A stretch of 64,000 bases of DNA from assembly GCF_001889405.1 (NCBI RefSeq), contig NZ_CP017921.1:1688057-1752056 (forward strand). The letters run 5' to 3'. Below are positions 1 through 64,000 of the stretch, one piece after another. Under the pieces are notes generated by a model. The model worked only from the letters and a program-made list of their open reading frames with translations. It did not search any database and was not told where the DNA came from. The stretch is from Methanohalophilus halophilus (GTDB lineage Archaea > Halobacteriota > Methanosarcinia > Methanosarcinales > Methanosarcinaceae). Position numbers and translations under genes: made by a program. Within the stretch, counting starts at the first letter, position 1. Every line of letters starts with the position of its first letter.

Positions 1-217
1 TTACAAAAACATCCTCTGGTGTCTCCTCTGCTGGTGGTGATTGTTCATTGAATTGATCATTATCCATAGGGTTATGAGCAATGGAAAACCCATATACGAA
101 GGGCTTATTGTCATTACCTTCTCTCATCTTTTCAAAAACATACTGAAGAAGGTCTTCGATGTCTTCGAAAGAATTATTTTCGTCTCTATTGTTGTCATCT
201 TTTTTGCGATCATTCAT
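1..217 (-). CDS. hsp20: Hsp20/alpha-crystallin family small heat shock protein, N-terminal part
   Basis: The minus strand carries an open frame of 72 codons that starts at an ATG (215-217) behind a good ribosome site (GGGGAGGTAG) and runs off the window edge without a stop. The product begins with a very acidic, Asn-rich segment. It contains EDLLQYVFEKMREG followed by KPFVYGFSIAHNP, which matches the N-terminal arm of the archaeal Hsp20 proteins of Methanosarcinales that precedes the alpha-crystallin domain. The alpha-crystallin domain itself lies outside the window, so the call rests on the N-terminal arm only. Small heat shock proteins are cytoplasmic, ATP-independent holdases. A TATA box and a dyad lie directly upstream, consistent with a stress-controlled promoter. 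Confidence 0.62.
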   Translation of the reverse strand, partial: MNDRKKDDNNRDENNSFEDIEDLLQYVFEKMREGNDNKPFVYGFSIAHNPMDNDQFNEQSPPAEETPEDVFV

Positions 218-251
218 GTTCTCTACCTCCCCGGTTTAGTAAAAAAAAGAT

Positions 252-283
252 TGTTCGAACATATGCGAACATCGTATATAAAC
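252..283. promoter_or_regulatory. Divergent hsp20/msrA promoter with dyad
   Basis: A TATA-like block at 274-283 reads TTTATATACG towards hsp20 and GTATATAAAC towards msrA. An inverted repeat TGTTCG-N8-CGAACA (252-257 and 266-271) lies between this block and the expected hsp20 transcription start. A dyad overlapping the start region is a common position for an archaeal repressor operator. The identity of any regulator is unknown. Confidence 0.45.
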
Positions 284-348
284 TATTCCCTAGAAGCCAT
301 TGAATAATTATATCTGGCAGAAAACCAATGAGATTATGGGGATTATAA

Positions 349-843
349 ATGAGTTTGAAACCTATGGAAAAAGCGACATTTGCTGCCGGATGCTTCTGGG
401 GGATTGAGGCAGCATTCAGGGAAGTTGAAGGCGTTATTAGCACACGGGTTGGTTACACAGGAGGGAGTGTACCCAATCCCTCTTATAAGGAAGTTTGTAC
501 CGGACGTACAGGCCACGCTGAAGCTGTTGAGATTACTTATGATCCACAAATTGTAAGTTATGAACAAATGCTGGATATTTTCTGGAATATTCATGATCCT
601 ACAACATCTAATCGACAGGGGCCGGATGTTGGAACACAATATCGCTCTGCTATATTTTATCATGACAAAAAACAAAAAGAAATTGCTCTGAGTTGCCTTC
701 ATAAGCTACAGCAATCAGGCAAATTCAAGGCTATAGTTACAGAAATTGAGCCCGCTTCTGAATTTTATCCTGCAGAAGATTATCATCAGCAATATTTCGA
801 AAAAATGGGGATATGTAGTTCCGGAAAATGTGGCTGGAAATAA
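349..843 (+). CDS. msrA: Peptide-methionine (S)-S-oxide reductase
   Basis: The 164-residue protein has the MsrA active-site motif GCFWG near residue 14, with the catalytic Cys, followed by the family segments TRVGYTGG and [12 protein letters not shown]. Later segments [18 protein letters not shown] and AEDYHQQYF are also diagnostic. The length is normal for a one-domain MsrA. It reduces methionine-S-sulfoxide in oxidised proteins using thioredoxin-type donors. The C-terminus has two further Cys (CSSGKC) that could act as resolving cysteines. No msrB is adjacent. The next gene begins two bases after this stop, so the two are probably co-transcribed. Confidence 0.96.
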
Positions 844-845
844 GT

Positions 846-1361
846 ATGATCTGCGACCATTTAAACAATGGGCAAGAATTAACTACCAATCTCAAGAAGA
901 AGGCAAACCGGTTTACTCCTTCAGATTTTATGAAAATAAGATCTCTGATGTTGCAAAGTACTGAAAACCTCCCTTCAAAATACAGACAGATATATGGTGA
1001 GGATTTATTCAGGCATCTTTATGAAACCATAGAGGAGATTAAAAGATACAACGCAACCACTCTACTCTTAACTTTTGATAGGAAGGATTGCCTGGATCTA
1101 ATTCAGCGTATCGATTTAATGCAGGAAGAGGATAATGAAAAAAACAGGTTGTTCACAGATCTGGCCAAATTGACTTCAATATACCTCATATTTGTTGCAG
1201 GCAAGCCCCTCCATCCTTTAAATATGGAATTCCCTGGAGGTAGCAAAATTGCAAAAAAGGACAATGTGTATTATTGTCCCGCGAAAAACAAACAGAAAGA
1301 TGTGGAGATTGCATTATGCAAGTTTTGCATATGCAGGGATATGGATGAAATGGGGGAGTGA
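846..1361 (+). CDS. DUF2115 (UPF0305) family protein
   Basis: This is a conserved methanogen protein of unknown function. The ATG at 846 lies two bases after the msrA stop. The frame is open further upstream inside msrA, so an earlier start at 828 is possible but less likely. The C-terminal third has a cysteine-rich pattern YYCPAKNKQKDV...CKFCIC preceded by HPLNMEFPGGSKI, which is the typical conserved end of UPF0305 proteins and suggests bound metal. The N-terminal part is helical and charged. Co-transcription with msrA would fit an oxidative stress link, but that is inference. Confidence 0.78.
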   Translation: MICDHLNNGQELTTNLKKKANRFTPSDFMKIRSLMLQSTENLPSKYRQIYGEDLFRHLYETIEEIKRYNATTLLLTFDRKDCLDLIQRIDLMQEEDNEKNRLFTDLAKLTSIYLIFVAGKPLHPLNMEFPGGSKIAKKDNVYYCPAKNKQKDVEIALCKFCICRDMDEMGE

Positions 1362-1368
1362 AAATCAC

Positions 1369-1548
1369 TCAGATATTTGCTTCATCAACAAGCCTTTTGA
1401 AAAAAGCATCAGAAGCTCCCTGTCCATCCAGTGGTCCACAAAACTTGATTAATTCCCAACCTTCGTTTCCCATTTCATTTAATTCGTCTTTTGTTTTACT
1501 CCAGTCATCAGTTCTTATTGGTTTTATATCATATTCCCAGCAAGGCAT
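1369..1548 (-). CDS. Small DUF4177-like protein, 59 aa
   Basis: A minus-strand frame from ATG (1546-1548) to TGA (1369-1371) encodes 59 residues starting MPCWEYDIKPIR and containing ELNEMGNEGWELIKF. This is the pattern of small DUF4177 proteins (a W-E-Y start and an LN.LG.EGWELV core). A good ribosome site (AGGTGG) lies 6-10 bases upstream, and a TATA-like TTATATATG at about 1594-1602 lies at a suitable distance. The overlapping plus-strand frame at 1358-1555 has no such support. Function is unknown. The gene converges on the DUF2115 gene. Confidence 0.72.
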   Translation of the reverse strand: MPCWEYDIKPIRTDDWSKTKDELNEMGNEGWELIKFCGPLDGQGASDAFFKRLVDEANI

Positions 1549-1880
1549 GTATTAACCACCTTTTTATTGTGTAGCTAAAAGTTGCAACTGCATCATATAT
1601 AACACTTATTAAAAATTGTTTTTTATGACTGTACAAGTAAACTTTATTCCAGTCGCGCAATATCTAATAGTATTACTTTTGGAAATTAAACGTTTTTGAT
1701 TATTAAGTTCTTTTAGTTTTGCATTCTATTCAATATAAATATTATTTTATTTTTAGTTTCTTTGGATTTATGAATTTATTATTTCGCTATGTAACTTGAA
1801 ACATTATTGGATATTGATGCATTATTAAATATGATGAAATCGTAGTTCCACCGTATTCTACATATCGAGGAGAACTTATT
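1549..1880. other. AT-rich divergent intergenic region
   Basis: This stretch has no credible gene. It holds the minus-strand TATA-like element of the DUF4177-like gene near 1594-1602 and a plus-strand AATATAAATA near 1731-1741 that could serve the ACT-domain gene at 1881. No clear hairpin or repeat was seen. Confidence 0.5.
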
Positions 1881-2159
1881 ATGACATCCACACGTTTTGT
1901 TATCACTGTAATTGGAATAGATAAAGTCGGGATAGTAGCACATATAACAAATGTATTGGCCCAATTCGAGGTGAACATTGTGGACATAAGCCAGACTATA
2001 ATGGAAGATCTGTTCACCATGATAATGCTGACAGAGTCAAAAGAAAAGGGATTTGACCTTGATGCGTTCCAGAATGCAATAAATGCTGCTGGAGATGAAC
2101 TTGGTGTTGAGATCCAGGTACAGAAAGACGATGTATTCCGTTTCATGCACCGTATATGA
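1881..2159 (+). CDS. ACT domain protein, UPF0237 family
   Basis: The 92-residue protein is a single ACT domain: FVITVIGIDKVGIVAHITNV at the start, then VNIVDISQTIMEDLFTMIML. The family (UPF0237) is widespread in archaea and bacteria, and its members usually sit next to a UPF0210/DUF711 gene, as here. ACT domains bind small molecules, often amino acids. The start is set by a GGAGAAC site. The next gene starts 22 bases downstream, so they form a two-gene operon. The ligand is unknown. Confidence 0.93.
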   Translation: MTSTRFVITVIGIDKVGIVAHITNVLAQFEVNIVDISQTIMEDLFTMIMLTESKEKGFDLDAFQNAINAAGDELGVEIQVQKDDVFRFMHRI

Positions 2160-2181
2160 ATTCCCAAAAGAGGTGATATAA

Positions 2182-3543
2182 ATGTTCATTCATCCTGAAG
2201 AAATAATGGAAACCATTCAGATGATTTCCAGCATGAACCTTGACATACGAACTGTCACAATGGGAATCAATCTGCGAGATTGTGCTCATCCTGATATTGA
2301 GACTTTTAATGACAACATTCATGAAAAAATGACACGTTGCGCCAGCAAACTGGTTGATGTTGCAGACGAAGTCGAACAAATGTATGGCATACCCATAATC
2401 AATAAACGTATATCTGTTACACCAATTGCCACAATTGCAGAAACTTTCACACAGGAAGAGATAGTTTCCATTGCAAGGACTCTTGACAGGGCAGCCAATG
2501 AGATTGGAGTTGATTTCATAGGTGGTTTCACCGCTCTTGTCCATAAAGGGATGACAGATGGTGACAGACGGCTTATTAATGCAATCCCTGAGGCTCTTGC
2601 AGTTACGGAAAAGGTTTGTTCTTCTGTTAATGTGGCAACTACGAAAGCCGGCATAAACATGAATGCTGTGAATCTTATGGGAAAAGTGATTAAAGAAACT
2701 GCAGACCTTACCAGGGACAGGGAAGGTATTGGCTGTGCTAAACTCGTAGTTTTTGCAAACGCCCCGGAAGATAATCCTTTTATGGCTGGTGCTTTTCACG
2801 GAGTAGGTGAGGCTGATTGCGTCATAAACGTGGGCGTAAGTGGCCCCGGTGTTGTGAATTCTGCTATAAGGGACCTGGATAATCCTGACCTTGGAGAAAT
2901 CGCTGAGTGTATAAAGAAAACGGCCTTTAAAATCACAAGAATGGGAGAGATGACCGGCAGGGAAGTATCCAGGAGACTCGAAGCTGACTTTGGGGTCGTG
3001 GACCTCTCACTTGCACCCACACCTGAAGTTGGTGATAGTGTAGCAGCTATCCTTGAGGCAATGGGACTGGAAAGTTGTGGCACCCACGGAACCACAGCAG
3101 CTCTTGCATTGTTGAATGATGCGGTAAAGAAAGGCGGTGCAATGGCATCATCTTCTGTAGGCGGACTAAGTGGGGCTTTTATACCTGTAAGTGAAGATGC
3201 AGGAATGATAGAGGCTGTGAAACGTGGTTCACTGAAACTGGATAAGCTCGAAGCAATGACATCTGTATGTTCGGTGGGATTGGATATGATTGCAGTTCCC
3301 GGTGACACTTCATCCTATACGATTTCGGCAATTATGGCCGATGAAATGGCTATAGGAATGATAAACAGGAAAACAACAGCAGTGCGCATCATTCCTGCAC
3401 CGGGCAAAAAAACGGGAGATATGGTTGAGTACGGAGGATTGCTTGGAAGCTGTCCTGTCATGCCTGTCCATAAATTCAGTTCGGAAGAGTTTGTTAAAAA
3501 AGCAGGGCGCATACCGGCGCCAATACAGGCACTCACAAACTGA
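2182..3543 (+). CDS. UPF0210/DUF711 (PFL-like) family protein
   Basis: A 453-residue protein of the DUF711/UPF0210 family, full length. Recognisable segments include [23 protein letters not shown] at the N-terminus, [18 protein letters not shown] in the middle and [26 protein letters not shown] near the C-terminus. The fold is related to glycyl-radical (PFL) barrels but lacks a clear C-terminal glycyl radical loop. No reaction is established. Start ATG at 2182 follows GAGGTGAT. It is co-directional and close to the ACT-domain gene, a pairing known from many genomes. Its 3' end overlaps the convergent kinase gene by 11 bases. Confidence 0.92.
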
Positions 3544-4066
3544 AAGTGTCAAAAGTGGAATTATAGAGTTCTTTACTCTTTTCCACAATATCATCTACAA
3601 CTTTCTTTTTGTTTGCCATTCCGTTAATGTCAACAACAATATCTGCATATTTCCGGTACAATTGCCACCTTTCCAGATACAATTTCTTAATTCCTTTTTC
3701 CCGGAAACCCACGAGCCCTCTTTTCCAGGGATGGGATATCCTTTTTCTTATATTTGGAAAGGTATCATCAAGGAGTATGATTAAAGATTTTTCAGAAAGG
3801 ATTTCCATTGCAGCTTCTGAGTAGATTGCACTACCGCCTGTAGAAATCACCATTTTATCCCTTAAATCCAAATCCAGTATGGCATCCTCTTCAACTTTGA
3901 TAAAAGCTGAATCTCCCTTTTCGTCAAGATAATCCTGTAATGGTCCACCTATTCTTTGCATGATAAGGTCATCCACATCAACAAAGCTATAGCCTAAATG
4001 GGTGGCAAGAAGCTTACCAATAGTGCTTTTTCCGACACCGGCCATTCCAATTAGGGTAATGATCAT
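3533..4066 (-). CDS. P-loop shikimate-kinase-like protein (AroK fold)
   Basis: About 177 residues with Walker [10 protein letters not shown] at the N-terminus, VDVDDLI at the position of the shikimate-binding Asp motif, and STGGSAI at the place of the AroK GGG motif. The segment [13 protein letters not shown] lies where the AroK lid arginine falls. The ATG at 4066 is preferred over the upstream GTG (4075) because AAGTGAT lies just before it. Most archaea use a GHMP-type shikimate kinase, so this bacterial-type fold may phosphorylate shikimate or another small alcohol. No other aromatic-pathway gene is adjacent (pheA lies 20 kb away). Confidence 0.72.
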
Positions 4067-4210
4067 AAATATCACTTGGTTTTATTAGGGGATAAATGCA
4101 ATGTTTGCAAATTAATGAAGATTTACTAATTAAAAATTTTAATTCATCGGTTAGGTATATACGTTAGAGTGTCATAATTATTTTCGGGTCTATTCTAGGG
4201 AGGTTTCAAT

Positions 4211-4432
4211 ATGAGTGAACTGAGCAAAGAGACTATAGTTTCGGAAATGATGGAAACAAATGAAAAAAACCCGGTGGGTCATGCTTTAAAGATGTTGACA
4301 GACTTCAGTGTGGAAACAAAGAGAGGAACCGTAAACGGCAAAGCGGGAGATTATATCGTCAAACGTAATAACGGGACAGTTTCTGTACTCAAATCATCGA
4401 TGTTCTTCCGAAAATACCGAGTCCTGCGTTGA
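4211..4432 (+). CDS. Small conserved hypothetical protein, 73 aa
   Basis: The start is well supported by GGGAGGT eight bases upstream and a TATA-like GGTATATACG near 4153-4162. The product is basic towards its C-terminus (KSSMFFRKYRVLR) and contains KAGDYIVKRNNGTVSVLKS, a short beta-rich segment. No transmembrane segment or metal site is visible. It is not recognised as a named family. It stands alone, divergent from the kinase-like gene. Confidence 0.6.
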   Translation: MSELSKETIVSEMMETNEKNPVGHALKMLTDFSVETKRGTVNGKAGDYIVKRNNGTVSVLKSSMFFRKYRVLR

Positions 4433-4592
4433 CAAAGGGCTTATTAATCTAACTTTTTTCGAACTCATTCTGGCCATTTTGGATATTCATTTTCCTGAGG
4501 ATTTCTATTTGTTATAATATTTTCAGATAGCAATAACAACTGTTATTAATGCACTCCTCCATTGTGCAGTCAGTTCAACAGGCGGTAGATGG

Positions 4593-5732
4593 ATGGAAAA
4601 AGGCAGATTACTTGTTTATTTATCTATATTTACTATAATGGGATTGTCCAATGCAGTGATACCTATTCTTCCTGAACTTGCAGGACTTGGACCTGGAAAT
4701 CATTCAGTCGAATTGTCAAGTTTTCTTTTTTCTGCCTATTTTATAGGAGCTTTGCTTACGATGCTGCCCTTTGGAATACTGGCAGAAAGATATGGCTTTA
4801 TGAGATTTGTGACAATCAGCCTGTTATTGACATTTTTTTCAGGAGCTATAATGCTTTTTACCAATGAAATTCACCTGCTCATTCTTGCAAGATTAATGGA
4901 AGGTGCCGCATGTGGTGCATTTTTCCCAGCAGCATTTTCTTATCTTGGTTCATTCAGCAAGAGAAAACAGTATATGGGAGAATTTAATTTTCTATTAAAT
5001 GCAGGACTTGCCGGCGGTGTTGCTTTAAGTGGTCTTTTGGCTACCATGGGTTTAAAGTATGGTATAATGGCTTTTACAGTTATATCTTTCTTGACCCTTA
5101 TTGCAGGGTTGGGATACCTGTACAAAAATGGCCGGGATAAAGAAAAATTGCAGTCTCCAATTATTGCTGAAATCCGGCAAAAGATCTCCACAACTTCAGG
5201 ATTTCTGGTAGACAAATCTTATACGGGTATATGGATAATAGTTTTTGTACTGATAGGTACCAATGGTGTATTACTTGCTTTGTATCCTGATTACAGTACA
5301 GGCATGCTTTCTAAAGCCGAACTGGGAATGGCCATTGCAGTAAGCTATATCAGCACAATGATATCTTCCATTTGGGTATCACATACATCCATGAAATCAA
5401 AACAAATGATCAATATGGGCATTGTGGTAGCAGCTTCAGGAACCCTGGCTACCATATGGTTGCCTTTTGTAGGATTTGCATTGGTGGGATCTGGTTCAGG
5501 ACTCGCGATGGTTGGATTACCCACGCTGCTGGCATCAATGAGTAAGAACAAGGGGATCACAATGGGCCTTTACAGCACATATACCTATGGAGGTCTTGCA
5601 ATCATGCCTATATTTGCAGGAGCCCTCTCGGGAATTATGGGATTGGAAATAATCTTTGCTATTTTTGCAATTCTCCTTTTCCTGACTCTTTTTGTTAATT
5701 ATAAAATAAGACCAAATAAAAACGGGAGATAA
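4593..5732 (+). CDS. MFS transporter
   Basis: A 379-residue integral membrane protein with about 12 hydrophobic segments and the major facilitator inter-helix motif after helix 2 (GILAERYGFMRF, the D/E-R-x-G-R/F type). Helix 4 has ARLMEGAACGAFFPAAFSYL, a usual MFS motif. It is on the short side for the family, but both halves are present, separated by a loop near residues 175-205. The substrate cannot be told. It is likely a drug or metabolite exporter. A palindrome that may end transcription follows the stop. Confidence 0.88.
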   Translation: MEKGRLLVYLSIFTIMGLSNAVIPILPELAGLGPGNHSVELSSFLFSAYFIGALLTMLPFGILAERYGFMRFVTISLLLTFFSGAIMLFTNEIHLLILARLMEGAACGAFFPAAFSYLGSFSKRKQYMGEFNFLLNAGLAGGVALSGLLATMGLKYGIMAFTVISFLTLIAGLGYLYKNGRDKEKLQSPIIAEIRQKISTTSGFLVDKSYTGIWIIVFVLIGTNGVLLALYPDYSTGMLSKAELGMAIAVSYISTMISSIWVSHTSMKSKQMINMGIVVAASGTLATIWLPFVGFALVGSGSGLAMVGLPTLLASMSKNKGITMGLYSTYTYGGLAIMPIFAGALSGIMGLEIIFAIFAILLFLTLFVNYKIRPNKNGR

Positions 5733-5740
5733 ATTTACAT

Positions 5741-5763
5741 GCCTGAGAATCGATTCTCCAGGC
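5741..5763 (+). terminator. Palindrome after the MFS gene
   Basis: A near-perfect palindrome built on GAGAATCGATTCTC, flanked by GCCT and AGGC arms, lies 8 bases after the MFS stop. It could form a strong hairpin and act as a terminator. It also sits at the point where the following ATPase fragment loses its upstream homology, so it may mark the break. Confidence 0.4.
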
Positions 5764-6081
5764 GCACTTTATTCTTTGATGGACACAGAACCAACCAAAC
5801 TCAGAAAACAATGGTTTCATCTTTTCGAACCCCTGAGAAGAGAAAATATAACAACATTCTTTGTATTTGAAACATATGATATCATTGGCCAGACCCTACA
5901 GTCAAGTGGCATGGAAGGTTATCTGCCAGATGGCATTATAGATACGATGATAAAAACAAAGGATGACTCGTCCCAGAGATATATAAAGGTAAAGAAAATG
6001 AGAGCGATGTCTCACATGGACTCCTACATCCTTACTGTTTCAGGGAATGGTATTGAAAGCTACAAGGAGACGTCATTCTAA
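5743..6081 (+). pseudogene. C-terminal remnant of a KaiC/RecA-like ATPase
   Basis: The frame encodes about 110 residues, LRIDSPGALYSLMDTEPTKL followed by FHLFEPLRRENITTF, a GYLPDGII segment and a KMRAMSHMDSYI C-terminus. This order matches the second half of an archaeal KaiC-family (RecA superfamily) domain, from a degraded Walker B (RIDSPGALYSL against the usual VVIDS) to the end. Walker A and the entire N-terminal half are missing, and no ribosome site precedes the first in-frame ATG (5779). It follows the MFS gene within 45 bases. The simplest reading is a decayed gene. A short translated product cannot be excluded. Confidence 0.68.
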
Positions 6082-6083
6082 AA

Positions 6084-8009
6084 TTAAAGTGGGGATGTAC
6101 CTATTCCCATAATTGTCAATTGTGTTTCCATGGGGGGATGTTTCCACCCTTCAGGAATTACTTTCTTTTCCTTTATATTGAAAGATATCTGATCTTTTTT
6201 GATACCACAACTTTTCATATATTCAAATAGTACATTTTTGCCGTTATCTATGGAATAATCATAGGCTTGCGTGTAAGTTTGGAAACTCTTTCTTCCATTT
6301 TGGGAAAAAACAAGGAAATCCTGATCTGGTTCGGATAAAGATGCAGGCCTTATAAGGTACTCAAGTCTTTTTATTCCTTTACCATATAGAGCCCCAATTG
6401 CGTTTCCCACATCTGCATGTTGCGGGAGAATGATGTCAGCGTCCACAATTTTTCCAAGTGATTTTACATATGGGGCTACAGGGCCACCAATAAGGACTAC
6501 AGGTAATTTCACCTTAAAAGTAGCAGGGTAATTACCAGTTAGGGTCTCCATTATACTCTCTTTTTCGATATTTGGAAGAGCGAAACATATCAGGTCATAT
6601 GCCATATTGAGAGCAAATTTTTCTTTCAGTGTTTCACATATTTCAAATTTACTGCTAAAAGCAAATCTTGCAAAAATGTCAGCCCCGATTGATGCGGCTT
6701 CCACATCCCATTGTTCATAATCTCCCAATACATGTAATACATCTGTCGGAGTGAAACCTATAACCCTTATGAATCGTTTGCTTATAAGTAAGTCTAGCAT
6801 ATTTGATGAAATGTGGCTCCTGGTGAGGGATGTAAGTTCCCTGTAAGACATCGGTTCACTGCCAAGCACGTCAAGTATTCTTCTTTCGGAGTCTGTTAAT
6901 TCATGTTTGCCAGAGCTGTTTTTAACGAAAAATCTGGCTGGTTGGATATTTTCATCAAAGAGATCCCTTTGTGGATTAGAAGCGTTTTTTAATTTTGATA
7001 TGAATCCCGGGTACATTTGTGCTGCAAGACAGAGAGGGATTACACGTCGGGGTCCTATAAACAGTCCTCCTTTACGCGTCCAGATTCCACTATCTCCCCC
7101 CATTGCAGAGGTTTCCATATGAATTGCACGTACTCTGGTTTTCCATCCTCCTACAATTCCGCCGGATTCACTTAGTTCAGGTACTCCATTTGAAATGGAT
7201 GAAATATCGGTACTTGTGCCCCCCACATCAATTGTGACACAGGTATGCCTCCCACTTAAATGAGAAGCTCCGATAAGACTTGCAGCAGGTCCTGAAAATA
7301 CGGTTTCTATAGGTTTTTTGAGTGCATCCTCGATACCTGTTACAGAACCATCACATTTAAGCATCAGGAGCCTGGCACTTATCCCTCTTCTTCTGATGTC
7401 TTTGATTATAGTTTCAATAAATTGCTTTATTACAGGAATAAGCCGTGCATTGAGTGTAGCTGTTACAGCTCTTTCATAAGCTCCTATATCCTGAGAGAGT
7501 TCATGACCACAAACAACTGGCATATCAACAATTGTTTGAATCAATTCTCGTGTTTTTATTTCGTGATCCGGATTACGGATGCTGAAATGAGATGAAATTG
7601 CAAATGCAGATACTTTATCCCTCACATCCTTGACAAAGGACTCAATGGGACTAATATCAAGTTCTTGCATTTCCAGGCCTTTGTGATCATGGCCACCTTT
7701 TGCATGAAATATATGCTGGGAAGGAAAACCTTCGCTTTCGCTTCCGTGTTCCCCAATCAGTATAAGTGCTACGGGATATCCGGTATTTTCAAGGACCGTG
7801 TTTGTGGCAAGGGTTGTAGAGACAGAAACGACTGCAATATCTTCAAGATATTGAAAATCAAGTCCATCAATTGAATTTTCGATGCCTTCAAGTAAATCCG
7901 GATATGTTGTAAGTGCTTTGTTTGAACTGACTACTTTTCCTGAATTGTTTTCAATGATGGCTACATCAGTATAAGTTCCACCGGCATCTATGCCCAGACT
8001 ATATTTCAT
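6084..8009 (-). CDS. Hydantoinase/oxoprolinase (HyuA) family protein
   Basis: A 641-residue protein with the N-terminal ASKHA-type motif SLGIDAGGTYTDVAII and a second phosphate motif TIDVGGTSTDISSI near residue 260, which define the hydantoinase A/oxoprolinase family. The conserved GFTPTDVLHVLGDY segment follows a winged-helix-like stretch (ERRILDVLGSEPMSYRELT). The family hydrolyses cyclic imides or lactams with ATP, but archaeal single-subunit members have no established substrate, and no HyuB partner is present. Its ATG overlaps the stop of the CDF-like gene (ATGA), so translation is coupled. It ends two bases from the convergent KaiC remnant. Confidence 0.85.
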   Translation of the reverse strand: MKYSLGIDAGGTYTDVAIIENNSGKVVSSNKALTTYPDLLEGIENSIDGLDFQYLEDIAVVSVSTTLATNTVLENTGYPVALILIGEHGSESEGFPSQHIFHAKGGHDHKGLEMQELDISPIESFVKDVRDKVSAFAISSHFSIRNPDHEIKTRELIQTIVDMPVVCGHELSQDIGAYERAVTATLNARLIPVIKQFIETIIKDIRRRGISARLLMLKCDGSVTGIEDALKKPIETVFSGPAASLIGASHLSGRHTCVTIDVGGTSTDISSISNGVPELSESGGIVGGWKTRVRAIHMETSAMGGDSGIWTRKGGLFIGPRRVIPLCLAAQMYPGFISKLKNASNPQRDLFDENIQPARFFVKNSSGKHELTDSERRILDVLGSEPMSYRELTSLTRSHISSNMLDLLISKRFIRVIGFTPTDVLHVLGDYEQWDVEAASIGADIFARFAFSSKFEICETLKEKFALNMAYDLICFALPNIEKESIMETLTGNYPATFKVKLPVVLIGGPVAPYVKSLGKIVDADIILPQHADVGNAIGALYGKGIKRLEYLIRPASLSEPDQDFLVFSQNGRKSFQTYTQAYDYSIDNGKNVLFEYMKSCGIKKDQISFNIKEKKVIPEGWKHPPMETQLTIMGIGTSPL

Positions 8010-8890
8010 ATAAAGTCCCCCTTCTTTTTTATAGGTTCAATATGAACAGTAACATCCCTGACTGATGAATAACTTGCTTTTAAGGATGATTCTATTTGTT
8101 CAACAATTGGTTTGGTCTGAATGATTTTTATCTTTGGATCCATACATACATGTAGGTCAACATAAAGGTCGGAATCAGTTCCATGTGCCCTCACATTGTG
8201 ACATTCACTGGCCCCGTCTATTGAGTTTACAAGATTGCAGATTTGCTTTTCATCCAGGCTAGATGTATCACTCAAAAAACTGCTGCTTTCCCAAATTACA
8301 GAAAGGGTTTCTTTTACCAAAAATGAAAAGAAAAAGATTGAAAGGACAATATCCAGGAAAAAATATCCATATTCAATACCTACCAATCCTATTAATGTAA
8401 TTATGGTTAAAGCCACTTCTTTTTTCATATTGTTAGAATGATTATATTTTTTTTCTTCCTGCAAGGGGAATTGAACCTTTTTCATGGAATGAATTAACAG
8501 AAGATAAAATGTGACAGAAAGCAGGACTATAATGTATCCGGACATATCAATAAACGGGACTTTCTGATAACTATATTTGCCTATAAGTGCATGGCTTATT
8601 AAAAGTAAGGAAATTATTCCAATTCCAAGAGCTACCAAAAACTGACCCATTTTTACATATTTAGAATAACCATAAGGATGCAGGGAATTGGGTGAAAGGG
8701 AAGTAACATAGAAATTGCCGGCAATAAACACGATTGAAAATCCTCTCAATAGTGAATAATATCCACTGGTTTCGAGGTAGATTATATCATAAAAATATCC
8801 ATACAATATCTTTGGTATGGAGATAAAAAAAATCAGGAAAACAAACATGAAAAAATATTTTTCCAACAATGTTTTCCTGCACATTTCCAT
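8006..8890 (-). CDS. CDF-like (cation efflux) membrane protein, probably altered metal site
   Basis: A 294-residue protein with about six hydrophobic segments and a C-terminal cytoplasmic ferredoxin-like domain (residues 210-290: LVNSIDGASECHNVRAHGTD, DLYVDLHVCMDP, SVRDVTVHIEP) that matches the ZT-dimer domain of cation diffusion facilitators. HPYGYSKYVKMGQF equals the CDF HPFGHGRAEYLG loop. However, the TM2 signature expected as HSxxD/DSxxD reads YYSLLRG, and no HxxxD motif is found in TM5. The fold is CDF but the usual zinc-transport residues are not visible, so another substrate or a non-transport role is possible. It is coupled to the HyuA-like gene downstream. Confidence 0.72.
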   Translation of the reverse strand: MEMCRKTLLEKYFFMFVFLIFFISIPKILYGYFYDIIYLETSGYYSLLRGFSIVFIAGNFYVTSLSPNSLHPYGYSKYVKMGQFLVALGIGIISLLLISHALIGKYSYQKVPFIDMSGYIIVLLSVTFYLLLIHSMKKVQFPLQEEKKYNHSNNMKKEVALTIITLIGLVGIEYGYFFLDIVLSIFFFSFLVKETLSVIWESSSFLSDTSSLDEKQICNLVNSIDGASECHNVRAHGTDSDLYVDLHVCMDPKIKIIQTKPIVEQIESSLKASYSSVRDVTVHIEPIKKKGDFI

Positions 8891-8932
8891 TCCTCCAAAA
8901 TAAATGACATAAATATATCCCTATATTTTGTT

Positions 8933-9529
8933 TTAAATACCTGGAGCCACAGGTTTCTCACAAATTTCATTTAGTACCATAGCAAGAGCTGCATATAGTG
9001 AACCAAATCCGAGTAGGAGTCCATCGATACCTGCAATAACAAGTAGACCGGTCATTCCTGTAGCATTGATAATTGCAAGCAGGATGAACAGGATGAACAG
9101 GGTAAGGAATACAAATTGTATGACTCTGCTGCCACTACACATTTTCAAGGTACCTATGAGCATCACAAAAGTGTAAACACCCCATATGAAGAGATAGGCA
9201 GCCATTGACATTGGTTCAGCTGCAGCGGCCCATCCAAGGGACTGCAGTATAATCAGTCCTGCAAGTGAGAACCAGAAAAGCCCGAATGCATTAAAAGCAG
9301 TTCCGGCAAATACATCTCCTTTCTTCCATGCCATTATCCCTGCAAATACCTGGGCAAATCCACCCAAAAATATTGCCATTGAGACTACCATTGAATCAAG
9401 TGGGAATAAACCTACATATGTCAAACTTAGCAAAACTGCTGAAAGCCCAAGACCAGTGAAACCAAGTGGTGCCGGGTTGGCCGTGTTATCGGCTACTTCG
9501 GCTTTCACCATTTCAATATTTCCTTCCAT
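8933..9529 (-). CDS. GPR1/FUN34/YaaH family transporter
   Basis: About 198 residues with six hydrophobic segments. The family signature NPAPLGFTGLGL precedes TM1, and GIMAWKKGDVFAGTAFNAFGLFWFSLA follows TM3 (FxxYGxFW-type motif). These proteins carry acetate or other small monocarboxylates and, in some cases, are linked to ammonia export. ATG at 9529 is preferred over the longer frame because GAGGTGAT lies just ahead. It lies downstream of mtaC1B1 on the same strand with its own TATA box, and 42 bases before the CDF-like gene, so it leads a three-gene operon. Confidence 0.87.
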   Translation of the reverse strand: MEGNIEMVKAEVADNTANPAPLGFTGLGLSAVLLSLTYVGLFPLDSMVVSMAIFLGGFAQVFAGIMAWKKGDVFAGTAFNAFGLFWFSLAGLIILQSLGWAAAAEPMSMAAYLFIWGVYTFVMLIGTLKMCSGSRVIQFVFLTLFILFILLAIINATGMTGLLVIAGIDGLLLGFGSLYAALAMVLNEICEKPVAPGI

Positions 9530-9644
9530 AAATATCACCTCTATCATTTGAATTAATAGATCGATACAGACTAAAAGTTACAATAACTCACAAGTAATTT
9601 AAATTGAAAAAAATAGGAGTAAAGGGAGGTTGTAAGTATTGCAT

Positions 9645-9656
9645 TGCTTTTATATC
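9645..9656 (-). promoter_or_regulatory. TATA box of the YaaH-type transporter gene
   Basis: On the minus strand GAGATATAAAAG forms a textbook archaeal TATA box about 115 bases before the transporter start. It predicts a 5' leader of roughly 90 bases. Confidence 0.45.
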
Positions 9657-9660
9657 TCCT

Positions 9661-9739
9661 CCTTGTAGTTTAGCTACGCTATATAGAAGATTACAAGGTG
9701 ATTGGGGCTATGGACCCTTAAAGGAGTCCACAGCTAAAC
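9661..9739 (-). repeat. Interlocked inverted repeats after mtaB1
   Basis: Three complementary pairs lie in the first 100 bases after the mtaB1 stop: CCTTGTA/TACAAGG (9661-9667 with 9692-9698), GTTTAGCT/AGCTAAAC (9668-9675 with 9732-9739) and TGGAC/GTCCA (9711-9715 with 9726-9730). The first two cross each other and abut, so they could form alternative hairpins or a pseudoknot. The likely role is 3'-end formation or mRNA stability for mtaC1B1. Confidence 0.45.
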
Positions 9740-9757
9740 GTCTGTATGTGTTTTCGC

Positions 9758-11149
9758 TCAGAGACCGTAGTTCTCCGGCCTGAATACCTTGACTTCCTTT
9801 TTGTATTGTTCAAGGGAGTCACTGAGGAACTTGTCTGAATCATCAGTAAGTCCAGCCAGAGCTTCACTTGCATCAGCAAGTGCATTCTTTTCGAATCTGG
9901 TCATCTGTAGTTTGGGATCTGCGTTTTCAAGCAGGTTCACACACTCTACAGCAGCGTTCTTTGCACGGAGATAGATGTCATCTGAATCCTTGACAATTGC
10001 TTCACCGACCTTGTAGGCATTGTCATAGGCCAGGATGTATCCCTGTGGGTCCCTGTACTTGTCGGAGAGAACCATCATGTCCCTGAGGTTCTTGGATTGA
10101 CCTGTCTGGAGGGAGACATTCATCAGTGCGCAGTCATATGCAAGGGATTCACCCCAGCACTGTACAGTTGTACCACCGAATTCACCGTGATATTCTACGG
10201 ATTCATTGGACCATAGGTCACAGCACTGCATTACAAGGTTACCCATTACATCGGAGTGGGCGCATGTGGAAGACTTACCTTCCTGGGCAATTGGGACACC
10301 AGCAATGGATTTTACAATGGTGTTCTCGTAACCACAGTCCTTGCCCGGACCAACTGCACCTGCTTCATAGGCGGCAAGGGTACGTGGTGCGGATATAGCC
10401 CTGGCAATTATTGCAAGGGTGTGGGCAAGGTTTTTGTCAAGGAGTCCACCTGCAATGAACATTGCAGTGTTTGCCTGTGCACAGTCAGTATCACCAGCTG
10501 CGACGACATTGTTCTTCTTGGCAACTTTGGCAATGTCCTGCCAGATGTATTCCATATCCATGGTACCTAGGCAACCAATTGCAAAAAGCATACCTGGCAC
10601 ATCATTTCTCAGAATTGCACGGTCAAAGACTTCTTTACCACCCATAGTTTCGATGGATAAGAGATCTGCACCGTTTGATGCAACTTCTTCGAAAGATTCC
10701 ATAAGGGTGTTGTATTTCTCTCCCCTCAACTGCAGGTAGTCACGGTCTTCACGGATGTCACCAGGAGTGTGTCTCAGAGCGCATTTGATGCCGTATTCAT
10801 CATGGTAATCTTCCATAATGGCTTTCTGTGCATTTGCGACTTCTCCACCCCAGGTTGGGTTATTGGTCATCTGCTGAACGTGCTCGGTTTCCAGTACGAC
10901 TGATGGGAAACCAACCTGGACCATCCTTTCCATTATGTCGCGGGTAATACGCTCATATTCCTTTACAAGTTTCTCTTTGGTCTCACCGGCTTCTGGCCTT
11001 GGTGCATAGTTTACTTCAGGTGTGGTGTAACCGGCACCAATCTCTAAGTCCAGACCTGCTTTTACAGGATTGGGGGAGTTTCCAAAAATCATATCGTCTG
11101 CGCTAGCATATGCCATCTTGGTGTATCTGTTTACTGTCATTTTGCTCAC
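9758..11149 (-). CDS. mtaB: Methanol:corrinoid methyltransferase MtaB, copy 1
   Basis: The 463-residue protein is full length for MtaB, the zinc TIM-barrel subunit that activates methanol and methylates the MtaC corrinoid. The three zinc ligands known for the M. barkeri enzyme are present: Glu167 (SIETMGGKEV), Cys223 (GDTDCAQAN) and Cys272 (GPGKDCGYEN), each offset by three from the M. barkeri numbering. The gene starts 3 bases after the mtaC1 stop with a GAGGTGAG site, so C and B are translated together. The pair shares a nearly identical DNA tract with mtaB2 at 10839-10933. In Methanosarcina such pairs are strongly regulated by methanol. Confidence 0.97.
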   Translation of the reverse strand: MSKMTVNRYTKMAYASADDMIFGNSPNPVKAGLDLEIGAGYTTPEVNYAPRPEAGETKEKLVKEYERITRDIMERMVQVGFPSVVLETEHVQQMTNNPTWGGEVANAQKAIMEDYHDEYGIKCALRHTPGDIREDRDYLQLRGEKYNTLMESFEEVASNGADLLSIETMGGKEVFDRAILRNDVPGMLFAIGCLGTMDMEYIWQDIAKVAKKNNVVAAGDTDCAQANTAMFIAGGLLDKNLAHTLAIIARAISAPRTLAAYEAGAVGPGKDCGYENTIVKSIAGVPIAQEGKSSTCAHSDVMGNLVMQCCDLWSNESVEYHGEFGGTTVQCWGESLAYDCALMNVSLQTGQSKNLRDMMVLSDKYRDPQGYILAYDNAYKVGEAIVKDSDDIYLRAKNAAVECVNLLENADPKLQMTRFEKNALADASEALAGLTDDSDKFLSDSLEQYKKEVKVFRPENYGL

Positions 11150-11152
11150 CTC

Positions 11153-11923
11153 TCAGTGTTGATGGAATTGTTCCTTGAGTTTGCCAAGATCTGCGCCTGC
11201 AAGAATTGCCTCTGCCATCTTTGGTGCGTCGGCAGCCTCTTCTCCATATACTCCTAGCTCATAGGTTGATACGAAGTCCTGGTTTACAGCACCGCCACCA
11301 CACTGGAATGGAACTTTTATACCTGCTTCAAGAAGCCTGTCATTGACAGCCTTGAATGCATACATTGTGGTAGTCATCAAAGCGGTTCCTGTCACCATCA
11401 TTGGTTTTTCTTTCTTCACAGCTTCAATTACTTCGTCTACCGGCACATCACGTCCAAGATCCACTACATCGAAACCATTTGCTCTCAGGAGGGCTGAGAC
11501 AATGGACTTACCGATGTCATGCACGTCACCTTCTGCAACGTGGCATACGATCTTACCTTTGGATACAGGTGGTTCCTTGGCCTGGGATTTACAGAAATCA
11601 ATACCATCAAGCATTGCATCTGCAGACATCATTACATTTGGCAGGAAAATTATTCCTTCATCATAGAGTTTTGTTACTACTCCCATTCCTACCATCAGGG
11701 CATCATCAATTAAGGCAATTGGATCTTTACCGGCTTCAATTGCTTTCTTGAGGCCCTCTACTGTGTCATCTTCTTCGCCTTCATAGATAGATTCTGCAAT
11801 AGGGCGAATCAGCTCGTCTTTTGGATAAAGTTCTGCTGCCGCGTCATCCGGCGTCATTGCTTTTTCCATTTTGACGTTATACCTTTCCAGAATTTCACTG
11901 GGGTCTAAGTCCAAACTGGTCAT
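11153..11923 (-). CDS. mtaC: Methanol corrinoid protein MtaC, copy 1
   Basis: The 256-residue protein is the corrinoid carrier of the methanol methyltransferase. It has an N-terminal helical cap (residues 1-105) and a Rossmann-like B12-binding domain with GDVHDIGKSIV, whose His is the lower cobalt ligand, followed by VVDLGRDVPVDEV and GTALMTTTM. The C-terminal region GGGAVNQDFV matches the corrinoid tail pocket. It is the first gene of the mtaC1B1 pair, with a long AT-rich leader that carries a hairpin. Confidence 0.97.
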   Translation of the reverse strand: MTSLDLDPSEILERYNVKMEKAMTPDDAAAELYPKDELIRPIAESIYEGEEDDTVEGLKKAIEAGKDPIALIDDALMVGMGVVTKLYDEGIIFLPNVMMSADAMLDGIDFCKSQAKEPPVSKGKIVCHVAEGDVHDIGKSIVSALLRANGFDVVDLGRDVPVDEVIEAVKKEKPMMVTGTALMTTTMYAFKAVNDRLLEAGIKVPFQCGGGAVNQDFVSTYELGVYGEEAADAPKMAEAILAGADLGKLKEQFHQH

Positions 11924-12002
11924 TCTACACTTCCTTCCATATTTGTTTTAAATATATCCAGGGTCAATGCCTGATGGCGATTGGCCCAACTCCAATCTAT
12001 TG

Positions 12003-12022
12003 TGAGGTTTAATCAAACCTCA
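12003..12022 (-). repeat. Hairpin in the mtaC1 leader
   Basis: A perfect 8-base inverted repeat TGAGGTTT-AATC-AAACCTCA with a 4-base loop lies about 80 bases upstream of the mtaC1 start, downstream of the likely promoter. It would be transcribed as a stable stem-loop in the 5' leader. Confidence 0.5.
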
Positions 12023-12071
12023 TATTCAAGTGTGATATAATCTTATATAAACATTTCTACTGTTTGGTGGT

Positions 12072-12081
12072 TATATATAAA
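12072..12081 (-). promoter_or_regulatory. Probable mtaC1 promoter and AT-rich leader (11924-12419)
   Basis: The 496 bases between mtaB2 and mtaC1 hold no gene. On the minus strand TTTATATATA at 12072-12081 is the best TATA box, giving a leader of about 125 bases that includes the 12003-12022 hairpin. A second TATA-like TTTATATAAG lies at 12043-12052. The part from 12085 to 12419 is very AT-rich and probably holds the end of the mtaC2B2 transcript and upstream regulatory DNA. Confidence 0.45.
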
Positions 12082-12419
12082 TGTTGTCTATTATTTTAAA
12101 TTCAAATCAATTAGTTTTTATAGTAAGAAATACGTTGATTGATTGCTTTTTTTTGATTATATTTGTATGAATTCAAAAAATAGAGATTATTAGTTATAAT
12201 AATACTTATATAGCATAATGAAAAGAACTGGTTGGATGAATCATATAAATAGATACTTACAATAAAATGAACATAAAAAATAATTGAAAATATACATAAT
12301 TTGCAGCATAGCGTTTTCAAAAATACATTCTAAACAATTAAATTATGATAGAATAGATAGAAATAACTATATATAGGAGAACTCTAAAAAAGCAATATTA
12401 GTAGTTAAAATTAGAAAAA

Positions 12420-13805
12420 TTAAAGGCCATAATTTGATGGGTTAAAAGTATCCACTTCAGATGAATAAATATCCAGGCAATTACAAATAAAAGATTCCAT
12501 ATTTTCGTCTAATGATTTCAGGTCATTCCAGGTTTTCTTTATTGTAGCTTTTTCAAACTTGGATAACTCCAGGAATCCTTCGGAACCACTTTCGATTAAT
12601 TCACAAGCTTTCATACCTGCCTCTTTTGCCCTCAGGTACAAATCATCCGGATGGGCAGTTATTACTTCACCGATACGATAAGCATTATCATACGATAGTA
12701 TGAATGCCTGTGGATCCCTGTATCTGTCTGAAACCATTAACACATCACGCAGGGTTTTACCAACTCCGGCTTCCAATGCCGTATTCATCATGCTGCAATC
12801 GTAAGAAAGGGTTTCACCCCAACATTGTACAGTGGTTCCTCCAAAATCTCCCCGGTATTCCACAGATTCATTGGACCAGAGATCGCAACATTGCATGGCC
12901 ATGTTGCCCATCAGATCTGAGTGGGCACATGTAGAACCTTTGCCTTCCTGAGAAATAGGGTAACCGGTAATTGCCTTAATAATAATGTTCTCATAACCAC
13001 AGTCCTTGCCCGGACCAATTGCACCTGCTTCATATGCAGCAAGAGACCTTGATGCAGAAACTGACCTTACAACAGATGCCACACTATGGGATAATTTGAA
13101 GTCAAGCAGCCCTCCTGCAACAAACATTGCAGTGTTTGCCTGTGCACAGGCCGTATCGCCTGCAGGTACTACTTTATTTTTCTTTGCAATATTGCAGATA
13201 TCTTTCCATATATATTCAACATCTAAAGCACCAAGTATACCAACTGAAAAGATAACTCCCCGCATGTCATTCCTCAGGATAGAATGATCAAATACTTCTT
13301 TACCTCCAAGGGATTCAATCGACAACATATCCGCTCCTGAAGAAGCGACTTGTTCAAATGACTCAAGAATTCGGGAATAAGCATCTCCTCGCAGGTCAAT
13401 GCTTTCCCTATCTCCCCGGACATCACCAACTGTATGCCTGAGGGCACATTTGATGCCATATTCATCATGGTACTCTTCCATGATTGCTTTTTGAGCATTT
13501 GCAACTTCTCCACCCCAGGTTGGGTTATTGGTCATCTGCTGAACGTGCTCGGTTTCAAGTACGACTGATGGGAAACCAACCTGGACCATCCTTTCCATAA
13601 TGTCACGGGTAATACGCTCGTATTCATTTACAAGCGTTGCCTTATTTTCAGCCGCATCCGGCCGGGGAGCATAATTGATTTCAGCAGTAGTATATCCAGC
13701 ACCAATTTCCAGATCAAGACCGGTTTTCACAGGATATTTTGAGTGGCCAAAAAGAAGGTCTTCAAAATTGTCATATTCCATGGAAGAATAACGTTTAACA
13801 GACAT
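12420..13805 (-). CDS. mtaB: Methanol:corrinoid methyltransferase MtaB, copy 2
   Basis: A 461-residue second MtaB with intact zinc ligands Glu164, Cys220 and Cys269 (LSIESLGGKEV, GDTACAQAN, GPGKDCGYEN), at the same numbers as the M. barkeri protein. It differs from copy 1 mainly in residues 1-25, 130-260 and the C-terminus, while residues 60-110 are nearly identical. It follows mtaC2 by 13 bases. Codon use is more AT-rich than copy 1, which suggests weaker expression. The cell probably uses the copies under different methanol supply or growth phase, as Methanosarcina does. Confidence 0.96.
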   Translation of the reverse strand: MSVKRYSSMEYDNFEDLLFGHSKYPVKTGLDLEIGAGYTTAEINYAPRPDAAENKATLVNEYERITRDIMERMVQVGFPSVVLETEHVQQMTNNPTWGGEVANAQKAIMEEYHDEYGIKCALRHTVGDVRGDRESIDLRGDAYSRILESFEQVASSGADMLSIESLGGKEVFDHSILRNDMRGVIFSVGILGALDVEYIWKDICNIAKKNKVVPAGDTACAQANTAMFVAGGLLDFKLSHSVASVVRSVSASRSLAAYEAGAIGPGKDCGYENIIIKAITGYPISQEGKGSTCAHSDLMGNMAMQCCDLWSNESVEYRGDFGGTTVQCWGETLSYDCSMMNTALEAGVGKTLRDVLMVSDRYRDPQAFILSYDNAYRIGEVITAHPDDLYLRAKEAGMKACELIESGSEGFLELSKFEKATIKKTWNDLKSLDENMESFICNCLDIYSSEVDTFNPSNYGL

Positions 13806-13818
13806 AATATAGGTCTCC

Positions 13819-14583
13819 TTAGTGTTTATGGAAAGTATCCCTTAATTTCCTTATATCCAATCCATGCAGGATGGAATCTGCAATTTTTGGTACGTCTGCA
13901 GCTTCCTCGCAATATACTCCTAGATCATAATCAGAAACAAAGTCCTGGGTTACAGCCCCACCACCACAGACTACAGGTACATTTATATCACTTGCCAGCA
14001 GTCGCGAATTCACGTCTTTGAAAGCATGCATTGTAGTGGTCATCAAGGCGGTTCCAGAAAGCATGATGGGTTTCTCTCTTTTGGCTGCGGCCACAACTTC
14101 TTCAACAGGCACATCTTTTCCAAGGTCAATAACTTCATAACCATTGGCACGTAAAAGAACAGTTACAATCTTTTTCCCAATGTCGTGAATATCACCTTCT
14201 ACAACATAAGAAATAATCTTGCCCTTTGATTCATGAGTCTGTTTGGATTGTTCCTTGCAATATTCTATACCTTCAATCATTGCCTGGGCAGAGATAATAA
14301 CATCCGGCAGGTACAGCAACCCGTAATCATAAAGTGTGGATACCACTTCCATTCCTGCCATTAGAGCATCGTTTATAAGTGTAAGAGGGGGTACTCCAGA
14401 ATCAATTGTATTTTGCAAAGCAGCGACAACTTCATCTTCATCGCCTTCAAAAACAGCTTTGACGACCTGACGAATATGGGGGTCTGTGGGGTACAGCTGT
14501 TCTGCCACCTCTTCAGGAGTCATATCACTTTCAACCAATATGTTGTAGCGTATCAAAGTATTTTTAGGATTGATATCTATCAT
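13819..14583 (-). CDS. mtaC: Methanol corrinoid protein MtaC, copy 2
   Basis: About 254 residues with the corrinoid motif GDIHDIGKKIV (His lower ligand), VIDLGKDVPVEEV and GTALMTTTM, as in copy 1. The ATG at 14583 (MIDINPKN) is chosen because it aligns with the start of copy 1. The frame is open for 16 more codons upstream (to 14631), so an extended N-terminus remains possible. The gene begins 69 bases after the PAS/GAF gene on the same strand, and no strong TATA box is visible in that gap, so transcription may come from the sensor gene promoter. Confidence 0.95.
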   Translation of the reverse strand: MIDINPKNTLIRYNILVESDMTPEEVAEQLYPTDPHIRQVVKAVFEGDEDEVVAALQNTIDSGVPPLTLINDALMAGMEVVSTLYDYGLLYLPDVIISAQAMIEGIEYCKEQSKQTHESKGKIISYVVEGDIHDIGKKIVTVLLRANGYEVIDLGKDVPVEEVVAAAKREKPIMLSGTALMTTTMHAFKDVNSRLLASDINVPVVCGGGAVTQDFVSDYDLGVYCEEAADVPKIADSILHGLDIRKLRDTFHKH

Positions 14584-14652
14584 TTTTGCCCCACTTTGCT
14601 TGCATTCCTTTAGTTTACTATGCATCTGCATTAATAATTTATGAATTTATCG

Positions 14653-17600
14653 TCATTCAACAATTCGATTGACAACTATGACTACATCATTCCCGTTCCA
14701 TTCCCCCCTTTGCAATGTAGTATCGACATTTATTAGATTATTATTTTTGTCCATCAAAGTGAACAAATGTTTCTGTTTGTTACCATTGAGTGCTTCGTTA
14801 AAGGCTTTTGCAGCATCAAGTACCTGAGTATGGGAATGAATTTTTATAAAATTCATACCTGTTATTTCCTGTTTGGAATATTTCAGGGTTTTTGTAACAT
14901 TAAGATTGGAATAAAGAATGCAGCCTTCTGGATCTACCACAAAAATCAGCTCAGATATTGTGTCAAAGAGTACCTGTAAATCATATTGGCTTTTCTGAAT
15001 ACCTGCCTCTTTTTCAATCCTGTCAAGCACAGAACCTATCTGGTTTGCCACAGTTTCAAGCGAGTTACGTATGGAATATGGAATCTCATAATTTTTATGG
15101 GATGCCAAAAACAATACTGCAGATAAATTATCATTGGTTATTACAGGTATAATGGCTGTTGCCAGAAGGTTATCCTTGCCTTTTTTGGATTTAGAGAAGG
15201 GATAGATTTCAGAATAAAGTTTATACACGGGATACTGTACTGACAGGAATTTTCCCCTAAGTGAATCCTTTTCAATTGTAGAATGTTTTTCAACAAAACC
15301 ATCGGAAATATTACGATGAGCTACAATATTAAGGTCTTTACTGGATTTGTCAACAATATAAAGAACACCTGCATCCACACCTTCAATATGAAGAGCCAGC
15401 TCTAGTAGCTGATCAAACATTTCTTGCATATCACCGGTGGGTGTCAGGAAATTCCCAATATCAGTATCAATATCTAAAAAACGATTTACTCTTTTTCTTT
15501 CAGTAATATCAAGGATTATACCTTGATAGTGGCTTATTTCGCTCTTTTCATATTGGATGGAACCTCGTTCTTCAACCCAGCGCACATCTCCCTTTTTTGT
15601 GATTATACGGTATTCAATATTGTAATCTGACAATCCTTCATCTGAATATTTTGCAAGCTTCTGATGGACATACTCGAGATCAGAGGGATGTATAATGTCC
15701 CCATATTGTAATTTTCCGGAAGTAAATTCCTCGGCCCTGTAACCAAAATTTTCAATGTTTTCAGATACAAACTCCACCGGCCAATCTTCCTCCGGGGCCC
15801 AAAAGAAAACTATTGCAGGACTGGTACGAATTACAGATTGAAGCACTTTAAGGACTTTAAACGTTTCAAGAAGTTTATTCTCTTTTTCTTTTTGTTGTGT
15901 AATGTCACTTATAAATGCCATTACTGCAGGTTTGCCTTCATGGTCGATTACAGATGTGCTTACTATTACAGGTATTTTCTTGCCGTTCTTTGTAACCAGT
16001 TCAATTTCATCTCTGGAATGAGACATCTCCTTTTGCTGTATATACTGCTGGTTTTTTTTAGTCACCATACGGTGATATTCTTCAGCAACGTAATTCCTAA
16101 AATCTGTATTAAGTATTGAATCACAATCGTTGTCCACGAATTCACAAAACATCGAATTTGCAAATTTAAGTTTACCATCCTGAATTACAACTATTGCGTC
16201 ATTGCCGTTTTCCACAAGGGAAGAATATTTGATTTCAGAATCACGTAATGATTTCTCGGCCATTTTATGTTTAATTGTAGTCCATATATCCTGTATAAAA
16301 AGTTCTAATTGATTTATTTCCATTTCTTTGAAGGCTATATTCCTTCTAAAACCTGCAACAATTACAAGCTGCTTATTTTCAAAAAGAGGTATTTCAACGG
16401 TTTTTCCCCCATCCATAACATTGGATTTTCGATCTTTGAAATCAAGATTTTCAATTCTTCCAGATACAAATGATTCCAGATATTCTGTATCAGGAGTATA
16501 CAGTATTTTTTCAGGGTTGCTATCCTTTCCCATCTTGCAAAGATAGCCACAATCACTGTCTGTAAATTCAACTGTAAGTTCAAGAGCGAAACGAGCTATT
16601 TCATCGAAAGAAAAAACTTCCAACCGATTTAATTTTAAAAGGGCTTCAAGTCGGGATTTGTTCATTTGAAGAGTGGCTTCAGCACCTTTTTGCAGGGAAA
16701 TATCTTCAAAGATACCTATCCCACCCTGTAAAATCCCATCCAGAAGCAAGGAGTTACATGTAAGTTTTATAGATTTGGATGAATATTGAGTGTTAATATC
16801 GTATTCTCCCCTGTAAGAAAGAGCGTTTCCGGAAAGCACCTTTTTTATCTGGTCAGACGCTTCTTTATCAGGAATATAATCAAAAATTTCAGGTTCTTCC
16901 TTTTCAGCAATAAAAGTTTTAAATATATAATTGAAGGCTTCATTAGAGTTACTTATCCTGCCTTTCCTGTCAAAATAAACAATTCCAATAGGTGTTTTTT
17001 CAAAGATTGATCTGTATTTCTTTTCAGCCTCTTTGAGATGCTCTTCTGCTTGCCTTTTAGCTGATATATCCCGAAATATGACCATCACTGCAGGTCGATT
17101 GCCATACTCAACAAGTGATGATGAAAGTTCGAAAGGAGTGACTTTACCTGATGTTGACAGTAATTCGACCTCATATGTCATTTCCCCGTATATTTTTTTT
17201 TCAATACGTTTGGTATATTTTTTGTACAACATCCTCCGATATTGTATAGGAAAATAATTCAGGAAATTTGTACCTTTTATTTCATCCCACTTTTTACCAA
17301 CAATTTTTCCGAATTTGCGGTTTGCAAACTGGATTTGCTCATCTTGAATTATGATTATTCCTTCAGAAATGCCCGATGTGAAAATGGAGAGCAGATCTTC
17401 AAATTTTTCAGATTCGTTTTCAGAAAAAGGATGTTTTTCAAGTGTAAGTATAAATGCAGGTGAATCAGGCAAAGCAGGGTTCAAGTAATGAGCTGTAAAA
17501 TTGTAGACTTCACCTTCACTATCTTCAATGGAATGAATAGTTGATTCTGTTTGTGAAGGGATATTGTTGAGGGACTGAACAATTTCTTTTTTGGTAAAGG

Positions 17601-17784
17601 GCCATATTTCAATATCAAAAACTGATTTTCCATAAAGGTTTTCTGTAATTCCTAAAAAACTGCTAATTTTGGAATTTAAATATATTATGTTATATTTACT
17701 ATCAAGTAAAAGAATACCGATGTCCAGAAAGTCTAATGCGGGCTCAAGATTAATTTGCCCTTCTTTAAAAGTAGGTTTTTCCAT
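14653..17784 (-). CDS. Large PAS/GAF sensor protein without output domain
   Basis: About 1,044 residues made of sensory modules only. In order they are PAS (10-100), PAS (125-245), PAS (255-370), GAF (385-500), PAS (515-640), PAS with a PAC-like tail (655-770; KKGDVRWVEERGSI), GAF (780-915) and PAS (930-1040). Typical PAS segments are DGKLKFANSMF and PEGCILYSNLN. No HisKA, HATPase, HTH or other output domain is present and there is no transmembrane segment, so it is cytoplasmic. Start ATG at 17784 has AGGAAC upstream. It lies directly upstream of mtaC2B2 and downstream of mtaA-ramA, so a link to methanol sensing is inferred. Confidence 0.85.
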   Translation of the reverse strand: MEKPTFKEGQINLEPALDFLDIGILLLDSKYNIIYLNSKISSFLGITENLYGKSVFDIEIWPFTKKEIVQSLNNIPSQTESTIHSIEDSEGEVYNFTAHYLNPALPDSPAFILTLEKHPFSENESEKFEDLLSIFTSGISEGIIIIQDEQIQFANRKFGKIVGKKWDEIKGTNFLNYFPIQYRRMLYKKYTKRIEKKIYGEMTYEVELLSTSGKVTPFELSSSLVEYGNRPAVMVIFRDISAKRQAEEHLKEAEKKYRSIFEKTPIGIVYFDRKGRISNSNEAFNYIFKTFIAEKEEPEIFDYIPDKEASDQIKKVLSGNALSYRGEYDINTQYSSKSIKLTCNSLLLDGILQGGIGIFEDISLQKGAEATLQMNKSRLEALLKLNRLEVFSFDEIARFALELTVEFTDSDCGYLCKMGKDSNPEKILYTPDTEYLESFVSGRIENLDFKDRKSNVMDGGKTVEIPLFENKQLVIVAGFRRNIAFKEMEINQLELFIQDIWTTIKHKMAEKSLRDSEIKYSSLVENGNDAIVVIQDGKLKFANSMFCEFVDNDCDSILNTDFRNYVAEEYHRMVTKKNQQYIQQKEMSHSRDEIELVTKNGKKIPVIVSTSVIDHEGKPAVMAFISDITQQKEKENKLLETFKVLKVLQSVIRTSPAIVFFWAPEEDWPVEFVSENIENFGYRAEEFTSGKLQYGDIIHPSDLEYVHQKLAKYSDEGLSDYNIEYRIITKKGDVRWVEERGSIQYEKSEISHYQGIILDITERKRVNRFLDIDTDIGNFLTPTGDMQEMFDQLLELALHIEGVDAGVLYIVDKSSKDLNIVAHRNISDGFVEKHSTIEKDSLRGKFLSVQYPVYKLYSEIYPFSKSKKGKDNLLATAIIPVITNDNLSAVLFLASHKNYEIPYSIRNSLETVANQIGSVLDRIEKEAGIQKSQYDLQVLFDTISELIFVVDPEGCILYSNLNVTKTLKYSKQEITGMNFIKIHSHTQVLDAAKAFNEALNGNKQKHLFTLMDKNNNLINVDTTLQRGEWNGNDVVIVVNRIVE

Positions 17785-17840
17785 AATGTTCCTGCCAATA
17801 CATCGACAATTAATATAATACAATGCAAATCAATCTCATG

Positions 17841-17848
17841 TATATAAG
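17841..17848 (-). promoter_or_regulatory. TATA box of the PAS/GAF gene
   Basis: Minus-strand CTTATATA, about 57 bases before the start, predicts a transcription start near 17815. A second run, GATATATATATTAG, lies 20-30 bases further upstream. Confidence 0.4.
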
Positions 17849-17888
17849 AGGATTGCGTAACTAATATATATATCCTTTTTCATTGGTA

Positions 17889-17958
17889 ATATGCTCACAT
17901 CTAAGACTCGCTTCCTTCACTCCAATCGATGATTCGTGTTCATAAGGTGTGAGCATAT
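17889..17958. repeat. 70-bp element bounded by an 11-bp inverted repeat
   Basis: ATATGCTCACA (17889-17899) and TGTGAGCATAT (17948-17958) are perfectly complementary and enclose 48 bases. The element lies between the stop of the COG0523 gene (17978) and the PAS/GAF promoter. It may be the terminator of the mtaA-ramA-COG0523 transcript, a regulatory RNA structure or an operator with distant half-sites. Confidence 0.45.
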
Positions 17959-17977
17959 CCTTTAGCAATAATTACAT

Positions 17978-19099
17978 TTACACATCTTCTGGGTGATTGT
18001 GATTTTCGTGGTTGTGACTGTCATGGTTGTGCTTATGGACAGCAGTTTTCACTATTTTAATACCATGATTTGTGAAAATTTCCTTGACAAAGAAATCCAC
18101 AAGTTCCATTAATTCCGAACGGGAAACATTTGAAATTGCAGATAGAATCTTGACAGAAGGCTTAGAAGAATATGATTCTATTGTTTCAATTTGAGGTTTT
18201 TCTTCGGCTCCTGTGACACTGGAACGTACATTTACGGTACCGGCTTGCAAAATCACTTTCATGTGACCGACAAAATCCGGATTCATCACGATTATCTCTT
18301 TTTTTAGACCTTCCATCAGGTTTGAGACTATTGATTGGGCTTTTTCAGACTCAAGATAATCATGATTTAGACTGTATTCAGATGCATAAGTGGCCATTTT
18401 TGAATACTCTATCGAATTTTCTCCACTATCTGCAATAATTTCTTCTGCATCGGGGCTTTTATCAATACTTCCTTTCCTTCTATCGACTTCAAGGGATGTT
18501 TCATCACTTAATAGTCCACTAATGAATTCTGCAAACTCTTCATCCTTGCTTTTCGCGGAAAAACGAACCGTATGTGCCTGCGGATTCATCTGCTGAACTG
18601 AAGATTCAACTATCGGTATATACAAGTCTTCTATTAAATCCACTTTGTTGATGGCCAGGATTTCAGCATCAATGATCTGTCTTTTGGAAAACTGTTTCGT
18701 TTCTTTCATTATTTGCTTGAAACGGCTGCCATCAATTACTGTAACCAGAGGTGCAAACTCAACATCTTTCAAATTCATCAGCATGATATCTTCTTTTATT
18801 ACAGCAGGAAATGCAATACCTGTAGGTTCAACAAGTAGAATATCCGGCTTCATTTTCCTATAAATTTCATCTACGGTATACCTCATATCTCTTTTGAGAG
18901 TACAACATACACAACCGTTTGTGAGCTCTATGGAATCAAAACCATAACTGGAGATGATATCAGCATCAACTCCAATTTCGCCTATTTCATTTACTATTAT
19001 AGCAGCTTTCTGACCCTTTTCCCCGAGATATTTACCAATGCGGAGGATTGTAGTGGTTTTTCCACTTCCTAGAAATCCTCCCACAACGAGTACTTTCAT
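17978..19099 (-). CDS. COG0523 (CobW/HypB-type) GTPase with His-rich tail
   Basis: About 373 residues. The N-terminus has Walker A GGFLGSGKTTT, followed by NEIGEIGVDADI, the metal-binding GCVCCTL motif (CxCC) and guanine-specificity NKVD. The C-terminus ends in a His-rich tail (HKHNHDSHNHENHNH) that should bind Zn, Ni or Co. COG0523 GTPases are metallochaperones. ATG at 19099 follows GGAAGGT. It is the third gene after mtaA and ramA with a 20-base gap. MtaA and MtaB are zinc enzymes and MtaC carries cobalt, so delivery of one of these metals is a reasonable inference, with zinc the more likely. Confidence 0.9.
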   Translation of the reverse strand: MKVLVVGGFLGSGKTTTILRIGKYLGEKGQKAAIIVNEIGEIGVDADIISSYGFDSIELTNGCVCCTLKRDMRYTVDEIYRKMKPDILLVEPTGIAFPAVIKEDIMLMNLKDVEFAPLVTVIDGSRFKQIMKETKQFSKRQIIDAEILAINKVDLIEDLYIPIVESSVQQMNPQAHTVRFSAKSKDEEFAEFISGLLSDETSLEVDRRKGSIDKSPDAEEIIADSGENSIEYSKMATYASEYSLNHDYLESEKAQSIVSNLMEGLKKEIIVMNPDFVGHMKVILQAGTVNVRSSVTGAEEKPQIETIESYSSKPSVKILSAISNVSRSELMELVDFFVKEIFTNHGIKIVKTAVHKHNHDSHNHENHNHPEDV

Positions 19100-19119
19100 T
19101 CGCTCAAACCTTCCATAGA

Positions 19120-20751
19120 TTATTGTTCCGTTGATGGTTCCTGCATCATAACATCCAGATTTTCCCATTTAAACAGGTCATGGGGACAGGCATGTATGCA
19201 TTTCTGACAATGAGCGCCATCACATAGATCAGTACGTATCATTACTCTGTTATCTTCCATAGAAAGGGCATCATTAGGACAGACCTGGACGCACTTATGA
19301 CAGGTTTCACAGCCTTCAATGACCATTGTAAGATACGTTCCAACCTTATCAAGAACGTGAAGGCCTTCTTCTCCCAGTACAGGAATATCTTTCACTACAC
19401 GTTTTTCAACAGCAGGAACCGATTTTACGACATCGATTGTAGGTAGTTTCTTTTTCTTCAGGTATTTTTTAAGGACTTTGAAAGGCATGCCTTCTCCCCA
19501 ATAAGAAAGTTCGAGAATGTAGGCCTCCTTAAATGCATCATCCATAGCAAACATGACATGTGTTCCAACGATTTCCTCTGCAATTTCCTGCAATTCCCAT
19601 AACCTGTCCTCAGAGAGCAAAATTTCTTTGGCAACTATCAGGGAGGTGTTCCCAATTTGGCTAATTTGACCTACATCATAAGGGATCATGCCAATATTGT
19701 GCGCCTTAATAGCATCCATATAGGTTCCTGCAGCACCTGACATATATGCAGTTTGTATATCCTCCATTCCTATTCCGGCAGCATTACAAAGAGTTATGTG
19801 ACCTGCCCTTATAGCCCCAATCGCCCTGCCAGCTTCTACAAGATCATGTTCGTTAAACTTTATTCCATCCTGTAATTGGATGACACTGTTCTTCAGGTTG
19901 ATCTTTGGGAGTACTACAAGACCATTTTTAATAGCTTCATCAATTAAAGAAATTACACCTGTTCCTGTAATACCATGTGCTTCTATGTCTCCCTTATCTA
20001 TTACCGTGCCATCGTCTGGTTTTACGAGGTCACCCTGTACAGTATCCATTTCATCATTAAGGACATAGTTACGTAGTGCTTTATCTTCAAAGGTCACATC
20101 AGATATCGCATGAGGCCTAGCAATCGTACCATCTGTGATTTCCTGTCCTTCCAGGGCCGGTCCAGCTGCAGCTGAGCCTGTATATATTACATCTCCTACT
20201 TTCAAAGCCATCTCGGCATTTGTTCCGTAATCCGTTGCAATTGAAATATCTGCATTGTCCAGCATACCGGATTTGACAATAAGTGCAAGAGCATCAGCTC
20301 CCACTTCATGTTTGATTGCAGGAGGAATAACAACACTGCAATTATCAAGATCTTCAAGACCCGGAATAAAGATACTTTTTACAACAGATGCTTTGCGTTC
20401 CTGTTCTTTTATGTTATATTTTGCTTTTTTTCTCTGTCCCGCATATGCAAGATCATCAATTGGTATTCCCTGAAACAGGGATAACTGGATAGGATTTCCG
20501 CAAATCGCGATTTTATCAGGAGATGAATGAATCCCAAGTTCCTCAAGAATGTTCCGGAAAGCACCTATTACTAGTTCGTGGGCAAGATCCTGTCCATAAT
20601 TCATGGCAAAATCCAAATGATCCATGACATTGGCTCCCGGAAGAGGGTTATTCATGGTAATCACGGTTTTATGGATCTCACCACTTTCAATATCTATTTT
20701 CTGAGCCCTGAAACCACTGGTTCCAAGATCAATAGCAACTCCCACTTTCAT
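19120..20751 (-). CDS. ramA: Corrinoid protein reductive activase, RamA type
   Basis: About 543 residues with an ASKHA ATPase core (VAIDLGTSGFRAQ at the start, ATDYGTNAEMAL near residue 205, YMSGAAGTYMDA near 360) and a C-terminal two-cluster ferredoxin domain: CETCHKCVQVCP (CX2CX2CX3C) and CDGAHCQKCIHACP (CX4CX2CX3C). This is the RamA layout, which reduces inactive Co(II) corrinoid to Co(I) using ATP and reductant so the methyl transfer cycle can resume. ATG at 20751 has GAGGTGGT ahead. It sits between mtaA and the COG0523 gene, so it most likely serves MtaC, although RamA was first characterised with methylamine proteins. Confidence 0.93.
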   Translation of the reverse strand: MKVGVAIDLGTSGFRAQKIDIESGEIHKTVITMNNPLPGANVMDHLDFAMNYGQDLAHELVIGAFRNILEELGIHSSPDKIAICGNPIQLSLFQGIPIDDLAYAGQRKKAKYNIKEQERKASVVKSIFIPGLEDLDNCSVVIPPAIKHEVGADALALIVKSGMLDNADISIATDYGTNAEMALKVGDVIYTGSAAAGPALEGQEITDGTIARPHAISDVTFEDKALRNYVLNDEMDTVQGDLVKPDDGTVIDKGDIEAHGITGTGVISLIDEAIKNGLVVLPKINLKNSVIQLQDGIKFNEHDLVEAGRAIGAIRAGHITLCNAAGIGMEDIQTAYMSGAAGTYMDAIKAHNIGMIPYDVGQISQIGNTSLIVAKEILLSEDRLWELQEIAEEIVGTHVMFAMDDAFKEAYILELSYWGEGMPFKVLKKYLKKKKLPTIDVVKSVPAVEKRVVKDIPVLGEEGLHVLDKVGTYLTMVIEGCETCHKCVQVCPNDALSMEDNRVMIRTDLCDGAHCQKCIHACPHDLFKWENLDVMMQEPSTEQ

Positions 20752-20804
20752 ATAACCACCTCTTTTAATTAAAAGAGGGATGCTATCAGGCACCCCTTAT
20801 ACAA

Positions 20805-21824
20805 TCAGGAAAAGTATTCATCTCTTCCTTCAACCAGTGCCTTTACATTCTCAAGAGGTGAATTTGGAGCAATACCACAGCCAGGGGCAACTACAGAAAT
20901 TCCATCATCCAGGGCCTTTTTTACTTCCTCTTTTACTTTATCAGGAGTTCCGCTGAGAATTGTGAAAGGACTGGAAACGTTACCAACAAGTGTAGCACGT
21001 CCTTCAACTGTCTTTTTGGCTTCCTTTACATCCTTTACCTTTTCCTCAATACTCAAGCCTTCAAATTTACAATCTCCCATCATATCCAGGATTGGTGTTA
21101 CATTTCCACATACATGCAGTATTTTTACACAATCAACAGCTTCTGCAAATTTTGAAAGGCAGGGTTTAAGGGTATCATTGAATGTGGCTGGATTCATAAG
21201 GTCAGGAGAAGCAACCGGGTCTGCCACACATATCATATCTACTCCACTATCCAGAAGGATATTGGCATATTCGATACATGCATCAGTGGCAAAATCCAGG
21301 ATGGTCTTAAAATCATCAGGCTTCTTGATCGACCATTTCATGAATTTCTTGACACTGGCTAGATCTGAGGCCAGGGTAACCGGTCCCTCCATTCCTGCTA
21401 TAATAGGGACATCTTCACCTACACTATCCCTCACGATGCCTGTAGCTTCAACTACTGCAGGAATCCTGCCCAGTTCAGCCAGGTTATCAGGCATCTTGAG
21501 ATCGTCAACTCCTTTTTTATAGGGATGTTCGGTTATTGAGGGTTGTCTGTTTTGGGTACCCATGTTCACTTCACAACCCATGGCCTCGGCCAGGACCGTT
21601 AGGCAAAATGGATATCTTACAGCTTCCAGCCCGGCTTCAGTATGGGATGCCAATGCCAGTTTTGCCATTTTTGAAGCATCTGAATGAGCCTCTGGCCAGG
21701 ATGCACCGGTCATTTCCATGAGTTCTACTGTTGCAGTCTGTGTAACAGAGGCAACCGGGGCTTTGTCTACAGACTCGCCCTTTAAAGCATTCGTTAATCT
21801 GGTTTTTTGAGTCAGTTCTGACAT
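20805..21824 (-). CDS. mtaA: Methylcobamide:CoM methyltransferase, methanol type
   Basis: A 339-residue uroporphyrinogen-decarboxylase-fold enzyme that transfers the methyl group from MtaC to coenzyme M. The zinc ligands of the MtaA/MtbA family are present: HVC in ILHVCGNVTP (about residue 240) and the downstream Cys in VVAPGCGIAPN. The N-terminus TQKTRLTNALKGESVDKAPV is typical. ATG at 21824 follows GGAGTG. It heads an operon with ramA (53 bases later) and the COG0523 gene. The methanol type is supported by the neighbouring mtaCB pairs. An MtbA (methylamine) role is less likely. Confidence 0.93.
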   Translation of the reverse strand: MSELTQKTRLTNALKGESVDKAPVASVTQTATVELMEMTGASWPEAHSDASKMAKLALASHTEAGLEAVRYPFCLTVLAEAMGCEVNMGTQNRQPSITEHPYKKGVDDLKMPDNLAELGRIPAVVEATGIVRDSVGEDVPIIAGMEGPVTLASDLASVKKFMKWSIKKPDDFKTILDFATDACIEYANILLDSGVDMICVADPVASPDLMNPATFNDTLKPCLSKFAEAVDCVKILHVCGNVTPILDMMGDCKFEGLSIEEKVKDVKEAKKTVEGRATLVGNVSSPFTILSGTPDKVKEEVKKALDDGISVVAPGCGIAPNSPLENVKALVEGRDEYFS

Positions 21825-21900
21825 ACTTTCAACACTCCAATCTATGAGTATGTGCCATAGTTTGAGGCACATTATGATCAATTAAATTTGCAATTTTATG

Positions 21901-21910
21901 CTATATAAAG
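21901..21910 (-). promoter_or_regulatory. mtaA promoter in an AT-rich divergent region (21825-22317)
   Basis: Minus-strand CTTTATATAG lies about 80 bases before mtaA and predicts a leader of about 55 bases. The 490-base region between mtaA and the divergent phosphatase-like gene holds no gene. From 22060 to 22170 it shows loosely repeated TATA-containing units (ATACTTATATACTAAA, ACTATAAACTAATATATAAA, GATACTAAAGCATTTATAAA). A plus-strand CTTTATATAATAG near 22220-22233 could serve the phosphatase-like gene. Confidence 0.45.
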
Positions 21911-22317
21911 GTTTTTATTGCATATATGATATATATATAAGTTTTGCAAAAGTCAATCAAAAAACAAAACATTAATTGCTTTTTAAAAAATGGCTATTGA
22001 TATTGTTTTTATTATAATATTACCTGTATGTCATATAAAAATAGATAACCATGAACAAAATACTTATATACTAAAATTGAATTGAGTGTACTATAAACTA
22101 ATATATAAAAATACTTGTTACCTTAAATAGATACTAAAGCATTTATAAACTAAACGTGTTTATTGATATTGATTATTTATTGAAGAAAATATTAGAATCC
22201 AATATACTAAAAAATAAGAAATACCTTTATATAATAGTAAACTGGAAAACAACTCTCAACATAAAAATAAAACATCATGGCATAAAATACTAATATGAAT
22301 CTATATTTTTATTCCTG

Positions 22318-23757
22318 ATGATATATTCTAGAAGGCAAATTTGGCAGAGTGGGAAAATACTCCCCCTCCTATTATTATTGTTATGCATAACAATAAACCC
22401 GGCCGGATGTGCAACATTTATAGAAACAGGAAATACAAATACTCCTGATGGTGTAGTGGTACTGATAGTTGATGGTCTTGGCAATGGATATATAAATCCT
22501 GAGCGGGATGTAAAAGCAATCGATGGTTCCGTTCTCCAAAAACCCGGGTTGTCAAATCTTCCATATATATATGATCAGGCTGTGATTTTTGATTCTGTTT
22601 ATGTCCCTGCGCTGAAAGGTAACAGCGGACACAATGTTATCATGACAGGTAACAGGGATGCAGATGACACAATGGTAGGTTATGATAATGCCAGTATTTA
22701 TGATGTTGTCAGAAAACATGGATACCTGACAGTTGGGGTACTTGAGAGAGGTGATTCCGAAGAAGTAGTTGCAGAAAATGACCTTGTTATCCATGACACA
22801 ACCAATTCAATAAATGAACCTGTAATGCAGGTTTCGGTATCCGGGAATAGGGAAATAGATGTCCTGCCACTTCTTGAAAAAGAGTTTGAGACACATGCAT
22901 CCCGGGCACTGTCCAGAGTGGAAAGTACACCTTCCGGCTCCATCCAGAGGTATTATGCCTACAATAAATTGGCCCTGGATGCAGCAATGGACTCTATCAA
23001 TATCCTTGAAAAGGAAGGCAGGGATACAAAATACTTCATAACCGTCAATATTGCCGCGCTTGACACAGCAGGACTCTACAGGGGTTATGAAGGTTATGGC
23101 CAGTGTATTGAAAACCTTGATTCCATGATAGTGCCCCTTTATGAAACATGCCGGGAAAACAATCTGGCACTGGTTATCACATCTGATCATGGGATGGCAT
23201 TTCCTGATGCTGAATCAAGAGGAGGGGCAAAATCAGAGAAGTATGCTTCTGCAAATGAGGTTCGCAACGTACCCTTGATAATTTTGTCCCCCAATATTAA
23301 ACAACAACGAATCCAGGAAACGATTGGTCAGGAAGATGTAGCACCAATTCTTCTGAGTACGCTTGGCATTGCTGATAGACCTGCTTTTTGTGAGGGAAGG
23401 GAAAAAAACCTGAAAGAATATGCGGTGCTAAAGGTCGTGTCACCGGGAATTACCAGTATGAAACTTAGCAACAGTGGTAAAGAAGTTTGTTCTGGAAGCA
23501 ATGATTCCATGTACTACATAACCGGTCTGGAGAAAAATAAACAATACACTCTGGAAACAGTGATTGATAGCAGTGGTGAGACATACAAGGAAACACTATC
23601 TATCGAAAATGACAGGGTAATTGAAATAAAGGAAAAAGATGAAAAACAGGACTCTACTGCGTCCCCGGAAAACAACATGCACCTTGTGGGAGGGGTTTTG
23701 ATAGGAGTTATTAATCTCACAGGCCTGGCAATAATTTTCAGGATAATGCGCAATTGA
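22318..23757 (+). CDS. Secreted alkaline-phosphatase-superfamily protein
   Basis: A 479-residue protein with a signal/anchor segment (LPLLLLLLCITI, residues 15-26), a Cys at 31 (PAGCAT) that could be a lipobox, a phosphatase/sulfatase-type domain and a C-terminal membrane helix (residues 455-475). Motifs are VVLIVDGLGNGYI (first metal Asp), KGNSGHNVIMTGN (candidate Ser nucleophile) and VITSDHGM (second metal site). The usual DxxGHxxG reads DTAGLYRG, with His replaced by Leu, so activity may be altered. After residue 375 a small beta domain (GITSMKLSNSGK) precedes the anchor. It probably acts outside the membrane. No strong ribosome site precedes the ATG. Confidence 0.72.
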   Translation: MIYSRRQIWQSGKILPLLLLLLCITINPAGCATFIETGNTNTPDGVVVLIVDGLGNGYINPERDVKAIDGSVLQKPGLSNLPYIYDQAVIFDSVYVPALKGNSGHNVIMTGNRDADDTMVGYDNASIYDVVRKHGYLTVGVLERGDSEEVVAENDLVIHDTTNSINEPVMQVSVSGNREIDVLPLLEKEFETHASRALSRVESTPSGSIQRYYAYNKLALDAAMDSINILEKEGRDTKYFITVNIAALDTAGLYRGYEGYGQCIENLDSMIVPLYETCRENNLALVITSDHGMAFPDAESRGGAKSEKYASANEVRNVPLIILSPNIKQQRIQETIGQEDVAPILLSTLGIADRPAFCEGREKNLKEYAVLKVVSPGITSMKLSNSGKEVCSGSNDSMYYITGLEKNKQYTLETVIDSSGETYKETLSIENDRVIEIKEKDEKQDSTASPENNMHLVGGVLIGVINLTGLAIIFRIMRN

Positions 23758-23841
23758 TGAGTTTTTACAAGAGTGGGAGACAGATATCTATATGCCATTT
23801 TATCACAAATTATTTTAAATATCAGTCCTCTATAAAAGTCA

Positions 23842-24678
23842 ATGAAAATCGGCATTTTGGGGCCTGAAAGTTCATATTCTGAAAAAGCTGCAAATATATG
23901 GAAAGCACACCTTGGAACGAATCCGGATATTTCATATCTGAAGGACATTTCAGAAGTATTTGAAGTTCTTCAGGATAATTCTATAGACTATGGTGTTGTA
24001 CCAATAGAAAATTCTATAGAGGGATCTGTCGGGGTTACCCTTGACCTGCTGCTGGAGCATGAATTTTCAATCATTGGAGAAGTTGTGATTCATATCCATC
24101 ACTGTCTGCTATCAAGGGGGAAGAAAGAGGACATAAGAATAATTCTATCCCATCCCCAGGCACTGGCACAATGTCGCCATTTTATCCGGAAGAATTACAC
24201 GGATGTCGAAATCAGGACTACAGGTAGCACTTCACATGCTGCTAAACTTGCAACGGAGTTTCCGGAAATGGCTGCTATTGCTTCCAGAAAGGCGTCTGAA
24301 AGTTTCGGGCTTGACATTCTTGCAGAAGACATACAGGATTGGAAACCTGATCTCACCCGGTTTGTAGTAATTGCCAGAAAGCAAGACCAGAGGATTCAGA
24401 CCTGCACACGTGACTGCAAAACTTCAATTATCGTCTATCTTGACAGGGACCACCCCGGTGCCCTCTATGAGATGCTGGGTGAATTTGCTATAAGAGGCAT
24501 CAATCTGACAAGGATTGAATCACGCCCTTCCAAAATGTCCCTGGGAGATTATGTGTTTTATATCGATATGAATGGAAGTATAAAAGACTCCGATGTAAAA
24601 GAAGCACTTGATAACTTGAATCAGAACGTTTATATGTTAAAGAATCTGGGTTCCTACCAGAGTTATATGGAAGAGTGA
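23842..24678 (+). CDS. pheA: Prephenate dehydratase
   Basis: A 278-residue monofunctional enzyme that converts prephenate to phenylpyruvate in phenylalanine synthesis. The catalytic domain starts IGILGPESSYSEKAA and has VPIENSIEGSVG and the catalytic LTRFVVIARK (TRF) motif. A C-terminal ACT domain (PGALYEMLGEFAIRGINLTRIESRPSK) gives feedback control by phenylalanine. All parts are intact. The next gene starts 6 bases after the stop, so pheA leads the membrane/MoxR operon that follows. Confidence 0.95.
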   Translation: MKIGILGPESSYSEKAANIWKAHLGTNPDISYLKDISEVFEVLQDNSIDYGVVPIENSIEGSVGVTLDLLLEHEFSIIGEVVIHIHHCLLSRGKKEDIRIILSHPQALAQCRHFIRKNYTDVEIRTTGSTSHAAKLATEFPEMAAIASRKASESFGLDILAEDIQDWKPDLTRFVVIARKQDQRIQTCTRDCKTSIIVYLDRDHPGALYEMLGEFAIRGINLTRIESRPSKMSLGDYVFYIDMNGSIKDSDVKEALDNLNQNVYMLKNLGSYQSYMEE

Positions 24679-24684
24679 AATTCA

Positions 24685-25581
24685 ATGACCGGGGCAGAGG
24701 ATCTTGAAAAATTCATTCATCGGCAGGAAAATGCTGTTCGCAAATACCAGCGGTTGTTTAAACTGGCAGAATTTGTCATCCTGACTCTTGCTATTTATAC
24801 TGTCCTGCTTCTGGTAAACATGGAAAATGCATTTGGACTGGTAAGAGCACTGGAATTATATGCCGAAAAAAGTTATAATGTTGCTTCATTGACAATTTCA
24901 TTTTCAACCATTGCACTTCTTCTTATTTCAATTGGAATTTCCCTGACAATAACTTTACTGCTCTATAGAAGAGAAAAGAGCACTTCAGTTATCTTACTGG
25001 CAGAAGAGAAATATCCGGTCCTGAAAGAAAGGCTTCGGACAGCCTACGATAACCGTAAACTCAGCAATATTATAGCCAATGATTTGATTTATTCAGTGCT
25101 GGAAAGTACAAAGGAAATTCATTCATCTGCTTTTCTTGACAGGAAAAAACTCAAGGTAATACTTATCCTTTTGATTTTCACTTCCTCAACCCTTGGCATA
25201 GTTATATATTCAGATTTTCGCACAGACATAACTCCCGAAGGAATGAAAGAAGTAATTGACAACATTCCGGGAATTCCCGACAATGATGATACACCTGAAG
25301 ATTATTTCCCCTCTAATGGAGAAGGAAATGAGGCAGGAAACGAGAATATTACAGGTGAACCGGTGGTAGTCGTGGTGGAAGGTGAAGAAGTGGACCTGAG
25401 TATACCGCCGGGATCAGAATCCGGCTTTACACCTACGGGGGAAGAAGATGAAACCCAGCCGGAATTTAAACCCTCTTCTTCCTATGAAATCGGACAGATG
25501 ACAGCTCCGGCTTATCGTGAAGAACTGCCGCAAGGGTATGAGCCAATCATCAAATCATATTTTGAAGAATTAACCAGATAA
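24685..25581 (+). CDS. Membrane protein at the head of the MoxR operon
   Basis: A 298-residue protein not recognised as a named family. It has hydrophobic segments near residues 27-48, 67-92 and 152-172, a charged cytoplasmic stretch between the second and third, and a long acidic, Pro/Gly/Glu-rich tail (residues 185-298) that should lie outside the cell. A GAGTGA site precedes the ATG. It ends 18 bases before moxR. Archaeal MoxR-DUF58-VWA operons often contain such a transmembrane gene, so a structural or partner role is inferred. Confidence 0.75.
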   Translation: MTGAEDLEKFIHRQENAVRKYQRLFKLAEFVILTLAIYTVLLLVNMENAFGLVRALELYAEKSYNVASLTISFSTIALLLISIGISLTITLLLYRREKSTSVILLAEEKYPVLKERLRTAYDNRKLSNIIANDLIYSVLESTKEIHSSAFLDRKKLKVILILLIFTSSTLGIVIYSDFRTDITPEGMKEVIDNIPGIPDNDDTPEDYFPSNGEGNEAGNENITGEPVVVVVEGEEVDLSIPPGSESGFTPTGEEDETQPEFKPSSSYEIGQMTAPAYREELPQGYEPIIKSYFEELTR

Positions 25582-25599
25582 TATATAAGGAGTAATTGT

Positions 25600-26568
25600 A
25601 TGAACGAAAGTTCTCAATCAGGTGAAGCGGATATCTACCGTAATACCAGTGATATTTTTACCAATCTTTTCAATGAGATTTCAAAGGTAATTGTGGGACA
25701 GAAAGAAACAGTGGAACAGATTATTGTTTCCATCCTGTGTAATGGGCATACACTTGTGGAAAGTAATCCAGGTCTGGGAAAAACCCTTACAATATCCACA
25801 ATTGCAAAGGTCATGGACCTGACATTCAGTAGAATCCAGTGTACTCCTGACCTGATGCCTGCAGATATTACAGGTACTCATTTTATAGAGGAAAGCGGCG
25901 GGCACAAAGAATTTAAATTCGAAGCAGGACCTGTTTTTGCCAATATCGTGCTTGCAGACGAAGTAAACAGGGCATCCCCTAAAACCCAGTCAGCCCTGCT
26001 TGAAGCAATGCAGGAAAAACAGGTTACTGTAGGAAATGATACATTTATTCTGGACAAACCCTTCTTCCTGTTAGCAACGCAAAACCCTATAGAAATGGAG
26101 GGTACGTTCCCTCTGCCAGAAGCCCAGCTGGACAGGTTCTTGCTCAAGATTCTTCTTGATTATCCCTCTTTTGATGAGGAAAAGGAAATCGTGCGCCGTT
26201 ATACCATGGTGGATGTGCCTGAAGTGCAAAGGGTCCTCAAGAAAAGTTCGGTGCTGGAACTGCAACGCCTGACCCGGGAAGTACCAATTGCCGAGGACAT
26301 AAAGGCCTATGCTATCAAAGTCGTTATGACAACACGTAACTGGAAAGAACATCTGGAATACGGCGCCTCTCCCCGTGCCTCTATAGGATTGATACTTGCA
26401 GCCAAGGCCCGTGCACTTATTCACGGGCGCAATTATGTAAGCAAGGAAGATGTGGATACAATGGCTTATCCAATACTCAGGCATCGAATAATGCTAACAT
26501 TCGAATCTGAGCGCAGGGGAATTACGCCGGACAAGGTTATTGGTGAGATCATCAAAAGAACTGAATGA
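25600..26568 (+). CDS. MoxR family AAA+ ATPase
   Basis: The 322-residue protein has the MoxR order of motifs: VIVGQKETVEQIIVSIL, Walker A ESNPGLGKTLT, LMPADITGT, Walker B IVLADEVNRASPKTQSALL, sensor 1 LATQNPIEMEGTFPLPEAQLDRF and a lid domain with GASPRASIGLI. MoxR ATPases remodel or insert metal into partner proteins that carry von Willebrand A (VWA) domains, and three such partners follow here. The start has a GGAG site. Confidence 0.96.
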   Translation: MNESSQSGEADIYRNTSDIFTNLFNEISKVIVGQKETVEQIIVSILCNGHTLVESNPGLGKTLTISTIAKVMDLTFSRIQCTPDLMPADITGTHFIEESGGHKEFKFEAGPVFANIVLADEVNRASPKTQSALLEAMQEKQVTVGNDTFILDKPFFLLATQNPIEMEGTFPLPEAQLDRFLLKILLDYPSFDEEKEIVRRYTMVDVPEVQRVLKKSSVLELQRLTREVPIAEDIKAYAIKVVMTTRNWKEHLEYGASPRASIGLILAAKARALIHGRNYVSKEDVDTMAYPILRHRIMLTFESERRGITPDKVIGEIIKRTE

Positions 26569-26599
26569 GCTTTCCCACAAATAACAAAGGGCCCCTTCA

Positions 26600-27484
26600 A
26601 TGACTGAAAAAAGACATAGCATTGATGTTAGTTTCCTGAAGGAACTTGACAGGTTTTCCTTTATGGTGCGCAAGCGAGTATCCAGTGTGTACGCCGGTAG
26701 CCGTCGCTCAATCCACAGTGGAAAAGGACTGGATACCAGAGGATACAGGGAGTATCATTGGGGAGATGAACCAAGGACCATTGACTGGAATGCCTATGCA
26801 CGTACTGAAAAACTCTATGTAAGGGAATTTGAGGAAAGTAAATCCCTGACAAACCATATCCTGCTGGATGCAAGCAACAGTATGGAATATTCATCTGAAG
26901 GGCCTACCAAATTCGAATATGGAGCGATGCTTGCTATCGGATTTGCTTATCTTGTAACAAAAGATAATGACAAATTCGCAATTTCGACCTTTGCCACCGA
27001 TGTAAGTTTCAGCCAGCCAAAACGTGGCAGGAAATACCTTCTCAGGGCTATCGACAGACTGGCAGAAGCAGAAACCGGGGGCAAGACATCTATTGAAGAA
27101 TGTGTAAAACAATACGAAAAAGCTATACATTCACGCTCCCTTGTAATAATAATTTCTGACTTCCTGGATGACCCCAAATCCATTGAATCCGCTATATACA
27201 GGCTTTCCGCTCATGAACTCATTGTGATACAGTTAATGGATAAAACTGAAAAGGATCTGCAAATAGACGGTCTGGCAAAATTGACTGATATGGAAAGTGG
27301 TGAAGAATTGCAAACCTATGTCAGCAAGAATTTCCAGAAGAGCTATCAGGAATTGCTCAACGAGCATGTCTACAGGATACAGGAAGTCTGTGACCATACA
27401 GGAGCAGACTTTTACCAGTTCTCAACCGATAAACCGATCTTTGAGGCTTTCCTTGAAACACTAAACAGCAGGAGGCGATGGTAA
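26600..27484 (+). CDS. DUF58 protein with VWA-like fold
   Basis: A 294-residue soluble protein. It contains the DUF58 signature RGYREYHWGDEPRTIDWNAY near residue 45 and a MIDAS-like DASNS (LLDASNSMEYS) that fits metal-dependent adhesion sites. It follows moxR by 31 bases and overlaps the next gene by 7 bases. It is expected to be the substrate or partner of the MoxR ATPase. Confidence 0.94.
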   Translation: MTEKRHSIDVSFLKELDRFSFMVRKRVSSVYAGSRRSIHSGKGLDTRGYREYHWGDEPRTIDWNAYARTEKLYVREFEESKSLTNHILLDASNSMEYSSEGPTKFEYGAMLAIGFAYLVTKDNDKFAISTFATDVSFSQPKRGRKYLLRAIDRLAEAETGGKTSIEECVKQYEKAIHSRSLVIIISDFLDDPKSIESAIYRLSAHELIVIQLMDKTEKDLQIDGLAKLTDMESGEELQTYVSKNFQKSYQELLNEHVYRIQEVCDHTGADFYQFSTDKPIFEAFLETLNSRRRW

Positions 27485-29379
27485 TACCTTTTGATAACAC
27501 AACGGCCCTTGCCGCTCTTGCAAGTGTGATCCCTTTAATAATAATTTATCTTCTCAGGCCCAAACCCGTAAAGCTCAGTATACCCTCCCTGATGTTTTTA
27601 ATGCAGGTGGAAAAGCAGAAAAAACGTTTTTCATCAATCAGGAAACTGCTGAAGGATCCATTGTTTCTTATCCAGCTGCTTGTACTTATACTGCTTTCCA
27701 CCGCTGCAGCAGCGCCATTTTATACCTCTCAGGAAGATCTGAGTGATGAACATACTGTAATTGTCATTGACGCCTCCGCAAGTATGCAGGCAGGTAATCG
27801 GTTTGATGATGCAACACGCCTGGCCGGGGGATATCTCAGCAAGAAGAACAGTGTAATACTGGCTAAAAGCAGTCCGGAAATTGTTGTTGAGAACACAGGT
27901 TCATCGCAAGCATCCGATGCACTTGACAGTATCGAACCTACTGCCACAGTTGCTGACCTTTCAGGGGCAATGTCTGAAGGTATGAGACTGCTTTCACAGA
28001 GAGGCGGTACAATGGTTGTGATATCCGATTTTGCCAGCTGGGAAGGAGAAGATCCGGTATCTACAAAACAACTTGCCCAGTCCTATGGAATTGATACTGC
28101 CTTTGTTGATGTAAGCTCAGCAGTGGGCAATGTGGGAATCATAGATGGCTGGATAGACACTGAAGACGGTAATTACGTTTATACCTGTGTTGTCAAGAAT
28201 TATAATGACTTTACAGAAAGGGTTGATATAGAAATTGCAAACCCGGCCGGTTCAGTAAAGCGCTCTCTTAATGTGGGGCCCTCGGATACGGCCCAGTTTC
28301 GTGTGAATCCCTTATCTTCCGGTATTACTTCGGTAACAATTGCAGATGAGGATACTTTGCCTGCGGACAACAATGCATATGTTGTAATTCCAACCCAATC
28401 GGATACAAAGACCCTGTTTGTTTCTGATGAGGAAAAATTACCATCAAAGATTGCTCTCTCGACCTTGGCTTCTGTGGATATTTCTACGGCCGAAGGGATT
28501 CCTTCTTCAACCGATGATTACAGGATAATGGTCATCGGGTTGAAAAACCGCTCCCTTACATCCAGTGAGGTGGAAAGACTTGACGGTTTCCTAAACAATG
28601 GTGGCCGGGTAGTGGTTGTGGCCAGCCAGATGCTTACAGGCGGCAATGCCACAGAACAATTCCAGAGTATGCTTCCGGTTATACCCGGTAATGTAGCTGA
28701 ACCACAGGATATTCTGGGTATCGATCTGGAAGTTGTCCAGTCCTCAAGCCTGACCGATGACGTGAAATTCAACGAGATTGCCATGTACAGGTATCTCAAT
28801 GCCACACCACGCAATGATGCGACCGTGCTGGTTGCGACTGAGCAGGGAGATCCTTTACTTGCTCACTGGTCTGTGGGAGACGGGACATTGGTATATTTCG
28901 GCTTCAATGATGATCTGGGCGACCCCAATGATGAACTCGATAATCCCTGGAACAATTTCCACAACCTGCCCGAATATCCGGTGCTCTGGGCAAAACTTAC
29001 AGCCTGGCTCGGTGGCAGCGGTGATATAAGCGACTATAATCTGGAGACGGGGGATATAACCTCTCTTGCCCGGGAAATGACAGTACAGACACCCACCGGT
29101 ACAATAACCACACAGAAGGTTTTGTTCGAGCAGGTAGGGACATATAAGATCGGAGGACGCACCGTGGCGGTCAACCTGTACAGTGACCGGGAATCGGATA
29201 CTACCAGGCAAGGATCGGAGGTAATGGAACGTGTTTCTGACCAGAACAGGGACAGCCCTGATATCGTCCGTCAGGATAGTTATGAGGCAAAGAACTATCT
29301 GGACAATTACCTGATAATGCTGGCTATACTACTGGCAATACTTGAAATCCTGATAATACGCAACCGGGGTGAACTGTGA
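27478..29379 (+). CDS. BatA-type VWA membrane protein
   Basis: A 633-residue protein with an N-terminal BatA segment (ALASVIPLIIIYLLRPKP, then LSIPSLMFL), a second helix near residue 60-80, a VWA domain with MIDAS DASAS (IVIDASASMQAG, about residue 98), a long beta-rich extracellular part and a C-terminal helix (residues 605-628). MVVISDF gives the later VWA strand. It overlaps both flanking genes, which suggests tight coupling. The role in cell-envelope maintenance is inferred from bacterial Bat systems. Confidence 0.92.
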   Translation: MVIPFDNTTALAALASVIPLIIIYLLRPKPVKLSIPSLMFLMQVEKQKKRFSSIRKLLKDPLFLIQLLVLILLSTAAAAPFYTSQEDLSDEHTVIVIDASASMQAGNRFDDATRLAGGYLSKKNSVILAKSSPEIVVENTGSSQASDALDSIEPTATVADLSGAMSEGMRLLSQRGGTMVVISDFASWEGEDPVSTKQLAQSYGIDTAFVDVSSAVGNVGIIDGWIDTEDGNYVYTCVVKNYNDFTERVDIEIANPAGSVKRSLNVGPSDTAQFRVNPLSSGITSVTIADEDTLPADNNAYVVIPTQSDTKTLFVSDEEKLPSKIALSTLASVDISTAEGIPSSTDDYRIMVIGLKNRSLTSSEVERLDGFLNNGGRVVVVASQMLTGGNATEQFQSMLPVIPGNVAEPQDILGIDLEVVQSSSLTDDVKFNEIAMYRYLNATPRNDATVLVATEQGDPLLAHWSVGDGTLVYFGFNDDLGDPNDELDNPWNNFHNLPEYPVLWAKLTAWLGGSGDISDYNLETGDITSLAREMTVQTPTGTITTQKVLFEQVGTYKIGGRTVAVNLYSDRESDTTRQGSEVMERVSDQNRDSPDIVRQDSYEAKNYLDNYLIMLAILLAILEILIIRNRGEL

Positions 29380-31811
29380 TGCTTTCCTTTGAACAACCCA
29401 TTATACTTGCATTTATATTACCCGTGCTGGCAGGAGCTCTATACCTTATGCTTAAGGGTGGTAACAAAAAATTGCTCATTTCCAGGGCAATTGTCCTGTC
29501 CCTGTTGATAGTTGCCATTGCTTCTCCCTTTACGCTGGTAAGCCAGGTAACAGAGCAGGAAAACCCGCAACTTGTGATTATTTCGGATGAAACCAATAGT
29601 ATGCAGCTCTTTGAAAAAGGAGTGGCCGATGAACTCTATGAAAGCCTTACCACCAAAACCCCGACCAGTCTTGTCAGGTTGACAGGAGATAGAACCGCCC
29701 TGGGGGATGCTGTGGTGCAGTATGCCAGCAGTGAGAACCAGGTCGTGTTGGTGACTGACGGGAACAATAACTATGGTAAAAACCTTGAAGAAGGGCTGGA
29801 TTTTGCACAAAATATAGGTTCCACTGTATATGCAGTTACACCGGAACTTGAATCAAACGATCTCAATATTCAGGTAAAAGGTGACAAGACCGCAGTAAAA
29901 GGGAATGAATACCGGTTTGAAATAATTGTTTCACAGGCTGAAGAAGTACCTGTGGAATATACTTTCAAGGCCTCTGCGGATGATAAATTGATACGCAGCG
30001 GCACCTACACACAGAGCAGCAGGCAACGCAGCTATCAAATCCCTTATAAATTCAATGATCTGGGTGCACATGAGATCAAAATTGAACTGAGCACACAGGC
30101 AGATGAAGCCGATGATATCAATAACGAGTTCCTTAAATCGGTTTACGTGGTACCAAAACCCAAAGTAAAGTACATAACTGATGAACCGGATTCGCCTCTC
30201 TCCAATATCCTATACAACCTTTATGACACCTCTACCAATTCCAATATATCTGATCTGGATTCACAAAAAGCTGTGGTAATCGATAATATACCCGGCAACA
30301 GGATATCCGAATCAGATGTGGCAGTTCTGAAGCAATATATATCCAATGGAGGAGGAGTTGTTGTTACCGGAGGGGAGCGCTCTTACGAATACGGGGATTA
30401 CCTGAATTCTTCAATTGAAGATATATTACCGGTAACTTCCGAACCGATGCCTGGAGAGGGGGGGAGACAGATTGTCTTAGTGCTTGATATTTCTCCGAGT
30501 ACTGAAAAGCACGACACTCTTTCAGAGATACTGGGTAATGCAATATATCTGGTCCAGAAGGAGGAACTAAGAGGGGCCTACATGGGGATCATAGCTTTTG
30601 GTAAGGAAGGGCATGATGTTTCTGGTGGGCTGAAGTATCTTGGTACAACGGGTAATCGGGAATCACTGGAAGAAGAAATGCGTCAATTGAGGCCAAGTAT
30701 CACCAGTGAGACATTGCTACATGAAGGCCTTGAAGTTGCACAGGAATGGCTTAATACAAAAACTGGGACATTGGATCTAGTAATAATCTCTGACGGAGGT
30801 ATAGAAGATTCCTATGAAGAAAGCCTAAAGATCGCCTCAGACCTGAAGGAAGATAATGTGAACTTCTATTTTGTTCATATTCGGTCTTCAGCCCCCTCCC
30901 AGCAAGATGAGTTAGGTAATGTATATGCTAAAAATCTTGTTGAAAATGTAGAAGGTTCAACCAATAATTACTTCAAATTGGATGCAGGGCAACGGGCCAA
31001 TATTATCTCAGATGAATCTATTGAACCACCACCATCAAATGAAAGTGAATCTACTTCATCTTATCAACTTTCCGAATCCAATCCATCACATTTCATAACC
31101 CAGAACTCAAATGTGAAAGCAAATATAACCGGCTACAATGATGTCACTCCAAAACCCGGAGCCAACAGGCTTGTTGATGCTTCGAATAAACCTGTTATAA
31201 CCACATGGAGATACGGACTTGGGAGAGTTGCTTCGATCACCACAGATAATGGCAAGGATGGAGGCTGGAGTTCACAGATGTATTCCGGTAACAACTCACA
31301 GTTGATATCAGCAACCTTAAATTGGGCTATAGCCAACCCACAGCCCGAAGAAGGTGCGGTTGTGGAAGCACCGGACACATGGTTCGGGCTACCTGCAACG
31401 ATTACTCTTACAATGTATGATGAGAAAGTTCCGGAACTTACATACAGGGGCGATGAACTGGAACTGGCTTTTGTGGGGAAAAACACCTATGAAGCCCAGA
31501 TATTTCCGAAAACAATCGGGATGCATTATGTGAGTGGTTATCCAATTGCTGTGAATTATGCCATTGAGTACAGGGACGTTGGTCTTAATGAAGAATTACC
31601 TTCTCTTATTGCCGGGAATGGCGGTAAGGCCTACAGCCAAAAGGAAGCCAGGGCAAATCTCCTTACCGATGCCCGGCAGAACTCCCTCCAGAGTCGCATG
31701 GAGCCTGTCAGCTGGAAGATGTATTTCATCCTGGCTGCCCTGTTGCTTTTCCTGGGAGAAGTAATGCTTCGTCGCAGTCTGGAGATTATCGAATCAAGAA
31801 AGCAAGAGTGA
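29376..31811 (+). CDS. Large VWA-type membrane protein, 811 aa
   Basis: The protein has an N-terminal pair of membrane helices (residues 8-26 and 33-52), a first VWA-like segment with DETNS (VIISDETNSMQ), a glutamine-amidotransferase-like stretch (residues 275-350: GGGVVVTGGERS), and a true VWA domain with MIDAS DISPS (VLVLDISPSTEK, about residue 367). The C-terminal third has WRYGLGRVASIT and a last helix (785-805). It closes the operon, overlaps the BatA-type gene by 4 bases and is followed by a terminator hairpin. It is probably an outer-face partner of the MoxR complex. Confidence 0.9.
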   Translation: MMLSFEQPIILAFILPVLAGALYLMLKGGNKKLLISRAIVLSLLIVAIASPFTLVSQVTEQENPQLVIISDETNSMQLFEKGVADELYESLTTKTPTSLVRLTGDRTALGDAVVQYASSENQVVLVTDGNNNYGKNLEEGLDFAQNIGSTVYAVTPELESNDLNIQVKGDKTAVKGNEYRFEIIVSQAEEVPVEYTFKASADDKLIRSGTYTQSSRQRSYQIPYKFNDLGAHEIKIELSTQADEADDINNEFLKSVYVVPKPKVKYITDEPDSPLSNILYNLYDTSTNSNISDLDSQKAVVIDNIPGNRISESDVAVLKQYISNGGGVVVTGGERSYEYGDYLNSSIEDILPVTSEPMPGEGGRQIVLVLDISPSTEKHDTLSEILGNAIYLVQKEELRGAYMGIIAFGKEGHDVSGGLKYLGTTGNRESLEEEMRQLRPSITSETLLHEGLEVAQEWLNTKTGTLDLVIISDGGIEDSYEESLKIASDLKEDNVNFYFVHIRSSAPSQQDELGNVYAKNLVENVEGSTNNYFKLDAGQRANIISDESIEPPPSNESESTSSYQLSESNPSHFITQNSNVKANITGYNDVTPKPGANRLVDASNKPVITTWRYGLGRVASITTDNGKDGGWSSQMYSGNNSQLISATLNWAIANPQPEEGAVVEAPDTWFGLPATITLTMYDEKVPELTYRGDELELAFVGKNTYEAQIFPKTIGMHYVSGYPIAVNYAIEYRDVGLNEELPSLIAGNGGKAYSQKEARANLLTDARQNSLQSRMEPVSWKMYFILAALLLFLGEVMLRRSLEIIESRKQE

Positions 31812-31825
31812 TATAAATCATTAAT

Positions 31826-31849
31826 AAGGCTTTGAAATTTTTAAGCCTT
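31826..31849 (+). terminator. Terminator hairpin of the VWA operon
   Basis: AAGGCTT and AAGCCTT (31826-31832 and 31843-31849) pair with a 10-base loop ending in TTTTT. It starts 14 bases after the stop codon of the last VWA gene. Confidence 0.55.
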
Positions 31850-31917
31850 TACAAATATCAGAAGTGTTTATCGGATTTTAAGCCGGTTGTGTTATATTTG
31901 TCCATGAGAATGTAGGA

Positions 31918-32035
31918 ATTGTCCGGGAATTGTGCAGCATTGTTCCGGGCTGGATCAGCCGAGTTGGGGGACTACGGCTGATACATGGAGTGGGGGTTAA
32001 ATGAGAACATGGTTGGGCATCCATGTTCTCAATCT
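31918..32035 (+). ncRNA. Structured small RNA candidate A
   Basis: There is no credible coding frame here, but the structure is dense: CCGGGAA/TTCCGG (31923-31948), ATCAGCCG/CGGCTGAT (31954-31961 with 31975-31982) enclosing a TTGGGGG loop, then a GTGGGGG stretch (31990-31996) and a perfect 11-bp hairpin TGAGAACATGG/CCATGTTCTCA (32002-32012 with 32021-32031, 8-base loop) followed by a T-containing tail. A TATA-like GTTATATT at 31891-31898 predicts a start near 31920, just before the first stem. The same layout recurs 360 bases downstream. It resembles small regulatory RNAs of methanogens in size and form only. Confidence 0.55.
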
Positions 32036-32279
32036 ACTTTTGGTTTATCGCAACTAAATATCAACTATTTTTCAAATCTAACTTCTAAAAAATCCAAAAG
32101 GTTTAAATGTTACAGACATGTTGGTCTATATACAATATCAATATTGCCTGTAAGCTATTTTCGGATAAGTATTTCCTACGGTGAATTTAATATCTCTTTG
32201 TAATTTTCAATGGGACTATAATATTATATTGATATCTAAAAATCAAGAGAGGTTATGTTATATACCAAAGCATCTGATT
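32036..32279 (+). other. Spacer between the two RNA candidates
   Basis: This AT-rich stretch has no believable gene. It contains a TATA-like CTATATAC at 32126-32133 with no obvious product and the likely promoter of RNA B at its end. Confidence 0.5.
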
Positions 32280-32402
32280 AGGTTATGTGGTGATTGGGAG
32301 AAAACTTCTCTCAACATAACCTGACGGGGTGGGACCCGAGCGGGTTTATAATCGGTGGGGTACGATAATGAAGGCATAGGAAAGGATACCTATGCCTTCT
32401 CT
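32280..32402 (+). ncRNA. Structured small RNA candidate B, similar to A
   Basis: The stems are AGGTTATGT/ACATAACCT (32280-32288 with 32314-32322) with an inner GGGAGA/TCTCTC stem, CGGG/CCCG (32325-32338) with loop GTGGGA, ATCG/CGAT (32351-32366) with loop GTGGGGTA, and a perfect 11-bp hairpin GAAGGCATAGG/CCTATGCCTTC (32370-32380 with 32389-32399, 8-base loop). A TATA-like TTATATAC lies at 32258-32265 and another, ATTATATT, at 32223-32230. The first would start the RNA near 32285, the second near 32253, where AGGTTATGT also occurs as a direct repeat. It lies 60 bases ahead of the SMR gene, so a leader role is also possible. Confidence 0.52.
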
Positions 32403-32464
32403 ATTAATCCTTATGCACTTAGAGGAATGAACCTATTTATAAAGTATAACTACAAAATAGAATT

Positions 32465-32788
32465 ATGAGTTATATCTATCTGATAGGAGCCATAATTTTT
32501 GAAGTGTTTGGCACCACCTGCATGAAATTATCTGATGGCTTTTCCAATATATTGCCCTCTATAGGGATTTTCCTGTTTTATGGTATCAGCTTTGCCCTGT
32601 TTACTATTGCCCTAAAAGAAATAGATGTAAGCATAGCTTATGCAATCTGGGCCGGAATGGGGACTGCAATGATCACAGCTATTGGTATCTTCTGGTTCAA
32701 AGAGCCTGCCACGGCAGTAAAAATGGTATCCATAATACTTGTGGTAATTGGAGTGGTAGGCCTCAATCTAAATTGGGGAGGACATTAA
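32465..32788 (+). CDS. Small multidrug resistance (SMR) family transporter
   Basis: A 107-residue protein with four membrane helices and SMR landmarks: YLIGAIIFEVFGTTCMKLSD with the essential Glu in TM1, IDVSIAYAIWAGMGT in TM3 and WFKEPATAVKMVSI before TM4. These proteins export cationic drugs, quaternary amines or guanidinium as proton antiporters. No ribosome site is obvious before the ATG. A TATA-like TTTATAAAG near 32436-32444 would give a very short leader. It converges on argG with 14 bases between stops. Confidence 0.93.
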   Translation: MSYIYLIGAIIFEVFGTTCMKLSDGFSNILPSIGIFLFYGISFALFTIALKEIDVSIAYAIWAGMGTAMITAIGIFWFKEPATAVKMVSIILVVIGVVGLNLNWGGH

Positions 32789-32802
32789 GTCCTCCACAAA
32801 TA

Positions 32803-33987
32803 TTATTTATTGGAAACAAACCTGCGATACAGGCGTGCCTGGAAGCCATGGTATTTGGAAAAACCTTCAGCATCCTTCTGGTCTATGACCTTGCTGTCAA
32901 AGGACACAAGATCCTCGGAATACAAACCATTGGGTGAAGTCCTGGCCATAATGTAAACATTGCCTTTGTACAACTTCACAGTCACAGTGCCTGTAACACG
33001 TTTCTGTGTGGAATCTATGAAGGCATTCAGGTCTTCATACAGGGGTTCATCCACAAGGCCCAAGTAGGCAAGTTCGGACCATTCAGCATCCACCATAGCC
33101 TTGAACTTGAGTTCAGAGCGAGTAAGCACAAGTTTTTCCAGATCCCTGTGGGCAGTTAGTAAAACTGTTGCTGCAGGGTGCTCATAATTCTCCCTGGCTT
33201 TCAATCCCAGCACACGATCCTCTATCATATCGGTCCTTCCGACACCATGGGAACCGGCGATCCTGTTCATCTTTTCGATAAGAGTTACACCATCCATGGT
33301 TCTACCATCAAGGGATACAGGAACACCTTTCTCAAAACCGATTTCAATGATTTGTGCATCCGGTGCCTGGGCCGGGTCTACGGTCCAGTTGTAGATCTCT
33401 TCAGGAGGGATATAGCCCGGATCTTCCAGTTTGCCACCCTCGATACTGCGACTCCAGATATTCTCATCTATACTCCAGGGTTTGGAAGTAGTTACAGATA
33501 CAGGAATGCCATGTTCCTTTGCATACTCTATCTCCCATTCACGTGTCAGGTTCATGTCACGCATCGGAGCCACAACCTCCATATCGGTAAGACGGAACAC
33601 AGCCTCAAATCTCAACTGGTCATTACCTTTACCGGTACAGCCATGGGCAAGGATCGAAGCCCCTTCCTTTTCTGCGATTTCCACGACCTTTTTAGCAATA
33701 AGGGGGCGGGCAATGGATGTTCCCATTACATACCCTTCATAATCTCCGTTTGCTTTTATGAGAGGGAAAATATAATCATTTACAAATTCTTCCCTGACAT
33801 CAAGGGTAAAATGCAGATCACTGATGTCCTGTGCCTTTTCGGTAGCCTCCTCGACATCTTGCCGCGGCTGGCCTACGTCCACTGCTACGGTTATTACTTC
33901 ATCGCAATCGTATTTTTCCTTAAGCAGGGGGACACATATTGAAGTGTCCAGACCACCTGAATAAGCCAGTACTGCCTTTTTGACCAT
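32803..33987 (-). CDS. argG: Argininosuccinate synthase
   Basis: The 394-residue enzyme joins citrulline and aspartate with ATP in arginine synthesis. The N-type ATP pyrophosphatase motif [12 protein letters not shown] is at the N-terminus, with [14 protein letters not shown] and [14 protein letters not shown] further on. Length is normal. It follows carB on the same strand, so carbamoyl phosphate and arginine synthesis are grouped. A hairpin over the carB stop may limit read-through. Confidence 0.97.
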
Positions 33988-34025
33988 TATTAATACCTCA
34001 ACCTAAACAATAAAAAAGGAATTGA

Positions 34026-34056
34026 ATCCGCCGTAAACTTAATTGTTCCGGCGGAT
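34026..34056 (-). terminator. Hairpin spanning the carB stop codon
   Basis: In the transcript ATCCGCCG and CGGCGGAT (34049-34056 and 34026-34033) pair across a 15-base loop that includes the carB stop, followed by CCTTTTTTATTG. It looks like an attenuating terminator between carB and argG. Confidence 0.5.
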
Positions 34057-37000
34057 CTCTTCATGATATTCGTTAATTGATTTAATCGTGCTGTTGCCCT
34101 CAGACATTGCTTTAATGGCTTCAACTGAAGCACGCGCAGCCTGTATGGTTGTAATGTATGGAACCTTGAAATCCACTGCTGCCCTGCGTATATGGTAACC
34201 ATCTTTCCTGGATTGGCGGGATGTGGGGGTATTTATGATAAAGGCAACATCGCCTCTCCTGAGCATATCAATGACATTGGGGCTGCCTTCATGCACTTTC
34301 ATGACAGCCTCCATACTGATACCTTTATCGGAAAGATAGCGTGCAGTACCTTTTGTACCCATGAGTTCAAGTCCCATTTCCTGCAGTCTGTGGGCAATTT
34401 CTACAATCGCTTCCTTATCCCGCTCCCTAATGGACAGGAAAACTTTTCCATTCAGCGGAAGGAGATTATCAGCACTTAGCTGGGCCTTGAAAAATGCTCT
34501 TCCAAAGTCATAATCAATACCCATTACTTCACCCGTGCTCTTCATTTCAGGGCCAAGCACCGGATCTGCACCGGGCAATTTGTCAAACGGAAGGAGGACT
34601 TCCTTGACAGAATAATGATTCAGGTAGGGTTCCCTGTCCTGCAGGTAACCAAGGTCCTTGAGACTATGACCGATGATAACCTGCGCAGCGATCTTTGCCA
34701 GGGGAATCCCGGAAGCCTTTGATACAAAGGGGATGGTACGGCTGGATCTTGGATTTGCTTCCAGGACATAAACCTTGCCATCCTTGGTTGCCATCTGGAT
34801 GTTTATAAGCCCCTTTACCTCAAGCGCCATAGCAATCTTCCTGGTATAATCCCGAACCGTTTCAAGTATGTTCTCAGAGAGATCATAAGGAGGGATCACA
34901 CAGGCAGAATCACCGGAATGTACTCCCGCTTCTTCGATGTGTTCCATGATTGCACCGATCAGGACATCCTTACCGTCACTCACAGCGTCCACATCGATTT
35001 CCACTGCACCTTCAAGGAAATCATCAATCAGGATAGGATGTTCGGGTGATACCCTGACAGCTTCTATCATGTAACGCTCCAGATCTGCGGAATCATAAAC
35101 AATCTCCATTGCCCTTCCCCCGAGTACATAGGAGGGACGTACAAGGACCGGATAACCAATATCAGTTGCAACCTTAAGGGCTTCTTTTTCAGAGATTGCA
35201 TAACCTGCATCCGGCTGATTGATTTCCATTTTTGCAAGACGCTGGTTGAATTTTTCCCTGTCTTCTGCCACATCCATATTTTCAGGGGAAGTTCCCATGA
35301 TTTTCGTCTTCAGGTCTGTGCGCCTGGCAAGTTCCTTCTGCAGGGGGATTGCAAGGTTAACCGAAGTCTGCCCTCCGAATTGTACGAGCACCCCGTCAGG
35401 ATTTTCCCTTTCAATGACATTCATTACATCTTCAAGGGTAAGGGGCTCGAAGAACAATTTATCCGAAGTGTCATAGTCAGTAGAAACCGTTTCAGGATTG
35501 TTATTGATTATGTGGGCTTCTATATCTTCCTCACGTATGGCATGGACTGCATGTACAGTACAGTAATCAAATTCTATTCCCTGCCCGATACGTATGGGAC
35601 CGGCACCCAGAATCAGGATCTTTTTCCTGTCTGTGGGCTTACATTCACACATTGTTTCGTAACATGAATAATAATAAGGGGTTGCAGCAGCAAATTCTGC
35701 CGCACATGTATCCACCATTTTATAAGTGGAAGTGATTGCCGCATCCCTGCGTATATCATTTACTTCTTCCCTGGTTTTAGAACAGCATCTGGCTATCCTG
35801 CTGTCAGTAAATCCCATTCTCTTGGCCTTAAGAAGAAGATCGATGTTTGCTTCTCCGTTCTGGAAAAGTTGTTCTGCAACCCGGGATTCCATATTTGCAA
35901 TATTGGCCATTTTTTGCAGGAAGAAAAGGTCTATACCCGTGTATTCAGAGATTTGTTCAATGGAGTAACCTTTCTTCAGGGCTTCATAGATTACAAAGAG
36001 ACGCTCGCTTGTTGGCGTTTTGAGTAATGTGACAATCTCCGGGTCATCCCTGCCTTTAACCTCAAAGTCCATATCGTTATCCAGGGAACGGATGGCCTTT
36101 AGCATGGACTCTTCAATCGTCCTTCCAATAGCCATAACTTCACCTGTACTCTTCATGGCCGTGGTAAGTGTCTTGTCTGCAGTTACGAACTTGTCAAAGG
36201 GCCATCTGGGTATCTTTGTAACCACATAGTCAATGGTTGGCTCAAAGGATGCAGGGGTTTTCTTTGTGACATCATTGAGGATTTCATCAAGTGTCATTCC
36301 TACAGCAATCTTGGCGGTTACCCGGGCAATCGGATAACCGGTTGCTTTGGAGGCAAGAGCTGAGGAACGGGACACACGGGGATTGACCTCTACAATACGA
36401 TATTCCCCATCCTTTGCTGCAAACTGGATATTACATCCACCTTCAATACCCAATTCCCGGATTATCTTTATAGCTGCAGTCCTGAGTATCTGGTGTTCTT
36501 CATCATTAAGTGTCTGGGAAGGGGTTACTACTATTGATTCACCTGTATGGACACCCATGGGGTCAATGTTTTCCATATTACAGATAACAATGCAGGTATC
36601 GTTGGAATCACGCATAACTTCATACTCAAACTCTTTCCAGCCCAGGACACTTTCCTCCACAAGTACCTGATTTATGCGGCTCAGCCGGATTCCTCTATCC
36701 ACTATCTGCAATAGTTCTTCCTTTGTGTGGGCGATTCCTCCACCTGCACCTCCCAGTGTATAGGCCGGGCGGACAATAAGGGGAAGACCAAGTTCCTCTA
36801 TCATTTCTTCTGCTTCTTGCAAAGAGGAAATGGCCTTGCTGCGGGCAACCTTTTCCCCGATATTTTCCATGGTCTGCTTGAAAAGTTCCCTGTCTTCGGT
36901 ATTTGTGATTGCATCAAGAGGTGTGCCCAGCATCTTTACGCCGTATTTTTCAAGAATGCCCATCTCGGCAAGTTCACTTGTAACATTAAGACCAGTCTGT

Positions 37001-37278
37001 CCACCCAATCCGGCAATAATGCCATCGGGGCGCTCTTTTTCAATGATTTCACCGATTAGCGGGGCTTCCAGGGGCTCAATGTAGACAGAATCTGCCATTT
37101 CCGGATCTGTCATAATAGTTGCCGGGTTGGAGTTTACAAGTACAACTTCAAGTCCTTCTTCCCGCAGGGAGCGGCAGGCCTGACTTCCCGAGAAATCGAA
37201 TTCTGCAGCCTGGCCGATCATAATGGGACCGGAACCTATGAGCATAATCTTTTTTATGTCAGTCCTTATTGGCATCAT
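34039..37278 (-). CDS. carB: Carbamoyl-phosphate synthase large subunit
   Basis: A full 1,079-residue CarB with two homologous ATP-grasp halves. The first begins KKIMLIGSGPIMIGQAAEFD and the second KKILILGAGPIRIGQGIEFD near residue 555. An MGS-like allosteric domain (FLSIRERDKEAIVEIA, residues 935-1060) ends the protein. It uses ammonia made by CarA to form carbamoyl phosphate for arginine and pyrimidine synthesis. The start overlaps the carA stop by 4 bases. Confidence 0.98.
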   Translation of the reverse strand: MMPIRTDIKKIMLIGSGPIMIGQAAEFDFSGSQACRSLREEGLEVVLVNSNPATIMTDPEMADSVYIEPLEAPLIGEIIEKERPDGIIAGLGGQTGLNVTSELAEMGILEKYGVKMLGTPLDAITNTEDRELFKQTMENIGEKVARSKAISSLQEAEEMIEELGLPLIVRPAYTLGGAGGGIAHTKEELLQIVDRGIRLSRINQVLVEESVLGWKEFEYEVMRDSNDTCIVICNMENIDPMGVHTGESIVVTPSQTLNDEEHQILRTAAIKIIRELGIEGGCNIQFAAKDGEYRIVEVNPRVSRSSALASKATGYPIARVTAKIAVGMTLDEILNDVTKKTPASFEPTIDYVVTKIPRWPFDKFVTADKTLTTAMKSTGEVMAIGRTIEESMLKAIRSLDNDMDFEVKGRDDPEIVTLLKTPTSERLFVIYEALKKGYSIEQISEYTGIDLFFLQKMANIANMESRVAEQLFQNGEANIDLLLKAKRMGFTDSRIARCCSKTREEVNDIRRDAAITSTYKMVDTCAAEFAAATPYYYSCYETMCECKPTDRKKILILGAGPIRIGQGIEFDYCTVHAVHAIREEDIEAHIINNNPETVSTDYDTSDKLFFEPLTLEDVMNVIERENPDGVLVQFGGQTSVNLAIPLQKELARRTDLKTKIMGTSPENMDVAEDREKFNQRLAKMEINQPDAGYAISEKEALKVATDIGYPVLVRPSYVLGGRAMEIVYDSADLERYMIEAVRVSPEHPILIDDFLEGAVEIDVDAVSDGKDVLIGAIMEHIEEAGVHSGDSACVIPPYDLSENILETVRDYTRKIAMALEVKGLINIQMATKDGKVYVLEANPRSSRTIPFVSKASGIPLAKIAAQVIIGHSLKDLGYLQDREPYLNHYSVKEVLLPFDKLPGADPVLGPEMKSTGEVMGIDYDFGRAFFKAQLSADNLLPLNGKVFLSIRERDKEAIVEIAHRLQEMGLELMGTKGTARYLSDKGISMEAVMKVHEGSPNVIDMLRRGDVAFIINTPTSRQSRKDGYHIRRAAVDFKVPYITTIQAARASVEAIKAMSEGNSTIKSINEYHEEIRRNN

Positions 37279-38372
37279 TTATCGCCCCCTGTCATTCTGT
37301 AAATTTTATCAAAGAATCGTTTTTCAGTATCCTGTGGTCCTGGATGTGCATCCGGATGGTATTGTACACTCAGGATATCAAGGTCCCGGTGTGCCACACC
37401 TTCGATCGTATTGTCATTGGTATTGAGCTCGGTAGTGTAGAGATCGGTTGCCTCAAGAGAATCATTATCAACGGCAAATCCATGATTCTGGGAAGTAATA
37501 TGTACAATCGAACTTGAAAGGTCCTTTACCGGCTGGTTGGCCCCACGATGTCCGAATTTAAGCTTGTATGTGTCCGCACCCATTGCCCTTGAAATAACCT
37601 GATGACCCAGACATATACCTGCAATGGGTAATTCCGATGCAAAGTAGTTGACAGCCTTTGTAGCTTCTATTGCATTCTGTGGATCTCCCGGACCATTGGA
37701 AAGGAAAAGAAGATCAGGTTCATAATCACTTATTGCTGAAGCAGGTGTTGATGCAGGGACTACTGTTACATCCATACCTCTTGCAAGCAGGCTATCCATA
37801 ATATGGGCTTTCATACCCAGATCAATAAGTACAACGTGTTTTTTATTAACAGTATTTACCTTGCTTTTTACACTATATGCTTCATTACATGTAACTTTGG
37901 AAATTAAGTCAATATTTGATATTTTGGGTTGTTCCCTTGCAAGCTGCACGGCTGCCTCACCGTCATCACTTCCATTAATAAGGGCAGCTCTCATTGTACC
38001 ATGCTCCCTGTTATTTAGGGTTAGCATCCGGGTGTCAACCCCGGCAATACCCGGTTTTCCCTCATCTTCCATGAGTTTGTAAATGGTGCGTTTTGAGCTG
38101 TGATGAAAAGGGTCAGGACATGCTTCCCTGACTACAAGGCCTTCGGCCTTTACACCATCTGATTCAAAACATTCATCGCTGACACCATAATTACCAATAA
38201 GGGGATAAGTGAACATAAGGATCTGACCCTTGTAGGAAGGATCACTTAGTGCCTCCTCATAACCGGTATATTGAGTAGTAAAAACGAGTTCTCCGCAAAC
38301 TGTACCTTCGGCACCAAAACCGGTGCCTGTGACAATTGTCCCATCTTCCAAACCAATTACTGCACTCATCAT
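37275..38372 (-). CDS. carA: Carbamoyl-phosphate synthase small subunit (glutaminase)
   Basis: About 365 residues. The N-terminal CarA domain begins AVIGLEDGTIVTGTGFG, and the class I amidotransferase domain has the nucleophile Cys in GICLGHQVISRA and catalytic His in VQYHPDAHPGP. The ATG at 38372 or the adjacent one at 38369 fits the AGGTTCCG site better than the upstream ATG at 38390. It is the first gene of carA-carB. Confidence 0.97.
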   Translation of the reverse strand: MMSAVIGLEDGTIVTGTGFGAEGTVCGELVFTTQYTGYEEALSDPSYKGQILMFTYPLIGNYGVSDECFESDGVKAEGLVVREACPDPFHHSSKRTIYKLMEDEGKPGIAGVDTRMLTLNNREHGTMRAALINGSDDGEAAVQLAREQPKISNIDLISKVTCNEAYSVKSKVNTVNKKHVVLIDLGMKAHIMDSLLARGMDVTVVPASTPASAISDYEPDLLFLSNGPGDPQNAIEATKAVNYFASELPIAGICLGHQVISRAMGADTYKLKFGHRGANQPVKDLSSSIVHITSQNHGFAVDNDSLEATDLYTTELNTNDNTIEGVAHRDLDILSVQYHPDAHPGPQDTEKRFFDKIYRMTGGDK

Positions 38373-38466
38373 CGGAACCTGCCTATACATGTAAAAAGTA
38401 GGCTATAAGTATTTCGATGGGATTAAGGAAAGATTCATCCAAAGTGCAATTAGATATAAATATAAA

Positions 38467-39567
38467 TTACATTTTCCTGAAAATTAATCTAGCTACCAGG
38501 AATAATATTATGCCGAGTACAAGCCCTCCGGCAAACAAAGCAAGATTATTATTTATCTTACCTAACAATCCACTTGATCCTTCATCCATATTCTGGTTGT
38601 TTTCGGAGGTTAATGCAACATTCTCATTCTCCGTTACGTCCACATTAGTGTCTTCTATATTAATATCGGAAACTTCATCTTTGGCTTCAGGATTTTCCAT
38701 TTCCAGCATCCAGAAATCAAAGGTTTCATTTGCTTTGGCTCCAAAGACTATTTTTTTACCGTAAGGACCCACTGCAGGAGAAACTTCAACTTTCCTGTCA
38801 TCGGTCAGTAATTGCCTCTCATCATCTTCAGTATCAATCAACCAGAGATTGGTTTCCCCTCCCCGATCAGAAATAAACACTATCTTTTCACCTGATGGCA
38901 GGAAAAAAGGATCTACATCATTGGAAGTACCATGGGTAATTTGCCAGGACGTATCAAGTTCTACATCTGTCAACCATAAATTACCCTTTAAAGAGTAAAT
39001 TATTTCGCCCCCATCAGGAGACCAGGAGGGCTTACCTTCATCTTCTGAAGTAAAAGTCAACTGCCTATGTGATTTGTTTGTTATATCCATTACCCAGATG
39101 TCATAATTACCCGCAATATTGGATAGATATGCAAGCATTGAACCATCCGGGCTGATTGAAGGTGAACGCCGGTCTGCACCATCTGTTAATTGTGTAATAT
39201 TAGACCCGTCGACATTCATCTTAAAAAGATTGATGTAGGTAGAAGAACGCGGTTTTCGGGATTCTGATGCAAAATAAATTTCCTTCCCATCTGCAGAAAA
39301 ACAGGGATCTCCGTCCCATTTCATTCCATCATAAATAAAATGGGGATTACTACCATCTGCATCCATTATCCAGATTGCCTGATCATTCATATAAGTAATC
39401 TGCTTTCCATCAGGACTCCATGCAGGATAATGATAGTCACTGCTAAAATTATCAGTAAGAGGATATATATTTGTAACCTCTATTCCGGCAAATACCGGTG
39501 TTGTGGAGCAAATGATAAGGACCAGGCAAAAAAACGCCATAAGTCCCGTTTTTAGCATTTTCATCAC
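38467..39567 (-). CDS. TolB/WD40-like beta-propeller protein, exported and membrane-anchored
   Basis: A 366-residue protein with a signal peptide (residues 5-28, LMAFFCLVLIICSTTPVFAG), about six TolB-type blades repeating the W/Y-SPDG-K pattern (PAWSPDGKQITYM, PCFSADGKEIYFA, PSISPDGSMLAYL, PSWSPDGGEIIYS), an acidic linker and a C-terminal helix (343-361). It is probably displayed on the cell surface. Function is unknown. It lies just after gatE with 5 bases between them. Confidence 0.85.
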   Translation of the reverse strand: MMKMLKTGLMAFFCLVLIICSTTPVFAGIEVTNIYPLTDNFSSDYHYPAWSPDGKQITYMNDQAIWIMDADGSNPHFIYDGMKWDGDPCFSADGKEIYFASESRKPRSSTYINLFKMNVDGSNITQLTDGADRRSPSISPDGSMLAYLSNIAGNYDIWVMDITNKSHRQLTFTSEDEGKPSWSPDGGEIIYSLKGNLWLTDVELDTSWQITHGTSNDVDPFFLPSGEKIVFISDRGGETNLWLIDTEDDERQLLTDDRKVEVSPAVGPYGKKIVFGAKANETFDFWMLEMENPEAKDEVSDINIEDTNVDVTENENVALTSENNQNMDEGSSGLLGKINNNLALFAGGLVLGIILFLVARLIFRKM

Positions 39568-39572
39568 TCTTA

Positions 39573-41474
39573 TTAACTATTTATTTGTTTTTCAATCTTT
39601 TGCTTCAGGATATCACTTACAACCTTTCCATCAACTTTTCCACGAAACTGGCCCATGACAATGCCCATAAGGGGTCCAACAGCTCCCAATCCCTTCTCTT
39701 TGACAAAATCGGCCCTTTCCCTGACAAGATTTTCCGCAAAAGATTCTATTTCAGAAATGTCTATACCTGAAAAACCAAGCTGATCCAGGGCCTCATCTAT
39801 ATTCAATGCCGGTTTTTCAGCAAGCAAGCGCAGTAATTCATCAATACCTTCCTTGGCAACTTTGCCTTCTCCTATGGCGTCAAATAAAGCAATAAAGTGA
39901 TCTTGCTGTAGTTTTTCGACATCAATTCCGTCCCTGCGAAGTTCAGGCAACCTGCCTGTAAAAGTACGTGCAACCAGGGTGGCACCTATTGAATCATTAA
40001 AAGCAAATCGATCCATGATATTCTCAAAAAGGGGCAGGTACCTGGAGTAAACAATTTTTTCAGCAAGTTCATCATTTAAATTGTATTCTTCTGTGAACCG
40101 TTTGCCTTTATCGATAAGAAGTTCGGGGGTTTCAATTGATTCAAAATAAGAAGAAGATATATCAATTACAGGAACATCCGTCTCCGGATACATACGTGAA
40201 GCACCCGGCAGTGGTCTCATGTAGGCCGTATTTCCATCAGGCAGAGCCCGTCTGGTTTCCTCGGGTACAAATTCCAGAGCTTCCTGTGCCCTTATACGTA
40301 CACTTTCCATCGCACCGTGTGCCTTTTTGTAAGAATCAGCAACCAGTACAACTGCATCCCCATCAACAGCTCCGACAGCTTTTCTCAGGGATTCCACTTC
40401 ATCTGCAGTGATGCCGTATTTTGGGAGCTCGTCGGTATGGAAAATTCCACCCACGCCGGAGGGTTTTGCCCTGTCTGAAAACTCTGTGCCAAGCCTTCTT
40501 CCAGGCTGCACTTCTTCTCCTATGATACCATCAAACCCGATTAGTCTGATCGCAAGGACCTTTCCTTTTTTAAGTGCACGTTTGATAACCTTGGATTCGG
40601 TATCCCTGAAAACATCAGTTACATCAAATATTTCATTATGTACTTCCGCACCTCTCTGTTGCAACATTTCACGGATATGTAACAGGTTAACCTGTCTTTC
40701 AACTTCAAGTTCTACAATGGTTTCGATCATATCCAGGGCCTGTACTCCCTTGACCTCTACCCTTGCACCTTCAGCAATTGAGATATTAACATCCTGGCGG
40801 ATGGTTCCCAATCCCCTTTTGACCTTCCCGGTAGAACGCAACAACATACCTATAATCTGAGCTGTTTCCCTGGCATGGGCGGGGGTTATTATATCGGGAG
40901 CGGTCCCAATTTCCACAAGAGGAATCCCCAACCTGTCAAGGGAATAAACAATACTATCTTTTTTATCCTCGATCTTCTGGGCCGCTTCTTCTTCGATACA
41001 CAGTACATCAACACCCACCTCATTCAGACTTGTGGGTATCGTTCCATCATTTGCAAGAAAAGCAGTACGCTGAAAACCAGTTGTATTGGAACCATCAACA
41101 ACTATTTTACGCATTACATGAAGTTGTTCCACTGGTCGCATGTTCATCAGTTTTGCAACCACAAGGGCAATGTCCAGTGCTTCACTATTCAGTTTTCTGG
41201 GTGGTTCCTCATCATATTCTACAAGACAGGTAGTATCATAGCCTTTGTAAACATATTTACGATTGACCTTTGTCTGCTCCACAGCCGCACGGTCTTTTTC
41301 ACCCATTTCACTTTCTGTGGCCCTTAAATACCTGTAAAATTCCACATTGGACTCTTCAGTTTCACGCAATGTAGTCGGGCACCTGCAAAACAGTTTTTCT
41401 TTTGAATCAAGCTGCTGGTGGATCTCCAGTCCACACTTTAGGCCAATTTCCCTGTAATAATCATCATTGTTCAT
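39573..41474 (-). CDS. gatE: Glu-tRNA(Gln) amidotransferase subunit E
   Basis: A 633-residue archaeal GatE, the GatB-like transamidase subunit with an AspRS-like insertion. The N-terminus has [19 protein letters not shown], followed by [19 protein letters not shown] and the tail [17 protein letters not shown]. With GatD (not in this window) it converts Glu-tRNA(Gln) to Gln-tRNA(Gln), a purely archaeal route. Confidence 0.97.
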
Positions 41475-41525
41475 ATGGATATCACCAAGATCTGCTAAAC
41501 AAGAACATGTAAAGATATAAAATAG

Positions 41526-42839
41526 TTATTTTTCGATATCTGAGATTTGTTCTGTACCTTCTTTTCTTTTTTCCCATTTGCGCCTTAATTTCACATCTTT
41601 AAGGGAAGGACGCAACCTTTCCATTTTCTCTTTTACTTTTTCCTGTAATTTTTCATCAATTTCAGGGAATTCGATATCAATGTGCTCCTTTACTTTTTCT
41701 TCAGGCATTTCCAGGACTCTGGAGGTATCCGGCCTTTTACGTTTGCCGCTTACCAGCGCATCAATAGCATCTTCCCATTGTTTTGACCAGGGAGTATCAG
41801 GTATCGGGGAATGGCGCACACTATCTCTTCTCACTTCCATTACATTATCAGGACAGGCTTTTTCGCAGGCTCCACAGTAAGTACAGAGATCATCCCTGGC
41901 AGCTATTTTCTGCCCGCTTTCGGGGATATACCAGAGATGGGAAGGACATACATTGAAGCATGCATGACAACCTGTAGGATCACATTTGTTTATGTTTGCA
42001 TCGATAAGCTTTAACTCACCCTCAAAAGGTTTGGTAATATCCACTGCATCATAGGGACAAACAATATCGCACCAACCGCATACCGTGCATTTCTCCGGAT
42101 CGATCCGGGCACTACCCTCTATTACGGGTGCTTCCCCACGTCTTGTCCCTTTCACCTCGATAGCATCTTCCGGACAGAGGTCTGCGCACAAGACACAGTA
42201 ATCACACTGGTCCTCATCCACAAGTAGCTGCTCAAAGGGCATGGGATCCAACGGCCCGGGTTCCTTTTCAAGCAGCATGAAAGCATCACAAAAACGTGCA
42301 CAAATGCCACAAAGTGTGCACTTATTCTCATCAATGGTGATCTCGCCTTCTTCACCTTCCTTAAACGGGGCAAGTTCCTCCTTGGTCTGCATTTCAATTT
42401 CGAGATCAATTGCATCCTCGGGACAGGTTGCTTCACAAAGCAGACATGGAAGACATTTTTCATTTATCGTTGCCTTTCCTTCCAATACAGGGAACAGGGC
42501 ATCTTCCGGGAAATCACCTTCTGCAAACATCTGAAATGCATTTACCGGACAGAAGTTGGCACACATTGAACAGAATGTGCATTTATCAAGATCCAGCATT
42601 ACCGCAGGGGCATCCATCCCGGTGGCGATCTCATGTATAGGACCGGCTTCAAGGGCCTCAGTGGGACATATCCTGACACAAAGGCCACAACCAATACACC
42701 TTTTGTAATTGTAATCAAGTGTCCTTGTACCTTTATCGGTTTTTTGCCGATACATTATGTGACTGCCGTCCACATCCATTTCCTTTTCCACGGAAAGGGA
42801 TTGTTCTACAGCACATTCTTCTTCCAGCTCCTCACTCAT
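41526..42839 (-). CDS. Polyferredoxin linked to HdrA
   Basis: A 437-residue Cys-rich protein with eight 4Fe-4S motifs, e.g. CIGCGLCVRICP, CTFCSMCANFCP, CLPCLLCEATCP, CTLCGICARFCD, CDYCVLCADLCP, CTVCGWCDIVCP and CTYCGACEKACP, the other being CDPTGCHACFNVCP. It should carry electrons to or from HdrA in the cytoplasm. Its start overlaps the hdrA stop by 4 bases. The layout resembles the hdrA1-polyferredoxin pair of Methanosarcina. The C-terminal 90 residues are highly charged and lack Cys. Confidence 0.92.
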   Translation of the reverse strand: MSEELEEECAVEQSLSVEKEMDVDGSHIMYRQKTDKGTRTLDYNYKRCIGCGLCVRICPTEALEAGPIHEIATGMDAPAVMLDLDKCTFCSMCANFCPVNAFQMFAEGDFPEDALFPVLEGKATINEKCLPCLLCEATCPEDAIDLEIEMQTKEELAPFKEGEEGEITIDENKCTLCGICARFCDAFMLLEKEPGPLDPMPFEQLLVDEDQCDYCVLCADLCPEDAIEVKGTRRGEAPVIEGSARIDPEKCTVCGWCDIVCPYDAVDITKPFEGELKLIDANINKCDPTGCHACFNVCPSHLWYIPESGQKIAARDDLCTYCGACEKACPDNVMEVRRDSVRHSPIPDTPWSKQWEDAIDALVSGKRKRPDTSRVLEMPEEKVKEHIDIEFPEIDEKLQEKVKEKMERLRPSLKDVKLRRKWEKRKEGTEQISDIEK

Positions 42840-45190
42840 CTGTCATCCTCCTCAAGCTCAGAGCCAATTGGACCTATTTCTTTCAGGTAATCAACGAAAT
42901 CTTCAATAGTATTGGCAAATTTTTCCCCTTCTGCAGCTGAGATCCATTCAACACGCAACCTTCCCGGATCAAAACCTGCTTCCGAGAGAGTTTCTCCCAG
43001 GTTTTCCATACGGGTTTGTGCATGATAGTTACCATGCACATAATGACATTCCCCGAGGCGACAACCGGCAACAAGTATGCCATCTGCACCCATTTCGAAG
43101 GCCTCCATCACAAAATCAGGATCTACACGGCCCGCACACATTACTTTTATAATTCTTACATTGGTGGGATACTGGATACGGGATGTTCCGGCAAGGTCTG
43201 CTGAAGCATAACTGCACCAGTTGCACAGGAATGCAACAATCAGGGGGAACTCATCTTTTACTTCCAGAGCTGCTTTTATCTGGGCCCTCACCTGTTCATC
43301 GGTATGGTGATGCATTGAGATAGCATCCACAGGGCAGGCTGCACTGCAGGTACCACAACCATGGCAGGAAACTTCATCAACAAATGCCTTACCATTTTCG
43401 ATCTTGATTGTACCGTAATCGCAAACATCAGTACAGACACCACATCCTATACAGGTATCAGAATCCACATGAGCGCTTAAGGGATCGGTGCGAAGCTCAC
43501 CAGGCTGAAGCAATCTCATAGTCCGGGATGCAGCTGCACTACCCTGTGCAATGGAAACCTGGATTTCTTTGGGCCCTGAGGCACAGCCTGCAAGGAAAAC
43601 ACCATTGATATGTGAATCCACAGGTTTCATCTTGGGATGGGACACAGCAAAGAACCTGTCAGGCCGGTTTGCCATTTTCAGCATACTCCCAATTGGTTTT
43701 GCGGAAGGGTCAGCCTCCATGCCGGTGGATAATATGACAAGATCGTACTGTTTTTCTTCTATTCTGGATTCCAGGGTATTCTCATACCGCAGGGAAAGGG
43801 AACCATCATACTCCTGCACAATCTCAGCCACTCGCCCTCTTATAAAGTCCACTCCCATTGCCTGGGTTTTGGTGTAATATTCTTCGTACATCTCTCCCGA
43901 GGCACGTATGTCAATATAGTGAATAGTTATTCGAATATCCGGATAACGCTCTTTGAGCAACTGAGCATTTTTCATTGCTGACATGCAACAAACCCGCGAA
44001 CAATATGGATTTCCCACAGATTCATCCCGCGAACCTACACATTGTATAAATGCCACTTCCTTAGCAACCTCACCTGTAGAAGGACAGGTTACCCTGCCCC
44101 TGGTGGGTCCGGAAGCATTCAGTAGCCGCTCAAGTTCCATATTTGTCATGACATCGGGATATATGCCATACCCATACTCCTCTTTCCTGGATGCATCAAA
44201 CAAGCGATATCCTGTGGCGATAATTATTGCCCCCACAGTCAGCTGGAATTGAGTGGTCTGCTGCTCAAATTCCACCGCATCTGCAGGACATGCCTGCGCA
44301 CAGAGGCCACAGCCAACACAATAATCACTATCAATATATGCAACCTGTGGAACAGCTTGGGGAATAGGAATATTGATTGCCCGGGTTTTACCGAGTCCAC
44401 TATCAAATCGAGATGGAATTTCCACAGGACATACCCTTGAACATTCCTCCACACAACCCTTGCATTTTTCTTCAGATACATATCGGGGCTGGGTTGTAAC
44501 AGTAATCTTGAAATTGCCGACCGAACCTTCAATTGCAGTAATTTCGGAAAGGGTGTGAAGTTCGATTTCAGGATGGTTCACAACCTCGGTCATCTTCGGG
44601 GCAAGGACGCAAATAGAACAATCATTAGTAGGAAATACTTCATTCAAAAGAGCCATTTTCCCCCCGATAGTGGGCTCTTTTTCAATCATATGGACTTTAT
44701 AGCCCGTGTCTGCAAGATTCAGGGCTGCTTCAATACCTGCCACACCCCCACCGATTACAAGTACCTCCTTGCGAACAGGTGTACTCTGGATCCTGAGGGG
44801 TTCCAGGAACTTCAATTTTGCCACACCCATCTTAATAAGATCAAAAGCTTTCTGGGTGGCCATCCTTGGATTATCCATATGCACCCAGGAACACTGTTCC
44901 CTGATGTTAACTATCTCAAGAAGAAATGGATTGATACCTGATTTTTCCAGCACGTTCCTGAAAGTAGTTTCATGAAGTTTAGGAGTACAGGCTGCAACAA
45001 GCACACGTTCAACGTTGTGCTCTTCAATATCCTTTGCAATTTTATCCTGTCCGGAGTCCGAACACATGAACTGGATATCTGATGCGACCACAACATTATC
45101 CAGGGATTCTACCTGTTTTAGAAGAGCTTTAATATCGACTACACCCGCAATATTTAGCCCGCAGTGACAAATGTATACTCCTATTCTCAT
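42836..45190 (-). CDS. hdrA: Heterodisulfide reductase subunit A with C-terminal MvhD/FlpD-like domain
   Basis: A 784-residue iron-sulfur flavoprotein. It begins RIGVYICHCGLNIAGVVDI, has an FAD-binding motif VLVIGGGVAGIEAALNLA (about residue 145) and four ferredoxin motifs (CKGCVEECSRVCP, CVGCGLCAQACP, CIGCGVCTDVCD, CHGCGTCSAACP). Residues about 645-784 (FLCNWCSYASADLAG, KVMCAGRVDP, GCRLGECHYVHGN) match the MvhD/FlpD subunit, so HdrA and MvhD are fused. It would bifurcate or confurcate electrons between ferredoxin and the CoM-S-S-CoB heterodisulfide. HdrB and HdrC are not in this window. Confidence 0.94.
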   Translation of the reverse strand: MRIGVYICHCGLNIAGVVDIKALLKQVESLDNVVVASDIQFMCSDSGQDKIAKDIEEHNVERVLVAACTPKLHETTFRNVLEKSGINPFLLEIVNIREQCSWVHMDNPRMATQKAFDLIKMGVAKLKFLEPLRIQSTPVRKEVLVIGGGVAGIEAALNLADTGYKVHMIEKEPTIGGKMALLNEVFPTNDCSICVLAPKMTEVVNHPEIELHTLSEITAIEGSVGNFKITVTTQPRYVSEEKCKGCVEECSRVCPVEIPSRFDSGLGKTRAINIPIPQAVPQVAYIDSDYCVGCGLCAQACPADAVEFEQQTTQFQLTVGAIIIATGYRLFDASRKEEYGYGIYPDVMTNMELERLLNASGPTRGRVTCPSTGEVAKEVAFIQCVGSRDESVGNPYCSRVCCMSAMKNAQLLKERYPDIRITIHYIDIRASGEMYEEYYTKTQAMGVDFIRGRVAEIVQEYDGSLSLRYENTLESRIEEKQYDLVILSTGMEADPSAKPIGSMLKMANRPDRFFAVSHPKMKPVDSHINGVFLAGCASGPKEIQVSIAQGSAAASRTMRLLQPGELRTDPLSAHVDSDTCIGCGVCTDVCDYGTIKIENGKAFVDEVSCHGCGTCSAACPVDAISMHHHTDEQVRAQIKAALEVKDEFPLIVAFLCNWCSYASADLAGTSRIQYPTNVRIIKVMCAGRVDPDFVMEAFEMGADGILVAGCRLGECHYVHGNYHAQTRMENLGETLSEAGFDPGRLRVEWISAAEGEKFANTIEDFVDYLKEIGPIGSELEEDDR

Positions 45191-45243
45191 AAAAGTGCCC
45201 CTTCGTGGCTCTCTGATTTCATCTTAGACATGATATACCTTTG

Positions 45244-45300
45244 GATATAAAAAACGGTCGTGTGGATTGTGTGAACACTGTGCACAAAAGAAATAATATA
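45244..45300. promoter_or_regulatory. Divergent hdrA/thioredoxin promoters with palindrome
   Basis: Minus-strand TTTTATATCC (45244-45253) suits hdrA, and plus-strand AAATAATATAG (about 45290-45300) suits the thioredoxin gene. Between them lies TTGTGTGAACACTGTGCACAA (45267-45287), which contains the palindromes GTGTGAACAC and TGTGCACA. It could bind one regulator for both transcripts. Confidence 0.4.
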
Positions 45301-45335
45301 GAAGGAAGATATAACTAAATCATTGAAGGTGATCA

Positions 45336-45761
45336 ATGATGGGACTGGGAAATTTTATCAAAGGACTCTTTGGCAAAGGCGAACCCGCAATGTCAACGTC
45401 AGAGCCGGTTACAGAAACTATAAATACAAATCTCTATAAAGTTAATTCCCTGGCTTTTGAACAGGAAGTTGTGAATGCCGAAACTCCTGTTATTGTCGAT
45501 TGTTTTGCGAAATGGTGTGCCCCCTGCAAGAAGATGGCACCAATGTTTGAAGAAACAGCTGCAGAATATGATGGGCAGGTCAAATTTGTAATAATAGACC
45601 TGGATAAATCAAAAGATATTGCAAAACAATATAATGTAGTGGGGATTCCGACACTTTTGCTTTTTGACAAGGGGGAAGTAAAAGAAAAACTGGTAGGTAA
45701 TACCACAAAGGATAAACTTAAGGCATCAATCGAAGAGGTATTCGAAATCAAATCTGAATGA
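45336..45761 (+). CDS. Thioredoxin with N-terminal extension
   Basis: A 141-residue protein. After a 35-residue extension with an amphipathic start (GLGNFIKGLFGKG) comes a thioredoxin domain with active site WCAPC and cis-Pro segment VVGIPTLLLFDKG. It reduces protein disulfides. GGTGATC ahead of the ATG is an unusually complete ribosome site. It is 16 bases ahead of a ferredoxin-thioredoxin reductase gene, its likely reductant. Confidence 0.95.
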   Translation: MMGLGNFIKGLFGKGEPAMSTSEPVTETINTNLYKVNSLAFEQEVVNAETPVIVDCFAKWCAPCKKMAPMFEETAAEYDGQVKFVIIDLDKSKDIAKQYNVVGIPTLLLFDKGEVKEKLVGNTTKDKLKASIEEVFEIKSE

Positions 45762-45777
45762 TTAAGGTGAAAAAGTT

Positions 45778-46098
45778 ATGGTCAGTCAAGAAGATAAAGC
45801 AAAAACAAAAAACTGGGTTACTAAATATGCTCAAAAGAAAGGGTACAAACTAAACCCCGATCCTGAAATGCTGGATCTGGTAATTGAGGGACTGGCAAAC
45901 AACAAAATAAAATATGGCAAGGGTTACTGTCCCTGCAGAATACCTTCAGGGGATGAGAAGGAAGACAGGAAAATAATCTGTCCCTGCATCTACCATGGGG
46001 ATGAAATTGCAGCTGATGGTTCATGCCACTGTGATTTGTTTTTCCAAAATGCAGACAATAGGAAAAAAGACGAGCAGCAAAATGATTCAGTCGAATAA
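45778..46098 (+). CDS. Ferredoxin:thioredoxin reductase catalytic chain
   Basis: A 106-residue protein with the FTR cysteine set CPC, CPC and CHC (KGYCPCRIPSG, IICPCIYHGD, SCHCDLF), which holds the 4Fe-4S cluster beside the redox disulfide. Methanogens use this one-chain form to reduce thioredoxin-like proteins with ferredoxin. It is paired with the thioredoxin upstream and starts 16 bases after its stop. Confidence 0.96.
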   Translation: MVSQEDKAKTKNWVTKYAQKKGYKLNPDPEMLDLVIEGLANNKIKYGKGYCPCRIPSGDEKEDRKIICPCIYHGDEIAADGSCHCDLFFQNADNRKKDEQQNDSVE

Positions 46099-46130
46099 AA
46101 TTTCCTTTTGTCCGTCAGGGTGGTGAAACA

Positions 46131-46592
46131 ATGGCCAATGCGATGGAGATATACCAGCTTCTCCCGAAGACTAACTGCAAGAAATGCGGCAAATCCTCAT
46201 GTATGGCCTTTGCTGCAGCCTTGCTTTCCAGGGAGAAAAACCTTGATGAATGTACTCCGATGCTGGAAGAGGAAAAATACAGTGAAAATTACACAAAACT
46301 TAAAGGCCTGGTTTCACCTGCAGAGCAAGCTTCGGAAACCGGTATGATCGTACATGAAGACAGATGCATAGGTTGTGGCAATTGTGTTGTCGCCTGTCCC
46401 GTAAATGTTGCAGAAGACCCTAAAGGTGCAGGTAGTGGAAACGCACCTACAAACGAAAGAGTGATCCTGAAAGTTGAAGACGGTGTTGTACGTCTATCCA
46501 ATGTGGAAGATTGCCGCAGATTCGGAGAGAATAAAAGACTTTGCAGCGGTTGCATAGTTACCTGCCCCACAAAAGCAATTGAATTTGTCTGA
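46131..46592 (+). CDS. FeS/ferredoxin protein of the Fwd cluster
   Basis: A 153-residue iron-sulfur protein with an N-terminal FeS domain (YQLLPKTNCKKCGKSSCMAFA, the type found in corrinoid Fe-S proteins) and a ferredoxin domain (CIGCGNCVVACP, then CSGCIVTCP near the end). It is 17 bases ahead of fwdB and probably delivers electrons to or from the formylmethanofuran dehydrogenase, in the place of FwdG. FwdG is usually about 80 residues, so this one is longer and has a different first domain. Confidence 0.82.
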   Translation: MANAMEIYQLLPKTNCKKCGKSSCMAFAAALLSREKNLDECTPMLEEEKYSENYTKLKGLVSPAEQASETGMIVHEDRCIGCGNCVVACPVNVAEDPKGAGSGNAPTNERVILKVEDGVVRLSNVEDCRRFGENKRLCSGCIVTCPTKAIEFV

Positions 46593-46609
46593 TTTCAGGA
46601 GGGAAGCCT

Positions 46610-47851
46610 TTGGAAAGAGAATACCATGTTTGTACAGGATGCGCTCTTTTGTGTGACGATATAGAGCTAAGGGAAGAAGAAAATAAAACCATTATAGACA
46701 GCGCCTGTCGCAAAGGGGTTGCCTGGATAAAAAATTGCCAGCATCCTCTAGAGTGTACTGTGGATGCAAAGGATGCCACGCCCCAGGATGCAATTGAAAA
46801 GGCAGCTGAAATTCTGAAAAATGCCAAAAAACCCCTCATATTTGGTATGGGAAATTCAAGCCTTAAAGCCCAGGAAAAAGCCATTGAACTGGCAAAAAAA
46901 ACCAATGCCTGCATTGATGATACCTCGTCGTTCTGCCAGGGTCCTATTGTTGAAGCAATTCTCAATGATAAAATCAAAAGTTGCACACTGGATGAGGTAA
47001 GGGACAAGGCTGATATAATTGTATACTGGGGATGTGATCCTTCAAATTCCCATCCAAGACATCTTTCAAAATTCTCTTATTTTCCCAGAGGGAAAATGCG
47101 CCAGAGAGGCTGGGAAGAAGACAGGACGGCAATCGCAATTGATGTACGCAAATCGGATACAGCAATAATCTGTGAAGATAATTTTTACCAAATTCCTCCA
47201 AAAGCAGACGCAGAATTTGCCATGGCTCTGACTGAAGCCCTATCAGGAAAGGTGCCAAAGGTAACCTTTGGTATAAAACCAAAAGAAATTCTTGAACTTG
47301 CAAACATACTTAAAAAGGCAGAGTTCGGTGTGATATTTGCAGGATTGGGGGTAGTCTATTCCATGCACGACCTATCACCCATGGAAAACCTTCTGGAAGC
47401 CCTGAACAAAAAGACGGATTTCCATCTGATGCCCATGGTCGGGCAGTATAACATGCGTGGCTTCAACCACCTTCTGTTTGACAAAACCGGTTATATCAAC
47501 AGGGTAAGTTTTGAAGGGGAGAATATAGATCATGGGCCCCAATGTTCAGTTGTGGAAGTCTTGAAAGAGAAAAAGGCAGATGCTGCCCTTATCATGGGTT
47601 CAGACCCCCTTTCAAGCCTGCCCGGAAGTATAGCTGCAAATCTCAAAGAAATTCCGACTATTGTAATCGACCCCTGCAAAACCTTCACTTCCCAAATTGC
47701 AGATGTGACAATTCCGGCGGCAGTTACTGGTGTGGAATGCAAAGGGGAAGCAATCCGGATGGATGGGGTAGAGATTGAACTAAAACAAATGAAAGAATCG
47801 GACAAAATGGCCGATGCAGATATCCTTGAAAAAATAATGGAGGCCATATGA
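46610..47851 (+). CDS. fwdB: Formylmethanofuran dehydrogenase subunit B
   Basis: The 413-residue molybdopterin subunit that interconverts CO2 and formate in formylmethanofuran formation. The N-terminal VCTGCALLCDDIEL holds 4Fe-4S cysteines, and SSFCQGPIVEAI gives the Cys that ligates Mo or W. The start is TTG, set by AGGAGGG seven bases upstream. It overlaps fwdD by 4 bases. In methylotrophic growth the complex runs in the oxidative direction. Whether it uses Mo or W cannot be told. Confidence 0.95.
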   Translation: MEREYHVCTGCALLCDDIELREEENKTIIDSACRKGVAWIKNCQHPLECTVDAKDATPQDAIEKAAEILKNAKKPLIFGMGNSSLKAQEKAIELAKKTNACIDDTSSFCQGPIVEAILNDKIKSCTLDEVRDKADIIVYWGCDPSNSHPRHLSKFSYFPRGKMRQRGWEEDRTAIAIDVRKSDTAIICEDNFYQIPPKADAEFAMALTEALSGKVPKVTFGIKPKEILELANILKKAEFGVIFAGLGVVYSMHDLSPMENLLEALNKKTDFHLMPMVGQYNMRGFNHLLFDKTGYINRVSFEGENIDHGPQCSVVEVLKEKKADAALIMGSDPLSSLPGSIAANLKEIPTIVIDPCKTFTSQIADVTIPAAVTGVECKGEAIRMDGVEIELKQMKESDKMADADILEKIMEAI

Positions 47852-48246
47852 TGGGTTTTGATCAGTTCCTGTCATCTCCTGAAATGGAAATCCTCATTAT
47901 CACCCATCGTGATATCTTCCAGAGTGCAGCAAATAGTGATAGCCGTTTCTCAGATGATTATGCAAACCTCACAGCAATAATAAGACTCGATAAACAGGAT
48001 ATGAAAAAGGCTGGACTGAAAGAAGGAAATCTTGTAGCGATTGAAAACAATGCAGGGAAAGTAGTTGTGAAAGCCCTCCAATCTACCTATGAAGAACCAC
48101 ATCCAGGTACCGCTTATATGGTAAATGGACCCTGGGCAAATGCACTTGTATCTGCTGAAACAAGCGGTACTGGAGTACCTGCATTCAAGTATATAGAAGC
48201 AAAAATGAAAAAATCAAAGGAAAGTTCAATTACTTCCTTTGAATAA
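47848..48246 (+). CDS. fwdD: Formylmethanofuran dehydrogenase subunit D
   Basis: A 132-residue molybdopterin dinucleotide-binding subunit. It has AIIRLDKQDMKKAGLKEGN and YMVNGPWANALVSAET, typical of the FwdD/FmdD barrel that closes the cofactor site of subunit B. It is the last gene of the block. FwdA and FwdC are not in the window. Confidence 0.94.
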   Translation: MMGFDQFLSSPEMEILIITHRDIFQSAANSDSRFSDDYANLTAIIRLDKQDMKKAGLKEGNLVAIENNAGKVVVKALQSTYEEPHPGTAYMVNGPWANALVSAETSGTGVPAFKYIEAKMKKSKESSITSFE

Positions 48247-48247
48247 T

Positions 48248-49096
48248 TCAGACAAGTTCCCGGGGTTGTTTATGTTCCGGTAACACCGGCAGGGGCATTG
48301 TATTTATAAGGACAGGGGATTCCACTTCCTTTGCCCTTTCAAGCAACATTTCCTTACCTTTTTGTGTTAATGCAAAAAGCGGTACTGCCGTACCTACCTG
48401 TGCAAGGGGTTTTATTAATTCACGTATCTGGCGGGAAGCACACCCTGTAGTAATGTCCACATGCTGGAAAAGTTCCATTGCTTCCTCTTTTCCCAGACCG
48501 GTGGTATGTGCCGCAATGATCAGCAGGTCCAATTCATCTTCAGCTTCAAGTTGTCTCAGGCGTGCTGCATTTTCGGAATGGACCACAGTGACTGCGATTC
48601 TCCTGTATCCCAGTTTAGCTGCTTTAAGTACACCCCCCTCCGGGTTTATTTCGGCAGTGGATGGATCCAGTACAATTCCGCCCTTTTCTGAGATACCATT
48701 AATTACAGCATCGATGGGTTCTGTTTCAATCAGTCCTGATATACGGGCACCCATTCCCTGTACAAGTTTAGGGTTGTTCGTGATCACAGTACCCGCTCCA
48801 TCGCACACGGTGACAGTAGTATCAAGCATATCCCGATTCAGACCGGTCATCATGACTTCAGAAGCACCGAATCCTACGAATACATCCTGCTCCAGTTTCC
48901 TTTTGGATGTGAAAAGACCAAAATCCTTTATCCGAAATTCCATATTTTCCCGGGCAGCTTCTGGAGTAATTTCCTTAATTCCACGCACCTTATCAAAAAT
49001 GGGACACCATTTTACGGTAGGTTCCCCAACCTCGATGACTTTGCCATCCCTTACAACAATCCTGGTCTTTCCCAACAATTCCATTACATGTGGCAT
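48248..49096 (-). CDS. Methanogenesis marker protein 8 (DUF2099)
   Basis: About 282 residues matching the methanogen-specific DUF2099 family: IVVRDGKVIEVGEPTVKWCP, VFVGFGASEVMMTGL, CDGAGTVITNNPKLVQGMG. Its presence follows methanogenesis, but the reaction is unknown. ATG at 49096 (MPHVMELL) has AAAGGGAAG ahead and is preferred over a GTG at 49126 inside the preceding gene. It lies 16 bases after the ligase gene, a pairing that implies co-expression. Confidence 0.93.
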   Translation of the reverse strand: MPHVMELLGKTRIVVRDGKVIEVGEPTVKWCPIFDKVRGIKEITPEAARENMEFRIKDFGLFTSKRKLEQDVFVGFGASEVMMTGLNRDMLDTTVTVCDGAGTVITNNPKLVQGMGARISGLIETEPIDAVINGISEKGGIVLDPSTAEINPEGGVLKAAKLGYRRIAVTVVHSENAARLRQLEAEDELDLLIIAAHTTGLGKEEAMELFQHVDITTGCASRQIRELIKPLAQVGTAVPLFALTQKGKEMLLERAKEVESPVLINTMPLPVLPEHKQPRELV

Positions 49097-49112
49097 ATAT
49101 TTATACTTCCCT

Positions 49113-50414
49113 TTAGAGTGCTTCACGATGATCGATTACACGTTTTGCTTTTCCAGTGGTGCGGGGAATCGTACCTTTTTCCACAAGATCAACATTGGTG
49201 CGTATATTCAGCACACTTTTAAGTTCATTTTCGACATGTTTTTTAACAGCAGCCAGATCTTTCAGTTCCCCTGTAAAAGCATTGTCGGAAAGTTCAACCC
49301 TAACAGTGATTTCATCCATTTTATGTGCATTACGTTTGAGCAGTATCTGGAACTGATCGGTAATCTCATTGATACCCACAAGCACATCCTCAATCTGGGA
49401 TGGGAATACATTAATTCCACGTACGATTAACATATCATCTGCCCTTCCCATTATACGGGAAATTCGAGTGCTTGTCCTTCCGCATGCACATTCGGATTCA
49501 AGTAATCGGGTAATATCACCTGTATGGTAGCGTATTACAGGGAAGGCTTCCTTGGTAAGGGATGTCAGGACAAGTTCACCTTTTTCCCCCTCGGCCACCT
49601 GTTCCCCATTCGAATCCAGTACCTCTACAAGGAAATGATCGTCCCATATATGCAACCCATCCTGCTCTTCACACTCAAAAGCAACCCCTGGACCGATAAG
49701 TTCTGATAGACCATAGGAATCATAAGCCTTCATTCCAAAGACATTCTCAATATCTTTTCGTGTGCTGGATGACCAGGGTTCTCCTCCAAAGGTGCCTATA
49801 CGTAATGAAAGTTTATCCAGAATATCCATCTCTTCTGCAGTTTCAGCAAGATAGAGGGCATAAGAAGGAGTACAATTAATTACAGTTACTCCAAAGTCCT
49901 GCATCATTTCAAGTTGCCTGGCGGTATTGCCGGTGCCCGCGGGAACGGTCATTGCACCAAGCCTTTCAGCACCGTTATGGAAGCCAAGACCGCCTGTGAA
50001 AAGTCCATAATTCAGTGAATTCTGGAAAACATCGTCCGGTCCAACTCCTGCCATTTTAAGATCACGGGCCATCATGTCTGCCCATGTACGAATATCACTT
50101 TCTGTATATCCGACAACCGTGGGCTTTCCACTGGTTCCCGAGGATGCATGAATACGGACTACATCTTTTTTAGGAGTTGCGAAAAGTCCGAAAGGATAAT
50201 TGGCACGGAGGTCTGGTTTTTTTGTGATGGGAAGATTTGTTATATCATCAACTGAACTGATATTTTCAGGGGAGACACCAAGCTCTTTAAATTTGTCATT
50301 GTAGAAAGGAACATTTTCATAGACGCTTGCAGCCGTTTTTTTTAGTCGTTTTAACTGTAATTGGCGCATTTCATCTTTTTTCATGGTTTCATATTCTGGC
50401 TGCCAGTATTTCAT
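49113..50414 (-). CDS. Phenylacetate-CoA ligase (PaaK) family adenylate-forming enzyme
   Basis: A 433-residue enzyme of the ANL superfamily. It has the P-loop IHASSGTSGKPTVVGYT, the A8 region IRYHTGDITRLL, CACGRTSTRISRIMGRADDM and a C-terminal lysine segment GTIPRTTGKAKRVIDHR. It activates a carboxylic acid with ATP and CoA. The substrate in methanogens may be an aryl acetate (indolepyruvate/phenylacetate metabolism). It is translated just ahead of the marker 8 gene. Confidence 0.92.
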   Translation of the reverse strand: MKYWQPEYETMKKDEMRQLQLKRLKKTAASVYENVPFYNDKFKELGVSPENISSVDDITNLPITKKPDLRANYPFGLFATPKKDVVRIHASSGTSGKPTVVGYTESDIRTWADMMARDLKMAGVGPDDVFQNSLNYGLFTGGLGFHNGAERLGAMTVPAGTGNTARQLEMMQDFGVTVINCTPSYALYLAETAEEMDILDKLSLRIGTFGGEPWSSSTRKDIENVFGMKAYDSYGLSELIGPGVAFECEEQDGLHIWDDHFLVEVLDSNGEQVAEGEKGELVLTSLTKEAFPVIRYHTGDITRLLESECACGRTSTRISRIMGRADDMLIVRGINVFPSQIEDVLVGINEITDQFQILLKRNAHKMDEITVRVELSDNAFTGELKDLAAVKKHVENELKSVLNIRTNVDLVEKGTIPRTTGKAKRVIDHREAL

Positions 50415-50635
50415 CGGAGGATCACCCTTTCGTTTTTGATTGGATTCAATATTTATAAAGATTTACCATGTGAAATTTGCAAATTCAATAGCATAAATAT
50501 CATAAGATTAACTTACTGGATGTTCATTATTATTTTTATTAAATACATAAATCATAAAATATCAAGAATTTATGTACATGATTAAATTATATTATGCCAT
50601 ATAATATACATCAATGTGCATGAAGTTTAGCTTAT

Positions 50636-51562
50636 ATGATACAAATGGAAATTGATAGGCAGATAATTCCACATATGAAAATATCACCTACCAATATCTG
50701 GAAGGAATTCATATTCCAGGGACATTTGTTTGCTGCAGGCGCGATTGGTGTTGTTTATATGTCTTCAATACTTTGCGACATACCAATAGGCCTGGATTTC
50801 ATAATAGCAATTTATATGATGTTTTATGCAATTTACTTTTATGACTACATACAGGGGGCAAATGAAGACAGGATAACAAATCCCGAAAGGTCTGAATACA
50901 TAAATAATCAGAACAAAAATAACGATTTCATTTTTCCCCTATATGCAGCCATCCTTGCAATGGGTTCCATTTACATTTTATGGAGCGACATTATAAACAT
51001 GGTTATTGGATTTGCCATTCTCGTTCTGGGAGTGCTTTACCATTCCTGCTTCAAAAAACTCACAAAATTTATTCCTGCATTCAAGAATATTTATGTAGCA
51101 ACAGTGTGGGCATTGTTGGTTTTTGTACTTTTGAATTATTATTCCTATCCAATTACGAATACTGCAATCCTGATTTCAGTTTTTATATTCTTGAAAGTAC
51201 TAAGTATACAGATTCTTTTTGATATAAGGGACATTGAGGGAGACAAAAAAAAAGGTTTATTGACGTTACCCATATTAATTGGGGAAAAATACAGTATTGT
51301 TCTGAATATACTTAATATACTGAACTTTTTTACAATAGCAATATTTGCATATGGAATATTCACCAATATCATACCAGCAATTTCCATCATGATACTGGTT
51401 ATTTTCTTTTATGAATTCAGTTATATAAATCAAATAAAAAAGGAAAAAAGTGTTACAGCACATTACATGATGGCAGCCTGCGAACCCGTTTTATGGGCAC
51501 TCCTTATCCAATCAGGTAACCTATGTGTGAATCTCCTGCATACTTCATCCAATCTGCTATAA
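50636..51562 (+). CDS. UbiA family prenyltransferase-like membrane protein
   Basis: A 308-residue protein with 8-9 hydrophobic segments. The second Asp-rich motif, FDIRDIEGDKKKGLLTLPI, is well kept (DxxxDxxGD type). The first one is YDYIQGANEDRITNPERS, close to the NDxxDxxxD pattern with NPxRP. It transfers a prenyl group in quinone, lipid or heme-type metabolism; methanophenazine or lipid synthesis are candidates. No ribosome site is found, and TATA-like ATATAATATAC (50599-50609) lies about 28 bases before the ATG, so the mRNA may be leaderless. Confidence 0.85.
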   Translation: MIQMEIDRQIIPHMKISPTNIWKEFIFQGHLFAAGAIGVVYMSSILCDIPIGLDFIIAIYMMFYAIYFYDYIQGANEDRITNPERSEYINNQNKNNDFIFPLYAAILAMGSIYILWSDIINMVIGFAILVLGVLYHSCFKKLTKFIPAFKNIYVATVWALLVFVLLNYYSYPITNTAILISVFIFLKVLSIQILFDIRDIEGDKKKGLLTLPILIGEKYSIVLNILNILNFFTIAIFAYGIFTNIIPAISIMILVIFFYEFSYINQIKKEKSVTAHYMMAACEPVLWALLIQSGNLCVNLLHTSSNLL

Positions 51563-51641
51563 AATAAGCATTTTGTATTCCGGAAATCTATAAAGACATC
51601 CTCCCTGCAATAATAACACACAAAGATATCCGGACTATGTC

Positions 51642-52835
51642 ATGAGAGAAAACCAGCACTCTATTGACAGGCAACTCTATATCCTGTCTTTTTCCAAGAT
51701 ATTCAAAGATCTGGCAACAGGTATGCTATTGTTTTTCATACCTCTGTACGCTGCCAGGCTTGATGTAGGAATAATAGCAGAGATGCCTGTAGTACTGAAA
51801 GCGGGGATTGCAACTGCAGCTTTTGGAATTGCAAACTCACTGTCCCAGCCTGTTATGGGCCGCTTGAGTGACCGCCTCAACAGAAGAAAAGATTTTCTCG
51901 TTGTGGGATATGTCATTTACACCCTTCTCTGTTTATCCTATCCCTATACTTCCTCACTTGAGAGCCTGACCTTGCTGCGTGTTATACAGGGAATTGCCAT
52001 TGGAGCAACAGTTCCTGCAATTGTAGCAATGGTTACCCACCTTTCCACTTCATCTGTAAGGGGCCAGGCAATCGGAATATACTCAAGCCTGAGGGGATTT
52101 GCTTTTGGAATAGGTTCCATCATCGCCGGGGGAATACTGGCGATATCAAGCTTTGACGTTGGATTCTATATATGTGGATTTCTTGTACTGGTAACTTTGA
52201 TATTGGTGCAATTTTTCGTAAAAGAAACCGCACCACCACCAAAAGAACCTGAAACCGTGGATCATTCCAGCCAGAAAGAGTACTATATTCTCGCAATTGC
52301 AATTTTCATGATGATGGTAGGGATTACTATCGTCCTATCCCTCCTGCCAGCCTACCAGCAGAGGCTTCAGACTGGTGAGTTTTACCTCAGCCTGGCAGTT
52401 TCAGCCTATGTAATATCCCGTATTGTATTCCAGACACCAATGGGAATTCTGTCCGATCGCATCGAACGCAAATGGATAATTATCTCAGGTATTGCAGTAA
52501 ATGCCCTGATTGTTATCGGATTGGGATATGTAATACATATTGAAGAGTTAATAATACTGCGAATCATGCAAGGAATATCAATGGCCGCGGTTGAAACACC
52601 CTTGATGGCATTGGCAGTGGACATGACAGGCGGGCATTCAACAGGCAGCCGGATAAGCATAATTACAAGTGCTCAGGCGGCAGGTATGGCAACCGGACCC
52701 CTCTTTGGGGGAATACTGGCCGGCTATGTCTCATTCGAGACACCATTCCATATATGTGCGATATTGATATTGATTTCAGGGTTATTAATACTAAAAGGGA
52801 TTCATACAGAAAACCTTCAAGAATGGACACCATAA
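51642..52835 (+). CDS. MFS transporter (drug efflux type)
   Basis: A 397-residue protein with about 12 hydrophobic segments. The loop motif between TM2 and TM3 is GRLSDRLNRRKDFL, and a matching GILSDRIERKWIII occurs in the second half. It probably exports drugs or metabolites. No substrate is indicated by neighbours. Confidence 0.92.
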   Translation: MRENQHSIDRQLYILSFSKIFKDLATGMLLFFIPLYAARLDVGIIAEMPVVLKAGIATAAFGIANSLSQPVMGRLSDRLNRRKDFLVVGYVIYTLLCLSYPYTSSLESLTLLRVIQGIAIGATVPAIVAMVTHLSTSSVRGQAIGIYSSLRGFAFGIGSIIAGGILAISSFDVGFYICGFLVLVTLILVQFFVKETAPPPKEPETVDHSSQKEYYILAIAIFMMMVGITIVLSLLPAYQQRLQTGEFYLSLAVSAYVISRIVFQTPMGILSDRIERKWIIISGIAVNALIVIGLGYVIHIEELIILRIMQGISMAAVETPLMALAVDMTGGHSTGSRISIITSAQAAGMATGPLFGGILAGYVSFETPFHICAILILISGLLILKGIHTENLQEWTP

Positions 52836-52919
52836 TAAATATCCACTATTTTCTCCATAGCCTTATATAATCAGACAAACAAAGTTATTGACATATCTAA
52901 TATACTGGAGGAGAAGGAA

Positions 52920-53099
52920 ATGGTATTAGAAGAAATATGGGGGATCGTAACCTTACTGGCTACCATATGGGTAATATACGATGTATTTACCAATAATAGA
53001 ATGCTTAGTACCATGATGAAAATCATATGGGTATTAGCTGCATTGTTATTTGGTGTACTTGGAGCTATAGCTTACTATTTCATTGGCAAAAAAAGGTGA
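52920..53099 (+). CDS. Small membrane protein, PLDc_N-like, 59 aa
   Basis: An ATG at 52920 with GGAGGAGAAGG ahead and TATA-like CTTATATAATC near 52862-52872 opens a 59-residue frame: MVLEEIWGIVTLL at the start, two hydrophobic helices (residues 5-20 and 34-54) and a GKKR tail. This matches the short phospholipase-D N-terminal membrane domain family (PLDc_N), which occurs as stand-alone proteins in archaea. Function is unknown. Confidence 0.7.
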   Translation: MVLEEIWGIVTLLATIWVIYDVFTNNRMLSTMMKIIWVLAALLFGVLGAIAYYFIGKKR

Positions 53100-53206
53100 T
53101 CATCAGATTGAATCGCTTGCTGGCTAAAATACTATTTTCCATTATTAATTATTCTTAAAAAACTATATTTAGTTGAAAGCATGTGTACCGTTCAGGGCTC
53201 ATCAAC

Positions 53207-53527
53207 ATGGTATGGATAAAAGTAAAAGAGGGTAAATACCTGGCTTCTGACAAGATCAGGACAATATATAAAAAAGTAGAAGGAAGCAATGCACGATTCC
53301 TGAGGATATATTGTGACCAGACAATAATATATACAAATGATTTGCACAGGGTGGTTAAAAGCAAAAAAATTCCTGAAGATGTCCTTCTGGATCCCGAGTA
53401 TTACAAAAAGTGCCAGGATGCGGATAAATTGATACAGCTGTTACTGCATGAAATAGAAGATGCTAAAAAAAGTGGTGACCTGATAATGGATTTACAAACT
53501 ATCCTGAAAAAATATGATTATATCTGA
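53207..53527 (+). CDS. Hypothetical protein, about 106 aa
   Basis: The frame is clean and ends before a convergent gene. The ATG at 53207 (MVWIKVKEGKYLASDKIRTI) is preferred over a GTG at 53183. The N-terminal 55 residues are beta-rich (RFLRIYCDQTIIYTNDL) and the rest is helical and charged. No known family was recognised. No strong ribosome site is visible. Confidence 0.6.
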   Translation: MVWIKVKEGKYLASDKIRTIYKKVEGSNARFLRIYCDQTIIYTNDLHRVVKSKKIPEDVLLDPEYYKKCQDADKLIQLLLHEIEDAKKSGDLIMDLQTILKKYDYI

Positions 53528-53560
53528 TTTTCAGATGGCAAGCATCTTGTCATCACTTTT

Positions 53561-54412
53561 TTAAACAGATGTGTTACTATTGACACTCTTTGAGCGTACA
53601 TTGATCATCTCCGCTACAAAGGTCACTGCTATAAATGAAAAATATACCCAGAGCAAAAATCCGATGATGGAACCTATTGCTCCGTAAACTGTGGTTATAT
53701 TGCCATGAGAAAGGTAAAAGGCGAAAAAATACTTGGCTATTGTAATCAGTGATACTGTGAAAAATGAACCCTCTAAGACATATCGCATGCCTATTCTGGC
53801 CTCAGGCAAGACCCTGTAAATATATATGAATAGCACCAGGAGGATGAGGAAATTCGAAAACGAACTGGCATATTGTATGATTTTCAGGTTAAAGGGGAGT
53901 AACTCACCCAGTAAACCATATCCCATCAGGAAAAATGCTTCAACAAATGTGTTCAATACCAGCAAAAACCCGACCACAAACACTCCTATCACAGATGCAA
54001 GGCTTTTTTTCAGGAAATTATGCAACCAGTCTGATCCAGAACTGGAGGCTCCCCACATATTATCAATTATCTTTTTGAACTGCCTGAAAAGGTTCCCACC
54101 GGCCCATACAAGGAGAAGGAAACTTATAGCTGCCCCGGCGGTCAGGGATGCAATATCGGGTATCTGGTTAAGGAGAATCTCCACCATATTTATTAATGCA
54201 TCTCCTGCTATCAGATCGATGTAGCCGATTATGGCAGACTCCAGATGACGTGCCTTCAAGAAATAACTTCCTACGGAAACGGAGAACAAGATTATGGCAG
54301 GCAGGCTTACGATAAGATAAAATGAAAGAGCCGCACTGCTGGTTATACCGTCATCTTCATTCCATTGTACCAGTGTTTCCCTAAAGAGTCCGGATATTGA
54401 TTTCATTAACAT
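53561..54412 (-). CDS. YihY/BrkB family inner membrane protein
   Basis: About 283 residues with six hydrophobic segments and family markers SSAALSFYLIVSLPAII in TM1 and YGAIGSIIGFLLWVYFSF near the end. The family is sometimes called ribonuclease BN by mistake. The transport role is not defined. ATG at 54412 has AGGAAA ahead. The region upstream is shared with the divergent secreted-protein gene. Confidence 0.9.
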   Translation of the reverse strand: MLMKSISGLFRETLVQWNEDDGITSSAALSFYLIVSLPAIILFSVSVGSYFLKARHLESAIIGYIDLIAGDALINMVEILLNQIPDIASLTAGAAISFLLLVWAGGNLFRQFKKIIDNMWGASSSGSDWLHNFLKKSLASVIGVFVVGFLLVLNTFVEAFFLMGYGLLGELLPFNLKIIQYASSFSNFLILLVLFIYIYRVLPEARIGMRYVLEGSFFTVSLITIAKYFFAFYLSHGNITTVYGAIGSIIGFLLWVYFSFIAVTFVAEMINVRSKSVNSNTSV

Positions 54413-54633
54413 CAAATTGGTTTCCTGTCGTATATAGTTCGTTGTCCGGTATCCAAAATATAACCTCAACAAGAACTAATTTTTATAAGAAAGTTAGTAA
54501 ATATAATTTTATTATGATGTATATATTTATTTATATCTTGTCAGCTTATAACATTATGGTGCGATATGAGCTGAATCCATTCAGTAATGGCTTGCCTTCT
54601 ACAGCTCAATAGATATAAAGGTGGTATGAAATT

Positions 54634-55284
54634 GTGAAACTTAAAATTCAGTTATTTATGGTTTTCATTGCCCTTATGGCAATGTCTGTAACCGGTGCTC
54701 TTGCTGAAGATGATTGTCAGAAAACAGTTACACTTTATGCAGGGCAAAATATAGACGTGGGAATAGTAAACCTGTCAGAAATATGTGTAGATAACCAGCC
54801 TACACTCAGAATAACCTATGAAGTGGATGAACCCTGGAGAATAGCCGAGACACATCTGGACGTAGCCACTGATCCTGATGAACTGCCACAAAAAAACGGG
54901 AATCCGATACCTGGTCAGTTCACATATAAAGATAAATGGGAAAGTTACCGGGAACAGGTAACATACGAAGTTCCTCTGGAATCCTGTGATGAGACTTTCA
55001 TTGCAGCCCATGCAGTAGTTGTAAGCCCGTCAAGTGATGATAAGAAGAATGTGTGGGACGTAAGTGAAACTGCCTGGGCAGACGGTGAAGACTTTGATGG
55101 CAACAACTGGGCAACATACTTCAACTATACACCCTGCTGTATCGATTGTGGCGGCGAGCAGAATTTTGAAGAGAATACAGATGTTGGTGATGAAAAAGAC
55201 AAACCGGATAATAATCCGGGGAACAATGGAAAAGGAGTCGGACAGAGCATGATCGATAGGATTTTCTCATTCTTCATGCGATGA
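54634..55284 (+). CDS. Secreted protein of unknown function
   Basis: A 216-residue protein with a cleavable signal (LFMVFIALMAMSVTGALAED). The mature part is acidic, beta-rich and holds paired cysteines (CCIDCGG), a spacer rich in Asn/Asp/Gly and an amphipathic C-terminal segment (MIDRIFSFFMR). Start is GTG at 54634, set by AGGTGG. A similar fold was not recognised. It probably sits in the S-layer environment. A strong terminator follows. Confidence 0.72.
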   Translation: MKLKIQLFMVFIALMAMSVTGALAEDDCQKTVTLYAGQNIDVGIVNLSEICVDNQPTLRITYEVDEPWRIAETHLDVATDPDELPQKNGNPIPGQFTYKDKWESYREQVTYEVPLESCDETFIAAHAVVVSPSSDDKKNVWDVSETAWADGEDFDGNNWATYFNYTPCCIDCGGEQNFEENTDVGDEKDKPDNNPGNNGKGVGQSMIDRIFSFFMR

Positions 55285-55290
55285 TAAATA

Positions 55291-55310
55291 AAAAGGGAAA
55301 TATCCCTTTT
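55291..55310. terminator. Terminator between convergent genes
   Basis: AAAAGGGA-AATA-TCCCTTTT forms an 8-bp stem with a T-rich tail (to about 55325). It lies 7 bases after the secreted-protein stop and 100 bases before the convergent beta-helix gene. Confidence 0.75.
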
Positions 55311-55409
55311 TTATTCCTTTTTTTATAAATCAGACATACTTGAGTTTTTTAATGTACTTCTTTCACCATAAATCGGGGCTTCAAAAAAATTTACAGTTGA
55401 TTCCCCCGT

Positions 55410-56648
55410 TTATTTGTGTTTTCTTCTCATAAAAAGTACAACTGCTATACCAAGGAAGCCCGCAGTCAATAACGGTTGGGCAGTCGGGATATCGAAAGCC
55501 GGCTGTGAATCATGCCCGAAATAGTAACTGCGGTCATAGTCCATTACATCTGGACCTACTTTCGGTGTTCCGGTGGCTGTTGCTTTGGTCTTTTGCAGAC
55601 CCAGCAATGCAGAAGTCGTCTCTGTGAATTGAACAGATTCCCCTGGCATAAGTATGGGAATGATACCCACAATACCACATTTATTATCCTCCACCACAAC
55701 ATTTGTCAGGTTGACATTGCCGGTATTGCTGATGTAAAAATCCCATCTTACCTCATAATTCCACCTGATGTATGGGCCATTTCTTTCATCAGCATCCTCG
55801 CCATTGGTATGTTTTTCAATATCAATGGTTGCATTGACCGTGAGAGGAAGATAATCAATGTCACTTCCACTGATGTAAAAAGATGAATCACAGAAGCCAT
55901 CATTGCTTGCATCTGTACAGGTCTCGCTATGTCCTGTACCATCAGGATGTGCCCAGTAGTTACCACCAATGGAAGGTCCACCTACAATGTTAGGACCTGA
56001 TGTTTTTGCGATATTCCAGGAATTGCCAGCACTATCGGACATCTGAATGTTAATTGTATTATTGAAATAGTTGTCATAAATAATATTACTACCACTACTT
56101 ACCAATTGAATACCTGATGAACTGCTGTTGCATACGATGTTGCTGGTCAAGTTGTTGTTTCTGGAAAAGCCAAGACTTATTCCATAAAGATTATTCAATA
56201 CATTGTTATTAGTCAAATTGTTATTACTGGATCTATAAAGAATAATGCCATTATTGTTGTACGATACATTGTTGTCAGTAAGTGTGTTGTTCTGGACTCT
56301 ATCAAGGTATATACCTTGCTCACCACCTGTTACTTCAAATCCTTTGATCGTGACATTATCCCTGGTCACATTGAAAACATAATCTGCTGAAGAAGCCGCC
56401 TGAACTTTGGTATTATCCGATTCCCCGGATTGTGAGATTATGATTACCGATTTGTTCACATCCACATTTTCTATATAGGTCCCTGGGTAAACAAAGATTG
56501 TATCGGTGTCATTTGCCGCATTTACGGCGTCCTGAATTGTTGTATAATTCCCACTACCACTATCATCCACAGTAATTTCATCCGCCATTGCCGCTGATGA
56601 AAGTAATGTCAGTGCTATCACGCTGACCATCAAAAGTTTGATCTGCAT
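55410..56648 (-). CDS. Exported parallel beta-helix (NosD-like) surface protein
   Basis: A 412-residue protein. The signal peptide (LLMVSVIALTLLSSAAMADE) is followed by DDSGSGNYTTIQDAVNAAND, a typical NosD/pectin-lyase opening, then repeated N-N-x-L-T/G-I rungs (NNTLTDNNVSYNNNGIILY) to about residue 235. A beta-sandwich (residues 265-375, NVNLTNVVVEDNKCG) resembles adhesin repeats. The C-terminus has IPTAQP, a hydrophobic helix and MRRKHK, like archaeal sortase-type or PGF/PEF-CTERM signals. It is probably an S-layer-associated surface protein. Confidence 0.82.
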   Translation of the reverse strand: MQIKLLMVSVIALTLLSSAAMADEITVDDSGSGNYTTIQDAVNAANDTDTIFVYPGTYIENVDVNKSVIIISQSGESDNTKVQAASSADYVFNVTRDNVTIKGFEVTGGEQGIYLDRVQNNTLTDNNVSYNNNGIILYRSSNNNLTNNNVLNNLYGISLGFSRNNNLTSNIVCNSSSSGIQLVSSGSNIIYDNYFNNTINIQMSDSAGNSWNIAKTSGPNIVGGPSIGGNYWAHPDGTGHSETCTDASNDGFCDSSFYISGSDIDYLPLTVNATIDIEKHTNGEDADERNGPYIRWNYEVRWDFYISNTGNVNLTNVVVEDNKCGIVGIIPILMPGESVQFTETTSALLGLQKTKATATGTPKVGPDVMDYDRSYYFGHDSQPAFDIPTAQPLLTAGFLGIAVVLFMRRKHK

Positions 56649-56877
56649 ACCTTACCCCCAATTGAGACTTATATTCAACCATTTTTTATCCTTGATGTAG
56701 TATACAGTCTTATATATGTATAAACCTTCAGAACTACAGGTACTAACCAATGGTACGCAACAAATAAATTTGAACCTTTATTTTTTATATTATGAAACAT
56801 AAAAAACAGTAAAAACATTACTCCAAAAGAGAAAGAAAGATAATAAATAATTAAACATAAAATATTATAGGTAATCC

Positions 56878-57363
56878 ATGTTTAGCAGCCAAAAATTAGC
56901 AGTTTTTGTAGACGTGCAGAATATGTTCTATTCTGCCAGAAATATCCATTATGGGAGACTTGATTATGAAAAACTTTTACATGCCGCCGTAATGGAAAGA
57001 AAATTGACAAGGGCAATAGCCTATCTTGTCGAAACCCCGGATATCGACCAGTCAGGTTTTAAGAGTTTTATTGGTTCAATTGGATGGGAAGTAAAAAGCA
57101 AGGCCCTGAAGGTCAGACCTGATGGTTCCACCAAGGGAGATTGGGATATGGGTATAGCAATTGATGCGATATCCATTGCACCTAAAGTAGACACCGTTGT
57201 GCTTGTAAGTGGAGATGGCGATTTTGTCGATCTGATAAACCACCTAAAAGCTATTGGTGTACGGGTTGAAGTCCACTCTTTTAAAGAAAGTACAGCCGAA
57301 GAACTTATTAACGCAGCTACAGCCCATTATTCAATTGAAAGAAGGATGTTACTGGATAGATAA
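56878..57363 (+). CDS. NYN domain protein (LabA/DUF88 type)
   Basis: A 161-residue protein with the NYN nuclease core: AVFVDVQNMFYSARN at the N-terminus, KGDWDMGIAIDAISIA and VVLVSGDGDFVDLINHLK, whose acidic residues form the metal site of PIN-like RNases. Length fits a single-domain LabA/DUF88 member. Likely an RNase, but the target is unknown. No ribosome site stands out before the ATG. Both neighbours are unrelated. Confidence 0.88.
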   Translation: MFSSQKLAVFVDVQNMFYSARNIHYGRLDYEKLLHAAVMERKLTRAIAYLVETPDIDQSGFKSFIGSIGWEVKSKALKVRPDGSTKGDWDMGIAIDAISIAPKVDTVVLVSGDGDFVDLINHLKAIGVRVEVHSFKESTAEELINAATAHYSIERRMLLDR

Positions 57364-57400
57364 ATAAAGTGCTATAATTACTCCCTGAAACTGGCTGATT

Positions 57401-57523
57401 TTAAAAATTATTTTTTGCGTCGACCAAAATGCAGGCACGACAAATGTCACCTGACGTGGGGCCACCACATATATTGCACTTTTTTTTACTTTTACCAGAA
57501 GGATTCTCTACTTTTGCTATCAA
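57401..57523 (-). pseudogene. Orphan TtuA/Ncs6-type C-terminal zinc ribbon
   Basis: A minus-strand frame of 40 residues carries CNICGGPTSGDICRAC, the C-terminal zinc-ribbon signature of the TtuA/Ncs6 tRNA-thiolation family, and then stops. The upstream part of such a protein (ATP-pyrophosphatase domain) is absent and the frame is closed by a stop just before it. Only a TTG without a ribosome site could start it. It is best read as a remnant, or possibly a small zinc-ribbon gene. Confidence 0.5.
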
Positions 57524-57596
57524 GATAGTAAGGAATTATAATTATTCGTAAACTGCCTGGTAATTTTTGGATATTTTGTTTCCATATAATAAAATT

Positions 57597-58274
57597 TTAT
57601 TTCCCCTTTACATTAACTCTGTCTGAGGAATTTTGCTTTATTTTGCGGATAGTTTCAATGAAATAACCTGTTTCTCTCCTTACATCATCACTGCAAACGA
57701 TTGCGGAAATAGCAACCAAACTATCCGCTCCATTTTCAACAACTGAAACACAGTTGTTTTTATTGATACCCCCTATGGCAACAATCGGGATATCAATTAT
57801 CGTTTTCACCGCCTGAATCCTTTCGGGTCCAACACCCATACCTGCATCCTTTTTAGTAGTAGTGTCAAAAACCGGACTGAAACCCACATAATCAGCCCCT
57901 TTTCTTTCTGCCTCGATTGCTTCATCTGTGTCATGGACTGTAAGGCCGATTATCTTATTTTCACCCAGGATCTTTCTCGCAGAATCAATCGGCATATCTT
58001 CCTGTCCGATATGTACCCCATCAGCTCCTGCAGCCAGGGCTACATCGATACGGTCGTTTACCAGAAAGATTGCATCATCGCCACATATTTTCCTGATCAG
58101 GATTGCTTCTTCAATCATCTCTTTTGTGGTCTTGTCTTTTTCCCGATACTGAACAATCTTACACCCGGCCGCTACTGCACATTTTACATCGGACAATGTA
58201 CCTTTCTTAGATAGACTGGAATCAGTCACAAGGTAGAAATCGATATCATTAAGCAAAGCTTCGCAGAATGCCAT
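57597..58274 (-). CDS. thiE: Thiamine-phosphate synthase
   Basis: A 225-residue TIM-barrel enzyme that joins the pyrimidine and thiazole phosphates of thiamine. Motifs are [42 protein letters not shown] and [14 protein letters not shown]. It follows thiM by 27 bases on the same strand, so the two form a thiamine salvage pair. Confidence 0.96.
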
Positions 58275-58301
58275 AAATGTAGACCTTCATAAATATATAA
58301 T

Positions 58302-59093
58302 TCAATCTTCAATACTCTCAACATTAGTCATAGGTACTGCTTTTTCATCAGTGAGACCGGATACTTCATCATACAAATGCATCTTGAAACTACCGCTGCC
58401 TGCTGACTTGGCAGCCGCAAATTCCCCGGCAACCCCAAAGAAAGACAAAGCATCTATTGCTGCATCACAGAAATCATCGTTCAGGGCTGCAAATGAACCA
58501 ATTATTGAAGCAGCCATGCAACCGGTGCCCACAATTGAACCCATTTCTGCATGGCCATTTTTTATGGAAAATATCCTTGAACCATCACTGACTATATCTT
58601 CCTTGCCGGTCATCACAACAGTACAATATCTGGATGTGGCCAAATTCTTTGCAAGCCAGCCGGGATCAGCACTGATAGAAGTTGCTTCAACTCCTTTTGT
58701 CCGGGCATTTTCACCTGCCAGTTTTGCAATCTCAGAATAGTTGCCTTTAACGATATCAACATGAGCACTATCAAGGATCTTTGCAGCCATTTGGTTTCTG
58801 AATTGGGTTGCACCTACTCCTACTATATCGAGTACCACAGGAATTTGTTTTTCGTTTGCAGTCTTTGTGGAAATTATCATGGATTCGATAAGTTCAGACG
58901 TCAGGGTTCCGATGTTAAGTACAAGAGCTGAGGAAATCTTAGTCATATCAGCACATTCTTCTATAGCATGAGCCATTACGGGAAGAGCACCAAAAGCTCT
59001 TGTTATATTTGCACAGTCATAAATTGTAACCCAGTTGGTAATATGATGGACCAATGGTTTTGTTTCTCTCAGTGTTTTTAATGCATCCTTCAT
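58302..59093 (-). CDS. thiM: Hydroxyethylthiazole kinase
   Basis: About 263 residues. The enzyme phosphorylates the thiazole alcohol of thiamine. Motifs are [46 protein letters not shown] and [16 protein letters not shown] (anion hole and catalytic Cys). The ATG at 59093 has GGAGG six bases upstream and replaces a longer frame start at 59117. It leads the thiM-thiE pair. Confidence 0.96.
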
Positions 59094-59240
59094 TGCCTTC
59101 CTCCGTAAAATTCCCATTAATGGTTTTCACAATCGTGAATAGATGTTGCATAATATCTAATAAACCTTACGTCAGCCAGATGAATGCAAAAAAGATTAAG
59201 ATAGCGGGCCAGAACTTGCAGGTTATTGCTTTTTTACAAT

Positions 59241-59585
59241 TTATTCACAAACATCATTAGCAGTATAAATCTTGATAATTTCACCAGCATGTTCCTCCCC
59301 CGCCCTACTGGCAACTATTTCCTGAAAAGCCATGACATAATCCGGTCTCAAGCAACCAAGGCTTTCCTTGCCATCTTTTATCAGATCCAGCAAATATTCC
59401 AGTTCCTTTTCTGAAAGTGACTCCAGACGATGGGAAAAATCAGATATATCTTTGGAAAAATGGTTTGCAACCGGTGGCAGGATTGACTTGAAATTGACCC
59501 CTGAACTGCTACATTCCAGATCATTGCACTCAGGAGCAAGCTTTTTCAGTAAATCTATGTCTTTTTCATCTAGTTTACGTGCCAT
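59241..59585 (-). CDS. Conserved hypothetical protein, 114 aa
   Basis: A 114-residue acidic, mostly helical protein with four Cys (ECNDLECSS and single Cys near residues 78 and 113) and a segment RLESLSEKELEYLLDLI. Similar small proteins are typical of Methanosarcinales. No function is known. No neighbour gives a clue. AGGAAC lies ahead of the ATG. Confidence 0.7.
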   Translation of the reverse strand: MARKLDEKDIDLLKKLAPECNDLECSSSGVNFKSILPPVANHFSKDISDFSHRLESLSEKELEYLLDLIKDGKESLGCLRPDYVMAFQEIVASRAGEEHAGEIIKIYTANDVCE

Positions 59586-59692
59586 ATAGTTCCTTTTTGG
59601 GAATTATTGGTTAAAAAGGTGTGTTTTAACAAAACCAGGAAAATGAATTTTGCCGGCAAGACAACATATAGCCGGCAGAATCACTGTTATAT

Positions 59693-61471
59693 TTAATCCA
59701 CACTTTTAGTACTTGCAGCAGTCTTGTCAGGATCTACAACCACATCGATAAGAGAAGGTCTGGTGGATTTGAATGCTTCTTCAAGAGCTTCATCCAGTTT
59801 TGCCGGGTCCTCTATCCTGTAACCCTCACCTCCGGTAGTTTTTGCATATTCCGCAAAATTGGGATTTGGGAAACTAACACCAAATTCAGGATAACTGGAC
59901 CTTAGTTCTTCCTTTTTTATATTCTTGAGTTTGCCGTCATTAAAGACAATGACATTGATCCCGAGCTCTTCACGCACAGCAGTAGTGAAATCAGCCATAA
60001 GCATTCCAAACCCACCATCTCCTGTAACACATATTACCTGCCTGTCAGGGTTATCAAGTTTTGCCGACAGGGCTGCCGGGAGCCCGAATCCCATACTGGC
60101 AATATTGGCACACATTAAAGTCTTCTGGCCTTCACAAACGAATTTCTTGTAGAACCAGTAGGTATGGTCACCCACATCTACACAAATTATAGCATCAGTG
60201 TCTGCATGGCGTTTAATGGCCTGTACCACATAACCGGGATTTACAGGGATGGAGAGGTCCTGTGCATCGGCTTCCAGTTCCTCATAATGTTCCTGTTTCA
60301 TCTGATCTATGTGTTCTAAAAACTCAGTGTTTTCTTCCTTTTCATCTACAAGAGGGAGAAGACCTTTAAGTACAAGGTCTGAATCTCCGACAATAGCAGC
60401 ATCTACATCAAAGGTTTTTCCTATTTTGGTCGGGTCGAGATCTATCTGGACAATCTTGATTCCTGAAGGAACAAGGTTGGCCTGTCTGAAACCCGAACCT
60501 ATGATAACTAGAAGGTCACTGTTTTGTACAGATTTTGCCGCATGTTTTGACCCTATGGAACCAAGTACACCCAGACTATAACGATCAGTTTCGTGCACCA
60601 CACCCTTGGCCCTGGAAGTGGTTGCAATGGGGGCTTTGAGCTTTTGTGAGAGTTGTGTTAGCAATTCTCCACTGTGGCGACCACCCCAACCAGCAAAGAG
60701 AGTGACTTTGTCGTGATTGTTTATCAATTCTGCAGCCTTTTCCACATCTTCAGGTTTGGGAGCAGTCTGGTTTGAAACCAATCTCTTTTCCGCGGAATAT
60801 ACAGTTTCGCTAAGTTTACCGGCCAGGATATCAGTGGGTGTGCTGAGTACCGCAACACCGGGTTTTTTGAAGGCATATTTAGTAGCCCTTGTGACCAGAC
60901 CGAGCGCCTGGTTCTCCCGGGCAATGGTTTCTGTAAATTCAGCAAAGGGGGCGAACAATTCTATCTGGTCGATCTCCTGGAAGGCCTCACTGCCAAGATA
61001 GACCTCCGCCACCTGACCGGCAAAGGCAAGCACCGGACTCCTGTCGGTGGCAGCATCCATTAAACCGGTAATAAGGTTTGTAGAGCCGGGACCCGCTATG
61101 GAGATACAGACCCCCAACCCGCCGGTGATTTTTCCATGTGCAGAAGCCATGAAAGCAGCGGTCTCTTCGTGCCTTGTGAGAATGAATTTTATTTTGTCAC
61201 TCCTGCGGATGGAGTCTATCAAAGGCAGATTTGAATCCCCGGGAATCCCATAGACAAACCTGACACCGAAGGCTTCCAGTTGCTCCACTATCTTGTCGGC
61301 AACAGTCGTTTTTACTGATTCATCTTCCTTTTCCCCGCCTTCAGGAACAAAAGCGGATTTGGGAGCCCCGCATACCGGACATGTATAGTCATCAGGTAGT
61401 GAATCAAAATCCTGCCCTTCAACCTCCTCATCATAAACCCAGTTACAAACCGAACATCTGTATTTTGCCAT
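59693..61471 (-). CDS. Rubredoxin fused to a pyruvate oxidase/acetolactate synthase-type TPP enzyme
   Basis: About 592 residues. Residues 1-45 are a rubredoxin domain (YRCSVCNWVYDEE, YTCPVCGAPKSAF: two CxxC knuckles for one iron). The rest is a three-domain thiamine-diphosphate enzyme: TPP Glu in LTRHEETAAFMA, central domain to about residue 400, and GDGGFGMLMADF binding Mg-TPP. It resembles pyruvate oxidase (PoxB) more than IlvB in ELRS...FGVSFPNPNFAEYA. The ATG at 61471 has GGAGGAAATG and excludes an upstream extension. It may oxidise a 2-oxo acid and pass electrons to iron. Confidence 0.9.
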   Translation of the reverse strand: MAKYRCSVCNWVYDEEVEGQDFDSLPDDYTCPVCGAPKSAFVPEGGEKEDESVKTTVADKIVEQLEAFGVRFVYGIPGDSNLPLIDSIRRSDKIKFILTRHEETAAFMASAHGKITGGLGVCISIAGPGSTNLITGLMDAATDRSPVLAFAGQVAEVYLGSEAFQEIDQIELFAPFAEFTETIARENQALGLVTRATKYAFKKPGVAVLSTPTDILAGKLSETVYSAEKRLVSNQTAPKPEDVEKAAELINNHDKVTLFAGWGGRHSGELLTQLSQKLKAPIATTSRAKGVVHETDRYSLGVLGSIGSKHAAKSVQNSDLLVIIGSGFRQANLVPSGIKIVQIDLDPTKIGKTFDVDAAIVGDSDLVLKGLLPLVDEKEENTEFLEHIDQMKQEHYEELEADAQDLSIPVNPGYVVQAIKRHADTDAIICVDVGDHTYWFYKKFVCEGQKTLMCANIASMGFGLPAALSAKLDNPDRQVICVTGDGGFGMLMADFTTAVREELGINVIVFNDGKLKNIKKEELRSSYPEFGVSFPNPNFAEYAKTTGGEGYRIEDPAKLDEALEEAFKSTRPSLIDVVVDPDKTAASTKSVD

Positions 61472-61602
61472 GCATTTCCTCCAAAATTCCCCGTTGACTG
61501 TTATATAATGTTTAATTAATACTCCAAAAATATGTTGGTATAAATTGATGATAATTTTTCTTGTGCCTTGTGTGTGGAAAAGAGAAAATATATCTGGAAT
61601 CA

Positions 61603-62247
61603 TCAAAATCCAAATTTCAGGCCTCCAACATCCGCTTCATTGCTATAGCCTCTTTTTTCCCAATAACCCCTGTAGGGTTTGTCCATTACCTCAATGAGCA
61701 CCACCCATTTTGCCCATTTATAGCCATACTTACCCTCTGCCACAACCTGTACGGGAAAACCTCGCTCCGGTGGCAGGGTGACGTCGTTGAGCCTGTAGGC
61801 AAGGATAATCTCGTTCTCCAGTATGTAATCAAGCTCAAGGGATGTGGAATAGCCATCCACACCATGGAATATCACGGTGGTTGCCTTTTCATCAGTTTTG
61901 GCCTCATCCAGCAAAGTTTCCAGGACCACTCCGGTCCATTTTGCATCAAAACTCCACCCATCCACAGAATTGAGCCTGACCGTCTTAGAGGTGCTGGGAT
62001 ACATCAGCAGGTCAGCATAGGTCAGTTCCAGGGGATTATCCACCAGCCCATCCACCCGGAGGACATATTCATCCCTGTCTATATACTGGGCGCCCTTGAT
62101 CATGAAATTACCCTGCTGGGAAATGGGTGTCAGGGACACACCTTCATACACCCTTGCCTCCCCCTCCATGTATGCAGATTCATTGATTGCAGGAGGCTCA
62201 GATAGAGATACACAACCTGCTGTAATGATGGATACAAGAACAAACAT
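61603..62247 (-). CDS. Molybdopterin-fold (YedY/sulfite-oxidase-like) lipoprotein
   Basis: A 214-residue lipoprotein with a lipobox (IITAGCVS). The mature domain shows the oxidoreductase molybdopterin fold: YVLRVDGLVDNPLELTYADL, VDGWSFDAKWTGVVLETLL, PERGFPVQVV and YGYKWAKWVVLIEV. The Mo-ligating Cys that precedes the VExW motif in this family is Ser here (LNSVDGW). The ATG has no close ribosome site, while GGAGGGGG lies 5 bases before an in-frame ATT (62263-62265), so a non-AUG start adding six residues, including a positive charge, is possible. Confidence 0.8.
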   Translation of the reverse strand: MFVLVSIITAGCVSLSEPPAINESAYMEGEARVYEGVSLTPISQQGNFMIKGAQYIDRDEYVLRVDGLVDNPLELTYADLLMYPSTSKTVRLNSVDGWSFDAKWTGVVLETLLDEAKTDEKATTVIFHGVDGYSTSLELDYILENEIILAYRLNDVTLPPERGFPVQVVAEGKYGYKWAKWVVLIEVMDKPYRGYWEKRGYSNEADVGGLKFGF

Positions 62248-62410
62248 GACTAATGTGGACCTAATCGTTCCCCCTCCCGTAACCCATTAGGAGATTTTGT
62301 TGATTATGTGAGATATAGATTTTGATTGAGGAAAATAGGATTAATACCTGCAACAAATCAGAATGATTTAAATATACCAAATTTTGAATAAAGCATCAGC
62401 GGGGACATCA

Positions 62411-63061
62411 ATGCCAGTCGATGAAAATATCAAGAAGATTTTTGAGGAAATCGGTGACAAGACACTCATCTGTGTCACCAAGACTATTGAACCTGAAAGG
62501 ATCAACGAAGCCATAGGAGCAGGAGCTGCCATAATCGGAGAGAACCGGGTTCAGGAATATGAAGATAAATGCGGGGAAATCCTGCCCTGTGAGACACATC
62601 TGATAGGCCACCTGCAGACAAATAAAGTCAAAAAGGCCGTGGATTTTTTTGATGTTATCCAGTCAGTCGACTCCCTTAAAGTAATAAATAATATTGACAG
62701 TAGAGCCGGCGATATTGATAAGATACAAAGAGTCTTCCTCCAGGTCAATATAGGCAACGAGCCACAGAAACATGGTTTCAGGCTGGACAGGATCGAAGAA
62801 GCGATAAACGAAATCCGCTCCCTTAAAAATATCCGTGTGGAAGGCCTGATGTGCATCCCTCCTTTTGTCCCTCCCGAACAAACCCGTCCCTATTTCAGGA
62901 AGATGAAAGCCCTTTTTGATGAGATAAAGCAGGAAAACCGGGGGAATATAGATATTCAGGAACTTTCAATGGGCATGTCCAATGACTACATGGTAGCCAT
63001 AGAGGAAGGGGCTACGATGGTGCGTGTGGGTTCGGCTATATTCGGGAAGCGAGAGTATTGA
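62411..63061 (+). CDS. YggS/PLPBP family pyridoxal phosphate homeostasis protein
   Basis: About 216 residues. This alanine-racemase-fold single-domain protein binds PLP through Lys in LICVTKTIEPERI and shows IIGENRVQEYEDK, THLIGHLQTNK and MGMSNDYMVAIEEGATMVRVG. It controls PLP level and has no known enzymatic reaction. ATG at 62411 with GGGGACATCA is preferred over a TTG at 62384. Confidence 0.95.
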   Translation: MPVDENIKKIFEEIGDKTLICVTKTIEPERINEAIGAGAAIIGENRVQEYEDKCGEILPCETHLIGHLQTNKVKKAVDFFDVIQSVDSLKVINNIDSRAGDIDKIQRVFLQVNIGNEPQKHGFRLDRIEEAINEIRSLKNIRVEGLMCIPPFVPPEQTRPYFRKMKALFDEIKQENRGNIDIQELSMGMSNDYMVAIEEGATMVRVGSAIFGKREY

Positions 63062-63106
63062 AGATATTATTTGGTGGACAAAGTGACTTCTTAATTCAAA
63101 TAAACC

Positions 63107-64000
63107 TTAAGTTGGAATGGTGAAAGTAAAAGTACTTCCATGTCCAACTTCACTTTTAACCCATATATCTCCACCATGCATTTCAACATATTCTTTTACC
63201 AAGGTCAGACCTAATCCAGTTCCTTCATATTCCTTTGAAGCCGAGGAATCAATTTGCTTGAAAGAGTCGAATATACTTCTTTGCTGTTTTTCTGATATAC
63301 CCATACCTGAATCGCTTACTGCTACTTGTAAATTATCATTAACGAATTTAATTTCAATGCAGATATTCCCATTTTCAGGAGTGAATTTGGCTGCATTACT
63401 GAGCAGATTATGCAAAATTTGAGTGAATTTGGATTTATCAGCTTTTATAAGCCGCCCAGGTTGTTGTACTTCGCATTCCAGAGATATGTTTTTTTCTTCA
63501 ACCAGCGGATATATTATCGGGCAGACTTCATCACAAATATCCGATATATCAAGTAATTCTGGGTAAAATTCCATTTTTCCATTTTGGATTTTTGATATGT
63601 CAAGTATATCATTAATTAATTCAAGGAGATGTTTACCACTATTCTGGATATTGGATAGATATTTGAGCTCTTTATTATCAAGATTATTTGCTTTATTTCT
63701 AGATAAAATTTGAGAAAAACCAATAATTGAATTGAGTGGTGTGCGCAATTCGTGGCTCATATTAGCAAGGAATTCAGATTTGGCTTTATTTGCATTTTCT
63801 GCAACGATTTTTCTCTGAATAAGTAAATTCTCTGCTTCTCTCCTTTTAGTTATGTTCCGAACAATTGCTAATACTGTTGTGTCTTCTTTTGGTACCATTC
63901 GAGATTCAAATATTTTTTTGTCCCCGTCCATCTCAATCTCATATTCATATACATGAATCTGTTTTTCATGAAGTGTTTTTTTAATGTTTTCCATCGTAAT
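63107..64000 (-). CDS. PAS-linked sensor histidine kinase, C-terminal part
   Basis: The frame is open to the window edge, so the N-terminal part is missing. Visible parts are the end of a PAS/PAC module (AIVRNITKRREAENLL), HisKA with SEFLANMSHELRTPLNSII (phosphoacceptor His) and HATPase with N-box NLLSNAAKFTPENG, G1 VSDSGMGIS and G2 EGTGLGLTLVKEYVEMHGG. The kinase core is complete. No response regulator is nearby. No membrane segment is seen in this part. Confidence 0.93.
   Translation of the reverse strand: MTMENIKKTLHEKQIHVYEYEIEMDGDKKIFESRMVPKEDTTVLAIVRNITKRREAENLLIQRKIVAENANKAKSEFLANMSHELRTPLNSIIGFSQILSRNKANNLDNKELKYLSNIQNSGKHLLELINDILDISKIQNGKMEFYPELLDISDICDEVCPIIYPLVEEKNISLECEVQQPGRLIKADKSKFTQILHNLLSNAAKFTPENGNICIEIKFVNDNLQVAVSDSGMGISEKQQRSIFDSFKQIDSSASKEYEGTGLGLTLVKEYVEMHGGDIWVKSEVGHGSTFTFTIPT

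Follow-up and report, generated by a model that had tools for sequence, protein, structure and literature searches.

In the Methanosarcinales, the methylamine methyltransferase genes mtmB/mtmC and mtbB/mtbC undergo concerted evolution (PMC6053082), and gene conversion of mtrA has been described in Methanococcales and Methanomicrobiales (PMC4632066). Outside the methanogens, conversion occurs between the class-I release factor genes of bacteria (PMC4530459), and intermolecular gene conversion equalises the chromosome copies of polyploid Haloferax volcanii (PMC8223754). The mtaB gene, already employed as a marker gene for methanogens (PMC4493836), is absent from the main text of both PMC6053082 and PMC4632066. 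Literature on mtaB, Methanohalophilus or gene conversion in methanogens gave, by the titles and abstract openings among the matches listed, no account of the mtaB conversion presented here, which does not imply that it is absent from print.

A nearly identical tract in two diverged mtaB genes

The MtaB enzyme starts methane production from methanol. We analyzed a stretch of 64,000 nucleotides from the halophilic methanogenic archaeon Methanohalophilus halophilus (the window). The genome harbors two mtaB genes, which lie as direct repeats 2.66 kb apart and encode proteins that are 65% identical (Table 1). The distance is about 2.7 kb here and in the six relatives having both genes, and the copy number is unchanged. 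For mtaB1 we used the ATG at 11140 as start; the mechanical open reading frame begins at a GTG at 11149. Searching the window for direct or inverted repeats (seed 20, length at least 60) returned nothing beyond the two mtaB segments.

Table 1. Genes and conversion features at the mtaB locus (window positions)
Feature	Position	Strand	Evidence or remark
mtaB1, methanol:corrinoid methyltransferase	9758..11140	-	Pfam MtaB PF12176, E 8.7e-242; PDB 2i2x_A, E 3e-245
mtaC1, corrinoid protein gene, upstream of mtaB1	11153..11923	-	B12-binding domains
mtaB2, second methanol:corrinoid methyltransferase gene	12420..13805	-	Pfam MtaB PF12176, E 3.1e-226
mtaC2, corrinoid protein gene, upstream of mtaB2	13819..14583	-	B12-binding domains
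Right patch (mtaB2 as recipient, mtaB1 as donor)	13504..13556	-	matches mtaB1 over all 53 nt
Donor segment in mtaB1 for right patch	10839..10891	-	nearest-relative comparison
Junction site between the two patches	10892..10892	-	mtaB1 CTG; mtaB2 CTT at 13557
Left patch in mtaB1, carrying mtaB2 states (minimum extent)	10898..10913	-	4/4 diagnostic sites
Donor segment in mtaB2 for left patch	13563..13578	-	site table
Older homogenised block, alignment nt 186-226	10914..10954 (partner 13579-13619)	-	paralogue identity in six species; topology test

A first-pass annotation had singled out 95 bases (mtaB1 10839-10933, mtaB2 13504-13598) as identical at all but one position and had proposed comparing their synonymous divergence with that of the surroundings. 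Both points held: the sole mismatch, at 10892/13557, is flanked by exact blocks of 41 nt and 53 nt, and codons 69-99 differ at 1.0 of 19.5 synonymous sites (pS 0.05), compared to 0.78 for the remainder of the two genes, 0.96 in codons 30-59 to the left and 0.74 in codons 100-129 to the right. No other exact block shared by the two genes in this genome exceeds 27 nt, and outside the tract they are about 64.5% identical (64-65%). The excess identity is local, includes synonymous sites and has sharp edges, as expected for ectopic conversion. Since alignment nt 207-226, within the left 41-nt block, are near-identical between the copies in other close species as well, they are not specific to this genome, and the tract that is specific to it comprises nt 227-301. 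No conversion tract was detected between mtaC1 and mtaC2 (longest identical-codon run 5, P = 0.73), and their co-conversion was rejected.

Two patches of opposite direction

To read the direction of the exchange, we used the seven Methanohalophilus genomes that have both genes. In the tract, the copies are 98.9% identical in this genome, 92.6% in M. profundi and 72.6 to 75.8% in the other five, while over the rest of the gene they are 64-65% identical in all seven. In mtaB2 of this genome, 14 of the 16 fixed diagnostic sites in nt 249-302 are in the mtaB1 state, as are 3 of 303 elsewhere. The switched sites run from 13548 to 13505 and turn five residues into the MtaB1 type (H93N, E96T, A99G, D100E, and I101V in MtaB1 numbering). 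Compared with the other 94 mtaB genes, the mtaB2 tract (codons 69-99) comes closest to the mtaB1 of its own genome (98.9%). This right patch is recent, because its 53 nt are mismatch-free and include base 10841, where mtaB1 here departs from that of the other five close species.

On the left, the direction is reversed. Four diagnostic sites of mtaB1 (10913, 10904, 10903, and 10898) form a run of mtaB2 states in nt 227-242 (P = 0.0010), with a single residue change, A80S, in MtaB1; the alanine is kept by DJK, an outlying species, and by the unconverted species mah, euh, por and RSK. Only two of these four sites are fixed across all four unconverted species, and the block further left is uninformative for the boundary of the patch. 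At the junction, each gene has its own base, a pattern also seen in the other five close species. The site table shows a one-way, nonreciprocal transfer for each patch. The tract therefore consists of two abutting patches of opposite directions and not of a single one-direction event, the conversions on either side of the junction being compatible alike with one event or with two.

We attribute this pattern, with a probability of about 0.93, to ectopic gene conversion by homologous recombination between mtaB1 and mtaB2, in two opposite patches meeting at 10892/13557. The switched states, their direction read against the orthologues, and the lack of conservation of the synonymous sites in relatives are direct observations. 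In the lineage of this genome, mtaB1 sequence replaced 44 to 53 bp of mtaB2, and just left of this patch mtaB1 acquired mtaB2 sequence over 16 bp or more. Strand invasion may have begun in the adjoining, already near-identical older block, and mismatch repair of heteroduplex present on each partner, the arrangement expected from a double-Holliday-junction intermediate, could account for the opposite directions.

Phylogenetic tests agreed with an exchange. The rest-of-gene topology was rejected for nt 207-302 (delta lnL 72.9, p-AU 1e-43) as well as for nt 249-302 (delta lnL 49.1) and nt 207-248 (delta lnL 24.5) taken separately (p-AU < 1e-39 each). This topology was adopted as null after a looser constraint, the split between B1 and B2, had proved too weak: it was unrejected for the 95 bp (p-AU 0.46) and for nt 180-248 (p-AU 0.24) and rejected only on the right (p-AU 0.019). 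The split is a weak null because converted B2 genes may sit at the base of B2.

Alternative explanations

M. profundi shares the same two patches with this genome. Taken alone, its tract gave P 0.09-0.19 when no mismatches were allowed and was significant only with mismatches allowed. A single conversion in one lineage, followed by spread of the converted alleles between species through homologous recombination, would explain why two non-sister species have both patches in common; the species tree indeed pairs M. profundi with por (support 98), and affinities vary along the 20-kb neighbourhood. Outside the tract, however, neither gene shows unusual similarity between this genome and M. profundi. 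At alignment nt 299, mtaB2 of each matches mtaB1 of its own genome, and the right ends of the patches differ at nt 302, which fits separate or repeated events. We consider such a spread rather unlikely, though the strongest of the alternatives. It concerns the spread alone, conversion still being needed as the origin.

The first-pass annotation had left the choice between gene conversion and selection on the DNA or RNA itself, such as a regulatory or structural element within the coding sequence that keeps the copies identical. The orthologues and the topology tests upheld the former, while the latter is now very improbable. The region is highly conserved in protein, and in the adjacent nt 303-345 the paralogues match at 79-88% in six of the seven species and at 100% in RSK, as such selection might produce. 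In five of the seven species, however, the unconverted orthologous pairs have diverged at the tract position, where the copies differ at 54 to 95% of the synonymous sites, which excludes such a constraint and refutes this explanation for nt 227-302. Nor does anything constrain the tract DNA, since identity among the B1 orthologues of six species is no higher in the tract (89.5-98.9%) than elsewhere in the gene (93.8-96.7%), and no synonymous conservation across orthologues was found at the tract. Long-lasting concerted evolution was not seen either: over most of the gene, paralogues (64-65%) are not closer than orthologues (91.8-96.7% over the rest of the gene among six species).

Chance combined with codon bias and protein conservation has a negligible probability. 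The tract codons do lie in a stretch of more than 50 consecutive residues identical between MtaB1 and MtaB2, but protein conservation alone, as had been argued from the first, is insufficient for the identity at third positions: when degenerate codons for the same amino acid were shuffled 20,000 times, no shuffle equalled the best segment (codons 70-99), and P was 0.001 for the longest run of identity. With the 14-sequence alignment, a GENECONV-like test returned P = 0.00005, the lowest value that 20,000 shuffles allow. Shuffle tests ignore regional constraint, which the orthologue comparison covers, and it is this comparison that refutes chance. Moreover, the unconverted mtaB2 of four species encode NPEWGADI and the converted ones NPTWGGEV; the conversion altered the protein, and part of the MtaB1/MtaB2 identity in the tract is thus a product of the event itself. 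An assembly or sequencing artefact, with chimeric collapse of two similar genes, had no point in its favor and was likewise rejected as highly improbable, because the separately sequenced M. profundi has the same patches with private differences and a different right end, and gene-specific bases are retained at 10892/13557.

Recurrence and comparison with known systems

We surveyed 95 mtaB genes from 51 assemblies, giving 55 within-genome pairs; for other genera, these were the best 79 loci of 293 relatives, ranked by closeness to mtaB1, so that second copies may be missing. Only 5 of the 55 pairs are at least 92% identical in codons 69-99, namely, those of this genome and M. profundi and three that are 97 to 100% identical over the rest of the gene too. 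Identity of the tract, which might have been general among MtaB paralogues, is therefore not so elsewhere. Significance reached P < 0.01 in 7 of 55 pairs and P < 0.05 in 17 (two of the 55, retained in the count, consist of 100% identical copies from two different contigs of a single assembly, L009/L010).

Across the older block, paralogue identity is 88-100% for six species, 68% for DJK and 73 to 76% for four Methanococcoides pairs, and the rest-of-gene topology was rejected for nt 180-226 (p-AU 3e-4). Strain RSK, in which nt 303-345 are fully identical, has a probable further conversion tract near this zone. We tentatively propose, as a minority reading, that codons 62-115 could be a recurrent zone of mtaB exchange across Methanohalophilus, and that the two-way patches would preserve the outcome of one double-strand-break repair in which both partners carried heteroduplex, in an archaeon. 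This proposal draws on the old block in six species, the two-way exchange in two species whose right ends differ, and the RSK tract.

The finding leaves the picture of how MtaB works unchanged, but trees or primers from this part of mtaB can confuse the two copies. With it, mtaB joins the methyltransferase genes for which sequence exchange is known. The case resembles mtmB/mtbB in that paralogues of corrinoid-dependent methyltransferase genes convert in the same methanogen order; however, mtmB/mtbB were homogenised over nearly the full gene and over long times (PMC6053082), unlike the short patches in mtaB paralogues that are about 65% identical. With mtrA it shares conversion between duplicated methanogenesis genes, in another gene and other orders (PMC4632066). 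The release factor genes are similar as anciently diverged converting paralogues, although in Bacteria (PMC4530459). Haloferax volcanii likewise shows archaeal gene conversion without selection, but there sites 600 bp apart nearly always co-convert, whereas here tens of bases were exchanged between diverged paralogues (PMC8223754). This kind of gene copying is already well known, and mtaB provides a new and very clear case: a clean, base-resolved short-patch conversion in a methanogen, between paralogues differing at a third of their bases and in opposite directions at one junction.

Two mtaB genes sharing a nearly identical tract

The genome of M. halophilus (hal) is a single contig of 2,022,959 bases that holds two mtaB copies, each adjoined by an mtaC. 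A Pfam MtaB match spans nearly the full length of both MtaB1 and MtaB2, and MtaB1 also matched PDB chain 2i2x_A. Both genes were present in seven of the eight Methanohalophilus genomes searched: hal, M. profundi (pro; L003/G005), M. euhalobius (euh; L001/G001), RSK (L002/G006), the MAG DJK (L004/G007), and mah and por (G003 and G004), which we take to be M. mahii and M. portucalensis. The genus search gave no MtaB match in the eighth genome (G002; 2.1 Mb, 98% complete), which may have no methanol methyltransferase.

The two mtaC-mtaB gene pairs
Feature	Window positions	Strand
mtaC1-mtaB1	11923-9758	minus
mtaC2-mtaB2	14583-12420	minus

Next to mtaC2 lies a gene for a 1056-residue PAS and GAF protein (14653-17823) without a Pfam kinase domain match, possibly a sensor for the methanol genes. 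Upstream of the mta genes, on the same strand, 17978-20793 encodes a GTPase of the CobW type and a RACo-type corrinoid activation protein whose C terminus is ferredoxin-like.

The first-pass annotation had reported a single difference between 10839-10933 of mtaB1 and 13504-13598 of mtaB2, attributing the near identity to gene conversion or to selection on the DNA or RNA itself. The single difference was confirmed and lies at 10892 versus 13557. Since 151 of the 300 codons for amino acids common to both aligned proteins are identical anyway, the unusual feature is their clustering. The best segment, codons 70 to 99, was equalled in none of 20,000 shuffles, and a GENECONV-like test on 14 orthologous sequences gave P = 0.00005. 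The pS between the paralogues was 0.05 in the tract versus 0.78 over the rest. No conversion tract was found between mtaC1 and mtaC2.

Orthologues and the origin of the tract

Paralogue identity in the tract was 98.9% in hal and 92.6% in pro, versus 72.6% in mah, 75.8% in euh, por, and DJK, and 74.7% in RSK; outside the tract it was 64 to 65% in all seven species. Because the paralogues have diverged there in other species, synonymous sites of the tract are free to change, and do change. Selection on the DNA or RNA is thus not upheld: orthologous pairs differ at these synonymous sites, and similarity among the mtaB1 orthologues is not higher within the tract than in other gene parts. The rest-of-gene topology was rejected for the tract (delta lnL 72.9, p-AU 1e-43), as well as for nt 249-302 (delta lnL 49.1) and nt 207-248 (delta lnL 24.5), where nt j corresponds to window position 11140-j in mtaB1 and 13805-j in mtaB2. 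A weaker null, requiring a B1/B2 split alone, was rejected for nt 249-302 (p-AU 0.019) and was rejected neither for the 95-base tract (p-AU 0.46) nor for nt 180-248 (p-AU 0.24). The comparison with orthologues settles the cause in favor of gene conversion, and the tract is best explained by ectopic conversion through homologous recombination.

Among 55 within-genome mtaB pairs from 34 assemblies, seven, including hal, had a segment at P < 0.01, at differing places along the gene. None of the pairs besides hal and pro combined at least 92% identity at codons 69 to 99 with a diverged rest. In a single Methanococcoides seepicolus assembly, the mtaB pairs on two contigs (L009 and L010) are 100% identical, reflecting either recent duplication or assembly redundancy.

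Opposite patches, and the number and age of events

The tract consists of two patches of opposite direction. In the right patch (nt 257-300), the hal and pro mtaB2 genes have states otherwise belonging to mtaB1. Across mah, euh, por, and RSK, 319 diagnostic sites are fixed within each gene and differ between B1 and B2; 16 of them lie in nt 249-302 and 303 elsewhere. The B1 state was present in mtaB2 at 14 and 3 of these, respectively, in hal, and at 15 and 6 in pro. Residues 93, 96, 99, 100, and 101 are thereby changed from H, E, A, D, and I to N, T, G, E, and V. In the left patch, mtaB1 of hal and pro has the mtaB2 state at all four sites (nt 227, 236, 237, and 242; leave-one-out P, 0.0010 and 0.0030), with Ala80 replaced by Ser; in DJK mtaB1, three of these sites show the B1 base and the fourth, nt 236, neither base. 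Between the patches, each gene keeps its own base at nt 248, the single mismatch. The exchange would have started in the nearly identical block 10914-10954, and heteroduplex on both partners could account for the opposite directions.

That block (nt 186-226) shows 88 to 100% paralogue identity in six species versus 68% in DJK and 73 to 76% in the four Methanococcoides pairs compared. Nt 180-226 conflicts with the rest-of-gene tree (p-AU 3e-4), and the block probably goes back to an earlier conversion in the common ancestor of those six species. RSK has an exact 44-nt paralogue block at nt 303-346 with a run of six switched diagnostic sites. This case is weaker, given the topology tests (p-AU 0.03, p-KH 0.06) and the presence of five of the six states in DJK mtaB2, which makes retention of an old state possible. 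In pro mtaB2 (L085/L003), mtaB1 states at eight consecutive diagnostic sites (nt 620-641; window 13164-13185) mark a probable further conversion patch absent from hal.

At nt 299, A is present in the hal right patch and G in the mtaB1 genes of the five other close species; pro mtaB2 agrees with pro mtaB1 in having G. The base of mtaB2 at nt 302 is that of B2 in hal and that of B1 in pro. Together with one B1/B2 difference over 95 sites in hal versus seven in pro, this makes the hal conversion look recent and that of pro older, with different right ends. There appear to have been two events, or one shared event and a later repeat in hal, and the A of both DJK genes at nt 299, in an outlying species, leaves some room for other readings. 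Alleles may also have spread between Methanohalophilus species, since the rpoB and mcrA regions group pro with por (support 98) and leave hal outside, and species affinities shift with position along the 20-kb mta neighborhood (L124-L129). Near 15.2-17.2 kb of L124, euh and RSK fall to 78 to 86% versus hal; the shifts suggest interspecies recombination.

Comparison with known concerted evolution

Concerted evolution of mtmB, mtmC, mtbB, mtbC, and mtrA is known in methanogens (PMC6053082, including its Table 2; PMC4632066); "mtaB" is absent from the main texts of both papers. As described there, those paralogues are highly identical over nearly the full gene, whereas mtaB is so only in patches, and we therefore do not class mtaB with these long-lasting concerted genes.

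Follow-up and report, generated by a model that had tools for sequence, protein, structure and literature searches.

The window, that is, the whole 64,000-nucleotide stretch of DNA analyzed here, belongs to a complete Methanohalophilus genome (2,022,959 bp) and contains a 650-bp gap bounded on the left by a VWA gene, which ends at 31811, and on the right by an SMR gene, which starts at 32465. Two structured units, A and B, are both located in this gap, with the 3′ hairpin of each and the GTGGGG stretches (31990 and 32355) lying exactly where the original prediction had placed them. The gap had also been considered to be without a credible ORF, and this view holds up: an 18-codon frame at the A hairpin fails in a comparison of substitutions and end points across species, with the differences in the conserved part all being amino-acid replacements and the end position varying. 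A DUF58/VWA-domain gene cluster lies directly 5′ of the two RNAs (26600–31811 of the window), and no functional link between this cluster and the RNAs was found.

All features of A and B described below lie on the plus strand. A TATA-like element had been proposed to precede each unit, and is indeed present in both cases, namely TTATATTT at 31892–31899 for A, conserved between species, and TTATATA at 32258–32264 for B, recognized by interspecies comparison, each ~28–33 nt 5′ of hairpin 1. Farther upstream of A, an AT-rich element, TTGAAATTTTTAA (31832–31844), is shared with its paralogs C and D, ~85–94 nt before hairpin 1, though its significance is only suggestive. The likely transcript of A (31919–32040), supported by fold, conservation, a covariance model, and a leave-one-out profile, consists of hairpin 1 (31921–31950), with a GCAGCA loop motif common to C and D; hairpin 2 (31954–31982), with a GGGG loop; a G-rich core, GGAGTGGGGG (31987–31996), showing 10-nt complementarity to the loop CCCCCACTCC of a second RNA family, type II; and hairpin 3 (32002–32031), formed by TGAGAACATGG and CCATGTTCTCA, with 11 bp and an 8-nt loop. 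Interspecies conservation stops at an oligo-T run (32038–32041), and CTACTTTT at this point is the probable terminator of A. No conserved sequence was seen 3′ of A in the interspecies comparison that could serve as a minus-strand promoter, so the transcript of A most likely runs rightward. In genomes G007 and G004, the core of A reads GGAGTGGAGG, and one pair with the type II loop is lost.

Unit B, a divergent member of the family described below, is supported by fold, conservation, and covariance models and has a likely transcript at 32287–32404. It contains hairpin 2 (ACCCGAGCGGGT, 32334–32345), a core, GGTGGGGTACGA (32354–32365), able to form a duplex with the type II loop GTACCCC(C)AC in which a single C is bulged, and hairpin 3 (32370–32399; GAAGGCATAGG/CCTATGCCTTC, 11 bp and an 8-nt loop). 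Because the long outer first stem of B (AGGTTATGT/ACATAACCT) is not conserved, and is partly located 5′ of the likely start, hairpin 1 of B is taken to be the inner hairpin at 32290–32317. The identical 8-nt loop size of the two 3′ hairpins, previously read as a sign of selection, is a coincidence, with loop sizes differing in other paralogs.

Folding, which had been recommended as a check on the two structures, placed both far below shuffled sequence: relative to 200 dinucleotide shuffles, the MFE z-score lay between −3.8 and −4.1 for A and between −6.2 and −6.7 for B. Among five species with an intact gap, A and B each showed 94% mean pairwise identity (gaps counted), compared with 68–73% for the spacers around them (69% between the two) and 68–75% for the other surroundings, save the promoter region of A (31886–31918; 93%). 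In a sixth species (G003), a rearrangement has its breakpoint between A and B (loci L013 and L014), so that A stays beside the VWA gene and B beside the SMR gene; A and B are thus independent units. In two divergent congeners, G002 and G006, just a few dozen bases separate the VWA and SMR genes, and neither A nor B lies between them (L124, L125), this junction being the site without A and B; in G006, two tandem SMR genes are present there.

A and B are members of type I, a family of small RNA genes, ~120 nt long and with three hairpins, that has at least seven paralogs in the main Methanohalophilus clade. Its members start ~28–33 nt after a TATA box with hairpin 1, which is followed by hairpin 2 with a G-rich loop, an unpaired GGAGUGGkGGUACGA-like core, hairpin 3, and a C/U-rich tail. 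A covariance model built from A alone gave weak, consistent extra matches in 6/6 species, which on inspection were paralogs, and the motif GAGTGG-n(0-2)-GGTAYGA yielded ~20 matches in Methanohalophilus versus 0 in the control. A joint covariance model (R3) identified seven copies, A–G, in the host genome; copy G, outside the training set, scored E = 1.1e-10, and A and B, both in training, scored 76.5 and 51.7 bits, respectively, with A and B each matched on the same strand and in the order hairpin 2, core, hairpin 3. With leave-one-out sequence profiles, recovery succeeded for A, C, D, and E (E between 3.6e-8 and 1e-12), barely for F, and not for B. The A-only covariance model reached B orthologues with a best E of 0.011, and the B-only model reached E paralogs at E = 4e-5 to 1e-3, with a weaker match at 0.09. 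The earlier proposal of paralogous structured small RNAs is thus borne out for A by the profile from whose training it was left out (E = 3.6e-8) and for B by covariance only, the membership of B resting on covariance models and layout and not on a leave-one-out sequence profile.

Across the paralogs, the core and layout are kept and the stems vary. In hairpins 2 and 3, 8/17 pairs showed two-sided compensatory changes among 26 distinct sequences, and 90.9% of cells in the type I alignment were able to pair, compared with 34–47% for slid partners. The compensatory changes anticipated in the original prediction were therefore found between paralogs but not among the six orthologues of each unit, in which no two-sided pair change was detected. 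No Rfam match was found in the window, with nothing above the gathering threshold near A or B at E ≤ 5; nor did Rfam match the C–F loci, and a tRNA/tmRNA search yielded none. Type I was not found outside Methanohalophilus, the genus Methanolobus included: the covariance models R1, R2, and R3 gave weak matches only, and those matches of R3 and of the sequence pattern that were inspected were either coding sequence or unconvincing. An origin from a mobile element was rejected, since none of the ORFs in the vicinity of C, E, and F was seen to be a transposase; at D, an integrase-like ORF is found ~5.7 kb away. In the host genome, paralog F carries a second core-like stretch, GAGAGTGGTGGGTATGA, in the loop of hairpin 1 (L069:1490–1530). 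At another locus (L050, G004:C17:206251), an 8-bp hairpin and a TACCCC complementary to GAGTGGGGTACGA come after that sequence, with hairpins 1 and 2 absent, and this locus may be a minimal relative.

The type II family was first met in a search for complements of the type I core with at most one mismatch, several intergenic complements of which fell in a second repeated structure. This structure has a ~10-bp stem and a large loop containing (GU)ACCCCCACUCCCC, and is located ~30 nt 3′ of a TATA box on the C-rich strand. Further loci were collected with an exact family-wide motif of the G-strand, and then with a loop-independent pattern (TATATAC and the stem TGAGCGG...CCGCTCA), which gave 61 matches versus 0 in the control, in 44/112 Methanosarcinaceae genomes of 7 genera. 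The loop was ACCCCCACTCCCC or a close variant in nearly all 61 matches, even with the loop left unspecified in the pattern. Because a TATA-like box is present on the C-rich strand in 28/28 aligned loci at near-constant spacing (TATATAC in nearly all), the C-rich strand would be the type II transcript; an upstream TATA on the opposite strand is clear mainly within Methanohalophilus. The type II RNA most likely forms a hairpin, is ~75 nt long, and has its C-rich loop open (90–96% unpaired in predicted folds). At these loci, Rfam matched only a tRNA neighbor.

The host genome contains type II loci at G000:C1 999357 (L204), 1018381 (L183), 1329906 (L230), 1593317 (L188), and 1613797 (L232). Type II is also present in G002 and G006, where A and B are missing from the VWA–SMR junction and no type I match is confident. 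A Methanolobus genome contains further copies that share the loop motif although their stem sequences are unrelated; the Methanolobus-type copies are L222, L225, L228, L231, L233, L234, and L235 (G079), and L226 and L229 (G092). Several of these have entirely different stems, and in some the C-rich motif occurs two or three times within the loop. In a Methanococcoides-like genus (g3), tandem copies lie ~200–700 bp apart (L195/L181, L197/L182, L199, L200). Carriers of type II are many, and the clade to which type I is restricted lies nested among them, as expected of a later antagonist; type II is most likely the older family and type I the newly evolved one.

The type II loop is complementary to the core of each of the seven type I RNAs over ~9–13 bp, complementarity at this length being partly selected, as type II was met by a complement search. 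The antisense strand of type II also resembles type I (GGTGGTATGAG before the stem), and the shared sequence could instead stem from common descent. Independent of this selection, the matches form a definable RNA family, the complementary stretch is the open loop, and the promoter makes that loop C-rich. The energy of the duplexes formed by the loop, summed over all seven type I RNAs, was calculated to be −168.7 kcal/mol, compared with −121.1 (sd 9.6) for 1000 permuted loops, 0/1000 of which were as strong; with the core alone, the corresponding result was 0/2000 permutations. Pairing is stronger for the Methanohalophilus loop (GUAC..., −167.4) than for that of Methanolobus (−152.1). In predicted folds, weak pairing takes up about half of the type I core. 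Type I copy G and a type II copy are divergent and ~200 nt apart (G000:1613513–1613889), and in G007 type I copy E and a type II-like copy are divergent neighbors.

With respect to targets other than type II, complements of the core (12 nt, at most one mismatch) numbered 15 and 18 in two genomes, versus 13 and 15 in the controls, showing no enrichment. The originally proposed pairing of the G-rich segments with C-rich targets is partly supported, by the complementarity of the conserved core to the type II loop but not by a genome-wide excess of complements. The 6-mers targeted by the type II loop occurred before the starts of 3/49 genes in the window, compared with 1 in the control, and the count for GGAG alone (8 vs 2) was that expected for ordinary Shine–Dalgarno sites. 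The C-rich loop as a general anti-Shine–Dalgarno element was rejected on this basis, and the anti-ribosomal-site mechanism suggested earlier finds no support among the window genes.

These findings bear on several ways of reading the type I RNAs. They might act as independent trans-acting sRNAs on C-rich mRNA sites, with the match to type II being incidental; multiple copies, a structured form, and a partly exposed G-rich core would suit such a role, as would the precedent of M. mazei sRNA162, which masks a ribosome binding site via a single-stranded linker (PMC3510493). This reading is nonetheless unlikely, given that core complements are near control level and that type II loci account for several of those in intergenic DNA. 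The conservation of core and layout across paralogs while stems change would also be compatible with the binding of a protein through the core and G-rich loops, for sequestration or as an RNP scaffold, and the G-strand of type II loci has GGTGGTATGAG before the stem and then a hairpin, in the same order as in type I, so that the resemblance could reflect common descent. Judged by its conserved promoter, however, type II is transcribed as the C-rich strand, and the type II RNA itself would then lack the core; a protein-binding role of this kind appears improbable.

The positions of B and A would allow B to be a cis-regulatory leader of the SMR gene and A to serve the VWA operon as its trailer or terminator, and some SMR genes are preceded by guanidine riboswitches. 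The SMR gene has its own conserved TATA box, however, ~26 nt 5′ of its ATG, and no Rfam riboswitch was matched in its leader even at E ≤ 5, results by which an SMR-linked guanidine riboswitch was rejected. Furthermore, paralogs C–F adjoin unrelated genes, A has its own conserved TATA box, and the G003 rearrangement separates A from B, making a leader or trailer function very unlikely. Scarcely any probability attaches to the units encoding short peptides: an NTG codon does lie ~10 nt after the GGAG-like core in each, at Shine–Dalgarno-like spacing in the aligned members, but the frames read from the sequences comprise only 3–5 codons in B, C, and F, and peptide coding was rejected on the basis of the replacement substitutions in the conserved part of A and the differing frame ends.

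The favored reading, to which we give about an even chance, is that A and B encode sRNAs and that the G-rich core of these would pair with the C-loop sRNAs of type II, as a decoy or antagonist. The families, their structures, their promoters, and the complementarity are results of computation; that the genes are transcribed, that the RNAs pair inside cells, and which way the effect runs are inferred. Each type I gene would be transcribed rightward from its own TATA box, and the linker before hairpin 3 (GGAGUGG-GGUAC) would base-pair with the exposed C-rich loop of type II (GUACCCCCACUCCCC). Type I RNAs would then, most likely, titrate or antagonize type II sRNAs, acting as a decoy or an anti-sRNA, with hairpins 1 and 3 contributing to stability and termination. 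A wider archaeal RNA-versus-RNA network, with the type II sRNAs of Methanosarcinaceae opposed by at least seven type I decoys in one Methanohalophilus clade, is proposed more tentatively, its probability being put somewhat short of even.

Overall, two multi-copy RNA families, neither of them in Rfam, have a concrete predicted pairing site of ~9–13 bp, and the type II RNAs are pointed to as a conserved class across Methanosarcinaceae. To our knowledge, partners have been identified for very few sRNAs of Archaea. Should the predicted pairing prove real, type I would constitute a dedicated sRNA decoy system in Archaea, none of which was found in a limited literature search.

Among known systems, the closest experimental lead is provided by Methanolobus psychrophilus R15, for which nine highly conserved sRNAs were described that are induced by cold and have a “cold box” upstream (PMC5378194). 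Like type I and type II, these are multi-copy, conserved, intergenic RNAs of Methanosarcinaceae with a shared upstream element, but type I was not found in the genus Methanolobus. The sRNA162/sRNA171 pair of M. mazei resembles type I in being paralogous, with three stem-loops and a single-stranded base-pairing linker; homologues of the pair are reported only in Methanosarcina, and the linker is the variable part in sRNA162/sRNA171 but the conserved part in type I (PMC3510493). Staphylococcal C-rich-loop sRNAs such as IsrR expose, as type II does, C-rich motifs in a hairpin loop, and these motifs bind G-rich Shine–Dalgarno sites (PMC9410917); type II differs in that matches to its loop before starts are not clearly enriched in the window, and in belonging to another domain of life. 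The mechanism proposed for type I is akin to that of bacterial sponge RNAs, in which an RNA captures sRNAs through a matching seed, with the difference that type I is archaeal, is multi-copy, and is encoded by dedicated genes, its sponge role being a predicted one.
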